Virus record (IMG/VR): IMGVR_UViG_3300046519_000295
Span: 1 to 45,553 of that record
Source: a virus
DNA: 45,553 nt
Reading direction: 5' to 3' (one strand)
The notes beneath the pieces were generated by a model. The model was given only the letters and a program-made list of their open reading frames with translations, did no database searches and had not been told where the DNA came from. The translations under genes were made by a program, and so were the position numbers. Below, one piece after another: positions 1 to 45,553 of the stretch. The stretch's first letter is position 1; every line of letters starts with the position of its first letter.

Positions 1-1
1 C

Positions 2-244
2 CAAGCGGTCAATCAAGTGACCGAAAAGAAGCTTCCCGTCGCTGACGTAGCGGCCCGTCTTGGTGTGTCGACGCATAGCCTCTATGCGTGGATAAAGCGC
101 TACAGCAAACCTCAAGAAGAACGGCAGCAAGACGATGACCAGCACGCTGAACTACGTCGACTGCGAGCGGAACTCGAGCGGGTCACTGAAGAGCGAGACA
201 TCTTAAAAAAGGCCGCCGCGTACTTTGCCAAGGAGTGCGGCTGA
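2..244 (+). CDS. IS3-family transposase OrfA, 5' truncated by window edge
   Basis: Helix-turn-helix DNA-binding protein of an IS3 element, which recognises the IS ends and forms the N-terminal part of the OrfAB transposase. The frame is open from base 2, so the start lies upstream; the GTG at 17 is internal. Visible are the HTH segment VADVAARLGVSTHSLYAWIK and a C-terminal leucine-zipper-like stretch (LRRLRAELERVTEERDILKK). The slippery A AAA AAG sits about 11 codons before the stop. OrfB overlaps by 10 nt in the -1 frame. Confidence 0.9.
   Translation, partial: QAVNQVTEKKLPVADVAARLGVSTHSLYAWIKRYSKPQEERQQDDDQHAELRRLRAELERVTEERDILKKAAAYFAKECG
205..211 (+). promoter_or_regulatory. Programmed -1 frameshift site (A AAA AAG)
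   Basis: The heptamer AAAAAAG lies in the OrfA zero frame as A AAA AAG, the standard IS3-family slippery sequence. The OrfB frame is exactly -1 relative to OrfA, so slippage here would give the OrfAB fusion transposase. This is family knowledge applied to a motif seen directly. Confidence 0.85.
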
Positions 245-1116
245 AGTACGCCTTTATCAAGCAGCGCGCGGGCGACTATTCCATTCGACGGCTTTGCCTG
301 ACGCTGAAAGTCCATCCCAGTGGTTATTACGCCTGGTTGTCTGAGCCGCAATCTGCACGCGCTAAAGATGATCAGCGATTGCTGGGTTTGATTAAGCATT
401 CATGGCTGGAGAGTGGCGGAGTGTATGGCTATCGCAAAATCCATGATGATCTTCGCGAGGTCGGTGAAGATTGTGGTCGGCATCGTGTGGCGAGGCTAAT
501 GCGTCTTGAGGGGCTGCGCTCTCAGACAGGGTATCGACGACGCCCTGGAAAGTACGGAGGTAAGCCAGCAGTCGCCTCACCCAATTTACTGAAGCGCCAG
601 TTCGATGTCGTAGAACCCAACAAAGTGTGGGTCACCGACATCACCTACATTCGCACGTACGAAGGCTGGCTGTATTTGGCTGTGGTGCTGGATCTGTTTT
701 CTCGTCAGGTCGTTGGCTGGTCAATGAAGTCGCAGATGACCAGTGATCTGGCCATTGATGCGTTGTTGATGGCGGTTTGGAGGCGTAAGCCGAAACAGGA
801 GGTGATGGTTCACTCCGACCAAGGCAGCCAGTACAGCAGCACCGATTGGCGCAGTTTTTTGAAGGCGAATAATTTGGTTGCCAGCATGAGTCGCCGAGGC
901 AACTGTCATGACAACGCCGTAGCCGAGAGCTTTTTCCAGCTTCTAAAGCGGGAGCGTATCAAGCGGAGAATCTACACCACGCGGCAAGATGCTCGTAGCG
1001 ATGTGTTCGACTACATCGAGATGTTCTACAACGCAAAACGCCGTCATGGTTTCAACAATCAGCTGTCACCGGTAGAGTTTGAAAAGCGTTACGCAATGAG
1101 CTTGCAAGGTGTCTAG
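235..1116 (+). CDS. IS3-family transposase OrfB (DDE integrase core)
   Basis: Catalytic half of the IS3 transposase. Residues 1-110 are the HTH_21-like region with the YGYRKIH motif; the rve integrase core follows. The catalytic triad is visible: D135 in VWVTDITY, D195 in VHSDQGSQY and E231 in DNAVAESFF, with the DD(35)E spacing expected of IS3. The GTG at 235 is the formal start, but production as an OrfAB fusion is the usual route. About 293 aa, full length for the family, with no frameshift. Confidence 0.95.
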   Translation: MRLKYAFIKQRAGDYSIRRLCLTLKVHPSGYYAWLSEPQSARAKDDQRLLGLIKHSWLESGGVYGYRKIHDDLREVGEDCGRHRVARLMRLEGLRSQTGYRRRPGKYGGKPAVASPNLLKRQFDVVEPNKVWVTDITYIRTYEGWLYLAVVLDLFSRQVVGWSMKSQMTSDLAIDALLMAVWRRKPKQEVMVHSDQGSQYSSTDWRSFLKANNLVASMSRRGNCHDNAVAESFFQLLKRERIKRRIYTTRQDARSDVFDYIEMFYNAKRRHGFNNQLSPVEFEKRYAMSLQGV

Positions 1117-1193
1117 AGAATCCGGGGCGATTCAAACTGGTTATGTCGTTGCATCGTCGGAATCTTAGTTCGGACGCTTCAGGAGCTCTGAAA

Positions 1194-1584
1194 ATGACAA
1201 AGAAAGCGGGCGGAAGATACCTCTCCAGCAACCGCTGCGGACATTGAAAGATCCATCCACGCCCTGAATAAAATGACTGAACGCCTTTGGGGGGATGGCC
1301 GGGAAGCTGAGGCGAAAGCCCTCCTCAACGCCTTGGATTCCCTAAATCGGGCGCTTGATCGGATCAGGATTGGTGAAAGTCGTAAGACTTTTCATTGAAG
1401 ACGGTCATTGAACCGGAACGAGAGTTGGCCTGGCGCACTCACTTCGGTACTAAATAGGCGATCTGTCCGTACCATTGAGGCTGAGGTTCGGAAACTGCTC
1501 GATTTGGCTGCAACGCTTAGGGATGCGCGCGATGAAGACCTGTCTGTGGCCGTCTCCGCACAAGCGAGGATGAGACTGCGGTAG
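1194..1584 (+). pseudogene. Decayed small gene: one frameshift, one in-frame stop
   Basis: An ATG at 1194 encodes only 17 codons (MTKKAGGRY...), but one frame over, a helical charged sequence is open: EDTSPATAADIERSIHALNK, then MTERLWGDGREAEAKALLNA, ending at TGA 1396-1398. The same frame continues beyond that stop with RTIEAEVRKLLDLAATLRDA to TAG at 1582-1584. The simplest reading is one gene carrying an indel near 1210 and a nonsense codon at 1396. Alternatively, an intact 41-aa ORF starts at ATG 1273. I recognise no family. Its position directly beside the IS suggests decay after insertion. Nothing recognisable lies in 1585-1811. Confidence 0.45.
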
Positions 1585-1817
1585 CGCTGACAAACGCTCT
1601 AGTGGGCTGACTTGCTCATACTGATGAGGTGAGGGTAGGAAGATTGGGTGGTGGGCGGCTCATTGGGCATTAGACAGAGGAGCCACAATGCAGTCGTAAG
1701 CCGGCTCCACAGATCAAGCGTGAGTTGATGGCTTTATGCCGTTCCATTCAGTATGATCGCGCGACTTTTAGCTAGCTGTAATGGCCCGGCTGGGGCTTGG
1801 GCTCCTAAGGATTGGGA

Positions 1818-2615
1818 ATGTTTCGGAAAGTTTATGCCATCAGGTTTGATAAGCCAGCAGGCAATGGTAGAAATCGAGCCTGCTTTGTCACCTGCGCAAA
1901 TGCTGCTGGTGAGCGCTCGGAAGCCATTGTGAAATTCAGCTCTGGGTGCGAGAGCGGCGTAGGCGCATTGATTCGCGAAGCCCTCTCCGCATTTTTCGCA
2001 GCTGATCTTGGCCTCCATATTCCTGAACCTCTTCTCGTTGAAATACCTGATCAATTCACGGCAGGTACCTCATTTCCAGAGTACAGCGCCTTCATTTCTA
2101 CGAGCTCAAAATTCGCATTCGGATCAACAAAGCTTGCGGCAGGCTATCAAATCGTATCGCCCGCCCATCCCGTACAAGGCCCAATGATTCAAAAAGCAGC
2201 AGAGATCTTTGTTTTTGACACGTTTACCGCCAATTATGATCGTGGCCCGCAGAATCCGAATTGCCTCACCCAAGGCGATTTCGTCTCAATCATTGATCAT
2301 GAGCTCGCATTTTTGATGGGATCTATTCTTTTCTGGAAAAGCCCTTGGAAAGCCGGCGGTGGAGAGTCGCTAAGCGCAGTCGACAGGCATGTATTTTGGA
2401 TCCATGTTCGAAAACAGAACATTGACCTAGCGAACATGAAAACCTGCCTTGAGAACATCGATGATGCTAGGCTAGATTCGTACATAGCAGCTCTCCCGGA
2501 TGAGTGGCTGGCTGGACAAGGGAACGTTATTGCTACTGAGATAGTCTCTTATATACGAGACCTCAGAACCAATAGCACTGAGGCTTTTAATGAAGTTGTG
2601 AGGGTGCTTTCATGA
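1818..2615 (+). CDS. HipA-like kinase (HipA_2 type)
   Basis: Predicted 265-aa protein kinase-fold enzyme of the short HipA-like family that lacks the HipA N-terminal domain. Visible motifs: TANYDRGPQNPNCL (about residues 137-150), matching the catalytic loop with invariant N-x-D-R, and IIDHELAF (158-165), the metal-binding DFG equivalent; E54 in LIREAL and K39 in VKF are candidate N-lobe residues. I chose ATG 1818 because TAAGG at 1806-1810 gives a 7-nt spacing; a TTG at 1812 would be only 1 nt away. The stop overlaps the next ATG by 4 nt (ATGA), implying co-translation with the DUF3037 gene. HipA kinases phosphorylate translation factors as toxins or effectors, but the substrate here is unknown. 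Confidence 0.8.
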   Translation: MFRKVYAIRFDKPAGNGRNRACFVTCANAAGERSEAIVKFSSGCESGVGALIREALSAFFAADLGLHIPEPLLVEIPDQFTAGTSFPEYSAFISTSSKFAFGSTKLAAGYQIVSPAHPVQGPMIQKAAEIFVFDTFTANYDRGPQNPNCLTQGDFVSIIDHELAFLMGSILFWKSPWKAGGGESLSAVDRHVFWIHVRKQNIDLANMKTCLENIDDARLDSYIAALPDEWLAGQGNVIATEIVSYIRDLRTNSTEAFNEVVRVLS

Positions 2616-3466
2616 TCAACTTCCAAAATTATGAATTTTCGGTTTTGAGATACGTGCATGACACTCTGACCGGAGAATTCGTAAACGTTGGTGTTGTTAT
2701 ATATTGCGAAAAAGAAAAATGGATTTCGGCGCAATGCAGAAACACTTACGCTCGGGTTTCAGCGGTATTCCCTAACCTCAATAGCTCACACTTTCGAAAA
2801 ATGATGAAATTCGTGCAATCCGAATTCTCTAGAGCTAATGAATCTCTAAATACTGAGCTACAGTTTTCTGATATAAAATCTCTTCAGACATTGTTGCATC
2901 GAGTACTGCCGAAAGATGATAGCTCCTTGCAATGGGCCCCAATATCTGCCGGTCTTTCTGTAGATCTCGATTCGGAGTTGACATTATTGTTCGAGCGTTA
3001 CGTCTCTCACTACGATATCAAAGCAGGTCGTGATAGGCGTACAGAACAAGACATGTGGAAAGACTTCAAGAAGACTCTTGAGAGCTTTTCACTGACGGAA
3101 GAGTTTCAACCAAAGAAAATAGCAGTTAAAGACGATGAAATCGAGTTCCAACACTCTTGGAAGAACGGCATTTGGCACTGCATCGAACCAATATCTTTTG
3201 ATCTCTCTGACAGTGACTATTTTAAGGATAAGGCACATCGCTGGCTTGGCCAGCTATCTAGCATTCAAGACTCCACCGACAAATTCAAAGTATATCTCTT
3301 AGTTAGCCCACCTACTGAGCGTGAATTGCAGCCTGCTTTTAATAAAGCGCTCAGCATACTTAGAAAAATACCTGTGGAAAGTGAAATCTTTCTAGAGAAC
3401 GATGCACCAAGACTTGCGGAAGAAATTCAGAAAAAAATGGACATCCATAATCAGTCTATTCACTGA
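2612..3466 (+). CDS. DUF3037 family protein, partner of the HipA-like kinase
   Basis: 284-aa protein whose N-terminus (YEFSVLRYVHDTLTGEFVNV, then GVVIYC) matches the DUF3037 signature as I know it. The family has no established biochemistry. It is translationally coupled to the HipA-like kinase by an ATGA overlap, and the pair ends at two intrinsic terminators, so they form a self-contained bicistron. The C-terminal half is charged and helical (EEIQKKMDIHNQS at the end). Base composition is visibly more AT-rich than the phage genes on either side, as expected for acquired cargo. I infer a joint defence or toxin-antitoxin role from gene pairing only. Confidence 0.75.
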   Translation: MINFQNYEFSVLRYVHDTLTGEFVNVGVVIYCEKEKWISAQCRNTYARVSAVFPNLNSSHFRKMMKFVQSEFSRANESLNTELQFSDIKSLQTLLHRVLPKDDSSLQWAPISAGLSVDLDSELTLLFERYVSHYDIKAGRDRRTEQDMWKDFKKTLESFSLTEEFQPKKIAVKDDEIEFQHSWKNGIWHCIEPISFDLSDSDYFKDKAHRWLGQLSSIQDSTDKFKVYLLVSPPTERELQPAFNKALSILRKIPVESEIFLENDAPRLAEEIQKKMDIHNQSIH

Positions 3467-3572
3467 AAACCCGGCCCAGCACCAGGCTTTTCGTATCCGC
3501 CTTGTCATGCCTTCGCCACACTTTTATCAGCACGATGCAGTCATCCAAAAGGAATTGGAGACGTGCATCAAG

Positions 3573-3600
3573 AGCCCGGCCACTGCGCCGGGCTTTTTTA
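3573..3600 (+). terminator. Intrinsic terminator after the HipA/DUF3037 pair
   Basis: Perfect 8-bp stem AGCCCGGC/GCCGGGCT with a 6-nt loop followed by TTTTTTA on the + strand, about 107 nt after the DUF3037 stop. Classic Rho-independent form. Confidence 0.9.
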
Positions 3601-3666
3601 TTTACCACATCACATAATTTTCACTGCGTCTGCCATAGGTTGCGCTTAGCTCCTTCGTGATTTTTT

Positions 3667-3695
3667 AGCCCGTGCCCCAGCACGGGCTTTTCTTT
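3667..3695 (+). terminator. Second intrinsic terminator
   Basis: Stem AGCCCGTG/CACGGGCT with a 6-nt loop and tail TTTTCTTT on the + strand. It backs up the terminator at 3573 and insulates the leftward gene ending at 3704 from the rightward cassette. Confidence 0.8.
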
Positions 3696-3703
3696 GCCCG
3701 CTT

Positions 3704-3925
3704 CTATGTTCCACCCTCCAGCCCTTCCCTCGCTTGCGCAAGCACCACGCTGGCATCTCTAATCAACTGTCGCCACTCGGTATGACTAATTACCCCCTCC
3801 GCCTCCATTGAGTCAGCCATCTTCAGTAGTTCGTCATACTGTTCTTCAGCATCCATCCGGATTTCCGGTTGTGAGAGAAGACTCCGCCAATCTGTGAGCG
3901 CCTTTTTTTTCCGATCTTCGTACAT
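3704..3925 (-). CDS. Small phage protein of unknown function (73 aa)
   Basis: Acidic, helical 73-aa protein (MYEDRKKKALTDWRS...) with no recognised domain; no cysteines or membrane segments. The start is set by AGAGG 8 nt upstream on the - strand. It lies 127 nt downstream of the DUF1654 gene and in the same direction, so it is probably transcribed from the same LexA-controlled region. The Shine-Dalgarno is inside a hairpin (see 3934-3958). Similar small acidic proteins are common in Pseudomonas prophage early regions, but I cannot assign a role. Confidence 0.6.
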   Translation of the reverse strand: MYEDRKKKALTDWRSLLSQPEIRMDAEEQYDELLKMADSMEAEGVISHTEWRQLIRDASVVLAQAREGLEGGT

Positions 3926-3933
3926 GCTCGCAT

Positions 3934-3958
3934 CCTCTATCGACTACTTCGGTAGAGG
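3934..3958 (-). promoter_or_regulatory. Hairpin covering the ribosome binding site of the 73-aa gene
   Basis: On the - strand CCTCTACCGAA and TCGATAGAGG pair (one G-U) across a short GTAG loop. The 3' arm contains AGAGG, the only plausible Shine-Dalgarno for the gene starting at 3925. If the hairpin forms in RNA, the ribosome site is masked. Confidence 0.4.
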
Positions 3959-4052
3959 CGCACGAGAAAATAGCGTTCAGGGCTGGCGACGTATGGCAGC
4001 GCAACTAGGCAGCCATACGCAACACACCGCTACTAGGCGAGCTTTTTGCTGA

Positions 4053-4358
4053 TCAAAACGGCGCCGGCTCTTCTATGGGCTCAAAAACTTCTACCGGCCG
4101 ATCTTCTTCAGCGCTCGCCTCCCACCTCAGCGTCACCGACTCATCATCGTTGAACGTCATGCCTATACCGACCGTCTCGGATAGCAAACCCATCACCTCC
4201 TCCCACTCCCGATCCCCATCGGTGTCCAGGCGATGGATCGTCACCCAGCGCTGAATTTGCGCCACCGGGTGGTTGATCATCGATGAGACGCGCAGGCCGA
4301 GGCGCTCTATCCCTGGCATCACATATTTCTCTTGTTGTTCCTGCTGCATATGCACCAT
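4053..4358 (-). CDS. DUF1654 family protein, LexA-controlled
   Basis: 101-aa protein matching the Pseudomonas-specific DUF1654 family: YxRLGxRVS..INHPVAQIQ near the N-terminus, IHRLDTDGDREWEEVM in the middle, TFNDDESVTLRW near the C-terminus. The function of the family is not established. ATG 4358 is preferred because GGGGGTG lies about 8 nt upstream; an ATG at 4349 is a weaker alternative. A canonical LexA site ends 17 bp upstream of the start, so induction by DNA damage is expected. It is probably co-transcribed with the 73-aa gene downstream. Confidence 0.75.
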   Translation of the reverse strand: MVHMQQEQQEKYVMPGIERLGLRVSSMINHPVAQIQRWVTIHRLDTDGDREWEEVMGLLSETVGIGMTFNDDESVTLRWEASAEEDRPVEVFEPIEEPAPF

Positions 4359-4375
4359 TTAGCTACACCCCCATG

Positions 4376-4391
4376 CTGTACATCCATACAG
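4376..4391 (-). promoter_or_regulatory. LexA (SOS) operator
   Basis: CTGTACATCCATACAG is a perfect CTGT-N8-ACAG match to the gammaproteobacterial LexA box and lies just upstream of the DUF1654 start on the - strand. The position overlaps where the promoter must be, so repression by occlusion is the natural reading. Confidence 0.8.
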
Positions 4392-4425
4392 TTTAAGCTC
4401 AAGCATAACCGCTCATCTCGAAAAA

Positions 4426-4472
4426 TAAATTAACCGGCGGTATTGACGATAGAGAAACCGGCGGTTAATTTA
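4426..4472. repeat. Inverted arms containing a 9-bp direct repeat
   Basis: TAAATTAACCG at 4426-4436 is mirrored at the other end (4462-4472, CGGTTAATTTA). Inside, ACCGGCGGT occurs twice in the same orientation (about 4433-4441 and 4457-4465), start to start 24 bp. Dyad arms with direct half-sites about two helical turns apart look like an operator. The site lies between the LexA-controlled leftward gene and the rightward remnant at 4541. Confidence 0.55.
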
Positions 4473-4540
4473 CTTCCATCGCAGCGACACACAGCCACTG
4501 CGAAGGGCCTCAAAGGGCCTGACCGCTCTTTAACAATCTG

Positions 4541-4760
4541 ATGGACGCCGAGCTGGCCGATGCATAGCCAGCGGACGTACCGCGCAACGGTACGCAGCGA
4601 TTCGACCTGATGTCGGCGCTGGGCATAGGAGACCTCATTCGGAGGGCGTAGCTGGAGAGGCTGCGTGGTGGTGAGTAGGTGTATGGCTTATGGCGGCATG
4701 ACCCCAGGCACACCGAAAGACATCAACGGGAACGCGACCGTTGGCCTGTGCAAGGAATAG
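4541..4760 (+). pseudogene. Frameshifted small phage gene remnant
   Basis: Coding-like sequence is broken over several frames: MDAELADA then stop from ATG 4541; AQRFDLMSALGIGDLI in a second frame around 4595-4642; and GCVVVSRCMAYGGMTPGTP followed by KDINGNATVGLCKE in a third, ending at TAG 4758-4760. The pieces join into one plausible small protein if two indels are allowed. I do not know the family. An alternative is that the region is an untranslated leader: it contains a perfect hairpin GTACCG/CGGTAC at 4577-4593. Confidence 0.35.
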
Positions 4761-4766
4761 AGATTA

Positions 4767-4789
4767 CCTGCCCGTTATCAGCGGGCAGG
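4767..4789. repeat. Perfect 8-bp hairpin without T tail
   Basis: CCTGCCCG/CGGGCAGG with a 7-nt loop. It lacks a T-run on either strand, so it is not a standard intrinsic terminator. Similar hairpins recur at 5718 and 6054. Confidence 0.5.
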
Positions 4790-4832
4790 ATGCTCTCCAA
4801 GGCGCCTTGAAAAGGGCTTCTCGGAAAGCAGG

Positions 4833-5093
4833 CTATCGAGTGCTGGAACCGTAACTGCCGGAAACCTTGTAGCGCCTGATTTGATTGATCTTCGAGGCAA
4901 GGTGGATGCGCTCAATCCTGAGATATTCACGATTAAGTCGAACCTGTCGCTCGATGGACCCTGCCCTTCTGAGTGGCGCGTCGGGCAATTCAAGCTCTAG
5001 GGATTCAATGAGCTTTTGCAGCTTGTCGATCCGATCTTTGGTGGTGAGCTTTTTGCTGCCGCGCTTTTTTATTGGTTCCTTGTCGGCAGTCAT
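4833..5093 (-). CDS. Small basic coiled-coil-like phage protein (86 aa)
   Basis: Lysine/arginine-rich 86-aa protein with a long predicted helix (TKDRIDKLQKLIESLELELP and on to RLNREYLRIERIHLA). Its ATG overlaps the stop of the upstream zinc-finger gene by 4 nt, so the two are translationally coupled. No domain recognised; a DNA- or RNA-associated accessory role is only a guess from charge. Confidence 0.55.
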   Translation of the reverse strand: MTADKEPIKKRGSKKLTTKDRIDKLQKLIESLELELPDAPLRRAGSIERQVRLNREYLRIERIHLASKINQIRRYKVSGSYGSSTR

Positions 5094-5575
5094 TTGCGCT
5101 TTCCCAGGCCGGGTGCTCCCCCTTGTACGACGGTGATCGCCGAGAAGTCGCTAGCTGATCTCGTCTTGATACCAAGATCTATTTCCTCTGATCTTCGTTT
5201 GCAGTGACTACAGCGGACTGGGTGGAGGGGTACTTGATCTCCGACATGAACAAGATCACCACACTCTCGGCACGCTCGATACTTCCTGGCCTTCTCTTTG
5301 TTGGCCGCCAGCTCTGCCCGGAGCGCCTCCGCTTTACGGGCTTCCTCTCGCACCTTCTTATGGCTTTTGGCGCGCTTGGGTGTTTGAGGTTGAGGATCTG
5401 GAGGCTTTTTTGGCGCCTTGGCGCGAGGCTTTGAGTGCTTATCGGGCGACTTGAAGGATTCAGCTAGATCTCTGAGTAGTGCAATTGCAAGCGGCGTGAA
5501 CACCTGGGCAGGTACGTCCTGCACAACCATCGACTCTTTTAGCTTCTGAAGCACCGCGAGGTTCTTCGCATCCAT
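5090..5575 (-). CDS. Zinc-finger protein with basic linker
   Basis: About 161 aa. N-terminal helical region (MDAKNLAVLQKLKESMVVQD), a Pro/Lys-rich basic linker (residues ~50-90), a charged helix, then a four-cysteine zinc site CRECGDLVHVGDQ...RCSHC near residues 100-125. The C2C2 spacing resembles DksA/TraR-type fingers, but homology is not asserted. ATG 5575 has AGAGG 8 nt upstream; a GTG at 5596 in the same frame has a poor site. It overlaps the next gene by ATGA. Likely a nucleic-acid-binding phage regulator. Confidence 0.55.
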   Translation of the reverse strand: MDAKNLAVLQKLKESMVVQDVPAQVFTPLAIALLRDLAESFKSPDKHSKPRAKAPKKPPDPQPQTPKRAKSHKKVREEARKAEALRAELAANKEKARKYRACRECGDLVHVGDQVPLHPVRCSHCKRRSEEIDLGIKTRSASDFSAITVVQGGAPGLGKRK

Positions 5576-5717
5576 GGCTACAGCCTCTGATTTCACCTGG
5601 TCTTGAGATTACCAGCGGCATAACGCCAGCACCACCTCGACGGCTGACTAGAGCGAAAGGCTCGAACCGCGTGAATGACCCGATAAGCAGAGCCAGCGAG
5701 AACGGAACATTTCACTG

Positions 5718-5741
5718 ATGCACCTGGTTACCCGGGTGCAT
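5718..5741. repeat. Hairpin upstream of the 90-aa gene
   Basis: ATGCACC/GGTGCAT, perfect 7-bp stem with a 10-nt loop, 26 nt before the ATG at 5767. No T tail. It may act as an mRNA 5' structure for the rightward operon. Confidence 0.5.
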
Positions 5742-5766
5742 TGGGAAATCAACCGGAGACAGCAGC

Positions 5767-6039
5767 ATGCAGATCAATCAGCAGAAAACGGTGCAGGTCG
5801 ATGTGACCGAGCTGCGCCTGCACATCAAGGTGCGCGACGGCTTCGCGGCCGGACTGGAGGATTCGCAGGGGGAAGAGGTGGGCAGTTACGAAGGCTATGT
5901 GCCGGACTTCTTCCCAGGCAATCACTATGGCGACTACCTGATCCTGAACATCGATCTTGAAACCGGGCAGATCAAGAACTGGAAGAAACCCGCCGCATCC
6001 GACATCGAGAAGATGCTCGCCCAAGGCGAAGACGACTGA
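5767..6039 (+). CDS. Phage protein of unknown function (90 aa)
   Basis: Acidic 90-aa protein, MQINQQKTVQVDVTELRLHI at the start, with a DYLILNIDLETGQIKNWK core suggesting a small beta-rich fold. Good ribosome site GGAGAC about 8 nt upstream. First gene of the long rightward early operon of prophage A. The motif order resembles small conserved Pseudomonas phage proteins, but no function is known to me. The opposite-strand frame here is a shadow. Confidence 0.65.
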   Translation: MQINQQKTVQVDVTELRLHIKVRDGFAAGLEDSQGEEVGSYEGYVPDFFPGNHYGDYLILNIDLETGQIKNWKKPAASDIEKMLAQGEDD

Positions 6040-6053
6040 CCGAAAGCATCACC

Positions 6054-6096
6054 TCTGCCCATTCACTGAGTGGGCAGAAGGATGTAGGCCTACATC
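6054..6096. promoter_or_regulatory. Hairpin plus perfect 16-bp palindrome
   Basis: TCTGCCCA/TGGGCAGA (6054-6078) forms an 8-bp stem. Two bases later GATGTAGGCCTACATC (6081-6096) is a perfect 16-bp palindrome. They sit in the gap before the PL7-like gene. The palindrome has the form of a dimeric-repressor operator; the hairpin may attenuate read-through from the 90-aa gene. Confidence 0.5.
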
Positions 6097-6149
6097 AAGC
6101 GAATGCTCAACAGAGCACAGGTGACATCAAATGAAATAAGGAATCGACA

Positions 6150-6824
6150 ATGACTGTAGATATCAGCAATTTCATCATCGCCACCCCGCTTCCAATTTCC
6201 GACACCAACCCTATTTCCCTCGACCTGATTGGCTGGCGAGCATTGATCGAATGCCCCAGCGTTGTCTCAATGCTTCCTGATGGATCATTGCAGATGACGG
6301 CGCCGACACTTGGCGCCTCTAGTAAAAGCGTCCATCGAACTCGCTGTGAATGGAAAGAGCCTGGCTACTGGCTGTTTTCTAGTGCCGCAGACCATTGGTG
6401 CCGTCAAGAAATGCGGCTTACGAAGGTCAATTCGTTGCAGAAGGTCGTGATCGGCCAAATCCATGTGCAGGGCTCTGAACGCCCACCGGTGAAGGTGTTT
6501 TGGAACAAAGGCAAAATCACCATGGGGTTCCGGTCGAGCTACCTGCAAGACGATCCTGTGAATTCGACGGTGCTGGAAAACGTGCCGTTGGGTGCACTTT
6601 TCAAGATCAACATTCACGCCAACTCCACCGGTGCCGTTTCTGTATCGGCGAGCTGTAACGGCGTCAAATCTACTTCCGCGATCATGCGCCTCGACAACAC
6701 CTGGGACACGAAGACTCTCGCCTTCCACGGCGGCGTGTACAACCAGATCGATTACTCCGAGACGACCGATCCTGAGGACGGTTCGATTTGCGTGATCAGT
6801 GATTTATCCATCACTCACGGGTAA
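6150..6824 (+). CDS. Polysaccharide lyase family 7 (alginate-lyase-like) protein
   Basis: 224 aa, the size of a lone PL7 beta-jelly-roll domain. The three PL7 active-site strands are recognisable: HRTRCEW (residues 62-68; RTE/RSE-type strand with the neutralising Arg), VIGQIHVQG (Q103, H105) and LAFHGGVYNQ (Y197, Q199). PL7 enzymes cleave alginate by beta-elimination with these Arg, Gln, His and Tyr residues. There is no signal peptide, so the product stays in the cytoplasm until lysis or uses another route. The good ribosome site AAGGAATCG precedes the ATG. Located in the early operon, not with tail genes. The first strand differs from consensus, so activity and substrate are uncertain. Confidence 0.75.
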   Translation: MTVDISNFIIATPLPISDTNPISLDLIGWRALIECPSVVSMLPDGSLQMTAPTLGASSKSVHRTRCEWKEPGYWLFSSAADHWCRQEMRLTKVNSLQKVVIGQIHVQGSERPPVKVFWNKGKITMGFRSSYLQDDPVNSTVLENVPLGALFKINIHANSTGAVSVSASCNGVKSTSAIMRLDNTWDTKTLAFHGGVYNQIDYSETTDPEDGSICVISDLSITHG

Positions 6825-7236
6825 GCCCAACCAGCGCCGCGTCAGCCTGACGATAACTGCCCTATACCGGTGATGGTTGAGGAAGTGGGTGGTCACTTCT
6901 AATCCGGTTAACCCACCCGAGCACCTGGTACTCCCCAGCACCAGGCCGCATCGGAGTGTGATCTGAATGCGCAGGCTGATGCGAAACGACGCAGGCTCAC
7001 AAGTGCGGCGCCGATGGGCGAAAGCTGATCGGCTCAGTTGAACCTGACACTTCACACGCAAGCCGGAGATCAGCGCCGCCCAGATCACACCCTGATGCGG
7101 ACGAATTCTGCACCGCGCAACGCGGCCCCCTGCATCGCTTATCTGAAAAGTGGATCGCGCCAAATGGCCCGCGGTCCATATGTTTAAAACGGACGGGCGG
7201 CCCTCGCCTACTCCACCTCGCCACTTGGAGGCGATC
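6825..7236. other. 412-bp gap without a supported gene
   Basis: Between the PL7-like gene and the 140-aa gene. It holds a small stem CCTGG/CCAGG near 6933-6954 and an unsupported 24-codon ORF starting at ATG 6967 (MRRLMRNDAGSQVRRRWAKA...). No ribosome site of quality, no terminator, no long ORF on either strand that looks coding. Possibly an untranslated leader or a processed RNA of the early operon. Confidence 0.4.
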
Positions 7237-7659
7237 ATGAACGCAACACAGCTTGCTCAGTTGAGACTTGAACGCCGTCTGCCGCCTCCAGTGAGCGAAA
7301 GCCCGCACGATAATGCTCGGGCGGAATGGATTTACAACGCTGCCGAGGAGTTGCTGCGCGGCAACAATGTGTCATTCCAGCGCCGCATGCGTGCTCCACA
7401 GGGCGTGACTGCTGAGGAGTTCGCTTTGGCGGTCGACGAGTACGTGAACAACCGGCTCGCTGATAGCGAGGTGCATACCCCGGCGCTTGGCTGGCTGCTG
7501 ATCACGACGGCAATTGGCAGCGCGGACAAGACTGCGGTGGCCGAGTTGTTGGGCCGCAGCGACCACCCGCTGGGCAAGCTTGGCGAAATCGCCGAGATGC
7601 TGCTTCAGCCACTCGCAGACGATGCGCTGATCGCCCAGGCCGAGGATGGCGCGCTGTGA
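7237..7659 (+). CDS. Phage protein of unknown function (140 aa)
   Basis: ATG 7237 is selected because TTGGAGG is about 6 nt upstream; an in-frame ATG at 7150 would add 29 residues without a ribosome site. Mostly helical, acidic C-terminus (LADDALIAQAEDGAL). Its stop overlaps the following GTG start (GTGA), so translation is coupled. No known domain recognised. Confidence 0.65.
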   Translation: MNATQLAQLRLERRLPPPVSESPHDNARAEWIYNAAEELLRGNNVSFQRRMRAPQGVTAEEFALAVDEYVNNRLADSEVHTPALGWLLITTAIGSADKTAVAELLGRSDHPLGKLGEIAEMLLQPLADDALIAQAEDGAL

Positions 7660-7865
7660 GCCCGCACATAGCGATCGATAATGACATCGATGAGCTTGCC
7701 TGCGATACCTGCCCTCCCCTCTATGAGGTGCTGGCCCTGCGCAACATCGCCAGCTTCCTGCAGGCGAACACGATCACCATCGAAGAATTCCACCACTACT
7801 GCGAAAGGCTGAATCGTGCGGTTGCGAGCCGGCCAAGGAGTTGCAATGAGCACTGCACCGGTTAA
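7656..7865 (+). CDS. Small phage protein (69 aa)
   Basis: GTG start overlaps the upstream stop by 4 nt. The 69-aa product has Cys pairs (CDTCPP near residue 16, C-x3-C at the end) and a helical middle (LRNIASFLQANTITIEEF). The 3' 20 nt overlap the start of the next gene, so this is a densely packed early cluster. No family recognised. Confidence 0.5.
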   Translation: MSPHIAIDNDIDELACDTCPPLYEVLALRNIASFLQANTITIEEFHHYCERLNRAVASRPRSCNEHCTG

Positions 7866-8040
7866 AACGCTGATTGACGAGCAGATTGAAGAGATCGAAT
7901 CGAAGCTGATCATGCTCGGCTTCGGCCTTCCGTTTAACGAAGTGATCGGCATGTCGCGTGAGCGCAAAGTCTCGAGCCTGCCTCAGCGCTTGGCGGCAAC
8001 CATGAAGGGCGGCCGCATCGCGGTAAGGGTTCGGCCTTGA
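7846..8040 (+). CDS. Small phage protein (64 aa)
   Basis: ATG 7846 is preceded by AAGGAG at 7834-7839, an excellent ribosome site. 64 aa, helical (DEQIEEIESKLIMLGF), C-terminus basic. Overlaps the previous gene's 3' end by 20 nt and shares TTGA with the next one. Function unknown. Confidence 0.6.
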   Translation: MSTAPVKTLIDEQIEEIESKLIMLGFGLPFNEVIGMSRERKVSSLPQRLAATMKGGRIAVRVRP

Positions 8041-8153
8041 CCGGCTACCAGCGCGCTAAGCGCATCTACCTCTGGCGCGGCTCAGCTCTCGTCCTGATCG
8101 GCACCACCTTCGTAATGCTGGCCAGCTCCTACTGCTCTCAGCTCACTCAATAA
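8037..8153 (+). CDS. 38-aa single-pass membrane protein
   Basis: A TTG start at 8037 overlaps the upstream stop in TTGA, the same coupling geometry as ATGA. The product is basic at the N-terminus (MTGYQRAKRIYLWRG), then has one hydrophobic segment (SALVLIGTTFVMLASSY) and a short polar tail, the form of a small inner-membrane peptide. The gene is too short for routine detection; coupling and TM pattern are the support. It fills the space up to the coiled-coil gene. Confidence 0.5.
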   Translation: MTGYQRAKRIYLWRGSALVLIGTTFVMLASSYCSQLTQ

Positions 8154-8196
8154 CTCACACTTTCAAACGCTGCGAGCATCGCGGCAAGGATTCCTC

Positions 8197-9297
8197 ATGT
8201 CCGCAAATACCGAACTGGCCGTCGTGCCGCCGCAAGAAACCGCCTTGGCCGTCTACTCCGCTGAAAAAGGTCTTGAGCCTTGGCTACAGAAGATCCGCAC
8301 CGAGATCGACGGCTTCACGCCGGACATCAGCACCCGCAAGGGTCGCGATGCGATCGCCTCCATGGCTTACAAGGTTGCCCGGTCCAAAACCGCGCTGGAC
8401 GACGTCGGCAAGAAGCTGGTCGCCGATCTGAAGGAAGTGCCGAAGAAGATCGACGCCGAGCGCAAACGCGTTCGCGACACCTTGGACTCATGGCAGGAAG
8501 AGGTTCGGCGCCCACTGAACGAATGGCAGGCCGCCGAGGACGCCCGGGTCGATAAGCACAACGACGCCATTGAGCGCATCCGGCTGCTGGCCGTCGATCT
8601 GGACGGCATCACCGCGGAAGATCTGGCCGACCGCTTAGCTCAGCTTGAAGCAGTTGCCATGGGTGATGACTGGGAAGAGTTCGAACCGGAAGCCGCTCGC
8701 GCCAAGGACAAGGCACTGGGGGTGCTTCGCGCTGCCCTCACCGCCCGCCAGCAATACGAAGCAGAGCAGCTGGAACTGGCGCGACTGCGCAAGGAGAAAG
8801 AAGAGCGCGACAAGAAGGACTACGAAGAGCGAATCGCCCGCGAGGCAGCCGAGCGGGCCACTCGCGAAGCAGAAGAGAAAGCTCGGCTTGAGCGTGAAGC
8901 TGCGGAACAGCGCATCCGTGATGAGAAGGCCGCTGCCGAGAAGCGCGAGAGCGACCTGAAGCTGGCGGCCGCCGAATCCGAACGCAAGGCTGAACAAGCC
9001 AAGCGCGAACAGATCGAGGCCGAGCAGAAAGCGGAGCGCGATCGGTTGGCAGCCGTCGAAAGCCAGAAGGCGGCCGTTGAGCAAGCCAAGCAGGAAGAAG
9101 CGGCCCGCCAGAAAGCAGCGGCCGACGAAATCCTGCGCCAAGAGCGGTTGCGCGAACAGGACAAAGAGCACCGCCGCTCAATCAACCTTGCGGCACTTCA
9201 AGCCTTCGTGAAGGGCGGCATGACCGAAGAATGCGCGAAGCAAGCAATCACGCTGATCGCCAGCCGCCAGATCCCCGCCATTTCAATTCAATACTGA
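8197..9297 (+). CDS. Coiled-coil phage protein upstream of recombination genes
   Basis: 366 aa. Residues 1-185 are globular-helical; about 185-335 is an uninterrupted charged coiled coil (repeats of the type EREAAEQRIRDEKAAAEKRE), which produces spurious TolA-like database hits. The C-terminal ~35 residues (SINLAALQAFVKGGMTEECA) form a small separate unit. AAGGA precedes the ATG. It sits immediately before erf-like and exonuclease genes, as many phage coiled-coil proteins of this kind do; an accessory role in DNA recombination is inferred from position. Confidence 0.65.
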   Translation: MSANTELAVVPPQETALAVYSAEKGLEPWLQKIRTEIDGFTPDISTRKGRDAIASMAYKVARSKTALDDVGKKLVADLKEVPKKIDAERKRVRDTLDSWQEEVRRPLNEWQAAEDARVDKHNDAIERIRLLAVDLDGITAEDLADRLAQLEAVAMGDDWEEFEPEAARAKDKALGVLRAALTARQQYEAEQLELARLRKEKEERDKKDYEERIAREAAERATREAEEKARLEREAAEQRIRDEKAAAEKRESDLKLAAAESERKAEQAKREQIEAEQKAERDRLAAVESQKAAVEQAKQEEAARQKAAADEILRQERLREQDKEHRRSINLAALQAFVKGGMTEECAKQAITLIASRQIPAISIQY

Positions 9298-9304
9298 GGT
9301 CGCC

Positions 9305-10087
9305 ATGAGCAATCTTGCAGTGAAAGAGCAGGTCGAGCGTTTGCCGGCCATCCAAACCGAGTCGGCGACCATCATGTCGATTATCCAGCAGGTGGCCATG
9401 AGCCCCGACGCTGACATCGACAAGATGGAACGCTTGATGGCGATGCATGAGCGCTTCCAGGCTCAGCAGTCCAAACAGCAGTACGACGATGCGCTGGCCC
9501 AGATGCAGGAAGAAATGCCGGTAATCGGCGAGCGCGGCGGCATCAAGGACAAGAGCGGCCGGATCCAGAGCACTTACGCGCTCTGGGAAGACATCAACGA
9601 AATGATCAAGCCGGTGATGGCCAAGTACGGCTTCGCCCTCACCTTCCGCACTCCACGCAATGAGCGCGGAATCGAGGTTGAAGGCGTGCTGAGCCATCGC
9701 GCCGGGCATCGGGAAATCACCTCGATCGTCTTGCCTGTCGATGCATCGGGCAGCAAAAACGGCGTGCAGGCCGTGGCCTCCAGCGTCAGTTACGGCAAGC
9801 GGTACACCGCGGGCTTACTGCTGAACATCACAACTACCGGGGAAGACGACGACGGCAACGGCCCGGCCGCCAAGATCACCCCGCGCGTCACCTCGACCCA
9901 GGCTGCGCAGCTCGCCATGTTGCTGGAGAAGTGCAGCGACAAAGCGAAGTCCGCTTTCGCCGGCATCCACGGCACGCCGACCTCCGTTGAGAAATCCATG
10001 TTTGACCAGGTACTGGCCATGCTCACCAAGTCAGCCACCCAAAACAGTAAAACCACCGAAGGTAAAGACGATGAAAATCATCAGTAA
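9305..10087 (+). CDS. erf: ERF-family single-strand annealing protein
   Basis: 260-aa recombinase of the Erf superfamily, which anneals complementary single strands during phage recombination and circularisation. Visible: the core with YALWEDINEMIKPVMAKYGF (91-110) and the diagnostic ASSVSYGKRYTAG near 158-170, followed by an acidic linker (TTGEDDDGNG) and a variable C-terminal domain. RBS GAGGTCGCC lies just upstream. Overlaps the exonuclease gene by 17 nt; with YqaJ and SSB downstream it makes a complete recombination module. Confidence 0.9.
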   Translation: MSNLAVKEQVERLPAIQTESATIMSIIQQVAMSPDADIDKMERLMAMHERFQAQQSKQQYDDALAQMQEEMPVIGERGGIKDKSGRIQSTYALWEDINEMIKPVMAKYGFALTFRTPRNERGIEVEGVLSHRAGHREITSIVLPVDASGSKNGVQAVASSVSYGKRYTAGLLLNITTTGEDDDGNGPAAKITPRVTSTQAAQLAMLLEKCSDKAKSAFAGIHGTPTSVEKSMFDQVLAMLTKSATQNSKTTEGKDDENHQ

Positions 10088-10688
10088 CGTTGAGCAAGGG
10101 ACTCAAGAGTGGCTGGATCTGCGCCTGGGCATCGTGACCTGCTCGGAGCTGGACACCCTGCTGGTCAATGGCAAGGGTGAAGCAGGCTTCGGCGCCGGCG
10201 CATTCACCTACATGAACACGCTGATCGGCGAGCGCATCACCGGTGAAGCCGCCGACCCATTCCAGGGTAACCGCCACACCGAGCGCGGTCATGAATACGA
10301 GGGCATCGCCCGCGGCCTGTACCAGTCACAACTGGACGTGACCACCGAGCAGGTCGGCATCATCCTGAACCACGGCATCGGCTATTCGCCTGACTCGCTG
10401 ATTGGCGAAGACGGCCTGTGCGAGATCAAGACCAAGCTGCCGAAGTTTCAGGTGGAAGTGATCCTCTCCGGCGAGATCCCGAAGGAACACGTCGCGCAGT
10501 GCCAGGGCGGTTTGTGGGTATCGGATCGCGAGTGGATCGACTTCGTCAGCTACTGGCCGGGCATGAAGCTGTTCGTGAAGCGTGCCTGCCGTGACGAAGT
10601 GATGATTCGCAAGATGAGCGAACGCGTCAAAACCTTCTACGAAATCCTCGACGAGCGCATGAATCGCGTGCTCGGCATCGCCGCTTAA
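10071..10688 (+). CDS. YqaJ-type (lambda exonuclease-like) viral recombinase
   Basis: 205 aa. PD-(D/E)xK nuclease expected to resect double-strand ends for the Erf protein. Motifs: QEWLDLRLG (12-20) with the YqaJ arginine, ERGHEYE (71-77), SPDSL with D108, then CEIKTK with E118 and K120 (the D-ExK metal site), and the QCQGGLWV helix (143-150). ATG 10071 gives 205 aa; the longer frame to 9987 lies inside erf and is not needed. Overlap with erf suggests coupled translation. Confidence 0.9.
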   Translation: MKIISNVEQGTQEWLDLRLGIVTCSELDTLLVNGKGEAGFGAGAFTYMNTLIGERITGEAADPFQGNRHTERGHEYEGIARGLYQSQLDVTTEQVGIILNHGIGYSPDSLIGEDGLCEIKTKLPKFQVEVILSGEIPKEHVAQCQGGLWVSDREWIDFVSYWPGMKLFVKRACRDEVMIRKMSERVKTFYEILDERMNRVLGIAA

Positions 10689-10697
10689 GGACATTCC

Positions 10698-11168
10698 ATG
10701 CCAACACTTACCGACGTCGGCCGCATTGGCCGTGACGCTGAACTGCGCTACACCCCTGGCGGTGATGCCGTAATCAATCTGGCACTGGCCTGCGACTACG
10801 GACGCAAGGGCCAGGACGGCAAGCGCCCGACCCAGTGGGTCGATGCCACCCTCTGGGGCAAGCAGGCGGAAGCCATGGCGCCCTATCTGCTCAAGGGCCA
10901 GCAGGTCTACTTCACCATGGACGACGCCCACATCGAAACGTACGCCAAGACCGGCGGCGGTGAGGGCTTCAAGCTGACGGGGAAGATCATCTTGATCAAG
11001 TTCGTCGGCTCACCGCCTCAGGCGGCCAATCAACCGCAACAGAGGCCGCAGCAGCAGCCACGACAACAGGCGGCGAACCGACCAGCGCAAAACCAGCAGG
11101 CCGCCCCGCCCGACAGCTTCGACGACGACATCCCCTTCGCGCCCCTCCACCATTTAAACGGTGTCTGA
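10698..11168 (+). CDS. ssb: Single-stranded DNA-binding protein
   Basis: 156 aa. N-terminal OB-fold (GRIGRDAELRYTPGGDAVIN, TQWVDATLWGKQAEAMAPYL), then a Gln/Pro/Ala-rich flexible linker and the acidic tip DSFDDDIPF. In cellular SSB the acidic DDDIPF is the extreme C-terminus that docks partner proteins; here nine residues (APLHHLNGV) follow it, so tip-mediated interactions may differ. Coordinates the Erf/YqaJ reactions by coating single-stranded DNA. 9-nt gap after the exonuclease gene. Confidence 0.92.
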   Translation: MPTLTDVGRIGRDAELRYTPGGDAVINLALACDYGRKGQDGKRPTQWVDATLWGKQAEAMAPYLLKGQQVYFTMDDAHIETYAKTGGGEGFKLTGKIILIKFVGSPPQAANQPQQRPQQQPRQQAANRPAQNQQAAPPDSFDDDIPFAPLHHLNGV

Positions 11169-11526
11169 CATGGACCAAGCATTCGAAGAAGCCGCAAAGC
11201 GGCAAAGTGGACTGGAGGCGGCGAAAGCTGCCTTCTTTGCCTCTGGGGGTCAGGCGCAACTGATCCCGACTGGCCTCGGCAAGGACAGCCCCGGCATCGC
11301 TCAATTACCGAAACCGGCGTACGGCTATCAGAACATCGAGACGCCGAAGACTAAGCGCGGAAGACTCATCAGCGACGATGAAAAAGCTACCTTGGCCGTT
11401 CAATTGATGGAGTGCAAAGCGGCCGGCATGACGCGGTATAAGGCTAGCAAACACCTCGGCATCAGCGAAACACTATGCCGTCGATTGATCGCCGATTACT
11501 CGCTCGACTTCCCGGCATCTGCCTGA
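11161..11526 (+). CDS. Helix-turn-helix-like small phage protein
   Basis: 121 aa from GTG 11161, or 118 aa from ATG 11170; neither has a strong ribosome site, and the GTG overlaps the ssb stop by 8 nt, so coupling is likely. The C-terminal part (DEKATLAVQLMECKAAGMTR then YKASKHLGISETLCRRLI) reads like a winged or recombinase-type HTH; the N-terminal half is flexible. Possible DNA-binding regulator of the early operon. No named family recognised. Confidence 0.6.
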   Translation: MSDMDQAFEEAAKRQSGLEAAKAAFFASGGQAQLIPTGLGKDSPGIAQLPKPAYGYQNIETPKTKRGRLISDDEKATLAVQLMECKAAGMTRYKASKHLGISETLCRRLIADYSLDFPASA

Positions 11527-11607
11527 TGCGCAGGATGGCACGCGTGCAACAACGCAAACGACAAACCTGGCTGGCGATCCCGGCCAGCGGAATAGATGAG
11601 GTTGGCC

Positions 11608-11958
11608 ATGGCCAAAAGTGGAAAGGAGCGGTCGGCCAAGGCTGCCAAGAAACGGATCGAGTTCGACGAGAAGGAACTGCGACACCGGTGCCGACTCGGC
11701 ACGCGCAACATTCTTGAAGAGTTGATGGTCTGGAGCGAGGATGCCGAGCAGGCCTCTGTTATCGAGGGTGTCCTGCGGTACGTGCATTCGCTCGGCCCTG
11801 AGGGTGCGCGGAATGCGCTTCGTGCGCGCCACGAAATCGTAATTAGCGAAAGCGTGGCGCAGGAATTCCGCAATCAAAGCTTGGCGGAGCTGAAGCGTGA
11901 TCCGGGCGACGAGATTATCTCTCCTCAGGATGAGCAGATTGATCCGTACGGTACTTGA
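11608..11958 (+). CDS. Conserved-type phage protein of unknown function (116 aa)
   Basis: GAGG 8 nt upstream favours ATG 11608 over ATG 11596. Lys/Arg-rich N-terminus (MAKSGKERSAKAAKKR), then a helical body with EELMVWSEDAEQASVIEGVL. Its last 44 nt overlap, convergently, the 3' end of the leftward DUF2971 gene, a sign that this cargo was inserted into the operon at the gene's tail. No function known. Confidence 0.6.
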   Translation: MAKSGKERSAKAAKKRIEFDEKELRHRCRLGTRNILEELMVWSEDAEQASVIEGVLRYVHSLGPEGARNALRARHEIVISESVAQEFRNQSLAELKRDPGDEIISPQDEQIDPYGT

Positions 11959-12733
11959 AACCTGGAATGTTCAATCTGTAGGTTCTTCCGCAGAACTTGG
12001 CTTGATATACAGGTATAGCCTGATTCAAAGAAGATTCCACCGCCCCAACAAGCGCGACTAACTCTTCCTGATTTTCATTCCGCGCGCCTAAAACAACAGC
12101 GCTCAGCGCAGTGGGATCGTACTTAAAAATCCCCTCACCACCATAACTTTTCAGAACCCTGCTCTCTTGTTCATAAGCCCACACATCTGATTTTGTAAGT
12201 ATAAGGTTCTCAAGAACTGTGTTCGGAGCGGATGGATTGCCATCCCAAAGCATTACCGGTCGCTCCCTGGAGTAATGGACATCAAGGCAAATCAAATCGG
12301 CATGGGATGTTCCCAATGAGAATTTTTTTGAACAATCTATTCGAAACTCAACAACAGCACCTTTGTGGTCCTCTGCGTAATGCGACCACATCAAAGTACT
12401 GTCCGGAATTTTTGAGAGCGAAAGAACTGAAGCGCCAGAGAGTAAGCTTGTAATGAAGTCACCATTCTCGAAGGATACCCTCATTCCTGACTCAGCCTTT
12501 GAAAGTGTGACGTGAAGCTCCTCCGCGCTTAGGCCGTCGAGATGTAAAGCCTCTCTTAACTGCGGGTGAATTTTAGAAATCTCGCGAGGAAGATCGATCT
12601 CGCATACTGGCATGCAGTCAAATGGGTCATTGAATTTTTGCGGATGCGTGAACTTCAGTGTCCGCTCTCCTATGACCGCCCTGAGCCCGTCCCCGTCCGG
12701 GAGATATTTGTATCTATAAATGAATTTTGGCAC
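11915..12733 (-). CDS. DUF2971 domain protein
   Basis: 272 aa. N-terminal IYRYKYLPDGDGLRAVIGER and KFTHPQKFNDPFDCMP are the DUF2971 signature (short N-terminal motif then F-NDPFDC); the middle LSLSKIPDSTLMWSHYAEDH with HKGAVVEF is the other conserved block. No biochemical role is established. GTG start with GAGGATCCT upstream. Transcribed against the surrounding early operon and more AT-rich than it, and preceded by a membrane-protein gene in the same direction: cargo architecture. Stop overlaps the convergent 116-aa gene. Confidence 0.75.
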   Translation of the reverse strand: MPKFIYRYKYLPDGDGLRAVIGERTLKFTHPQKFNDPFDCMPVCEIDLPREISKIHPQLREALHLDGLSAEELHVTLSKAESGMRVSFENGDFITSLLSGASVLSLSKIPDSTLMWSHYAEDHKGAVVEFRIDCSKKFSLGTSHADLICLDVHYSRERPVMLWDGNPSAPNTVLENLILTKSDVWAYEQESRVLKSYGGEGIFKYDPTALSAVVLGARNENQEELVALVGAVESSLNQAIPVYQAKFCGRTYRLNIPGFKYRTDQSAHPEER

Positions 12734-12833
12734 AGGATCCTCGACACGAGCTTCTGAGTTGTTCTGCTCCCCACATTATCACTCAAAAATTGCCACCACC
12801 GGTCACGGATGGCGGCGCCTGATGCATTTTTCA

Positions 12834-13274
12834 CTAAGAGCCGGGCTTGTTTAACGCAAGAACTGCCACCCACATGCTAATGCCGGATATGACCATGCTG
12901 AGTATTGCGATAACGGTATTGAGCCCTGGGTTATTGTTCCAATAGTCCAAAAATCTGCGCCAGCGCGACTTCGACGCCTCAGCATACCCAAGGTTGGTAA
13001 GGTAGTACCTGAGGCCATTTTCGGACCTCATCAACTCAGATTTTTCAAGCTCCACCAGCACATCCAGCAGTCGGTACCGAACCACATTCCCTTCGGTTTC
13101 GGCCAATTCTGGCATGCGGTCTATGTAAACCTCCGCAGCCGTGGTGAGAATCGCGTAGCCGTTAATGTGCCTTGAACCATGGCCATACGTTGTCTCGTAG
13201 TCCTGGTAAAAAATCCTGAGCAACTTGCTCATCATCTTCGGTGTGATCTTCTTCGTTATCACGATCTTCCCCAA
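12834..13274 (-). CDS. Membrane-anchored small protein in the DUF2971 cassette
   Basis: 146 aa from TTG 13274; downstream GTG or ATG starts in the KKITPKMMSK region are possible because the ribosome site is weak. N-terminal ~100 residues are soluble (DVLVELEKSELMRSENGLRY looks like a small winged helix), then WRRFLDYWNNNPG precedes one hydrophobic helix (LNTVIAILSMVISGISMWVA). Same strand as, and 100 nt upstream of, the DUF2971 gene; likely one transcript. A sensor-anchor function is only an inference. Confidence 0.55.
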   Translation of the reverse strand: MGKIVITKKITPKMMSKLLRIFYQDYETTYGHGSRHINGYAILTTAAEVYIDRMPELAETEGNVVRYRLLDVLVELEKSELMRSENGLRYYLTNLGYAEASKSRWRRFLDYWNNNPGLNTVIAILSMVISGISMWVAVLALNKPGS

Positions 13275-13335
13275 TACCTAAAACATCAACAAATACCCCA
13301 CTTCAACGAATCACGCCAGCCGGCGAGGATCCCTT

Positions 13336-13581
13336 ATGAATATTTACCGGCACACTTTCGCAGCTACCTGCCCAAACGACGGGGACTTGATCGTTTATCG
13401 ACTCGAAATACGAAGTCTCTGCATGATCTGGGTCGAGCACATCAAGGCGGCGACGGCGCTCATCAAGGCCGGAATCCAAGAACAGATCGCCGATCAGCTA
13501 CAGGAAACGCTTGGCGGTCACCTTGTCCTCACTGGTACGCACCAGGGCATCGAAATCGAATCGATAAGGCTGCCTGAATGA
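13336..13581 (+). CDS. Small phage protein (81 aa)
   Basis: ATG 13336 preceded by GAGGATCCCTT. MNIYRHTFAATCPNDGDLIV... contains a beta-rich N-terminal half and a helical segment (VEHIKAATALIKAGIQEQIA). The stop overlaps the TGT-like gene by ATGA, so they are co-translated. Resumption of the early operon after the inserted DUF2971 cassette. Function unknown. Confidence 0.65.
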   Translation: MNIYRHTFAATCPNDGDLIVYRLEIRSLCMIWVEHIKAATALIKAGIQEQIADQLQETLGGHLVLTGTHQGIEIESIRLPE

Positions 13582-14303
13582 TCGCTTATCACGGCACCCC
13601 GGTCGGCGGCACTCGCCAGGACGGCGCCCGCTTCCTGGCTGGGCGTCACGCACTGGTGCCGTTCCCGCGCCAAGACGACATGGGCATTGTTGCCGATGTG
13701 TGCCAGTCGTTCGTCTTCGACAATGGCGCCTTCTCCATCTGGAACAAGGGCGGGAAATTGGATGTCGACGGCTACACTCGCTGGGTTGAGCGGTGGCACC
13801 GGCACCCTGGCTTTGACTGGGCCCTGATCCCGGACGTGATCGACGGTGATGAGGCTGCAAACGATGCGCTTCTGTCGGCATGGCCAAAGGAGTTGCGCGG
13901 TGTGCCTGTCTGGCACCTGCACGAATCGATTGAGAGGTTGCAGATACTCGCCGCTGACTGGCAGACAGTTGCAATCGGCAGTTCCGGTCAGTGGTCCAGT
14001 CCAGGTACAAACCCATGGTGGAAGCGCATGGGCGCAGCGATGGATGTCATCTGCGACGATCACGGCCGACCTATGTGCAGACTCCACGGGCTGCGCATGC
14101 TTGATCCCGCGATCTTCCAATTATTGCCGCTGGCCTCTGTCGACTCCACGAACGCAGCGGTAAACGGTGGAAGCATCAGCCGCTTCGGAATGTACCCGCC
14201 GCCGACTGCCGGCCAGCGCGCCAACGTCATCGCCGACAGGATCGAGTCGCACAACAGTTCGCCGATCTGGCAGCGGGAAACCCAGGCCGAAATGGTGCTC
14301 TGA
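13578..14303 (+). CDS. Queuine tRNA-ribosyltransferase-like (DpdA-like) phage protein
   Basis: 241-aa TIM-barrel-like protein resembling phage TGT/DpdA-type enzymes, which exchange guanine for 7-deazaguanine bases in RNA or DNA. Motifs in barrel order: FVFDNGAFSIW (45-55; like the TGT substrate loop D-S/N-G-G/A-F), WALIPDVIDGD (81-91; candidate catalytic Asp), PVWHLHE (110-116), VAIGSSGQW (131-139; phosphate or base pocket) and CRLHGLRML (167-175). Zinc-binding Cys cluster of bacterial TGT is not visible. No preQ0-pathway gene lies nearby in the window. Translationally coupled to the 81-aa protein. Family placement fair, substrate unknown. Confidence 0.65.
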   Translation: MIAYHGTPVGGTRQDGARFLAGRHALVPFPRQDDMGIVADVCQSFVFDNGAFSIWNKGGKLDVDGYTRWVERWHRHPGFDWALIPDVIDGDEAANDALLSAWPKELRGVPVWHLHESIERLQILAADWQTVAIGSSGQWSSPGTNPWWKRMGAAMDVICDDHGRPMCRLHGLRMLDPAIFQLLPLASVDSTNAAVNGGSISRFGMYPPPTAGQRANVIADRIESHNSSPIWQRETQAEMVL

Positions 14304-14304
14304 C

Positions 14305-14499
14305 TCACCCCTTCCGCTGAAGCGCCAGTTCATCCGCATAGACAACATCTCGCCACCGGGCCAGCTCAGCAATCACTTTGAGCCCTGCGCGAGTCTCGGC
14401 TTCATCAAGCCTGTCATCGGGCAGGCTGAGCAGCCGAACCACCTCATCGCCAATCAGCCGTAACGCCATCACATCGACTTTCGCAATCATCGCAGCCAC
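14305..14499 (-). CDS. Small helical phage protein on the opposite strand (64 aa)
   Basis: 64 aa, GTG 14499 or ATG 14490 start (no strong ribosome site). Sequence LIGDEVVRLLSLPDDRLDEA and GLKVIAELARWRDVV is amphipathic helical. It converges tightly (1-nt gap) on the TGT-like gene. Amino-acid pattern looks natural, unlike the alternating-strand shadows around it, but support is modest. Confidence 0.45.
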   Translation of the reverse strand: MAAMIAKVDVMALRLIGDEVVRLLSLPDDRLDEAETRAGLKVIAELARWRDVVYADELALQRKG

Positions 14500-14527
14500 C
14501 GTTAGGTTCGCGCCAGGTGCAAATCAT

Positions 14528-14583
14528 TATCCCAATTTAGGAATCACGCCAGCGGGTCGCCGTCGTATCGCTGGATTGGGATA
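14528..14583. repeat. Interrupted inverted repeat between antisense genes
   Basis: TATCCCAAT (14528-14536) and ATTGGGATA (14575-14583) are perfect inverted 9-mers with a 38-nt spacer; the flanks extend with partial matches. It lies between the 64-aa and zinc-ribbon genes, so it may be a bidirectional structure. No T-run. Confidence 0.4.
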
Positions 14584-14600
14584 CAAATTCTGCGGCAGAT

Positions 14601-14843
14601 TCAGCCCGGATTAATGAGCAAATCCTGATCTTCAGAGTTAAGCAACGGTTCTTCAGTGCGGTTTTGCCTCCGCCGAAAATTCAACACAAGACGAGTGCGC
14701 TCGATATCAAAAACCCTCTCTCCGATGAGAGCATCAAGAGTCGTTGAAATCCGGTAGACACCGCAATCCGCGCATGAATATCTCAGAGCAAGCCCCAGCG
14801 GAAGTCCTGGCCTTGTTTCCGCCCCACAAATTGCGCACGTCAT
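14601..14843 (-). CDS. Zinc-ribbon small protein, copy 1
   Basis: 80 aa with two CxxC pairs: MTCAICGAET and YSCADCGVYRI. These ligate zinc in small ribbon proteins; no catalytic domain follows, only a charged helix (FDIERTRLVLNFRRRQNR). AAGGAGAAGG gives a strong ribosome site 5-8 nt before ATG 14843. It is paralogous to the gene at 15553-15792 and oriented against the early operon. Function unknown. Confidence 0.65.
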   Translation of the reverse strand: MTCAICGAETRPGLPLGLALRYSCADCGVYRISTTLDALIGERVFDIERTRLVLNFRRRQNRTEEPLLNSEDQDLLINPG

Positions 14844-14925
14844 CGCCTTCTCCTTATCGGCAGCTAATGAACTGTAGCTGATCCCTCAACTCCACCGCCC
14901 GGGCTTGACCCGGTTAGGACGCCCC

Positions 14926-15528
14926 ATGCCCACAGAAAACAAACCGGCCGAGCCGCTGAAGATTGAGCGCTCGACAGTCACGAAGCTGGTGATCACCGGC
15001 GCGCCGAATCTTGATCCAATCACCATCTTCCTCGAAGACCTGGCTCCGTGCAAAGGCAAGATCACCGTCAGCTGCTGGGGCAAGAGCTGGACGGCCTACT
15101 GGGGCGGTATGTGGGACGGCCTGAACATAGGCCAGTTCTTCTGTGAGCTGAACGCGAGCTACATCATTGGCTACTTCGATAAGGATCTCAGCTCACGACG
15201 GTTCAGCGGCAATGCGCTGGCGGACAAGGCAAAAAGCCTGATTCTGCAACAGCGGAGGGAACGCGAGATTGATCAAGGTGAGGCGCGCGATCTGTTTGAC
15301 GAAGCGGAAGACGTCAGGCAGGTGAACTCTATCGATCATCTTGCAAGTGCTCACTACACATTCATGCGGCAACTGTTCGGTGATGAGTGGTGGCATCTGG
15401 ATAACGATTCAACCGAGCTGAACCCTGACTGGGCCTACCTCGAAAGCATCATCTTCGCGGTGCAGCAGGCGCTGCGCCAGGTCAGTAGCAGGAGACAGCA
15501 TGAAACGCCTCTACCTCAGCCCCTCTGA
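14926..15528 (+). CDS. Early phage protein of unknown function (200 aa)
   Basis: ATG 14926 (MPTENKPAEPLKIERSTVTK) is chosen because a related start is duplicated at 15878. An N-terminal beta-rich domain (ITIFLEDLAPCKGKITVSCW, then GKSWTAYWGGMWDG) is followed by helical segments. Strong Trp content. Frequent in Pseudomonas phage early regions by general pattern, but I have no named family. The final 29 nt overlap an 18-aa ORF. Confidence 0.65.
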   Translation: MPTENKPAEPLKIERSTVTKLVITGAPNLDPITIFLEDLAPCKGKITVSCWGKSWTAYWGGMWDGLNIGQFFCELNASYIIGYFDKDLSSRRFSGNALADKAKSLILQQRREREIDQGEARDLFDEAEDVRQVNSIDHLASAHYTFMRQLFGDEWWHLDNDSTELNPDWAYLESIIFAVQQALRQVSSRRQHETPLPQPL

Positions 15529-15556
15529 CTGCTCGCTCCTAATCGCGATACGTTAA
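15500..15556 (+). CDS. Possible 18-aa ORF with a strong ribosome site
   Basis: ATG 15500 is preceded by AGGAGACAGC at ideal spacing and encodes MKRLYLSPSDCSLLIAIR before TAA. The ribosome site is the main support. It may be a truncated gene: it ends next to the zinc-ribbon copy 2 stop, at the edge of the local duplication. Confidence 0.3.
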   Translation: MKRLYLSPSDCSLLIAIR

Positions 15557-15792
15557 ACGTCGATCAAGCGAGCTGCCTGGTTCGAATCGATGATTGGAAT
15601 CGCCCCGGTGCCTTGATGTTCTGAAAACCACTTCCGCGTTAATTCCACGTCGAAGTGCCATTTATGGGCTTTCATCAGCACAAGCGCAGTACCAGTGATT
15701 CGATAGTACCCGCATTTCGGACAGGCTCTTTCCTGATAATCGACACCAGCATCAACGATTGCCGCTGGTTCATAGCAAACCAAACAAGTCAT
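15553..15792 (-). CDS. Zinc-ribbon small protein, copy 2
   Basis: 79 aa from ATG 15792, preceded by GGGGGGAG; a longer frame to 15828 is unnecessary. Two CxxC pairs in MTCLVCYEPA and RACPKCGYYRI, then a helix with FDVELTRKWFSE. Position-by-position it parallels copy 1 (MTC-x2-C, C-x2-CG-x-YRI, FD[IV]E-x-TR), so the two are paralogues that have diverged strongly. Antisense to the operon, as copy 1. Confidence 0.65.
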   Translation of the reverse strand: MTCLVCYEPAAIVDAGVDYQERACPKCGYYRITGTALVLMKAHKWHFDVELTRKWFSEHQGTGAIPIIDSNQAARLIDV

Positions 15793-15877
15793 CGCTCCCC
15801 CCTTGCCTAATGGCTTCACTGTAACCATTCCTCACCATCCTCGATCACCTGGCCAAGCCCGGCGCGAGGTACGCTCT

Positions 15878-15928
15878 ATGCCCACAGACACGGACACAGC
15901 CAAGCCGTTCCAGATCGAGGACCGCTGA
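15878..15928 (+). pseudogene. Truncated duplicate of the 200-aa early gene
   Basis: ATG 15878 encodes MPTDTDTAKPFQIEDR followed by TGA. It matches the start of the 200-aa protein (MPTENKPAEPLKIERS) at an equivalent distance (85 vs 82 nt) from the start of its zinc-ribbon neighbour. So a divergent pair was duplicated and the second + strand member lost everything after 16 codons. No coding continuation is seen in 15929-16256, which otherwise holds nothing I can identify except CAGCCGCTATAGCAGCCG near 16222-16239. Confidence 0.5.
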
Positions 15929-16256
15929 GCGGCGTAGACGTTGAATCGATAGTCATAGCGGCATGCACATTGCGACCGATGCTGCACAGGCGCCGCAAGT
16001 GCGCCCCCCATCGGGAGAGTCCAGCAGCGCCAAAAAGCAGCTGTTCAGCGAATCAATAAGCTGCTGATCAAAAAACCAAACGAGATCGCGCATCACCAAA
16101 ATTCATGAACCCACCCAACTCTGGCCTAGCAATCCGTGCCTGGTAAAGAGCCAGAGTTGAGCAAGTGGCCAGATAATATCAAATGGATCCAATCCTGTAT
16201 TTAGGCTGATTGCCTAAAAATCAGCCGCTATAGCAGCCGAACACCAAACGAGAAGC

Positions 16257-16565
16257 TCAGATCGCAGGCGGAAAGTTACCGGCACCCGTTACTAACGGGG
16301 CATTCATAAAGGTGTCCCAGCACTGATAGGCGTCGTGCTGCCTCTTGGTCGCCATTTCCCATTCAGGTCCCGAAACACATCTGGACGACACCAGCATCAT
16401 CATGCCCATGGTTGCTGCGTCGAGCTCTAATAACAGTTCGTGTGATTTCATCCTGAAGTCGTCGATGGATGCCATGTCGGTGCCCTGGGCGGAGCACACC
16501 GCCATTGAGTAACTGTTGTCACTCAGGCGGTTGAGTGTGGTGTGAGGACGATAGTTCATACCCAT
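16257..16565 (-). CDS. Phage protein of unknown function (102 aa), opposite strand
   Basis: 102 aa, MGMNYRPHTTLNRLSDNSYS..., Met-rich central helix (LLLELDAATMGMMMLVSSR) and Trp/Tyr-containing C-terminus (DAYQCWDTFMN). The start may be ATG 16565 or 16559; ribosome site weak. Composition looks like a real protein and the corresponding + strand is not open. Not recognised. Confidence 0.5.
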   Translation of the reverse strand: MGMNYRPHTTLNRLSDNSYSMAVCSAQGTDMASIDDFRMKSHELLLELDAATMGMMMLVSSRCVSGPEWEMATKRQHDAYQCWDTFMNAPLVTGAGNFPPAI

Positions 16566-16597
16566 TCGACCGTAGTGACCCCAACAATCCCTCCCCC

Positions 16598-16712
16598 TTC
16601 AAAGTCAGCCGCATCCCGGCAGGAGCAGAAAATCTTAACTCCGCCTAGAAAATCTTAATTTTCGGCACTTTCCCTCAATTTTTCTTAATTCAAAGTCAGC
16701 CGCTATAGCGGC
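16598..16712 (+). promoter_or_regulatory. Repeat-rich leader with palindrome before the 108-aa gene
   Basis: TTCAAAGTCAGCCGC occurs twice (16598-16612 and 16689-16703). Between them AGAAAATCTTAA occurs twice (16627-16638 and 16647-16658), start to start 20 bp, in AT-rich sequence. GCCGCTATAGCGGC (16699-16712) is a perfect 14-bp palindrome abutting the AAGGACG ribosome site of the gene at 16725. This looks like a promoter-operator region restarting transcription inside the early operon. Confidence 0.5.
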
Positions 16713-16724
16713 AAGGACGAAGTC

Positions 16725-17051
16725 ATGCCTGAAGAAATCAAATTGATCCAGCCAGCCCCGGTCGTGCGCGACGAAATGGGCTCGTTCCAACATCCGGACA
16801 TGCCCGACTTCGACGAGGGCGACGGTGACAAGTGCAAAGCCTGGGTGGCGGAACAGGGATTGACGGTTACGCAGGTGCGCCTTGAGTACGCCGATGAGGC
16901 CGTTGCTGAGCGGTACTTCGACTCCGGCGATCCCGATTACAGCTACTGGGAGCCGGATCGCCCAGATGGCGAAGGCTGGTTCTGTCTGGCGATCCACGAT
17001 ACTGACGACGGCCCAGTCTGCTGGTGGGCACGCCGCGAGGTGACGCCATGA
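16725..17051 (+). CDS. Phage protein of unknown function (108 aa)
   Basis: 108 aa, very acidic and Trp-rich (DPDYSYWEPDRPDGEGWFCL; CWWARREVTP end). AAGGACG precedes the ATG. Stop overlaps the next ATG by 4 nt (ATGA). Unusual leader palindrome upstream may control its translation. No known domain. Confidence 0.65.
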   Translation: MPEEIKLIQPAPVVRDEMGSFQHPDMPDFDEGDGDKCKAWVAEQGLTVTQVRLEYADEAVAERYFDSGDPDYSYWEPDRPDGEGWFCLAIHDTDDGPVCWWARREVTP

Positions 17052-17377
17052 CTCGTGACGAGGCTCGATCTTTGTTCAAGAGTGCAAAGCTCGATTATTC
17101 GGTGATTACCCCGGATAGCATTCAACGACTGCGCACGCTGATAAATCTGCGCATGAAGGAAAGCGGATGCATGCGAGGGGTTTTCCGCTGTCGTCAGCGC
17201 GCCGTAGTCCGTGAAGGCTATGCCGAGATCAAATGCAAGGCTTCCTACTTTGACGACAGGGAGGCTGTCACCTTCAACCGTGATGGATTTATCGGGTTTG
17301 CCGGCTGGGCGGATGACCAGAACATTCAGCCGGTTCTGGCTGGCTTCACTGATTGGGTTAGAGAGGTGACGCCATGA
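17048..17377 (+). CDS. Phage protein of unknown function (109 aa)
   Basis: 109 aa from ATG 17048, coupled to the previous gene by ATGA. Sequence MTRDEARSLFKSAKLDYSVI, IQRLRTLINLRMKESGCMRG, then FDDREAVTFNRDGFIGFAGW suggests a compact alpha/beta fold. Its stop also lies in an ATGA with the next tiny ORF, so three reading frames are chained. Not recognised. Confidence 0.65.
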   Translation: MTRDEARSLFKSAKLDYSVITPDSIQRLRTLINLRMKESGCMRGVFRCRQRAVVREGYAEIKCKASYFDDREAVTFNRDGFIGFAGWADDQNIQPVLAGFTDWVREVTP

Positions 17378-17427
17378 TCGCCCTCGCCTGGTTCGCCTAC
17401 GTGTACTGCTACAAGGGGCCGCGGTGA
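17374..17427 (+). CDS. Possible 17-aa peptide, coupled
   Basis: ATGA overlap with the 109-aa gene; encodes MIALAWFAYVYCYKGPR, a hydrophobic aromatic-rich peptide ending in basic residues, the look of a tiny membrane peptide. Its TGA stop forms GTGA with the next frame. Support is only the coupling pattern. Confidence 0.35.
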   Translation: MIALAWFAYVYCYKGPR

Positions 17428-17504
17428 ATTCAAACCGCCTCACCAGCCACCGAATGAACCGGACAGGAGTTCGGCAGCTGATGAGACGCAAGCTTCAAAC
17501 ATAG
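17424..17504 (+). CDS. Possible 26-aa basic peptide, coupled
   Basis: GTG 17424 overlaps the previous stop (GTGA) and encodes 26 residues (MNSNRLTSHRMNRTGVRQLM, then RRKLQT). Strongly basic. It is third in a chain of coupled starts. No independent ribosome site; treat as tentative. Confidence 0.3.
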   Translation: MNSNRLTSHRMNRTGVRQLMRRKLQT

Positions 17505-17565
17505 CTCACCAAAGTTACACATTCCACCTACCAGCCTGCCGGTGAACGGCGGGCGAGGAATCCCT

Positions 17566-17757
17566 ATGGCTTTTATTACTCCGACCGCCGTCAAGTGCCC
17601 TCAATGCGACTACACCGGGCACGCCCTGCGTGAGACCGCAAAAGGCGGTTACTGCCCAAAATGTTTCGATGAATTCATCCAGCAGCATGTACCGAGATTG
17701 GTGCCTGACCCTGATGGGAAGCAATTCGACCCCAATAGCCAATTCGTCGCCCTTTAA
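17566..17757 (+). CDS. Zinc-ribbon protein (63 aa)
   Basis: ATG 17566 with GAGGAATCC upstream; an in-frame ATG at 17542 is less favoured. MAFITPTAVKCPQCDYTGHA and GGYCPKCFDEF hold two CPxC pairs, the ribbon of small phage zinc proteins. The remaining 30 residues are flexible. It lies just before the excisionase-like and integrase genes. No function known. Confidence 0.65.
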   Translation: MAFITPTAVKCPQCDYTGHALRETAKGGYCPKCFDEFIQQHVPRLVPDPDGKQFDPNSQFVAL

Positions 17758-17799
17758 CCGTACTCACCTTCGGCCGCCGCGCGCGGCGTGGAGCAGCTC

Positions 17800-18006
17800 A
17801 TGACCATCCAGTTCCTATCCCACGAGGAGGTTTGCGAGCTCACCGGCGCGCGGACCAAGGCAGGCCAGATCCTCAACCTCAAGAGGAATGGCGTCCGCCA
17901 CACGATTAAAGTGAACGGCTGGCCAAGTGTTACCGCCATGGCGGTGACCGCGGTCGGAACGTTTGAAGCGGAAAAACCCGTATGGAAATCACGTAAGGCC
18001 AGCTGA
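17800..18006 (+). CDS. DUF4224 excisionase-like protein
   Basis: 68 aa from ATG 17800 (GGAG at correct distance; GTG 17788 in frame is possible). FLSHEEVCELTGARTKAGQI and NLKRNGVRHTIKVNGWP are the DUF4224 core, a small helix-turn-helix type usually beside phage integrases and thought to act as directionality factor or regulator. It ends 1 nt before the integrase ATG, so the two are probably co-translated. Confidence 0.8.
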   Translation: MTIQFLSHEEVCELTGARTKAGQILNLKRNGVRHTIKVNGWPSVTAMAVTAVGTFEAEKPVWKSRKAS

Positions 18007-18007
18007 C

Positions 18008-19039
18008 ATGGGACGACGACCAAGTAAACCAGGCTCCATCGCCCGGCTGCGGGAGCGCAAGAAAGCAAGCGGCCGGGTTTTCTACTATTACGACACCGGC
18101 GGAAAGGACCGCAAAGAAATTCCGCTGGGGAGCGATTACGGTCTGGCGATCATGGAGTACGCGAAACTGGAGCGTGACCGCACAGCCACCGACCTTGTCG
18201 CCAAAGTCATAACTTTCCGATATGTCGCTGAAAAATATATGGTCGACATTGTTCCTACAAAGGGTAAGGCCACGCAGTTCGACAACAAACGCGAAGTGAA
18301 AAACCTGATCGCGTTCTTCGATGATCCGCCCGCGCCTCTGGAAACGATTGAGCCGTTGCACGTTCGCCAGTACCTCACCTGGCGTAAGGCGGCACCAGTC
18401 AGGGCGAATCGTGAAAAAGCCCTGCTGAGCGCGATCTGGAACTACGCCAGAGACAAAGGCTACACGTCGCTCGCCAACCCCTGCGCGGGCATCAAGGGCA
18501 ACAAAGAAACTGGGCGGGACACGTACGTAGAGGATGCGCTGTTCAAACGCGTGCACGATAAGGCCGACGTTGGCCTGCAGGATGCGATGGACCTTGCCTA
18601 TCTCACCGGCCAGCGGGTGACCGACACCAGATTGATGGATGAGCGAGACGTGCGCGACAGGCAAATTTGGGTACTGCAGGGCAAAACAAAGGCAAAGCGT
18701 CGGATTGAGGTAACAGGCGAGCTGAAGTTTTTGATTGATCGAATCATGTCCCGAAAGTCAGAACACAAAGTCCGCTCGACGCGGCTGATCGTTACAGAGG
18801 ACGGCACACCAATGACGGTGGCAATGTTGCGAAGAAGGTTTGACTTGGCCAGGGAGGCGGCCGGGGTGAAGAAATCTGAATTTCAGATGCGGGATTTACG
18901 CGCAAAGGCAGGTACGGACAAAGCCGAGTCCAGCGGTGACATCATGCAGGCGAGAGATCAACTTGGGCATACGACCGTGGTGATGACTGAGCAGTACATC
19001 CGGAATCGCATGGGCAAGAAAGTCACTCCCACCAAGTGA
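18008..19039 (+). CDS. int: Phage tyrosine integrase
   Basis: 343 aa. Arm-binding N-terminus (MGRRPSKPGSIARLRERKKA), core-binding domain about 65-165, catalytic domain after 170. Catalytic residues: R203 in LTGQRVTD, K226 or nearby in QGKTKAKRR, R298 in MRDLRAKAG (D replaces the usual H of HxxR), H321 in LGHTTVVM and nucleophile Y330 in EQYIRNR. ATG 18008 lies directly after the DUF4224 stop. It faces the 3' end of tRNA-Leu(TAA), 82 bp away, the standard arrangement for integration into a tRNA 3' end; that tRNA is its likely attachment site. Confidence 0.92.
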   Translation: MGRRPSKPGSIARLRERKKASGRVFYYYDTGGKDRKEIPLGSDYGLAIMEYAKLERDRTATDLVAKVITFRYVAEKYMVDIVPTKGKATQFDNKREVKNLIAFFDDPPAPLETIEPLHVRQYLTWRKAAPVRANREKALLSAIWNYARDKGYTSLANPCAGIKGNKETGRDTYVEDALFKRVHDKADVGLQDAMDLAYLTGQRVTDTRLMDERDVRDRQIWVLQGKTKAKRRIEVTGELKFLIDRIMSRKSEHKVRSTRLIVTEDGTPMTVAMLRRRFDLAREAAGVKKSEFQMRDLRAKAGTDKAESSGDIMQARDQLGHTTVVMTEQYIRNRMGKKVTPTK

Positions 19040-19042
19040 ATT

Positions 19043-19069
19043 GCGGACCAACATCAAAATAGCGGACCA
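19043..19069 (+). repeat. Paired octamers between integrase and tRNA-Leu
   Basis: GCGGACCA at 19043-19050 and again at 19062-19069, start to start 19 bp, directly after the integrase stop and beside the presumed attachment site. Spacing near two helical turns would suit integrase arm-type sites. Inference only. Confidence 0.35.
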
Positions 19070-19077
19070 GAAACAAA

Positions 19078-19113
19078 CAAGGGTTTGCATCAGCTTTCGC
19101 CCGCAAACCCTTG
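19078..19113 (-). terminator. Hairpin between integrase and tRNA-Leu
   Basis: CAAGGGTTTGC/GCAAACCCTTG, a perfect 11-bp stem with a 14-nt loop. On the - strand it is followed by TTGTTTGTTTC, a moderate T-rich tail, so it likely ends tRNA-Leu transcription. On the + strand the tail (ATTTAAG) is poor. Confidence 0.6.
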
Positions 19114-19121
19114 ATTTAAGA

Positions 19122-19208
19122 TGGTGCCCGAAGCCGGAATCGAACCGGCACGCCCTTACGAGCGGGGGATTTTAAGTCCCATGCGTCTACCAGTTTCGCC
19201 ATTCGGGC
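19122..19208 (-). tRNA. tRNA-Leu (TAA anticodon)
   Basis: 87-nt tRNA with acceptor stem GCCCGAA/TTCGGGC, class II long variable arm, T-arm with GTTCGATTC, anticodon loop CTTAAAA giving anticodon TAA, and encoded CCA at 19124-19122. The 3' end faces the prophage A integrase, consistent with attB for that phage lying in this 3' end and the gene being regenerated by phage sequence. Confidence 0.95.
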
Positions 19209-19358
19209 GGTAGCGCGATAAAGCAGTCTGAGTCCTGGCCAATAACGATCTGGCAGTTCTGACGCTTGTGCAGCAGAGGGGGAAATATATACATCCCGTC
19301 CCGGTGAAGCAAGTTCGCATCTGTCCTTTTCAAGACTAAATCTTGCAGGACTGTGCAA

Positions 19359-19395
19359 ATAAAAAAGCTCCGTAAATCATTGATCTACGGAGCTT
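19359..19395 (-). terminator. Intrinsic terminator between the tRNA-Cys scar and tRNA-Leu
   Basis: Stem AAGCTCCGTA/TACGGAGCTT, perfect 10 bp, 11-nt loop, followed on the - strand by CTTTTTTATTTG. It stops leftward transcription entering from prophage B or from the tRNA-Cys side. A strong terminator inside a tRNA operon would be unusual, so it might have been added by an older integration. Confidence 0.75.
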
Positions 19396-19404
19396 GTTTA
19401 TTAG

Positions 19405-19451
19405 TGGAGGCCGAGGTCGGAATCGAACCGGCGTAGGCGGATTTGCAATCC
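19405..19451 (-). other. 3' fragment of tRNA-Cys (GCA): attachment-site scar
   Basis: Reading leftward, GGATTGCAAATCC (anticodon arm, GCA) is followed by the variable loop, T-arm GCCGGTTCGATTCCGAC and acceptor strand CTCGGCC with CCA. The 5' acceptor strand, D-arm and 5' side are absent; upstream sequence (TTTGTTAGT) does not match a tRNA. A 47-nt 3' remnant beginning at the anticodon stem is the duplicated core left when a phage integrates into a tRNA 3' half. I assign it to prophage B; the intact tRNA-Cys should lie at B's other end, beyond the window. Confidence 0.8.
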
Positions 19452-19699
19452 ACTAACAAAGCTAAGCAGATCAAAAGCTTAGCACGTTCAGCGTTCCGCA
19501 AGCCACTGATTTTTAAGGAGCTGCGGGCCTTTGTTTTCAAGGGGGGCATTTTCGGTTGCGGAACTCTTTTCATACCCACAACCGGCGAGTTGTCGCCCGT
19601 TCCCTAAACGTCGCCCCCCCCCCGCTGTCGCAGTACATTCATGGCTAATATCAAAGCACCGTAGTAGCCTGAGGCCATCCCCACTCATAGAGAGCCACG
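19452..19699. other. Attachment-site flank of prophage B
   Basis: No gene is supported. It contains hairpin GCTAAGC/GCTTAGC (about 19460-19484), the 16-mer GGGGGCATTTTCGGTT at 19542-19557 which recurs at 43994-44009, and a C-run near 19615-19622. The flank of an att site often holds integrase arm sites; these repeats are candidates. Confidence 0.4.
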
Positions 19700-20542
19700 A
19701 TGACGACACTTAAGAAGCTTGGCGAGTCCCGCCTTTTCAGGACAGCCTTACTTTTCCCAATTTTGACTGGCACGCTTCTGTTTGTTGCTTCCTTTATTTC
19801 AAACAAAAATTTTGATTGGTGCTTTTCCTCAAAATGTGTAAATAATTTCTTCGAGCTATATAAATTTCCCTTATCAATCCTAGGCCTCTCTGTACCACTC
19901 ACAGCGATCGTCGCAGCACTTCATCGGTCAGAGGAGGCGCACTTACAGATGGAAGAAACCCTAAAACAAAACACATTTAACAATTACATAAAACACCAAG
20001 AAGACTTCTTTAAGATATTAGAGAAAATCGAATCAAAATGCTCTTGTCGGTTCACAGACCCACTGACTTTATACAGACTGATATTCCCAAAAAACAACTA
20101 CTCATCTTTCACGTTCGCAGCACACTCCAAGAAAGAAACCGACACTCCAGACACTAATGAATTCCTCGAAATATTACGCAGAGACACATTCGACTTCCAG
20201 GCAACTTTGTATAATCCAGCCACAGATGAAAATGATCTAATTGCCCTATTTATCGACATTCAAGATACAGTAGCAAATTTACACCTTCAGCCATCCGCCG
20301 AGACATTAGAGCAGTTCCCAAACACAAAGTACGTATGGCCTAACGACGCTGCACGAAACTCAACCGAAAATTTAAAAACCATACAAAGAGAACTCTATTC
20401 ATTTGGATTCTATAAATCCAAAGTTCGCAACGATAGAGAAATACTAATGACATATATCCGGCTACCAAATTCCCACATTACATTTGCAAACAATACAAAA
20501 AACGCGGCACAACTCGCATTAGAAATTGAGAAAGATATGTAG
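19700..20542 (+). CDS. AT-rich membrane-anchored protein, prophage B cargo
   Basis: 280 aa. Two N-terminal hydrophobic helices (ALLFPILTGTLLFVASFI, about 16-33, and FPLSILGLSVPLTAIVAAL, about 56-74) followed by a ~200-residue cytoplasmic helical domain with CSC near residue 113. GAGAG precedes the ATG. Codon use is far more A/T-ending than the phage genes to the right, and it runs opposite to them. Position beside the attachment site, orientation and composition suggest lysogenic-conversion cargo, such as superinfection exclusion; no family recognised. Confidence 0.6.
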   Translation: MTTLKKLGESRLFRTALLFPILTGTLLFVASFISNKNFDWCFSSKCVNNFFELYKFPLSILGLSVPLTAIVAALHRSEEAHLQMEETLKQNTFNNYIKHQEDFFKILEKIESKCSCRFTDPLTLYRLIFPKNNYSSFTFAAHSKKETDTPDTNEFLEILRRDTFDFQATLYNPATDENDLIALFIDIQDTVANLHLQPSAETLEQFPNTKYVWPNDAARNSTENLKTIQRELYSFGFYKSKVRNDREILMTYIRLPNSHITFANNTKNAAQLALEIEKDM

Positions 20543-20786
20543 GCCCTATCACGACCGGCTAAAACCGTTAATGAACACCACCTCCGCACTCACTCAGTCT
20601 CACCCCGGCGTTGGTTGGTGTTGCGGTAACTGATATCCAGCCCTCGAGATGGCAATCGTACACTGGCTTAACGCTCGAATGGTTCGTTGATGCTAACCAT
20701 TTCCTTGCCATTGATGCAGGGCTTCACGTTCAGGCACTTCGTCGCCTTGCTCTAGCCCAAATGAAGGATGACCAAGTGAACACGAC

Positions 20787-21012
20787 GCCTTGGTGATCAT
20801 TACTGCCGACAGTGCAGGCGGGATGGTGGACATCCACGAATCGTCGTCCCGTGGTGTTGTCGCCGGAATTGGCTCGCGAATGGCTTGACCCGGTCACGCC
20901 AAAAGAACGTGCAGAACAAATGGAACTGCTTCAAGGTGAGTCCACAGGTTGCTTTGAATGGTTTAAAATTGATACAGCTGTAGGGAAGGTAAAAAACCAA
21001 GCAGGGACTTAA
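20787..21012 (+). pseudogene. Remnant of an SRAP (YedK/HMCES-like) gene
   Basis: Two frames together give the C-terminal part of an SOS-response-associated peptidase: ALVIITADSAGGMVDIHE (from 20787), then, one frame over, RRPVVLSPELAREWLDP and, after a gap, FEWFKIDTAVGKVKNQ, to TAA at 21010-21012. SRAP proteins protect abasic sites through an N-terminal Cys2; that N-terminal half is missing and a frameshift near 20840 splits the rest, so it is dead. The stretch 20543-20786 has an ORF (20611-20796, IDAGLHVQALRRLALAQ) I cannot identify. Confidence 0.6.
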
Positions 21013-21807
21013 TTGAAAATCCCCTTATATAAAAATCAATCATGGAGCCCCAGCCAATTGAACTTCTTTAGCGGAAACCAGAAAAGCTCAAGTCAAGTTG
21101 ACCGCGAACTTAAAGCATCAATGATGGACCCTTTCATTCCAGAATTCACCGACTACGTACAAAAAATAAGAAGAAACAGCGTTGCAGTTAGTTCCATTTC
21201 ACTCGTGATGATTTTTGCAGGTGTGTCCATCAGCTCCGATTTTGCAACCAGCGGCTTTAAGATCACCGGCTTGGATGACAAAACTGTAAAACTCATACTT
21301 CTGATACTCACGGCATACTGGCTCTTGCATTTCATTTGGTGTGCATTAGATTATTTTGCCGAGTGGAGACTTCGGCTGACTGAAGTGCAAATGAATCCCG
21401 GAACGTGGGATTACAATCCGGAAGAAGACCCCGGACCAAAATCTCGGCAGCACACTATGATGAAATGGCTTTTCCACAGACAGCAGCCATTACATTCTTT
21501 CATCGCTGACTTAGAAGATATAAAAACTAAGCTTCAAGACCATCAAATTGACGATACAGAAAAGCGCAGAGTCATTCAGAACATCGAATCAGGGGTGAGA
21601 TCTATTGAAGAATTTTCCCGAACACCAATTGATGCGCAAATAATCAAATCAATAAAAAACTTCGACACTTGGCTACGACGACTAAATAGCTCTCAGTCGA
21701 TTCGATGGATTGTTATTGAACTGCTGTTACCAGTTGCGCTTGGTTTGACCGCTGTTATCAAATTAACGATTCAAGTGTTTCAGCAATACTTCCAATTTAG
21801 TTGTTGA
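21013..21807 (+). CDS. AT-rich polytopic membrane protein, prophage B cargo
   Basis: 264 aa from TTG 21013, with AGGGAC 6 nt upstream; a later ATG near 21121 would drop 36 residues. Hydrophobic helices at about 58-76 (SVAVSSISLVMIFAGVSIS), 92-112 (LILLILTAYWLLHFIWCAL) and 232-252 (IELLLPVALGLTAVIKL), with a charged cytoplasmic domain between. Starts at the SRAP remnant stop, and its 3' end overlaps the convergent Rz gene by 11 nt. With the 19700 gene it forms a pair of membrane cargo genes. Family unknown. Confidence 0.55.
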   Translation: MKIPLYKNQSWSPSQLNFFSGNQKSSSQVDRELKASMMDPFIPEFTDYVQKIRRNSVAVSSISLVMIFAGVSISSDFATSGFKITGLDDKTVKLILLILTAYWLLHFIWCALDYFAEWRLRLTEVQMNPGTWDYNPEEDPGPKSRQHTMMKWLFHRQQPLHSFIADLEDIKTKLQDHQIDDTEKRRVIQNIESGVRSIEEFSRTPIDAQIIKSIKNFDTWLRRLNSSQSIRWIVIELLLPVALGLTAVIKLTIQVFQQYFQFSC

Positions 21808-22309
21808 TTTCTTTTATGTACGACTGGCATGCCTTCAAGGCGATCAGTCCACGGTCGCCTGCTCCGGTAATGGCGATAATTCGTTGAGCATGCGCTGGGT
21901 CAAGTTGGGCGCGTATTCCTCCATGAACCACGCCGCTGGCGTCGGTACCGGCTGGCATTGAACAGCCACCGGCTGAATCCTCGGCGAGGAGGACTGACAG
22001 CCGCAAATCAGAAGTGGCAAGGCGATCGCGCAGGCGAGCCTGGTCTTTTTTAGCATCGTTTAATTCCTTGAAATGGGATTGGTCCTTGGCCGACAGGCGC
22101 AGTTCAAGCGCGAGGCGCTTATCCTGATCGGCGCGAACCTGGGCAGCGGCCGCATTGCTGATTGCGTTCAGATCGGACTGGTGTAAGCCGGCCTGCTCGG
22201 CCAAATGCTTGCCGTAGCGCCAGTCCTGCACTTTCCACACGCCGCCAGCGGCAATCACCAACAGCACAAGTACGCCGGCCAGCGCCAGCTTCAATTCGGC
22301 CAGAGTCAT
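21797..22309 (-). CDS. Rz: Rz-like inner-membrane spanin
   Basis: 170 aa. One N-terminal membrane helix (LALAGVLVLLVIAAGGVWKV), then a periplasmic coiled-coil region rich in Ala/Arg/Asp (RLALELRLSAKDQSHFKELN) and a C-terminal segment with Cys. This is the i-spanin plan: with the outer lipoprotein it fuses inner and outer membranes at the end of lysis. ATG overlaps the endolysin stop by 4 nt. The o-spanin gene is nested inside in another frame. Confidence 0.85.
   Translation of the reverse strand: MTLAELKLALAGVLVLLVIAAGGVWKVQDWRYGKHLAEQAGLHQSDLNAISNAAAAQVRADQDKRLALELRLSAKDQSHFKELNDAKKDQARLRDRLATSDLRLSVLLAEDSAGGCSMPAGTDASGVVHGGIRAQLDPAHAQRIIAITGAGDRGLIALKACQSYIKEINN
21844..22056 (-). CDS. Rz1: Rz1-like outer-membrane spanin lipoprotein, nested in Rz
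   Basis: 70 aa, read in a different frame wholly inside the Rz gene. Signal sequence KKTRLACAIALPLLICGCQ with lipobox ICG-C (Cys20), then a short Pro-rich body (PVAVQCQPVPTPAAW). This nested lipoprotein is the o-spanin, and its presence confirms the Rz call. Confidence 0.85.
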   Translation of the reverse strand: MLKKTRLACAIALPLLICGCQSSSPRIQPVAVQCQPVPTPAAWFMEEYAPNLTQRMLNELSPLPEQATVD

Positions 22310-22731
22310 GGCACGTCCTTGAAAAAGATGTGGCGGCCAATCTTCAGCGTCTGCTTGGCCTTGGCTGCCCAGGTAGGCGGCGCGGGCATGGTGGTCGCGT
22401 AATAGTGCGTGGCACCGCCGGTTGGATCTGGCACCTTTCCATCAATCACCTGGTCAGCGGCGATTCTCGCTTGAGCGAGCTCGCGGAATGGGATCGACTT
22501 CGCGCCACTCAGGGAGGTGTAGTTCGGATCGCTCTTGTTCCAGCAGCTGAATTGATAAGGTTTTTGGCACACGCCTACATAGCCCTCACCCCACCACGAC
22601 TTAGCCTTGCCGTCATTTACGCGGTTGCGAATAGTCCAAGCCACGGCGATCTGGCCGGTCAGTGATTCGCCGCGCGCCTCACCCCAAAGTGTACGCGCGA
22701 GGATGTCGCGGTCTTTTTCCGTATCAGCCAT
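22306..22731 (-). CDS. SleB-type cell-wall hydrolase, endolysin
   Basis: 141 aa, a complete single Hydrolase_2 (SleB/CwlJ) domain. Catalytic Glu is E18 in TLWGEARGES; other landmarks are AVAWTIRNRV, QKPYQFSCWN and HYYATTMPAPPTWA. Acts on peptidoglycan as the phage endolysin. No signal peptide or SAR helix, so it needs a holin; two holin candidates are at the far end of the late genes (43182-43818). First gene of the distal lysis unit, downstream of tandem terminators; stop overlaps Rz. Confidence 0.9.
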   Translation of the reverse strand: MADTEKDRDILARTLWGEARGESLTGQIAVAWTIRNRVNDGKAKSWWGEGYVGVCQKPYQFSCWNKSDPNYTSLSGAKSIPFRELAQARIAADQVIDGKVPDPTGGATHYYATTMPAPPTWAAKAKQTLKIGRHIFFKDVP

Positions 22732-22747
22732 CGATTTTCTCCAGGCG

Positions 22748-22803
22748 AAAAAATGCCCGCGCAGGGCGGGCTATTCACAGGCACAAAAAAACCGCTTTCG
22801 CGG
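22748..22803 (-). terminator. Tandem intrinsic terminators between tail genes and endolysin
   Basis: On the - strand CCGC/GCGG with loop GAAA and TTTTTTT (22785-22803), followed by GCCCGC/GCGGGC with ATTTTTT (22748-22771). Together they should stop tail-gene transcripts before the lysis unit, so endolysin and spanins may need antitermination or their own promoter. Confidence 0.85.
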
Positions 22804-22825
22804 CCAGATGATCAACAGGCGCGGG

Positions 22826-23194
22826 TTACACCGGCCAAGGATATTGCGCCTGAATTTCTGCCGAACGAGCGGCCCCCGCCGCACGGGCCTCTTCTATCTC
22901 TTCAGCCGTTCCGGCCATGGCCTGGACACGCGCGGCTTCGGCGAAGTAGCGGTCAGAACCCGTAATGGGATCGGCGTAGGCACGAAGACGCAAGGCTTCG
23001 ATTTCGGCGTGAGTCTTGGCTGGGTTGGACTCCGCAGGAAAGGGCACCCACGTTTGCCCACCATCGCTGGTTTTGACCGCGCCAGGCGACAGGTTGAAGT
23101 CGTCGGGCACCACGATCAACGCGTCATCGTTGTTGGAATCGGCGTAACCCCACGTCGTCAAGACGCCGTTACTGTTGATAAATGCGTTTTTCAT
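22826..23194 (-). CDS. Tail fibre assembly/chaperone-like protein
   Basis: 122 aa. N-terminal beta region (MKNAFINSNGVLTTWGYADS) followed by EIEALRLRAYADPITGSDRY, the helix seen in proteins encoded immediately after phage tail fibres. Coupled to the fibre gene (23191-23194 overlap). Probable chaperone or fibre-associated protein; the label rests on position and general resemblance. Confidence 0.65.
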   Translation of the reverse strand: MKNAFINSNGVLTTWGYADSNNDDALIVVPDDFNLSPGAVKTSDGGQTWVPFPAESNPAKTHAEIEALRLRAYADPITGSDRYFAEAARVQAMAGTAEEIEEARAAGAARSAEIQAQYPWPV

Positions 23195-24486
23195 CCCTCA
23201 CCTCCGTTAGCGTTGCTGTACCCACACATGGCAATGCTCACGACGTGACCGGTGCCGACGTTTACAAAGAGCTGATAATTGAACCCCTGCGAAAGGTTTG
23301 GCAGGCGTTTTGAGGTGCCCGCCACGCCAAAGTTAGTCGACCCCAAGCCGCCGCCTTGCAGGCCCAATTGCATCGTTGTGGCGCCTCCCGCTTCCATCGA
23401 GATGGCGCAGGTCACCGAATAGCTACCGCCTGCATTGGAAACAATCGATAGGTTGGGGATGGCAAGCTCCATCATGGGAGCGACTGCAACAGGTGGTACA
23501 AAGGCCGTCACCGCGATACCAGACGGCGTTAGGGCCGACCCATTGGTGACGATCGGCTGCATTGTCAGGTAGTTAAACCAACAGCCTCTGAAGTTACCTA
23601 AAGCCAGAACAGACCCAGAGCCGAAATACACGGCGCCGATATAAGCCCAATGCGTATACCCGGCTGGCAATGCAGGCCCCGTAGTGGGCATGCCAAGGCT
23701 CACAATCGTCGACAACGTCGATGTGGCCGGATTCCAAATGAAGTAGTAGTACAACCACTGGGAAGCCGTGAAAGCGGCCGCCTGATCGCGTCCGTTGGCG
23801 GCGGGGCCGGGCACAATCAAGTCGTTGACCAATACTCCGGTGTTATTCACCACGGCCGTCGCGCCTGTCGCGGGGTTTCGTAGCGTGACGCTTAGCGCGT
23901 TGAAATCGAACTTGGTACCCGGTGTCCCCGCGTTGTTCTTGCCCGACAAACCCGACACCCGAGCGGCGCTGGCGACCTGTGGCGCAGCGCCCGTGCTCAA
24001 CAGCACGACGTAGGCACCTCCCGCGACAGAGGCATTCCACTGCACCCAGCATTCGCCATTGGCAACCAGCTCACCCGCTTGCAGCGCGGAATGAGTCACA
24101 CCGACCAGGGGGGCCGGCCCCACCCCATCATGCAAAGTGGAAGCGCCGGTATTGGTCGTCTTGACTTTGAAGCGCAGCACACGGCTTTCGCTTCTGGCGG
24201 TGATCGCCGGAGCGAAGGCACACACATAGGCGTTGGCCACGCCGGTGTCGACGGCAAAAGACTCCTGGCCTTTCTGATTGATCAGGCGGATCGCCGCCAG
24301 CAACTGCGCGTGGTTCGCCTCGCTCGGCGCCAGCCCCGCCGCGGTGATGACATTCAGGACTTCGTCGGTGATCGAGTTCCCCCAAGCTGACGGAATCAGC
24401 GAACCGGGCGTACCAGCCAGCGGATCCTCATCGATGAACTTGCCACCCACCAACCCAATGTTGGGCACACTAATCGGAAAATCCAT
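23191..24486 (-). CDS. Tail fibre protein
   Basis: 431 aa. N-terminal attachment part (FPISVPNIGLVGGKFIDEDP; SLIPSAWGNSITDEVLNVIT) common to Mu-like Pseudomonas fibres, then Gly/Thr/Ala-rich beta sequence to a C-terminal NVGTGHVVSIAMCGYSN. It should trimerise and determine host-receptor binding. Encoded immediately after the gp48-like baseplate gene and before its assembly protein. Confidence 0.8.
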   Translation of the reverse strand: MDFPISVPNIGLVGGKFIDEDPLAGTPGSLIPSAWGNSITDEVLNVITAAGLAPSEANHAQLLAAIRLINQKGQESFAVDTGVANAYVCAFAPAITARSESRVLRFKVKTTNTGASTLHDGVGPAPLVGVTHSALQAGELVANGECWVQWNASVAGGAYVVLLSTGAAPQVASAARVSGLSGKNNAGTPGTKFDFNALSVTLRNPATGATAVVNNTGVLVNDLIVPGPAANGRDQAAAFTASQWLYYYFIWNPATSTLSTIVSLGMPTTGPALPAGYTHWAYIGAVYFGSGSVLALGNFRGCWFNYLTMQPIVTNGSALTPSGIAVTAFVPPVAVAPMMELAIPNLSIVSNAGGSYSVTCAISMEAGGATTMQLGLQGGGLGSTNFGVAGTSKRLPNLSQGFNYQLFVNVGTGHVVSIAMCGYSNANGGEG

Positions 24487-24497
24487 ACCTTTACTCC

Positions 24498-25097
24498 TTA
24501 CTCATAATTGATGTGCACAACGGTGTGCGCCGGGGCCGGACGGCGGATTAAGCATTCAAGGGCATTGCCGGGATTGGTACCGAAGCGTTCGCCCCAATAA
24601 CTAACACCGAACCGCCGGCCCTGCTTCTGCCGGCCGCCGGTGTTGAGCGTCCACATGAACTGCGCGCTCCAGGTGCCGAAGTGCGCCGAACCAAACCGCG
24701 AACGCCCCATCCGCGGCGCTCGGTGCTCGGTGATGGTCGGGTGCGGGTAGCCCTGGCTGACGGCGATCTCCAGGAAGTAGGCCAGGCTCTGACCGCCGAC
24801 CTCGACCAAGCGCCGACGCACCGCCAAGCGCCGATCCTCAAATGCCGGGTTCAGGCCCAGGCAAGGATCCGGCAAGCCCATCACCGCCTCCCAATCCGGC
24901 ACCAACTCACTGACGCCAGACGGGTCCATTTCATTCAGCAGGTCCACGGCGCGGCCTTCAAGGCGCGCGAACTCGACGGCTACCCCTTGCAGCACCAGAT
25001 CGACCTCCGGAACCAGCTCGGGATCCCAGGCCGGTCCCGTGGGCATCAGCCCCCGCAGTTGCTGGCGGTACTCCTCGGCAGTGCGCGCTACAACCAT
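24498..25097 (-). CDS. Mu gp48-like (YmfQ/DUF2313) baseplate protein
   Basis: 199 aa. MVVARTAEEYRQQLRGLMPT with GPAWDPE at the N-terminus and NEMDPSGVSELVPDWE, then CLGLNPAFEDRRLAVRRRLVE are the DUF2313 marks. Baseplate component connecting wedge and fibre in Mu-like contractile tails. Overlaps gp47-like gene by 10 nt. Confidence 0.88.
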   Translation of the reverse strand: MVVARTAEEYRQQLRGLMPTGPAWDPELVPEVDLVLQGVAVEFARLEGRAVDLLNEMDPSGVSELVPDWEAVMGLPDPCLGLNPAFEDRRLAVRRRLVEVGGQSLAYFLEIAVSQGYPHPTITEHRAPRMGRSRFGSAHFGTWSAQFMWTLNTGGRQKQGRRFGVSYWGERFGTNPGNALECLIRRPAPAHTVVHINYE

Positions 25098-26125
25098 GTG
25101 ATACCCCCAAACGTCAGTAGCTGGTTGGGAGCGGCGACCACGTCAGCCACTGGCGTCGTCAATTGATGGTCGGTTTCGCCCGCCGAGCCACTGACGGCTT
25201 CACGGATGTGAGTGATCAGCAAGGTGTCGCCGAGCCCGGCTTCGCGCTGATGCAGATCGCGCAACTCCAGCTCAATCGCGGCGCGCACCTGCGAGGTGTC
25301 CGGCACGGCACGAATGCGGTAGAGCACCGGCACCTGCACCGGGGGCAAGACATACAACTCCGCTGTCACCGGGCGCAGCGGATCGACATGGGCTTTCACC
25401 TCGGCCAGTTGCGCCGGGTTGGGCACCGACACGCCATCGTTATCGCGCATCACAAACAGCCCCACGGTGCCTGGGCCTAAGTAATTACGCCGGCACCAGG
25501 CGCGGGTGACGCCCGGCACTTCCAAGGCCCAAGTCTCGTAGTCACTCGCCGAGCCGCCCTGGGCAATCACCCGATAAGAACGCACCACCCGCGCGCGCAA
25601 CGCCTCGACACTCTCCTGAGCAATGCCACCAGCCAGCCCCGGCGCCAACACGGTGAACGTGCTGGCCGCCCCCGCCACTGGCTGCACCAAGGTCAACACC
25701 ATGCCGGCATCGGCATTGCCGAGCGTGCCAGCGTCTACCGCCTGCAGCGTGGCGCTGTTGAGCCCGGCCACTGTGGTGACCGCACCTGTGACCTTGTACG
25801 TTCGGCCATCGCTGGCCTGCAGCACCGTATCGACATCGAGCACGGCCCCGGCGGCGGCCATAAAACTGGCCGCGCCGGCGGCAGACTGAGCGGTTTTGCG
25901 CGGCTCGTTCAAGCGCAGCGCAGCGATGCGCTCCAGGGTTTGCTCATCCGCCGAATCCGGCAAAATTTGATCGGCCATCCAGCTTAGGTAACCGTACAGC
26001 CCATAGGCCACCCCCGCATGCGCGCGTGCCAGCACTTGCGCATCGGAGCGGCGCAGAGCGTCACCGGCCAGATCCGCCTGGACACGGCCGACCAGCACCG
26101 GGAGAGAGGGAGTTTCAAACGGCAT
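25088..26125 (-). CDS. Baseplate J/gp47-like protein
   Basis: 345 aa of the Baseplate_J family: MPFETPSLPVLVGRVQADLA, then GYLSWMADQILPDSADEQTL and SGSASDYETWALEVPGVTRA (here GGSASDYETW). Wedge component of contractile-tail baseplates. The gene overlaps its neighbours on both sides, 11 nt and 10 nt, as in Mu. Confidence 0.92.
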   Translation of the reverse strand: MPFETPSLPVLVGRVQADLAGDALRRSDAQVLARAHAGVAYGLYGYLSWMADQILPDSADEQTLERIAALRLNEPRKTAQSAAGAASFMAAAGAVLDVDTVLQASDGRTYKVTGAVTTVAGLNSATLQAVDAGTLGNADAGMVLTLVQPVAGAASTFTVLAPGLAGGIAQESVEALRARVVRSYRVIAQGGSASDYETWALEVPGVTRAWCRRNYLGPGTVGLFVMRDNDGVSVPNPAQLAEVKAHVDPLRPVTAELYVLPPVQVPVLYRIRAVPDTSQVRAAIELELRDLHQREAGLGDTLLITHIREAVSGSAGETDHQLTTPVADVVAAPNQLLTFGGITWL

Positions 26126-26513
26126 AGATCACCTGCCAGGCAGAAGGGGGATGGATGTCCAACTGCGTGCCACTGGGAATCGTCAGCGTGGCACGCAGGC
26201 CTAAACGGTTGAGGTCGACCTGTTCGCTGCTGACCGCGAGGCCGATGACGTGGCCATCGTCGAGAAGCCACTGCAGCGCCTCACGGGCGTAGAACTCGGC
26301 ATCACGCTGGGTTTGCGCGGTCAGCTTGACCCGACGCAGCAGCCACAACCGCGAGCCGATGCGGTCATCGGCCGTCGTTGGGTAGCTATCGCCCCACCAG
26401 CCGAAACGCTCGTCATCGTCCACCGGGTCATCGGTGGCAGCGCGGCGCCAGGTGAACAGGCTGATGATCACCGCGCGCGTCAAGCCCGCTTGCAACGCGT
26501 CCGAGGGCGTCAT
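26115..26513 (-). CDS. Mu gp46-like baseplate protein
   Basis: 132 aa GP46-family wedge protein: LTRAVIISLFTWRRA, then DERFGWWGDSYPTTADDRIG and SRLWLLRR, the hallmark W-G-D block. LysM-less gpW-like (T4 gp25-type) role at the sheath-baseplate contact. Overlaps gp45-like gene by 4 nt. Confidence 0.9.
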   Translation of the reverse strand: MTPSDALQAGLTRAVIISLFTWRRAATDDPVDDDERFGWWGDSYPTTADDRIGSRLWLLRRVKLTAQTQRDAEFYAREALQWLLDDGHVIGLAVSSEQVDLNRLGLRATLTIPSGTQLDIHPPSAWQVIYAV

Positions 26514-27019
26514 CCCGCACCCCCCACCGGCGGGCCGCTCTGGCCGCTACCGGGCTGCACGTCATCGTGGGGGTGATTAATCTGGCTGACGCCACCGGCG
26601 ATCTGGTCGCCCTGCGATTCAATCTGGCCGGTCTGGGTGATCAGTGGGGTGTCGAAGTGCACGCCGCCGCTGGCCGTGATGTTCAAGGTGACGGTTTCGA
26701 TATCAATAATCCGCCCGCGCTTGAAGTGGATCTTGTCGCCTTCGTCGGTGTAGAGCGCCACCTCACCCGGCGCCAGTTCCTTGAACCGGTACCGGCGATC
26801 AGAGGCCACCAGCACCACAGCATGCGAACGGTCGCCGCCGAGGAAGGCGGTCAGCACTTCAGCCCCCGACAGCGGATTGCTGGTATAGCCATACGGCTCG
26901 AAGTGCTCAGCGCCGTCCTTAATCTCCCCGGCGGTGAGTCGCACCTGCAGGGTTTGAATCTTGCGCGCCGCATCGGCCATGATCACCGTGCCACGGACCA
27001 ACAGGCTTTTCAGGTTCAT
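26510..27019 (-). CDS. Mu gp45-like baseplate spike protein
   Basis: 169 aa. OB-type core (KIQTLQVRLTAGEIKDGAEH; DRRYRFKELAPGEVALYTDE) then a beta-helical C-terminus (DIETVTLNITASGGVHFDTP) ending in NHPHDDVQPGSGQSG, with the HPHDD-type metal motif of phage spikes. It is the membrane-piercing tip. Four-nt overlap with gp44-like gene. Confidence 0.9.
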   Translation of the reverse strand: MNLKSLLVRGTVIMADAARKIQTLQVRLTAGEIKDGAEHFEPYGYTSNPLSGAEVLTAFLGGDRSHAVVLVASDRRYRFKELAPGEVALYTDEGDKIHFKRGRIIDIETVTLNITASGGVHFDTPLITQTGQIESQGDQIAGGVSQINHPHDDVQPGSGQSGPPVGGAG

Positions 27020-28131
27020 TTTTTGCTCTCGTAGTCGGCAGGAAGCAAGTACTCGAAGTTGTCGGCTTTACCGCCTTTCTTCGCCTTACGCGCCTTGTGC
27101 GGATCCTTCGGCTCCGGCTCAAAACTGTCCGCCGGCGCCACTTCGAGCTTGGTCAACATGCCCGCCTCGCTCAGCGAATAGGTGATGCGCGAAATCAGCA
27201 GGTCGCGGTCAAAGCCAATGATCGGATCGATCACCCGCACCAGGGTGTTGTGCCGCCACAGCTGGCCGTTGGACTGACGCCAGCCGTACACCGTGTAGGT
27301 GGAGGCCAGGGCTTTACCCATGCGCGAACCGCGCTCCCAGTTGGCTCGGGCCTGGGCCAGCTCGTTGGTCATCTGCCCGGATTCGTGAATGATCTGCACC
27401 CGTCGACGCTTGACCCGCTCATCGCTCAAGGTGGCGGTCACCTCCGACGCCTCGACACCAAACGCATCATCGGTGCCGCTCTTCTGCCCCAGCACCTGGT
27501 ACTCGGAAAACACCCCGGAAAAATCCATCGCGGCGTCGGCGGACTTGATGTTCTTGCCGACCTCGAGGGCATCAAAGGCGCGACCGCCGCTGCCAGGACT
27601 GGCCAACACCGCCATGCCGCGCGCATCGTCGGTGGAGAACACCCGGAACAAGGTCAGCAACCGGTCAATCGAGGCGAAGGCGGTCTCGCCCGGCTCCACG
27701 GTGTGATCGAAGAGCTTGCTGCCTTCCGGTATCTCACTGCTGACCGCGATGTTGTACGGCGCCGCCAGCGCCTTGACGATGGCCAACACGCTCTGATTGT
27801 TCCACTGACCGGGTTTGTTCACCGCCGCGCAGTCGACCAGGTCCGCGGTCAAGGACCGCCCGCTGATGGACGTGGTGATTTGTTTATCGTCGTAGCCAAT
27901 CGGCGTGGCAAACGCCCAGCCGGTCAGCACCAGGTCAGGACCAATACGCACCTGACACTTGGCCCCCTCGCGAATGACCCGACTCTCAAGCTGGCCGGGC
28001 CATTTCCAGGTCAGGCTGAGGTTAAACGAGCGGGCCTGATCTTCTAGGCCGGCGGTGATCTCCACCGTTTTCCAGCCGAAATAATCCAGACCGTCGACCG
28101 TGAGGCTGACGGCGTTTTGTTCATCGGGCAT
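27016..28131 (-). CDS. Mu gp44-like baseplate hub protein
   Basis: 371 aa, VgrG/gpD-like hub: SLTVDGLDYFGWKTVEITAG, central RSLTADLVDCAAVNKPGQW, C-terminal DRDLLISRITYSLSEAGMLT. Forms the hub to which the gp45 spike attaches. 2-nt gap from the gp43-like gene. Confidence 0.88.
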   Translation of the reverse strand: MPDEQNAVSLTVDGLDYFGWKTVEITAGLEDQARSFNLSLTWKWPGQLESRVIREGAKCQVRIGPDLVLTGWAFATPIGYDDKQITTSISGRSLTADLVDCAAVNKPGQWNNQSVLAIVKALAAPYNIAVSSEIPEGSKLFDHTVEPGETAFASIDRLLTLFRVFSTDDARGMAVLASPGSGGRAFDALEVGKNIKSADAAMDFSGVFSEYQVLGQKSGTDDAFGVEASEVTATLSDERVKRRRVQIIHESGQMTNELAQARANWERGSRMGKALASTYTVYGWRQSNGQLWRHNTLVRVIDPIIGFDRDLLISRITYSLSEAGMLTKLEVAPADSFEPEPKDPHKARKAKKGGKADNFEYLLPADYESKK

Positions 28132-28133
28132 GC

Positions 28134-29492
28134 TTACCTCTGGGCGAGTTTGATCGGCACGGCCGGGACAAAACCGGGATGGCGGATGCGGTTGCGTTGC
28201 ACCACCTCAGCCTCGCGGGTGGCGTCACCGAACCGCCGATAGGCCAGCACCAGGACCGAGAGCGTCTCCGGCGGGGTCACGTCGACCAGGCTGACCCCCG
28301 ACGCCGCCACCGCCGTCAGATGCTTGATCAGCGTCTGGCGGTAGTGATTGAGCGCCTGATAGTGGTCCGGCTCGGCTTTGAGCGAAGCCGTGTAAATCGC
28401 CTCATTGAGGGTGTCGCGCAGTTCCAGCACATCGTCAGCCACGGGCACCTCGGGCCGCACCAGGGGCTGCAGCGCCTGCTGCTCAACCGAGGGTGCTGCA
28501 TTCGGCGGCGCGGGCTGTTGGGTCACGGGCATGTCGCTGACGATCAAGCCGATCTGCACCAACAAAGCGTCCTGCACCAGGTTAGCGGCGGCCTGCGAGG
28601 CGAGCTGGGTGTCGCGCCCGCCCAGCGGACTGAGCGTATCGATTGCGCTGACCGCCTGGCTTTGCTGCGTCGTCGCGGCCACCGCCGCCCGATAGCCGCC
28701 ACTGGAGGCGCCCGAGGTGGTACTGAGGCTGGAAACTGAACCGGCGGTGCCGCCCGAGGTGCCACCGGTACCCGAACCGGAAGTGCCGCCCGAGGATCCA
28801 CCAGAACTGCTGCTACGAAAGAAGTTACCCCCCGAGAAGCTGCTGAAGTAGCTGGTAAACAGCGACGACAGCGCGCCCGGCGAGTTCATCAGCGACTGCG
28901 CAAAACCCGTGCTCGAGGTGAAGACGCTGAGAAATGGGCCAAAGTGCTGCCCGATAACCCCGTACACCCCCGACAGCCGGGTGCGCAATTGCTGCATCCC
29001 AAGCCGCGCCTGGTTGACCTTGGCCATGGTCGATTTGTAGCGCCCCAGTGACGAGTCCAACAGGCCATTGGAGGACTTCACCAGTTGCTGCTGGCTGTTG
29101 ACTCTGGCCGCCGGCGATTTCAGCGGCAGGTCGGGATAGAAGGTCAACTCGAACATGACCATCCCGCCCTGCGGGCGCTCATGGCTCATTTCGCACTCAC
29201 CGACTTTGACCTGTAGGCGCCCCATCCAAGGGTGCACCAGCTCACCTGCACCCGGTGTCTGCAGCGCCTCGATCAACTTGTCACGCCGCTCAAAACAGTC
29301 ATCGCCCACCACCCACGCGGTCATTTTGTGCACTTGGGCCTGCTTGCCCATCTGCTCAAAAAACGGAGTGTCGCGTTGCGGAAACTCATGCAGCGGACCC
29401 TTCATGCCCACCGGTACCGACGCCTGCGGAATCAAGAAACTGATCCCGCGGAACGACGCCGGCAACATTGCCTCACGCCAAGTCTTGTCCAT
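28134..29492 (-). CDS. DNA-circularisation N-domain protein (Mu gp43-like)
   Basis: 452 aa. DNA_circ_N domain at residues ~5-95 (ASFRGISFLIPQASVPVG; VVGDDCFERRDKLIEALQTP; GAGELVHPWMGR). Despite its name, this family is a tail or baseplate protein (T4 gp53/LysM functional position) in Mu-like phages. The middle carries a Ser/Gly-rich low-complexity linker (about 215-265). Follows tape measure with a 3-nt gap. Confidence 0.85.
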   Translation of the reverse strand: MDKTWREAMLPASFRGISFLIPQASVPVGMKGPLHEFPQRDTPFFEQMGKQAQVHKMTAWVVGDDCFERRDKLIEALQTPGAGELVHPWMGRLQVKVGECEMSHERPQGGMVMFELTFYPDLPLKSPAARVNSQQQLVKSSNGLLDSSLGRYKSTMAKVNQARLGMQQLRTRLSGVYGVIGQHFGPFLSVFTSSTGFAQSLMNSPGALSSLFTSYFSSFSGGNFFRSSSSGGSSGGTSGSGTGGTSGGTAGSVSSLSTTSGASSGGYRAAVAATTQQSQAVSAIDTLSPLGGRDTQLASQAAANLVQDALLVQIGLIVSDMPVTQQPAPPNAAPSVEQQALQPLVRPEVPVADDVLELRDTLNEAIYTASLKAEPDHYQALNHYRQTLIKHLTAVAASGVSLVDVTPPETLSVLVLAYRRFGDATREAEVVQRNRIRHPGFVPAVPIKLAQR

Positions 29493-29495
29493 TTA

Positions 29496-31655
29496 CTAAG
29501 GCCTCATTACGCCAATACTGCGAGTGCCCACGCTGGGCTTAATGCTCAGCCCGCTCTGGTTGGTCTTTGGTTGTTCCACGGTCGTCCCCGGCGGCGCCCC
29601 GTTGATGTTGACGTTAATTTCACCGTCGACTTTCTGCGCTTGATTGGCCGCCGTCTGCTGCAGCAGATTGCCGGACTGCGCCGCCAGATTGGGCCGGCGC
29701 AACAACGACTCGGTGCTGGACACGCCCGGCGCGCTGGTCAGCCGAGCCTGCGCCACAGGCGCCACAGGCGTCACAGCAGGGGCCATGCCCGGCGGGCGCA
29801 ACAACTGCGCCGTACTGGGCACCCCCGTCGCACTGTTCATCCGGCGCTGAGCCGCCTGCGCCCCTTCCACGGCGCCAACGGCAAGCAACGAACCGTCACC
29901 GCCGCCGACACCGGCATTGCGCACGCGCTGCTCTTCAGCAAACGCATTGGCCTTATTGGTCGCGGTGTTGAGAATGCCCTCGCCGCCTTCGCCGCCACCG
30001 AAGTACTTCATCATCGGCTCGATGATCGGTTTGAGTTTTTCCCACAGGCTCTGGAACCAGGCGGTGATCGGTGCCCAGTGCTTGACGATCAAGCCCAGTG
30101 GGCTCCAGTCAAACATGCGGCCGAGAAAGTCCATGACCGGGGTGGAGACGGCGACCAGCACCCCCCACAACGCCTGAAACAGTTCGGTCAGCGGCCCCCA
30201 GTTTTCCATAATCATCGGAATGGGGGTGTAGGCAAAGGCCTGCTTAAACCAACCCCAGAGGACCATGGCCGGCCCCTGAATCTTGGCCCACATCGCTTGA
30301 AAGTACGGCGCTACGGTGGCCCAGTTGGCAATCAACAACCCCGCTGCCAGTGCGATGCCACGCACGATGAGGCCGATGGGTGACATCAGCGTGACTGCAC
30401 TCAGGATTTTAGTGGCCATCATGGCGCCCATCACCGCGAGCCGCAGCACGCCGAAGGCTAGCGCCGCGCCCAACACGCCACGGATCACACCCGGGTGCGC
30501 CGCGGCCAACTTGGACACTTGCGAAATGAGCGGGCCGATCTGATCCATAAAGTCATTGAGCGGCGGCAACAGCGCCCCGCCCACAACAATTCCCAAGCGG
30601 GTGACCTTGTTGGTCAGAAGCTGCATGGCGTTGGCCGTGGTGGCCGACCGCGAGTTGTACTCGGCCTGCATCGAGCCGGCCGAACCGCCGCCCTCGGCGA
30701 CCGCATCAAAGCTCTTTTTCAACAGATCCAAATTGGTCAACAGCGGGGCAATCGCCGACACCGACTCAGTGCCGAAAAGCTGCGTCAGCAGCCCCGCCTG
30801 CTTGGACGGATCGACCTGAGCGATGCGCCCGAGCACGTCCTCTATCGTACCCTGTGCATCCTTCTGCATGCTCGAGGCCAACTGCTTGACGTCCAGGTGC
30901 AACGATTTAAACGCCTGCGCTTGTTGCTTGGTCGCCGAGCCACCCTTGGTCAAGGCCAACATAAAGTTCTTCATGCCGGTCGCCGCCACTTCACTCGGCA
31001 CCCCGACACCAGCCAGGGTCGCGCCCATCGCCGCGATCTGCCCGGAGGCCAAACCGGCAATGGCGCCCAGCGGGCCAATGCGGGTGACGATGTCAGAAAT
31101 CTGGGCCGCCGAAGACGGACCGATGTTGCTCAGGTAGTTGATCTTGTCCGCCAGATTGACCACTTCGGGCTGGGTCAATTTGAACGAGGTGCGCCACTTC
31201 GCCATCATGTCGCCCGACTGGTCGGCCGTCTGGTCAAAGGCGATACCCATCTTCACCGCGTCCTCGGCGAACTGCTTTAACTCACCTCGGGCAAAACCAG
31301 CCTGGCCGCCGGCGGCCACAATCGCCGCAATACCGCTGGCCGCCATGGGCATTTTTTCCGACAGGTCGAGCACGTCCTGGCTCATCTGCTTGAACTGCTC
31401 AGGCGTATCGAACGTCACCACCTTCTTCACGTCGGCCATCGACGTCTCGAACTCAATCGCCGCCTTCGCCCCAGCCACGAACGGAGCGGCAAACGCGCCG
31501 CCCGCCAGCACATCCTTAAAACCGATGTTGCCCAGCCCCGAACCTTGCATCTGCTTACGAAAGACCGAGACGTTTTTGCGTATGCCGTTGAGGGTCGGCG
31601 ACAGCTTGTCGACGCCGGTGATCAACGCCTTGAGCTGGAACCTGTCCGCCATCAC
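29496..31655 (-). CDS. Tail tape measure protein (TP901 family)
   Basis: 719 aa. N-terminal TP901-type core (GVDKLSPTLNGIRKNVSVFR; FETSMADVKKVVTFDTPEQF; SEKMPMAASGIAAIVAAGG), a hydrophobic block around 390-450 (AVMGAMMATKILSAVTLM), then a Pro/Ala-rich C-terminus. It sets tail length and is threaded in the tube lumen. Its ATG overlaps the frameshift extension of the gp41-like gene by 4 nt. Confidence 0.93.
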   Translation of the reverse strand: MMADRFQLKALITGVDKLSPTLNGIRKNVSVFRKQMQGSGLGNIGFKDVLAGGAFAAPFVAGAKAAIEFETSMADVKKVVTFDTPEQFKQMSQDVLDLSEKMPMAASGIAAIVAAGGQAGFARGELKQFAEDAVKMGIAFDQTADQSGDMMAKWRTSFKLTQPEVVNLADKINYLSNIGPSSAAQISDIVTRIGPLGAIAGLASGQIAAMGATLAGVGVPSEVAATGMKNFMLALTKGGSATKQQAQAFKSLHLDVKQLASSMQKDAQGTIEDVLGRIAQVDPSKQAGLLTQLFGTESVSAIAPLLTNLDLLKKSFDAVAEGGGSAGSMQAEYNSRSATTANAMQLLTNKVTRLGIVVGGALLPPLNDFMDQIGPLISQVSKLAAAHPGVIRGVLGAALAFGVLRLAVMGAMMATKILSAVTLMSPIGLIVRGIALAAGLLIANWATVAPYFQAMWAKIQGPAMVLWGWFKQAFAYTPIPMIMENWGPLTELFQALWGVLVAVSTPVMDFLGRMFDWSPLGLIVKHWAPITAWFQSLWEKLKPIIEPMMKYFGGGEGGEGILNTATNKANAFAEEQRVRNAGVGGGDGSLLAVGAVEGAQAAQRRMNSATGVPSTAQLLRPPGMAPAVTPVAPVAQARLTSAPGVSSTESLLRRPNLAAQSGNLLQQTAANQAQKVDGEINVNINGAPPGTTVEQPKTNQSGLSIKPSVGTRSIGVMRP

Positions 31656-32085
31656 TGCACCTGCTGGATTTTGTTAATACGTTGCGCGTGCTGCAGGGAC
31701 TCTTGCAGCACGTCCAGGGGCTTGGCCAACATCTGGTCGGGGTCAACCTTCCAGAACCAGGCCAAGTCATAAGCAACGGCGGTCAGGTCGTCGATGACGT
31801 CGACGCCGCACTCATGAAAAAACCCGCCACCGACCAGCTCAACGCGTTGAGGTCGGCCAGGTCCAGCTGATTGACCGACGACGGCGGGATGCCACAACAC
31901 ACCGCGATGTATTTGCCCGCCACATCCATGTCCAGGGAGACTTCCTCGTCCTTGCCAATTTTGTACGGCAACGCCTTGATCGTCCGCACTTCCACCACCG
32001 TGGGCCGGCGCAGGGTCAGACTGGTCAGCGGCTCACCGTGGGCCTCAATGGCCACCTGCAGCTTAAATACATCACTCATTGCCAT
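31652..32085 (-). CDS. Tail assembly chaperone long form (-1 frameshift fusion)
   Basis: Slippage at 31816-31825 joins the gp41-like frame to an open -1 frame: GFFHECGVDVIDDLTAVAY, then LAWFWKVDPDQMLAKPLDV, then LQESLQHAQRINKIQQVQ, ending at 31652. The extension resembles the short GpE-type helical tail. In lambda, P2 and Mu the two forms of this chaperone organise tube assembly around the tape measure. The annotation of the extension as a separate gene would miss this. Confidence 0.78.
31783..32085 (-). CDS. Tail assembly chaperone short form (Mu gp41/gpE-like)
   Basis: 100 aa: MAMSDVFKLQVAIEAHGEPL, then LRRPTVVEVRTIKALPYKIG and LDLADLNALSWSVAGFF; phage tail assembly (TAC) family between tube and tape measure. 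ATG overlaps the tube-gene stop by 10 nt. Twelve residues after the slippery run the zero frame terminates. Confidence 0.88.
   Translation of the reverse strand: MAMSDVFKLQVAIEAHGEPLTSLTLRRPTVVEVRTIKALPYKIGKDEEVSLDMDVAGKYIAVCCGIPPSSVNQLDLADLNALSWSVAGFFMSAASTSSTT
31816..31825 (-). promoter_or_regulatory. Programmed -1 frameshift site of the tail chaperone
   Basis: On the - strand GGGTTTTTTC contains G GGT TTT and T TTT TTC in the zero frame; both satisfy X-XXY-YYZ and shift to the same -1 frame. The position, 33 nt before the zero-frame stop codon, fits phage tail chaperones. Confidence 0.75.
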
Positions 32086-32423
32086 ACCCCTTTAGTGCCG
32101 TCGAATTGCAGTTCCACCGAGCCGTCGTCGCCTTTCGAGGACGGCTCGTCGACCAGATACGCGCCAGACAGGACATACACCGTGCCGTTGTTGAACTCGC
32201 AGGTGATGGTCATATCCTTACCCTCGACCAACTGTTTGCGCGGAAAGTCCGGTGTATACAGCGCGGTCATTTTTAAGTACGCCGGCAGCTCCTCTTCCTT
32301 GTAAAAGCCCGGATACAACGTCTCCCGCTTTTTATCCGACAGCGGCGCTTCGGCACCGCCGGTGATGGTCAACTGCGCACCGTCGACTTTGACGTAGGCA
32401 GTGCCCGCGATTTTTTGCCCCAT
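32076..32423 (-). CDS. Tail tube protein (Mu gpM-like)
   Basis: 115 aa of the Mu-type tail tube family: KIAGTAYVKVDGAQLTITGG, EELPAYLKMTALYTPDFPRK, KDMTITCEFNNGTVYVLSGA. Forms the inner tube of the contractile tail. Preceded by a terminator after the sheath gene, so tube may have a separate expression level. Confidence 0.9.
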   Translation of the reverse strand: MGQKIAGTAYVKVDGAQLTITGGAEAPLSDKKRETLYPGFYKEEELPAYLKMTALYTPDFPRKQLVEGKDMTITCEFNNGTVYVLSGAYLVDEPSSKGDDGSVELQFDGTKGVWQ

Positions 32424-32440
32424 GGTCTTGGCTCCAGAAT

Positions 32441-32464
32441 GAAAAAGCCCGCACGCGGCGGGCT
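32441..32464 (-). terminator. Terminator after the sheath gene
   Basis: AGCCCGC/GCGGGCT stem followed by TTTTTC on the - strand, just past the sheath stop. Complete or partial terminator setting a high sheath-to-tail ratio. Confidence 0.85.
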
Positions 32465-32482
32465 AGAGGGTGGTGGCTCGTC

Positions 32483-33979
32483 TTATGCCGCCGCGTCGTA
32501 CTGCAGACGGAACTGGTTGAGCATCGCGAAGATGCGCAGGCCGTTAATGTAGTCCGGCGGAAACAGCACGTTGACCCGACTCGGATCCTGCGGATCACGC
32601 TCGACCACCAGGTGCTGGGCAAACAGCTCGGCGTTTTCCACATGGCCTTCGAGCTCAAGCTTGGCGTACTGCGCGATCAATTCACCGCGAATGGTGCTCG
32701 GGGTAACGATGGCCTGACCGGCACCGAAGCGCGTTCCATCGCTGGCCAGTTTGTGCCGGCCGTATTTGCTGGTGATCACGCCCTGCAGGCGGCGAATGAT
32801 GTACGCCGACTGGTGCATGGTCTCGCTGTCCAGGTACGAGTTGTCGGCCTGGCCAAAGGCGTTTTTCTGGTAGGTGGTGATCGAGCGCTGGATGCGCACA
32901 TAACCGCCTTCGTAATAAGCCGTGGCCACGCCATAACTGAGCAAGGATTGGCGCTCGGTCAGGGTGAAGCGCTCACTGGACGCTGCCGGATCCAGACCCG
33001 GCAGCGCGCCGCTTTGCGTTGGACGGCTGGCATCGGCCGAGATGAACACCGCTGTACGCGCCGCCAACGCCGCCGCTTGCAGCCAGAACGGCTGCGGTAC
33101 GCCCACCTCCATGGCTTGGATAGTCATGTGCTGGTCGTTACGCGCCTGCCCCGCGGCCACCAGGGTGCCAAGGGTGCCGCGCTTGGCGCTGTAAACGTGG
33201 CCAAACAGCTGCTTGGCCCAGCTCCAGCGACCGACGCTGTCATCCATCGCGGCCTGCCAGGCATTGAGCGAGGTGGTATCGGACCACGGCATGCAGAGGA
33301 ACTCGAATGGTTCGTCGCCGAGCGCGGCCACCGCATCCACCTGGTCCGGGGTGCCGACGCCACCGAGCATCGCGGTCACCGCCACGCTGAGGCCGGCCGG
33401 GGTTTGTTCGCCGTTGGACTTGCCCAGGCGATTCAACTGCAGACTGATGTCATTGCCGCTATCACCCGACCACTTGCAGGTCAGTGTGACCACCCCCGCC
33501 ACCGCCACCGCCGTCACTGGCAGGTCGGGGGTGGCATTGATCTTCACCGCCAGCGCCGCGGCGGCCACGGTCGGAGTCGCCGCCGACACCACCACCGACT
33601 GCACCCGCACACCGCCGATGTACAGGTTCAACAGCCCCGCTTCGGTCGCGGTACCGGTCAGGGTCACCGTCGCGGCAGCCGCTGCACCGGCGCCCTTTTC
33701 CAGCGGCAGACACCAGATTTCGCCAATCGGATCAACCTTGCGGAAGGCTTCGTACATCGCCGCCAGCATCGAGCCAGGGCCGCCCAACTGCTTGGCAAGG
33801 GCCACGCTGGACACCAGCACGAGTTTGCCCAGGTCAGGGCTGATCACAGCGTCGTTGACCTGCGCCACGATCAGCCGGCGCATGGCCGACGACGCACTGT
33901 TAGCGGCCGAGTTATCCATCTCCGCATAGAACAGCGGCACACGGATATCGCCCGGAATATTGCTGAATCCAATGGGCAT
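32483..33979 (-). CDS. Contractile tail sheath protein
   Basis: 498 aa; subtilisin-like sheath family: MPIGFSNIPGDIRVPLFYAE, FECLMPWSD-type block (EFLCMPWSDTTSLNAWQAAM), C-terminal NVLFPPDYINGLRIFAMLNQ. Polymerises around the tube and contracts on infection. One-nt overlap with the DUF2635 gene. The 521-codon frame on the other strand is a shadow. Confidence 0.95.
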   Translation of the reverse strand: MPIGFSNIPGDIRVPLFYAEMDNSAANSASSAMRRLIVAQVNDAVISPDLGKLVLVSSVALAKQLGGPGSMLAAMYEAFRKVDPIGEIWCLPLEKGAGAAAAATVTLTGTATEAGLLNLYIGGVRVQSVVVSAATPTVAAAALAVKINATPDLPVTAVAVAGVVTLTCKWSGDSGNDISLQLNRLGKSNGEQTPAGLSVAVTAMLGGVGTPDQVDAVAALGDEPFEFLCMPWSDTTSLNAWQAAMDDSVGRWSWAKQLFGHVYSAKRGTLGTLVAAGQARNDQHMTIQAMEVGVPQPFWLQAAALAARTAVFISADASRPTQSGALPGLDPAASSERFTLTERQSLLSYGVATAYYEGGYVRIQRSITTYQKNAFGQADNSYLDSETMHQSAYIIRRLQGVITSKYGRHKLASDGTRFGAGQAIVTPSTIRGELIAQYAKLELEGHVENAELFAQHLVVERDPQDPSRVNVLFPPDYINGLRIFAMLNQFRLQYDAAA

Positions 33980-34182
33980 TATTGCGCTACCTCATTTTTT
34001 GCCGGAGGGGCTTTGGTGGATGAAGGTTTCTCCGCCTTGAGGGTTACGTCGCCATCCGCTTGGCGGCGGCGCCACCAGGCGTTGTCGGGAACCTCCCGGC
34101 CTTCGAGCGGTAACAGGTCGCCGGCCTCCGGGTCGGGCACGGCGCGGCCAACGGCCGGCACCACAGTGATACGTTGAGTCAT
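33979..34182 (-). CDS. Mu gp38-like small protein (DUF2635)
   Basis: 67 aa, RITVVPAVGRAVPDPEAGDL with LLPLEGREVPDNAWWRRR, the DUF2635 signature, then a Lys/Ala-rich tail. Always between gp37-like terminator and sheath in Mu-like tails; function unclear. Confidence 0.85.
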   Translation of the reverse strand: MTQRITVVPAVGRAVPDPEAGDLLPLEGREVPDNAWWRRRQADGDVTLKAEKPSSTKAPPAKNEVAQ

Positions 34183-34769
34183 GGGGTTACGTCTCCAGAG
34201 AAAGTCACTTCGATACGCCCATCCGGGCCGGGGTGCTGCAGGTTGCGATCTGCGGGATCGATGCAGTCCATGTTGACAGTGATGCCGTTAAAGCCCGGCA
34301 GGCCGTCGAGCGCGCGCTCATGCCAGGTTTCGGCCGGATCGCCCGGACGGTTACGCCCCAGCTGGAAATCGGCGATAAAGCTGTACTGATACACGGTGCG
34401 CGACCGGCTGATGTGCAGCAGCTCACCCTTAACGTATTCGATAGGGCTGTATTCGGCGCCAGGCACCCAGCCGACTAATGCGCGCCAGAGCTCGGCGCGC
34501 AAATCGTGCAGAGCGTCGTTCGCCGCCTGCCCGCGCTCGTCACCGGACTCCAGCACGACGACCACACTGAACAGGTCCGTCATGTCCTGCAGCACACCAG
34601 TCTGTGTCCGGTTATCCCCTGCCACATCGGCCGCGGCGATAACATAGGCCGCCGGCAAGGCGAGATGGGCGCTGTCCACCACCGCATCCCAATCGATGCC
34701 AGCGGTGACCCGTTGGACAAAGGTCGGACAGTAAGCGCGCAGCTGCGCGACGATAGGGCTCAGTTTCAT
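34179..34769 (-). CDS. Mu gp37-like tail terminator protein
   Basis: 196 aa Gp37-family protein: SPIVAQLRAYCPTFVQRVTA, central LFSVVVVLESGDERGQAAND and LRAELWRALVGWVPGAEYSP. Expected to cap the head-proximal end of the tail. Overlaps the DUF2635 gene by 4 nt. Confidence 0.85.
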   Translation of the reverse strand: MKLSPIVAQLRAYCPTFVQRVTAGIDWDAVVDSAHLALPAAYVIAAADVAGDNRTQTGVLQDMTDLFSVVVVLESGDERGQAANDALHDLRAELWRALVGWVPGAEYSPIEYVKGELLHISRSRTVYQYSFIADFQLGRNRPGDPAETWHERALDGLPGFNGITVNMDCIDPADRNLQHPGPDGRIEVTFSGDVTP

Positions 34770-34783
34770 ATTGGCTCCAGGGC

Positions 34784-35305
34784 TCAGCCCAAGGCGGCCT
34801 CAAACGCGGCCGAGAGAATGGATTGCACCTGCGACGCCGAATCCTGCAGCGCGTCGACCATGTAGTTGTCGCGCGGCTTGATCCGCCATTCACCGGCGGC
34901 ACGTTCGGCCATGGCAGCGGCACGCGCGCCCTTGGCGCGACGGTTGGATTTGCCCTTGCCTTGCCCCGGTGCCAACCTGCCCAAGCGCCTACCGCGCTTC
35001 ACCCCGTAGTGCAGGAAGGCCGGATAGTAAGTTTTCATTGCACTGGTCTTGCGCGGCGCGATCTTGACCATAAAACCCGAGCGCGACACCTTGGCGGTGA
35101 TTGATTCCAGGGTGGTCCCGGTTCGACTGACCGGGTAGCCGTCCTTACCCTTGCCCAGAGCCAGGTTCAGCTGTGCGCGTTGGGTGACCAATCGGCCAAT
35201 TTTGCGCATGCCGGCGCGGATCTTTTTCTTGTCGAAGGCTTCGCGACCGAACTGGTCAAAACCCTCGATGTGCAAGTAACCCTCAAGCGCGCCGGACTTA
35301 GCCAT
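34784..35305 (-). CDS. HK97 gp10-like minor tail/head-tail protein
   Basis: 173 aa from ATG 35305 (MAKSGALEGYLHIEGFDQFG); an in-frame upstream start at 35350 is inside the previous gene. Basic middle RLVTQRAQLNLALGKGKD; TYYPAFLHYGVKRGRRLGRL matches the HK97-gp10 Y-x-x-FLHYG block. Connects tail terminator to head closure. Confidence 0.8.
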   Translation of the reverse strand: MAKSGALEGYLHIEGFDQFGREAFDKKKIRAGMRKIGRLVTQRAQLNLALGKGKDGYPVSRTGTTLESITAKVSRSGFMVKIAPRKTSAMKTYYPAFLHYGVKRGRRLGRLAPGQGKGKSNRRAKGARAAAMAERAAGEWRIKPRDNYMVDALQDSASQVQSILSAAFEAALG

Positions 35306-35675
35306 AGATGCCGCCCCCAACTTTTTCCGGACCCAACTCTTCAACCTCAAGCAAGGTGTAACGACGCCTACCGTTCATGTCTGTGACCCTTCGCACGCGA
35401 TAAACCGTGGTCCCGTGCACGATTTCATGCGATTCACTCATGCCTTTCAGGTAGTAGAAGGTCACCCTGTGAGTGATCTTGACGTCGGTCTGCACTCCGT
35501 TCGCGTAGACAGCGGAGCCGACCGGCTCGATCTTTGCCCAACGCTTTTTCTGGTCGGAGAACAAAGAGTTAAGTCCCAGGTCCGGCGCTGGAATGTCCGC
35601 CCTTAGCCGCAGCGTGATACGCCGGTCCAACTCGCCAGCACTTGGCTCGCGCATGGTTATATCGCGCACGGTCAT
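35298..35675 (-). CDS. Head-tail adaptor/closure protein (HK97 gp9-like)
   Basis: 125 aa phage head-tail joining family: SAGELDRRITLRLRADIP, KKRWAKIEPVGSAVYANGVQ, THRVTFYYLKGMSESHEIVH. Head closure stops DNA leaking before tail attachment. Overlaps gp10-like gene by 8 nt. Confidence 0.88.
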   Translation of the reverse strand: MTVRDITMREPSAGELDRRITLRLRADIPAPDLGLNSLFSDQKKRWAKIEPVGSAVYANGVQTDVKITHRVTFYYLKGMSESHEIVHGTTVYRVRRVTDMNGRRRYTLLEVEELGPEKVGGGIYG

Positions 35676-35677
35676 AT

Positions 35678-36229
35678 TCAGAACCTCGGAGGAACAGTGA
35701 TATCCGCTATCAGGTGGTCAAGAAATGCTGACGGCAACTCAGACAATGTCTGACCTACGAGGAACAACTCCGGATGACGGTAGATTGTTGCCGCTGCCAT
35801 CAGCAGCCAGTTGCGAACGCCCGGATAAAGTTCAAGGTCGAGCCCCGCCTTATAGCGAATCCGAAGCGGACCAGCAGGGCGAGAGCCGGAGAAAAACAGA
35901 AAGCTTTCACGCTGCCCTTGCTGCAACTCAAACGTCACGGGCAGCACCGCCCATGTGCCATCACTCTGCTGCGACATGATCGAGACAATCTCGCTGGCCT
36001 GCCCAACGTCCAGGGCATGCCCAGACGTAAAGGTAGCCGGCCAGTCCTCTTCGTATGTCGCTCCACGGATTGCAGCGCCCGTCTTCGATTCGCATTGAGT
36101 GGTTACGCCAGGGATGATGATTTGCTCAATAAACGCCGGTTCCATATCTTCTGGCTCAACCCGGCACTGGAAAGCTACCTGCGCCAGGGTCAGAGCCGGA
36201 TCGCCGAAGTACTCGATTCGACGGGCCAT
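35678..36229 (-). CDS. Head-tail connector (gp6-like) protein
   Basis: 183 aa. C-terminal WLLMAAATIYRHPELFLVGQ and the ASEIVSIMSQQSDGTWAVLP beta region match gp6-type adaptor proteins that sit on the portal ring. Two-nt gap to closure gene and 3-nt from the upstream 95-aa gene. Confidence 0.78.
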   Translation of the reverse strand: MARRIEYFGDPALTLAQVAFQCRVEPEDMEPAFIEQIIIPGVTTQCESKTGAAIRGATYEEDWPATFTSGHALDVGQASEIVSIMSQQSDGTWAVLPVTFELQQGQRESFLFFSGSRPAGPLRIRYKAGLDLELYPGVRNWLLMAAATIYRHPELFLVGQTLSELPSAFLDHLIADITVPPRF

Positions 36230-36232
36230 GGC

Positions 36233-36520
36233 TTACGGCTTCGCGTCGTCATCGGTACCAGAATTACCCTCGCCGCCCTCAGCACCGCTTGGCGCCGCGC
36301 CCGATGACTCAGTGGTCGAACTGGTCGCGACCGCTTCACCAGAATTTTTTGCACCACTGGCTTTTGACGAGGCCGCCTTACCGGCTTTTGGCTTTTCGTA
36401 GACCTCAGCAAAACCCTTCGACTTCAGACCCTCAACGACCTCTTCGTCGAATCCTGCCAACTCGTCAGCCGAGTAACCGCGCCAGGCTTTCAGAAACCGC
36501 ACAACAACTTTATCGCTCAT
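36233..36520 (-). CDS. Small head-region protein with Ser/Gly-rich tail
   Basis: 95 aa. KVVVRFLKAWRGYSADELAG and FDEEVVEGLKSKGFAEVYE form a compact N-terminal half; the C-terminal half is Ala/Ser/Gly/Glu low complexity. Common between capsid and connector genes in Pseudomonas phages by general pattern; function unknown. Confidence 0.65.
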   Translation of the reverse strand: MSDKVVVRFLKAWRGYSADELAGFDEEVVEGLKSKGFAEVYEKPKAGKAASSKASGAKNSGEAVATSSTTESSGAAPSGAEGGEGNSGTDDDAKP

Positions 36521-36540
36521 CTTTTCGACCTCAGATATGC

Positions 36541-36561
36541 AAAGCCCCGCCGTAGCGGGGC
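36541..36561 (-). terminator. Hairpin after the capsid gene
   Basis: GCCCCGC/GCGGGGC with TACG loop, then only TTTGC on the - strand. Weak tail; probably a partial terminator or mRNA stabiliser of capsid message. Confidence 0.55.
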
Positions 36562-36568
36562 AAAAGGA

Positions 36569-37888
36569 TTACATGCCAGCGCCCCATTTCACGGCGACGG
36601 CGACCACGATGCACTCCACGTGGCGCGGACCGAAGTCGTGTTTGGCAATAACCTTGACCAAAGTCTGGTCACGCTGGAAAGCGCTGACCATGTTGCCCTC
36701 GGAGTCCTTATACGAGGCCTCGTTACTGAACGAGATCGTCAGGTCCATGTCCTCGCCGATCATCATGTCGGCGAAGTTGACGAAGTAGAATTCGGTCTCG
36801 TTGCCACCAGCGCCAAGGTTGACCGGGATCTGATTGCTCAGACCCACCGGATAACCCTTGAACAGGCCCTGTTCAATTTCCGGATAGGCCTTGTTGCCAT
36901 TGCCATCACGCAGCGACTGCAACCAGCGGAACACGCGCGGATGCATCAACCAGCCGCAGTCCTTCATCATCACGTTGGCCGTTTCGATGCGAAGCATCAT
37001 GCCGCCGCAGAACAGATCGATTTTTTCCAGGGTGATGGTGGCAATGTCGGGAGCGGTCAGGACGTTGAACGCTTGCGCCCAATAGCGCATACCTTTGGGG
37101 AGCGTGCCGGTGCCATCGGCGCGGATGAAGTGCAAGTCTTCCGAAAGCCCCATCGACACCGCCAGGTCGTTCACAACGATGTCGTCGATGCGCGGGCTGA
37201 TACCGGCATTAGCAATCAGGTCATTCGAGATGGGCACAATCGCGGCCGCTTTTTTTGCGGATAGCTTTGTATCAGCGAACGTCATGCCGGTGATCGGGAT
37301 ATCGGTCTCGGTACCGATGTAGGTCACGATGGTGTTGCCAGTGATACGCGGCATCGTCAGGTTGCCATTGTTCAACGGCAAACTACGGGTACCCATCTTG
37401 CGCACAACCGACATCGGGCGCAGGGCCTCGATGATCTCGGTCGCAAAGTTTTGGGGGACCAGCACACCACCGGCGCCCGGTGTTACGGTGCTCAACGCCA
37501 TGGCAACGTCGGTGGAGTAGCCTCCCTGTTCTGCCATTTGAGCCGCCTGGTGCTGATTGCCCCCCGCGGCAGCAAGCAAACGGACCATTTGGGCCATTCG
37601 CACACCAGGCGCATCGGCTGGACCCGACCCGGAAATGTAACCCGGTGGTGGGCCGGTACGGCCTTGCGCCGACTCACTGATCGGCACCGCACTGGCCGCA
37701 GCCATTCGCTCGGCCTGTTCGGCGCGGCTGATCTTGTCGGTCAGCGCATTGAACTGAGCTTCCAGACTGGTGAATTGAGTCAGCTGCTCAGCCGATAAGG
37801 TTTCACCACCAGACTCAAGTTTCGCCAGAGCCTGTAGCGACTCATTGAGTTTGGCGCGTTCGCTACGCAATTGAAGTACAAGGGACAT
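36569..37888 (-). CDS. Major capsid protein, HK97 fold
   Basis: 439 aa from ATG 37888, with AGGAGG upstream; the frame to 37918 runs into a terminator. N-terminal coiled-coil scaffold (RSERAKLNESLQALAKLESG) that would be cleaved by the S49 protease, then the HK97 body: LVPQNFATEIIEALRPMSVV, GTRSLPLNNGNLTMPRIT, MIGEDMDLTISFSNEASYKD. Sits between two terminators, so its message may be processed separately. Confidence 0.93.
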   Translation of the reverse strand: MSLVLQLRSERAKLNESLQALAKLESGGETLSAEQLTQFTSLEAQFNALTDKISRAEQAERMAAASAVPISESAQGRTGPPPGYISGSGPADAPGVRMAQMVRLLAAAGGNQHQAAQMAEQGGYSTDVAMALSTVTPGAGGVLVPQNFATEIIEALRPMSVVRKMGTRSLPLNNGNLTMPRITGNTIVTYIGTETDIPITGMTFADTKLSAKKAAAIVPISNDLIANAGISPRIDDIVVNDLAVSMGLSEDLHFIRADGTGTLPKGMRYWAQAFNVLTAPDIATITLEKIDLFCGGMMLRIETANVMMKDCGWLMHPRVFRWLQSLRDGNGNKAYPEIEQGLFKGYPVGLSNQIPVNLGAGGNETEFYFVNFADMMIGEDMDLTISFSNEASYKDSEGNMVSAFQRDQTLVKVIAKHDFGPRHVECIVVAVAVKWGAGM

Positions 37889-37904
37889 GGTGCCTCCTGG
37901 GCAT

Positions 37905-37927
37905 AAAAAAACCCGCACATGGCGGGC
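37905..37927 (-). terminator. Intrinsic terminator between protease and capsid genes
   Basis: CCCGC/GCGGG with CATGT loop and TTTTTTT on the - strand, ending 17 nt before the capsid ATG and covering its ribosome-site region. Read-through or processing must occur for capsid expression. Confidence 0.8.
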
Positions 37928-37951
37928 TTCGAACGACTGCCGCGAACGCGG

Positions 37952-38896
37952 TCAGATCTGGGTTTGAAAATTCAGTGCGGCTGCTCGAACCGAAAGCCGG
38001 CCTTGCTGGCGATTCGCTCGGCTCAATGCCACCGAGTTGGATAAATCATCGACGGCTTGTTGCGGGCTCTGCATGCGATCAGCAAGGCCCGCCGCGATAC
38101 CAGCCTGCCCTCGGTATAGGCCCGCCTCAGTGGCAATGACCTGCTGCACTGAGAGCCCCCGGTAGTCGGCAATCGCATTGACGAAGAGCTGATAGCTCTC
38201 CTGCACAACATCGTTGAGGTACTTGAGCGACTGGTCGCTCAACGGCTCGTGAGGGCTAAGGTCGTTTTTGTGAGCGCCGGCAAACACCGTAGTCACCTTG
38301 ACGCCCATCCCTTCCTCTTGTTTGGATCGGTCCATGTGGCTGGCGATGACACCGATCGAACCGACGCCACTGGTCTGGCTTACCACCAGTTCGCTACACG
38401 CGGCACCGATCAGGTAGCCGCCACTGTAGGCCATGAAGTTGACGATGCCGGTGATGGGTTTTTGCTGGGCCATGGCACGAATGTCGGCAGCCAGCTCGAA
38501 CGCACCGACGGCAGAACCGCCCGGGCTGTCGATATCCAACACGATGCGCTCGACCATCGGATCCGCGACAGCGTTGCGAATCTGAGCCCGCAGTGTTTCA
38601 TAGCTGGTCATCGTCTCGCACATGCTGACGTGACTGCCGCGACTGACCAACACGCCACTGACCGGAATCACTTCGATACCGGTACGTGCAATTGCTGTGC
38701 GGCGCTCTTCTTCACGCTGGGCGATGCGATCCAAGCCATCATCGGACCAGAGACCGGCACCTGTTACGGCGCCAATGTTGACGATGTTCAAGCTCATTGC
38801 CTGGTTGGCCCAGCGTACGCCGAGGTCCAACATGTCAGGCGTGACCAACAGCGGCTGATTGAACAGCAGGCTGGAGGCTCGCAGGTAGTGTTTCAT
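37952..38896 (-). CDS. S49 family head maturation protease
   Basis: 314 aa, lambda C/SppA-like. Catalytic Ser lies in NFMAYSGGYLIGAA and the Lys in SIGVIASHMDRSKQEEGMGV; LDIDSPGGSAVGAFELA is the oxyanion/turn motif. It should cleave scaffold and capsid N-terminal region. Stop overlaps nothing; its ATG overlaps the portal stop by 4 nt. C-terminal ~70 residues may act as scaffold. Confidence 0.92.
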   Translation of the reverse strand: MKHYLRASSLLFNQPLLVTPDMLDLGVRWANQAMSLNIVNIGAVTGAGLWSDDGLDRIAQREEERRTAIARTGIEVIPVSGVLVSRGSHVSMCETMTSYETLRAQIRNAVADPMVERIVLDIDSPGGSAVGAFELAADIRAMAQQKPITGIVNFMAYSGGYLIGAACSELVVSQTSGVGSIGVIASHMDRSKQEEGMGVKVTTVFAGAHKNDLSPHEPLSDQSLKYLNDVVQESYQLFVNAIADYRGLSVQQVIATEAGLYRGQAGIAAGLADRMQSPQQAVDDLSNSVALSRANRQQGRLSVRAAALNFQTQI

Positions 38897-40170
38897 TGCG
38901 CCAACATCCTCTCGATTTCAGCGTGCTGCAGTTCGAGCTGTGCTCGCACGTTGGGTTTAGTCAGGTCGGGGGCACCCTTGCCCGCGTCCACCATGTTCAG
39001 CGGTTGCAGATAGATATCGCCACCTGGTACCGGCGGCATGTTCTCCAACCGCCGGATGTCGTTGACGCTGAGCCAGCCCCACTGACGCCCGATGGCGTAG
39101 GCTTCATAACGACTCTTCTGGTCGCCGCGCAGCAGGCCGGACAAGTTGAATTCGATGAAGTATTCGCGTCGGTCCGCAGGCAACAGGAAGTCACGCATCA
39201 TCGATTGCTCGTGACGCTTGACCCACGGCAACAGGGCGAACACCACGAACTGAATCATCAGTTGCTCAAGGGTGTTGTAGTTGGACTTCTCCAGGTCGTT
39301 GACCATGGGCAACGGGATTTTGTAGATCCGAGCAATGTCGGTGCCGGTGGTTTTGAGAATCCCCAACACCTCGGCGTCAACGTTGTTCATGGAGACGGGT
39401 TTGAAGGTCATGCCCTCCTGCAGCAGCGCAACCTTTTTGGCGTTGTCCATGCCGCCAAATTTCTGCCCCCACTGATCGACAATCTTATCGATGCTGCCCT
39501 GATCCTTGATCGCCGGCGCCTCGCGTGGTCGCTCGATCACACCGGAGACGGTCACGCCATTGGCGAAGCTTTTGCCCGTGTACTGCCTCACGGCCTGTGC
39601 CAGTCCCAGCGATTCGGCGTGCACTTCGATCGGCGACAGCCCCACGTAATGGTTGGTACTGAACCACCGCACGTGATGAATCATGCGCATTGGCAGCGCT
39701 TCGCCTCCGCTGATCCGGTAATACGGCAACATGTCGCCCCCCTTCAGCACCTGCACTTTGTCATTGCACAACGGCCAAAGCGCGGTGACGTTTCCGTCGT
39801 CCCGTCGATCAATGAAGCTGTAAGCATTGCCCCGCAGCCCGGCAGCACCTTGCGTGCACTCCCGGTATTCGTACGGGGTCTGAAAACCGTTCGGCTGGTA
39901 CCGAAGCACGTCATAGGCCGGGTGGTTGATGGCCGCTTCGCGCTGGCCTTTTTCCAATCGCCGGTACATCTCGCAGGGCAATTGCCCCATGGTCTCGGCC
40001 AGCAGCGTCACGCAGTTTTGCAGGATCGGTAGACCCAACGCTGATTCGGGCGTGACCTTCACGCCGGAACTGTTGCGACCACCACCCAGAAGCCCGCGCC
40101 AAAATCCCCCGCCCGCTTCCGTTAGATTTCCGCGCCCTTCGCCGAGCACGCTTGAAAAGAACATGCTCAA
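38893..40170 (-). CDS. Portal protein, HK97 family
   Basis: 425 aa phage portal: NSSGVKVTPESALGLPILQN, NAYSFIDRRDDGNVTALWPL, IHHVRWFSTNHYVGLSPIEV, MTFKPVSMNNVDAEVLGIL, RIYKIPLPMVNDLEKSNYNT, QSMMRDFLLPADRREYFIEF. Twelve-mer ring for DNA passage. Overlaps the 61-aa membrane protein by 4 nt. Confidence 0.95.
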   Translation of the reverse strand: MSMFFSSVLGEGRGNLTEAGGGFWRGLLGGGRNSSGVKVTPESALGLPILQNCVTLLAETMGQLPCEMYRRLEKGQREAAINHPAYDVLRYQPNGFQTPYEYRECTQGAAGLRGNAYSFIDRRDDGNVTALWPLCNDKVQVLKGGDMLPYYRISGGEALPMRMIHHVRWFSTNHYVGLSPIEVHAESLGLAQAVRQYTGKSFANGVTVSGVIERPREAPAIKDQGSIDKIVDQWGQKFGGMDNAKKVALLQEGMTFKPVSMNNVDAEVLGILKTTGTDIARIYKIPLPMVNDLEKSNYNTLEQLMIQFVVFALLPWVKRHEQSMMRDFLLPADRREYFIEFNLSGLLRGDQKSRYEAYAIGRQWGWLSVNDIRRLENMPPVPGGDIYLQPLNMVDAGKGAPDLTKPNVRAQLELQHAEIERMLAQ

Positions 40171-40352
40171 CCTCCTTGCGGTTTGGATTTAGCTTTCAGT
40201 GCAGCGGATGCGCGATCGGCAAGGAATGACCATGCCATCAGGGCAACACCGGCGACGATGCAGGCAGCCGGCGCGCTGATCATTGCCACGCCGTACACCA
40301 GCAGGGCGAAGCCCAGCAGCCCAGCCACCCATGACAGGAAGCTCAATTTCAT
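40167..40352 (-). CDS. Small two-helix membrane protein between terminase and portal
   Basis: 61 aa from ATG 40352, overlapping the terminase stop (ATGA) and the portal ATG. Two hydrophobic helices: SWVAGLLGFALLVYGVAMIS and AACIVAGVALMAWSFLA, then a basic tail (LKAKSKPQGG). A membrane protein within the packaging operon is odd; an accessory lysis or exclusion role is possible. The longer frame upstream is terminase shadow. Confidence 0.65.
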   Translation of the reverse strand: MKLSFLSWVAGLLGFALLVYGVAMISAPAACIVAGVALMAWSFLADRASAALKAKSKPQGG

Positions 40353-42178
40353 ATCCCCGCCCCTTCGTCGTAGATGGATTTGCCACTCGGCCCAGCAGCC
40401 TTGCTGCTGATGCCGACGGCCATGATGGATGCGACGATGCCGTCGATCCGCCCGGTCGCCTTGGCCTTGTCGGCCTTTCGGTTGTTGGCTGGATCGGAAA
40501 CGATCACCGCGTTGCCGGCGCACCAGGTCATTACCGGGTTGCCGTCGTGCCGCAGGGTTTCAACTGTCTCGCTTTCGATAACCTCCCAGTCAGCGGGATC
40601 AAGATCGATCACGTCCTGCTCAGGGGCCAGACCCAGCAAGCGGCGTTCAAACTCATCAACCGCAGGCCCCATGTCCTTGTAGCCCTGGCCGAAGCCCACC
40701 ATTTCCGGTAGCGAGATGTCGTATTCGGACATCAGTTGCAGCAGGTCTTCAATGCGCCAGCGGTCATAAGCGATGCGCTCCACGTCGAAGTAGGCGCAGA
40801 TCGTGACCAGGCGACGCAGCACATGCAGTTTGCTGATGGCCCGGCCCGGGGTTGTTTCAAGGTGCCCATCTTTAACCCACATGGCGTAGGGCACCTTGTC
40901 GCGATCCTCGCGCCCTTGCAGGTCGTCATCCGGGATCCAGAAGTACGGCAGTAGTCGCCAGTGCGGGTCGTGTGGGGCTGGCCAGAAGATCAGGACGAAT
41001 GCGGTCAAGTCGGTGGTGCTGGCAAGGTCGAGCCCGCCGACACAACGGCGGTTGCGTAGGAGCCGCATTGGCACGCGCTCTTCGGCTTGCTTCCAAACGC
41101 CCCACGAAATCCACGGGGCATCGGCTTGCGTCCATTCGCAGAAGTTGAGACGGCGCACCACCGACTCTTGAGCCGGCAACCCCCGGGCCGACTGGACCTG
41201 CTCACGCAGGTACTTGCGGCCGGGGATGCCATCGCTCTGCCCTTCGGCAATGTAGTCCAATGAGGGGTTGACCTTGGGCCAGCAGGCTTCATCTTTGAAC
41301 GGGTCATCGCCTTCATCCAGCGAGCAGATGAAGGCGAAGAAACTGTCGTCCTCTTCGATGGCCGCACAGATCCGGACGCCGAGATCGTGGTACTGGCCGC
41401 AGACCGTCTTCTTGTCAGAGCCGCTGTTGGTGATCATCACCACCATGGCTTTACGGCGGTTCTTTGTACCGGCGCGCATCATGTTCACGGTGGATGCGGT
41501 CTTGTGCTCGTGCAGCTCATCAAGCAAACCAATATGCGGCCGCGGGCCGGACTTCCCTTCGTCGGCGCTGATGGGACGGAAAAAGGAATTGGTGTTCGGA
41601 TAGAACAGGTTCCAGACCTTCTCATCACGACCCGACTGAACAAGTCGCGAGCGAAGTTTCTTCGACATGTCGACCATCGACACAGCATCACGAAACAGGA
41701 TCATTGCCTGGTCGCGCTTGGTGGCAGCAGCGTAGATTTCGGCGCGCTGCTCACCGTCGGCCACCAACCCATAAAGGCCGATGCCAGCAACCAACGGGCT
41801 CTTGCCCGACCCTTTCCCGGTCTCGATGTAACCGAGTCTGAAGCGGCGATAACCATCAATGGTCATCCAACCGAACAAACTGCCAACAACAAAGGCCTGC
41901 CAGGGTGCGAGCATGAAAGGCATGCCCTCATAGTCGCCACCGTTGAGGCAAAGAACGTCTTCGAAAAAGCCGAGGGCGCGGTTGACACGTTCAAGATCCC
42001 AGACCAAACCGCGAGACGGGCCGTGCTCAAGATCTCGAAGGTGGCGTTTACAGGCGTTACGGACGTTGGGGCCGGCGACGTGTTCGCCAGCCAGGACGGC
42101 GTGGGCGAAGCCAGTGACTCGGTCGTCAGCTGAAGTACTTGTCTGCAGCGTCTCGTTGGGCATTTGGGAATAGATCAC
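40349..42178 (-). CDS. terL: Terminase large subunit (P27/HK97-like)
   Basis: 609 aa from GTG 42178, or 604 aa from ATG 42163. ATPase: Walker A ETGKGSGKS (119-127), Walker B GLLDELHE, coupling TNSGSDKKT (motif III-like). Nuclease: GGLDLASTTDLTAFVLIF provides the first acidic residues, with VIDLDPADW and IDGIVASIMAVG further on. Packages DNA into the procapsid. The 5' end overlaps the terS gene by 38-53 nt. Confidence 0.95.
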   Translation of the reverse strand: MIYSQMPNETLQTSTSADDRVTGFAHAVLAGEHVAGPNVRNACKRHLRDLEHGPSRGLVWDLERVNRALGFFEDVLCLNGGDYEGMPFMLAPWQAFVVGSLFGWMTIDGYRRFRLGYIETGKGSGKSPLVAGIGLYGLVADGEQRAEIYAAATKRDQAMILFRDAVSMVDMSKKLRSRLVQSGRDEKVWNLFYPNTNSFFRPISADEGKSGPRPHIGLLDELHEHKTASTVNMMRAGTKNRRKAMVVMITNSGSDKKTVCGQYHDLGVRICAAIEEDDSFFAFICSLDEGDDPFKDEACWPKVNPSLDYIAEGQSDGIPGRKYLREQVQSARGLPAQESVVRRLNFCEWTQADAPWISWGVWKQAEERVPMRLLRNRRCVGGLDLASTTDLTAFVLIFWPAPHDPHWRLLPYFWIPDDDLQGREDRDKVPYAMWVKDGHLETTPGRAISKLHVLRRLVTICAYFDVERIAYDRWRIEDLLQLMSEYDISLPEMVGFGQGYKDMGPAVDEFERRLLGLAPEQDVIDLDPADWEVIESETVETLRHDGNPVMTWCAGNAVIVSDPANNRKADKAKATGRIDGIVASIMAVGISSKAAGPSGKSIYDEGAGI

Positions 42179-42659
42179 CTTGCGGGGCCGGGGCAGTTTT
42201 CAGGTTGCGCCGGGACATTGGCGACATGCCGAACTGGGCGCCGGCGGCGTTGGCGCGCTTTTCGGCGTCGTTCGCCAGCTGGCGGAGGACGTGCATTTGC
42301 TGCGCGCCAGTTTTGAAGGTCTGGATATCGCCGCCCAGTTCGTCATCGGATTCAGCGTTGCGCCTGGTGATCAGCCGTTGGTAGCGGCGCCAGTCAGCCG
42401 CGGCCTGGCAATAAGTCGCCAGCGCCATCGAATCCAGGTGTGAAACGATACCGAGGGAGATCAATGCTGGTATCAATTGTTCCCATTCTTCAATTGCCTC
42501 TACCGACAGGACGTCTGGCATTGACGGCGACCCAACGGGGACCGTTGGCGTTGTTGCTTCGGCCAGCAGATCATCGAGATTTTCCCGGCCCCGATTGCCC
42601 TGCAAAAGTTTGAGCACCGCTGGTTTTCCAGGGCGACCCGAGTTTCCGTTTCCGGCCAT
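42126..42659 (-). CDS. terS: Terminase small subunit, P27 family
   Basis: 177 aa: GNSGRPGKPAVLKLLQGNRG, SVEAIEEWEQLIPALISLGI, DSMALATYCQAAADWRRYQR are the phage_terminase P27 marks. Recognises the packaging site, which in such phages lies just upstream; a strong dyad is at 42758. Confidence 0.92.
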   Translation of the reverse strand: MAGNGNSGRPGKPAVLKLLQGNRGRENLDDLLAEATTPTVPVGSPSMPDVLSVEAIEEWEQLIPALISLGIVSHLDSMALATYCQAAADWRRYQRLITRRNAESDDELGGDIQTFKTGAQQMHVLRQLANDAEKRANAAGAQFGMSPMSRRNLKTAPAPQGDLFPNAQRDAADKYFS

Positions 42660-42757
42660 AAATACCCCTGCCTATTGATACCCCCCTCCCCTCATTTTTC
42701 CCGACTTTGCGAAGCGAGGGGGGCGAGCGGTCTAGAACGAAGTCCGAAAGAAGTTTT

Positions 42758-42785
42758 TCACCCCCCCTACCCTAGGGGGGGGTGA
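42758..42785. other. C/G-run dyad, candidate packaging-site (cos) element
   Basis: TCACCCCCCCTA and TAGGGGGGGGTGA pair over a 3-nt CCC loop with a single bulged G. No T tail on either strand. It sits in the 154-bp gap between the HNH and terS genes, where P27/HK97-type phages keep cos. The cut site itself cannot be located by eye. Confidence 0.4.
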
Positions 42786-42813
42786 CATTTTTGGGTGCGT
42801 CAGACGCGGACGG

Positions 42814-43182
42814 TCAGCGGTTCCAGTGATGCCCCGGATCGACCGGCCGACCATCAACCCCGCAGCCAGGAAGCCGACCGCTCTTCTCCATCCTCTGCTT
42901 GGTGGAGTCATGACAGAATTTGCACAGGCTCGCCCAGTTCTTCGGATTCCAGAACAGCTTCCAGGCAGCCTTGATGCGAACCGGGTCGCCACTGTCCTTA
43001 GCATCCTTCAACTTGGGCGCTATCTTGTGGTCGACAATCGTCGCCGCAACTGGCCGCTGATCAGTCGAGCACATCGTGCAATAGGGATGATTACGCAAAT
43101 GCCCATCGCGGGACTTCTGCCACTTGTACCCATACCCCCGCTCCGTACTGCTCCCGCGCCGCTCATCAGAGATTGCGCTCAT
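42814..43182 (-). CDS. HNH endonuclease
   Basis: 122 aa from ATG 43182, which overlaps the holin stop (TGATG). HNH motif: YCTMCSTDQRPVAATIVDHK gives the first Cys pair and DH, then FWNPKNWASLCKFCHDSTK gives the second Cys pair and final His. HNH proteins next to terminase support cos cleavage in HK97-like phages. The longer ORF to 43269 is unnecessary. Confidence 0.92.
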   Translation of the reverse strand: MSAISDERRGSSTERGYGYKWQKSRDGHLRNHPYCTMCSTDQRPVAATIVDHKIAPKLKDAKDSGDPVRIKAAWKLFWNPKNWASLCKFCHDSTKQRMEKSGRLPGCGVDGRPVDPGHHWNR

Positions 43183-43472
43183 CAGCCCATCTTCCATACA
43201 CGCGCGAGGTTCCCTGAGCTCTTGCAGACAGAACCTACGAACACAGCAAGCAGAATCACCAGCGGCCAAGAGTTATGCGGCATGACCAACAGACCCTTGC
43301 CGATGTAAACCACGGCTGAACCCGACGCGACCATCACCAACCAAGCGAGGCAACTCATGTTCCGCCGGAACCGAGCACCGTGCCTCTTGAACGTAAACAG
43401 TCGAACGAACAACGCGATACACAACCAGAAGGTGGCCTGTGTCAGTACCTGCTGCACCAGTTGACTATCCAT
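43182..43472 (-). CDS. Holin (phage holin 3 superfamily), 3 TM
   Basis: 96 aa from ATG 43472, with AGGGAGGCAGG upstream. Three hydrophobic helices: ATFWLCIALFVRLFTF, CLAWLVMVASGSAVVYIG and SWPLVILLAVFVGSVCKS, joined by a basic loop. Overlaps its upstream partner by 8 nt. Holin-like in size and layout; it lies far from the endolysin. Confidence 0.8.
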   Translation of the reverse strand: MDSQLVQQVLTQATFWLCIALFVRLFTFKRHGARFRRNMSCLAWLVMVASGSAVVYIGKGLLVMPHNSWPLVILLAVFVGSVCKSSGNLARVWKMG

Positions 43473-43818
43473 CCTGCCTCCCTTGCTCATCAGCAACGAG
43501 GCCGCGCCGCTTGATGACAGCCAGGGCAACGGTGACAACCACAACCGAAGCACCGAAGGCCGCCGGCCCGGTGAACTTGAAGGGCCTGACACCGAACAAC
43601 TCAACCTCGGCCATGCCAGGGGCGAACATGTAACCCATCACGAAAGACACGAGCAGGAACAACACTCGCTTCCATACGGGCAGTTCCTCAGTCGTGGTGA
43701 AGAAGACCAGCGAGCCAGCCAGCGCGCCGATCACTGCGAGCATATCGACACCCGCCACCAGCCCAGTAGCAGCCAGTCCCACACCACCGGCTACGACAAT
43801 AGTTGCCGGCTCGCTCAT
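43465..43818 (-). CDS. Second putative holin
   Basis: 117 aa, MSEPATIVVAGGVGLAATGL then LAVIGALAGSLVFFTTTEEL, VLFLLVSFVMGYMFAPGMAE and AFGASVVVVTVALAVIKRRG: three to four hydrophobic helices and a basic tail, as in the putative holin family seen before P27 terminases in Pseudomonas. May be an antiholin or pinholin partner of the 96-aa holin. Confidence 0.75.
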   Translation of the reverse strand: MSEPATIVVAGGVGLAATGLVAGVDMLAVIGALAGSLVFFTTTEELPVWKRVLFLLVSFVMGYMFAPGMAEVELFGVRPFKFTGPAAFGASVVVVTVALAVIKRRGLVADEQGRQDG

Positions 43819-43853
43819 GCTGATTCTCCATTGCAGACACCCAGTGGGCCGAA

Positions 43854-43878
43854 AATAAAAACCCCGCCGAAGCGGGGT
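43854..43878 (-). terminator. Intrinsic terminator before the holins
   Basis: ACCCCGC/GCGGGGT stem with TTCG loop and TTTTTAT on the - strand, 36 nt upstream of the first holin. A Q-type antiterminator would need to overcome it for late expression. Confidence 0.85.
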
Positions 43879-43984
43879 TAGGTGACCGGCTCAGGGGTGG
43901 CCGGGTGAAGCTGCACAGCACGTGCGAGGTCAGCCCCAAGGCGCAAATTTCATATCGTGGTGACTTTTTACCCCTTGAGTACGG

Positions 43985-44009
43985 AACCGAAAAGGGGGCA
44001 TTTTCGGTT
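43985..44009. repeat. AACCGAAAA/TTTTCGGTT dyad containing a 16-mer shared with 19542
   Basis: Perfect 9-bp inverted repeat with a 7-nt spacer GGGGGCA. The right half, GGGGGCATTTTCGGTT (43994-44009), is identical to 19542-19557, in the same orientation. It lies at the 3' end of the possible late regulator gene, overlapping its stop by 2 nt. Function unknown. Confidence 0.55.
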
Positions 44010-44490
44010 ATCCAACTCGACGCAACTTTGACGCAACTTTGAGGAGACTTTGAGGCAAAACGCCCCGACCAGCGGTAAGCCACTGACGGGCATCTTCACG
44101 CTCGGCCAGCACAACAAGCAGCCGCTCATGCAAGCGATGCACCTGGTCGTAGTAAGTCTGTTTCGCCCTAGACTCGACCCCCAACAGATGCAACTGCATC
44201 AACCAGGTCGGCGCCGGATGATCGCCATAACGCAAACCGGCCAACCGCATCAATCGTTCACCCTGCTCATCCTGCCGCCCGATTTCCGACAGCGCAGCCC
44301 CAACTTGCTGGGCAATCGCATCAGGCCCAGCGCCGGCACCCAAGATGATCCGCGATCCCGGTGTACCGCGAGGTGCAGACCCACCCCACTCCATGATGGT
44401 CGCCATCGGGCTGCCCATACCGCCGCTCTCACCGTTCAGTCGGCATTGCTCACCCCAGTGCTTCAAAACCGCTTCCATTGCCCCGATCAT
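44008..44490 (-). CDS. Possible late-gene regulator (Q-position protein)
   Basis: 160 aa from ATG 44490, with GGGGGGAAGGGCG upstream; the frame extending to 44718 runs through the repeat field and is rejected. Helical C-terminal half (QTYYDQVHRLHERLLVVLAE; LTAGRGVLPQSLLKVASKL) fits a helix-turn-helix. Position between replication gene and holins is that of antiterminator Q in lambdoid phages. No homology proven. Confidence 0.5.
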   Translation of the reverse strand: MIGAMEAVLKHWGEQCRLNGESGGMGSPMATIMEWGGSAPRGTPGSRIILGAGAGPDAIAQQVGAALSEIGRQDEQGERLMRLAGLRYGDHPAPTWLMQLHLLGVESRAKQTYYDQVHRLHERLLVVLAEREDARQWLTAGRGVLPQSLLKVASKLRRVG

Positions 44491-44514
44491 CGCCCTTCCC
44501 CCCGAACAATCGAA

Positions 44515-44805
44515 CCCAACACAGAAAACCCACACCCCAACACAAACCCAACACAAATAAATCTTTTTAAAATCAATACTTTCAATCTGTCTGTGTTGAG
44601 TGTGTTGGGTTTGTGGGGTTTTTCTGCTCTCGCATAAGAAAAATTTCTGCACTCTATTTTCGCTGCGAATAACGTCATGCATGCGCGCACGCGACGCCAA
44701 ACCCAACACACCCAACACGCAGCCCGCAAACCCGCGTAATCAACGCCTCGAAACTGTGCTGGGTAGCCAAAACCAACCCGACACACACCCGACACACCCA
44801 ACACA
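44515..44805. repeat. Field of nine-base CCCAACACA repeats with a cruciform
   Basis: Ten copies of CCC[AG]ACAC[AG] or close variants: 44515, 44536, 44547, inverted at 44592 and 44601, then 44702, 44711, 44777, 44788 and 44797. Pairs abut with an exact 9-bp period. The block at 44525-44555 is an imperfect inverted match to 44592-44622 around an AT-rich core (44556-44591), so a large cruciform is possible. Lies between the primase-helicase and the regulator; no gene is in it. Confidence 0.75.
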
Positions 44806-44818
44806 CTATTAGGCGTAT

Positions 44819-45553
44819 TCATGCTGCAGCCGCCTTCACGTGTTCCCAGTTATCCACGTTCCAGCCGGCCAACTTTGCCTGGGCACGCCAGTCGCTGACG
44901 GTCTTGCCCAGATCGGCCGCCTTCAGTGATGGGGGCTGGGAAGCGCCGGGATCGCTCGGAAAGAAAAAAGCACCAAACCGCCGATTGCTGCCTTCAGTCC
45001 AAGGAATAGATCGGGTCTTATCCACTTCGGAACCGATGAACAGTGAAAACTTCGTCTGGCTCATCACGTGCTCTTTGTTGCGGTGGCACCATTCCAGAAA
45101 CAGCGAATAGAGATCGGTCGAAAGACACACGCCCCACAAATCACGCCCCAGCTCGCCGTACTTCCAAAGGTTGAGGAATGTCTGCCAGCCGGCCCGACTC
45201 AATGCCACCAGCCGTTCACGTGCCGCCGTACTTGGTGGCCGGGTGCGCTGGTCAAAGTCGCCGAGGTCAATCGACAACAGCCAGCCATACAGTGCCGCGA
45301 CTCCGCCGTTCTTCAGCTCCTGGCCGATAGCCTTCTGGCGGTCTGCCGGCAGGGTAAGTTCGGGCCACATCACCAGCATTCGGCGGTCGCTTTCGCTGAT
45401 GGGCCACGGCATGATCTCGTTGCTCAGGAACACCGCGTTCATGTGGTTGGCTTCTTCCCAGCCATTGATGAACTTCGACTCCATGCGCACCGTCTTGCCG
45501 GTGATCAAATGCTTGATCTTGCCCACCTGGTTGTACCGCTGATCGCGGCTGAC
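44819..45553 (-). CDS. Phage primase-helicase, C-terminal part, cut by window edge
   Basis: Frame is open to the window end (VSRDQRYNQVGKIKH in front of the first ATG shown), so the 5' part is missing. HMNAVFLSNEIMPWPISESD, DRRMLVMWPELTLPADRQKA and AARERLVALSRAGWQTFLNL resemble the C-terminal SF3-helicase/DUF5906 region of phage primase-helicases. Expected role: phage DNA replication initiation and unwinding. Adjacent repeat field would suit an origin. Confidence 0.8.
   Translation of the reverse strand, partial: VSRDQRYNQVGKIKHLITGKTVRMESKFINGWEEANHMNAVFLSNEIMPWPISESDRRMLVMWPELTLPADRQKAIGQELKNGGVAALYGWLLSIDLGDFDQRTRPPSTAARERLVALSRAGWQTFLNLWKYGELGRDLWGVCLSTDLYSLFLEWCHRNKEHVMSQTKFSLFIGSEVDKTRSIPWTEGSNRRFGAFFFPSDPGASQPPSLKAADLGKTVSDWRAQAKLAGWNVDNWEHVKAAAA

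Follow-up and report, generated by a model that had tools for sequence, protein, structure and literature searches.

The repeat array at positions 44515-44805 of the DNA analysed here (the window, which is the whole of IMG/VR virus record IMGVR_UViG_3300046519_000295, 45,553 bases) is very probably the replication origin of a temperate Pseudomonas phage, with iterons bound by the C-terminal winged helix of the phage's own primase-helicase, as indicated by sequence comparison, structural modeling and analogy with known elements. Computational analysis places the array at a fixed position and in a fixed layout behind the primase-helicase gene, finds its repeated word diverging together with the winged helix among relatives, and predicts the winged helix itself. 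The steps of initiation are proposed by analogy with SaPI, P4, and SCCmec. The Prim-Pol/DUF5906 primase-helicase would bind TGTGTTGGGT iterons through its C-terminal winged helix and assemble on two facing tandem arrays (blocks B and C; Table 1) and on block D; it would then melt the AT-rich core between C and D, where the helicase ring would be loaded and priming would start. Such a mechanism is of a known kind, because SaPI, SCCmec, PICI, and P4 show counterparts to it, but here it would operate in complete phages. No paper describing these phage origins was found in the open-access literature, and none of the matches listed by a literature search for the 9-mer is related by title.

The record is incomplete, and its right end falls inside the primase-helicase gene. 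The minus strand of the window encodes both terminase subunits, the portal, the head protease, the major head protein, the tail sheath, the tape measure, and baseplate proteins, and the plus strand carries genes for a transposase, an Erf-like annealing protein, an integrase, and a queuine tRNA-ribosyltransferase-like protein. The closest named relatives are Pseudomonas phages. At the right end, the order on the minus strand is the primase-helicase (stop at 44819), a gap of ~330 nt, and a small phrog_4300 gene. The array occupies this gap, its first iteron lying 13 nt past the stop, and the primase-helicase neighbor named by an earlier, sequence-only reading of the region is confirmed by matches to Pfam DUF5906 and to a PHROG family of DNA primases, with the array 3' of the gene.

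That reading had counted ten near-identical 9-mers, some abutting and some inverted, and a copy scan bears this out, with 11 copies of CCCAACACA/TGTGTTGGG in both directions. Six are exact (starting at 44515, 44536, 44547, 44601 [minus], 44702, and 44797) and five carry one mismatch (44592 [minus], 44711, 44755 [minus], 44777, and 44788); copies with two mismatches at 44610 and 44697 are left out of this count. The highest count for any 9-mer in these 321 nt is 11, whereas 300 Markov shuffles average 3.0 and never exceed 6. Across the window there are 21 matches with at most one mismatch, of which 11 fall in the array, and the next best 350-nt stretch has one, the array being the single cluster in the window. 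Blocks C and D form two iteron sets around a core that is indeed AT-rich (81% AT vs. 43% for the whole window). The opposing 31-nt arms attributed to this core, on the other hand, hold only with interruptions, because ungapped arms pair at 24 of 31 positions at most. When folded as single-stranded DNA, the core flanks yield an interrupted hairpin of ~34 pairs, and they contain a perfect 15-nt opposing pair (44541-44555/44601-44615).

Table 1. Features at the right end of the window, with strand and supporting observations.
Feature	Position	Strand	Observations
Next gene, phrog_4300 (unknown function)	44008..44490	-	PHROG match; outside the origin; missing from array-keeping S1- and Moraxella-type relatives
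Link frame, 111 codons	44487..44822	-	ATG overlaps primase stop (ATGA), TGA overlaps next ATG; open in relatives without amino-acid conservation
Block D, far side of core	44515..44555	-	Iterons 44547-44555, 44536-44544, 44515-44523
AT-rich core, candidate melting site	44556..44591	.	81% AT
Block C, inverted triplet facing block B	44592..44618	+	9-bp spacing; 44610-44618 with two mismatches
Block B, tandem iteron pair	44702..44719	-	9-bp spacing; copy scan and layout comparison
Single inverted iteron	44755..44763	+	One mismatch; copy scan
Block A, three iterons, direct relative to primase gene	44777..44805	-	44797-44805, 44788-44796, 44777-44785; copy scan
Primase-helicase, 3' part (244 codons and stop)	44819..45553	-	End of DUF5906 core and C-terminal winged helix; cut by record end; Pfam DUF5906, PHROG DNA primase, relative, model

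The association between array and primase is maintained well beyond the window. The sequence-only reading would have been undermined by relatives that share the primase-helicase and lack the repeats, but 80 of 80 IMG/VR relatives (84–100% identical, not deduplicated) carry 6–13 copies within 500 nt past the primase stop, the lowest counts (6 and 8) coming from incomplete stretches. Exact copies outside the array are absent from 79 of these 80 loci and number one in the remaining locus. A scan of bacterial genomes for the tandem 18-mer, restricted to one genome per species, returned 98 stretches. Of these, 57 hold at least six copies, and a primase lies at most 300 nt away in 51 of the 57. Among the remaining six, L145 has a primase-like tail where the stretch is cut off, making it a 52nd case, and the other five, judged by eye, look like simple or coding repeats from unrelated organisms. 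No primase lies near any of the 41 stretches that hold fewer copies. Furthermore, in a de novo test scoring the 400 nt that follow the primase stop by their most repeated 8-mer, 320 of 328 loci beat every control window from their own locus (5,602 controls). These loci remain from an input of 333, after dropping three with no usable primase stop and two with less than 250 nt downstream, and, as with the 80 relatives, the count includes near-identical records and some contigs present twice under two identifiers (e.g., L029 and L256), a redundancy that is reduced in a set of 90 representatives with less than 78% identity in the C-terminal part. The eight loci that did not pass are L192, L197, L309, L310, L313, L330, L399, and L406, with no array at all in L192, L309, and L406. 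Bordetella phage BIP-1, which has been called similar in the literature, shows no iterons 3' of its replication protein.

The place of the array after the primase is constant, but its word varies by clade (TGTGTTGGGT, TGTGCAGGGT, TGTGCGGGA, and TGGTTAGGGT). Distant phages present yet other words at the same place, such as TGGTTAGGG in KT1, TGTGAAGGG in Mcat9, TGTGCAGGG in Mcat4 and Mcat1, ATGTGCGGG in S1, and TCAGACAGA in Halomonas H4907. This retention of the array beside the primase, under words that change in distant relatives, supports the putative origin function that had been proposed from the sequence alone. The layout is also conserved. Among the 90 representatives, 67 have tandem pair B (9 ± 1 nt spacing), 82 have the facing tandem C, and 62 have both, whereas placing equally many copies at random yields both in 0.64 representatives on average and in 4 at most. 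B and C are separated by a median of 81 nt. The AT content of the 35 nt following block C averages 0.54 vs. 0.46 and is higher in 56 of 82 cases, the core being weak in GC-rich clades.

Comparison of words and proteins suggests that word divergence follows the winged helix, and not the helicase core. In the 68 of 90 representatives with a word fitting TGTGNNGGGT (22 were dropped because their word was out of register), word distance correlates with winged-helix distance when the helicase core is allowed for (partial rho 0.404, with 0 of 500 permutations as high and relatedness partly controlled), compared with a partial rho of -0.024 for helicase distance when the winged helix is allowed for. 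The strongest co-varying residues map mostly to the recognition helix and the wing (170–171, 179–183, and 191–194), although two residues of the helicase part, D4 and N30, score as well. For pairs of loci with helicases at least 90% identical, the word is shared in 1,474 of 1,476 pairs when the winged helices are nearly identical; when these have diverged, the word differs in 16 of 29 pairs and is still shared in 13. A natural swap is seen in L288 and L289, which share a long, nearly identical helicase block but have diverged C-termini and different words (TGTGCATAGT vs. TTAAGGGTT). If the vocabulary does evolve with the winged helix, each lineage would therefore have its own origin dialect, and domain swaps would already have been made by nature. 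The many words with matched winged helices constitute a natural data set on how initiators read origins.

A full-length relative in locus L002 combines Prim-Pol and DUF5906 domains (Pfam), as does Orf904 of the archaeal plasmid pRN1. The same DUF5906 core is found behind other primase N-termini in Stenotrophomonas phage S1 (Toprim-like) and Moraxella phage Mcat4 (zinc ribbon, Toprim-like), with Toprim matches that lie below Pfam's cut-off. Primase modules hence seem to have been exchanged while helicase, winged helix, and origin stayed together, because different N-termini (L187 and L189 vs. L002) are joined to the same DUF5906 helicase, with an array of the same kind 3' of the gene. When the C-terminal 244 residues are modeled with AlphaFold (mean pLDDT 86.7), the predicted winged helix spans residues ~120–205. 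The C-terminal region of NrS-1 polymerase is the best match of this model by structure (6k9c; Z 8.2, 190 residues, 4.1 A) and also the best by sequence-profile search (E 2.2e-18). Further structural matches include the SaPI5 primase-helicase (Z 4.9) and the winged helices of several origin-binding proteins, with Z values below 8 being weak evidence alone. The origin-binding domain of P4 is not among the structural matches listed, an absence that carries no weight.

In lambda-type origins, iterons lie inside the initiator gene, whereas all the copies reported here are 3' of the stop codon, an arrangement with closer counterparts in other elements. The C-terminal domain of SaPI Rep is reported to recognize iterons that directly follow the Rep gene (PMC7581432), and PICI origins are described as two iteron sets around an AT-rich region, 3' of the initiator (PMC6092414, PMC7581432). 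The array resembles both in its location directly 3' of the initiator gene, both in the window and in the 80 close relatives, and in the two iteron sets flanking an AT-rich region, a likeness that is weaker in GC-rich relatives. Unlike these satellites, the phages analyzed here are complete, with their own head and tail genes, and they use another protein subfamily and other words. PICI satellites are characterized by the lack of a full virion gene set, but terminase subunits, portal, protease, major head protein, sheath, tape measure, and baseplate are all present in the window. In P4, record annotation places crr directly 3' of the alpha gene, with short repeats in both directions and some of them 9 bp apart, and the alpha protein is reported to bind repeats through a C-terminal winged helix (PMC4234260), a domain that the model also predicts for the primase-helicase analyzed here. 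P4 differs in having two separate arrays (crr and ori), compared with one cluster in the (incomplete) window and one per genome in LPPA56 and KT1, and in using a Toprim domain where L002 has a Prim-Pol N-terminus. The SCCmec Cch2 helicase is likewise reported to bind direct repeats that lie past the end of its gene (PMC7581432), but these are three copies of a 5-nt repeat, the primase is separate, and the element is not a phage. Lastly, the likeness to NrS-1 polymerase in the C-terminal region is accompanied by a different target, since the NrS-1 genome is reported to contain two copies of an 8-nt recognition sequence, and not an array (PMC7102993).

A parallel in domain composition is pRN1, where Prim-Pol, DUF5906, and a C-terminal winged helix are joined in Orf904 and a stem-loop origin lies 3' of orf904, the authors reporting that they found no iterons (PMC4234260). 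As published, this archaeal plasmid origin is a stem-loop with one facing pair, compared with 11 iterons in the window. It also provides the precedent for an alternative in which a cruciform or stem-loop is bound by the primase-helicase and the repeats matter only through pairing. This alternative has only a slim chance of being correct. It draws on the strong single-strand fold of the array (z -4.4 for the whole region) and on the report that the pRN1 stem-loop is required for replication, with one stem mutant functional again only when symmetry was restored (PMC4234260). However, most copies are direct repeats, the words track the winged helix, and the hairpin around the AT core is lost in the Stenotrophomonas S1 clade, where copies past block C are reversed. 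The cruciform of the sequence-only reading thus survives as a strong fold that looks like a by-product of inverted iterons, and it was set aside as a functional element on account of the missing core hairpin in S1 and the many direct copies.

The pRN arms themselves also argue against recognition of structure. When the arms of pRN1, pHEN7, pRN2, and pDL10 (L434–L437) are pooled, they match themselves best when offset by exactly 9 bp, with agreement at 26 of 43 positions (shuffle mean 11.3, with 0 of 20,000 shuffles as high), although the signal is weak in pDL10 alone (5/11), pRN2 on its own slightly favors an offset of 5, and pRN1 is related to pHEN7. This periodicity suggests that tandem 9-bp iterons lie inside the published pRN stem, a reading countered by the symmetry-restored mutant mentioned above. 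The disputed pRN1 origin hence becomes directly testable, by changing the 9-bp units rather than the pairing.

Binding of the array by a phage regulator, as an operator or antitermination site controlling the next gene, is highly improbable. The array does lie between two genes of one operon, and the Halomonas phage gene in this place is annotated as an antitermination protein, but homologues of the next gene are missing from 109 of 109 S1-type and 36 of 36 Moraxella-type loci that retain arrays in their place after the primase, a search of the region for promoter and terminator consensus sequences found no match, and the words follow the winged helix of the primase. There is even less to recommend a packaging site (pac or cos-binding) read by the small terminase subunit, a very remote prospect: terminase genes are found within a few kilobases, and in S1 the small subunit begins ~340 nt past the primase stop, but the distance to terminase varies (~2 kb in the window, ~2.7 kb in Lodos) whereas the spacing from the primase is constant.

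The gap between the primase-helicase and the next gene is also crossed by an open frame (the link frame; Table 1). In Pseudomonas-type loci, its first 300 nt are stop-free in 147 of 156 cases, where ~3.8 stops would be expected. Among representatives with ATGA, GTGA, or TTGA at the primase stop, 27 of 45 are stop-free (6.5–11.7 expected under two nulls), as are 5 of 11 with CTGA (1.3–2.5 expected) and 3 of 34 with TAA or TAG (1.2–1.5 expected). Outside the iterons, however, codon-position entropy is even (1.00/1.07/1.02, compared with 0.74/0.67/1.26 in a primase control), and it is similarly even in S1-type link frames (1.34/1.27/1.31). That the gap holds a small repeat-rich protein gene with the 9-mers as its codons has next to no probability, in spite of this openness and of the ATGA overlaps at both ends of the frame in the window, given that the three codon positions are equally variable, indels are mostly not multiples of three, no family match is found in Pfam or PHROG, and TAA and TAG lineages keep the array without the frame. 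The earlier statement that the region is not a gene consequently stands with regard to protein conservation, but it overlooks a frame that stays open across the array. Because this frame is open beyond chance and yet shows no codon-position constraint, we infer that selection acts on the act of translation, which may serve to couple the next gene or to protect the transcript from Rho. Judging from the openness of the frame, ribosomes probably run through the array and into the next gene where the primase stop overlaps a start codon.

The 9-bp reading of pRN origins and the protein-free open frame are the two leads that go further than the origin itself. Combined with the conserved layout, they outline a broader proposition to which we assign an even chance: that within one family of primase-helicases a single origin grammar, made of facing tandem 9-bp words 3' of the gene, extends from archaeal plasmids to complete phages of several bacterial genera, that its words evolve along with the C-terminal winged helix, the pRN1 stem-loop being a minimal iteron pair, and that some of these origins are threaded by a frame kept translatable not for its product, but probably to keep ribosomes on the transcript.

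Several additional observations were made in the window. A DnaA box (TTATCCACG, 44850-44858, in the 3' end of the primase gene) was considered and judged not conserved, because only 24 of 80 relatives have, within the final 60 nt of the gene, a box with at most one mismatch. In the two genomes tried, cumulative GC skew turns at points other than the array, which is uninformative, and an RNA family search of the window returned nothing at the array and a single tRNA elsewhere. A GC-rich stretch of alternating purines and pyrimidines (GCATGCGCGCACGCG and similar) at 44679-44693 has counterparts in several clades, likewise located between B and C. The protein encoded at 13578-14303 (plus) matches PHROG 887 (queuine tRNA-ribosyltransferase); in phages, proteins of this type can belong to 7-deazaguanine DNA modification. 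Near the left end, a transposase-like protein (PHROG 157) is encoded at 235-1116 (plus), and an integrase-like gene, presumably of the tyrosine type, is located at 17963-19039.
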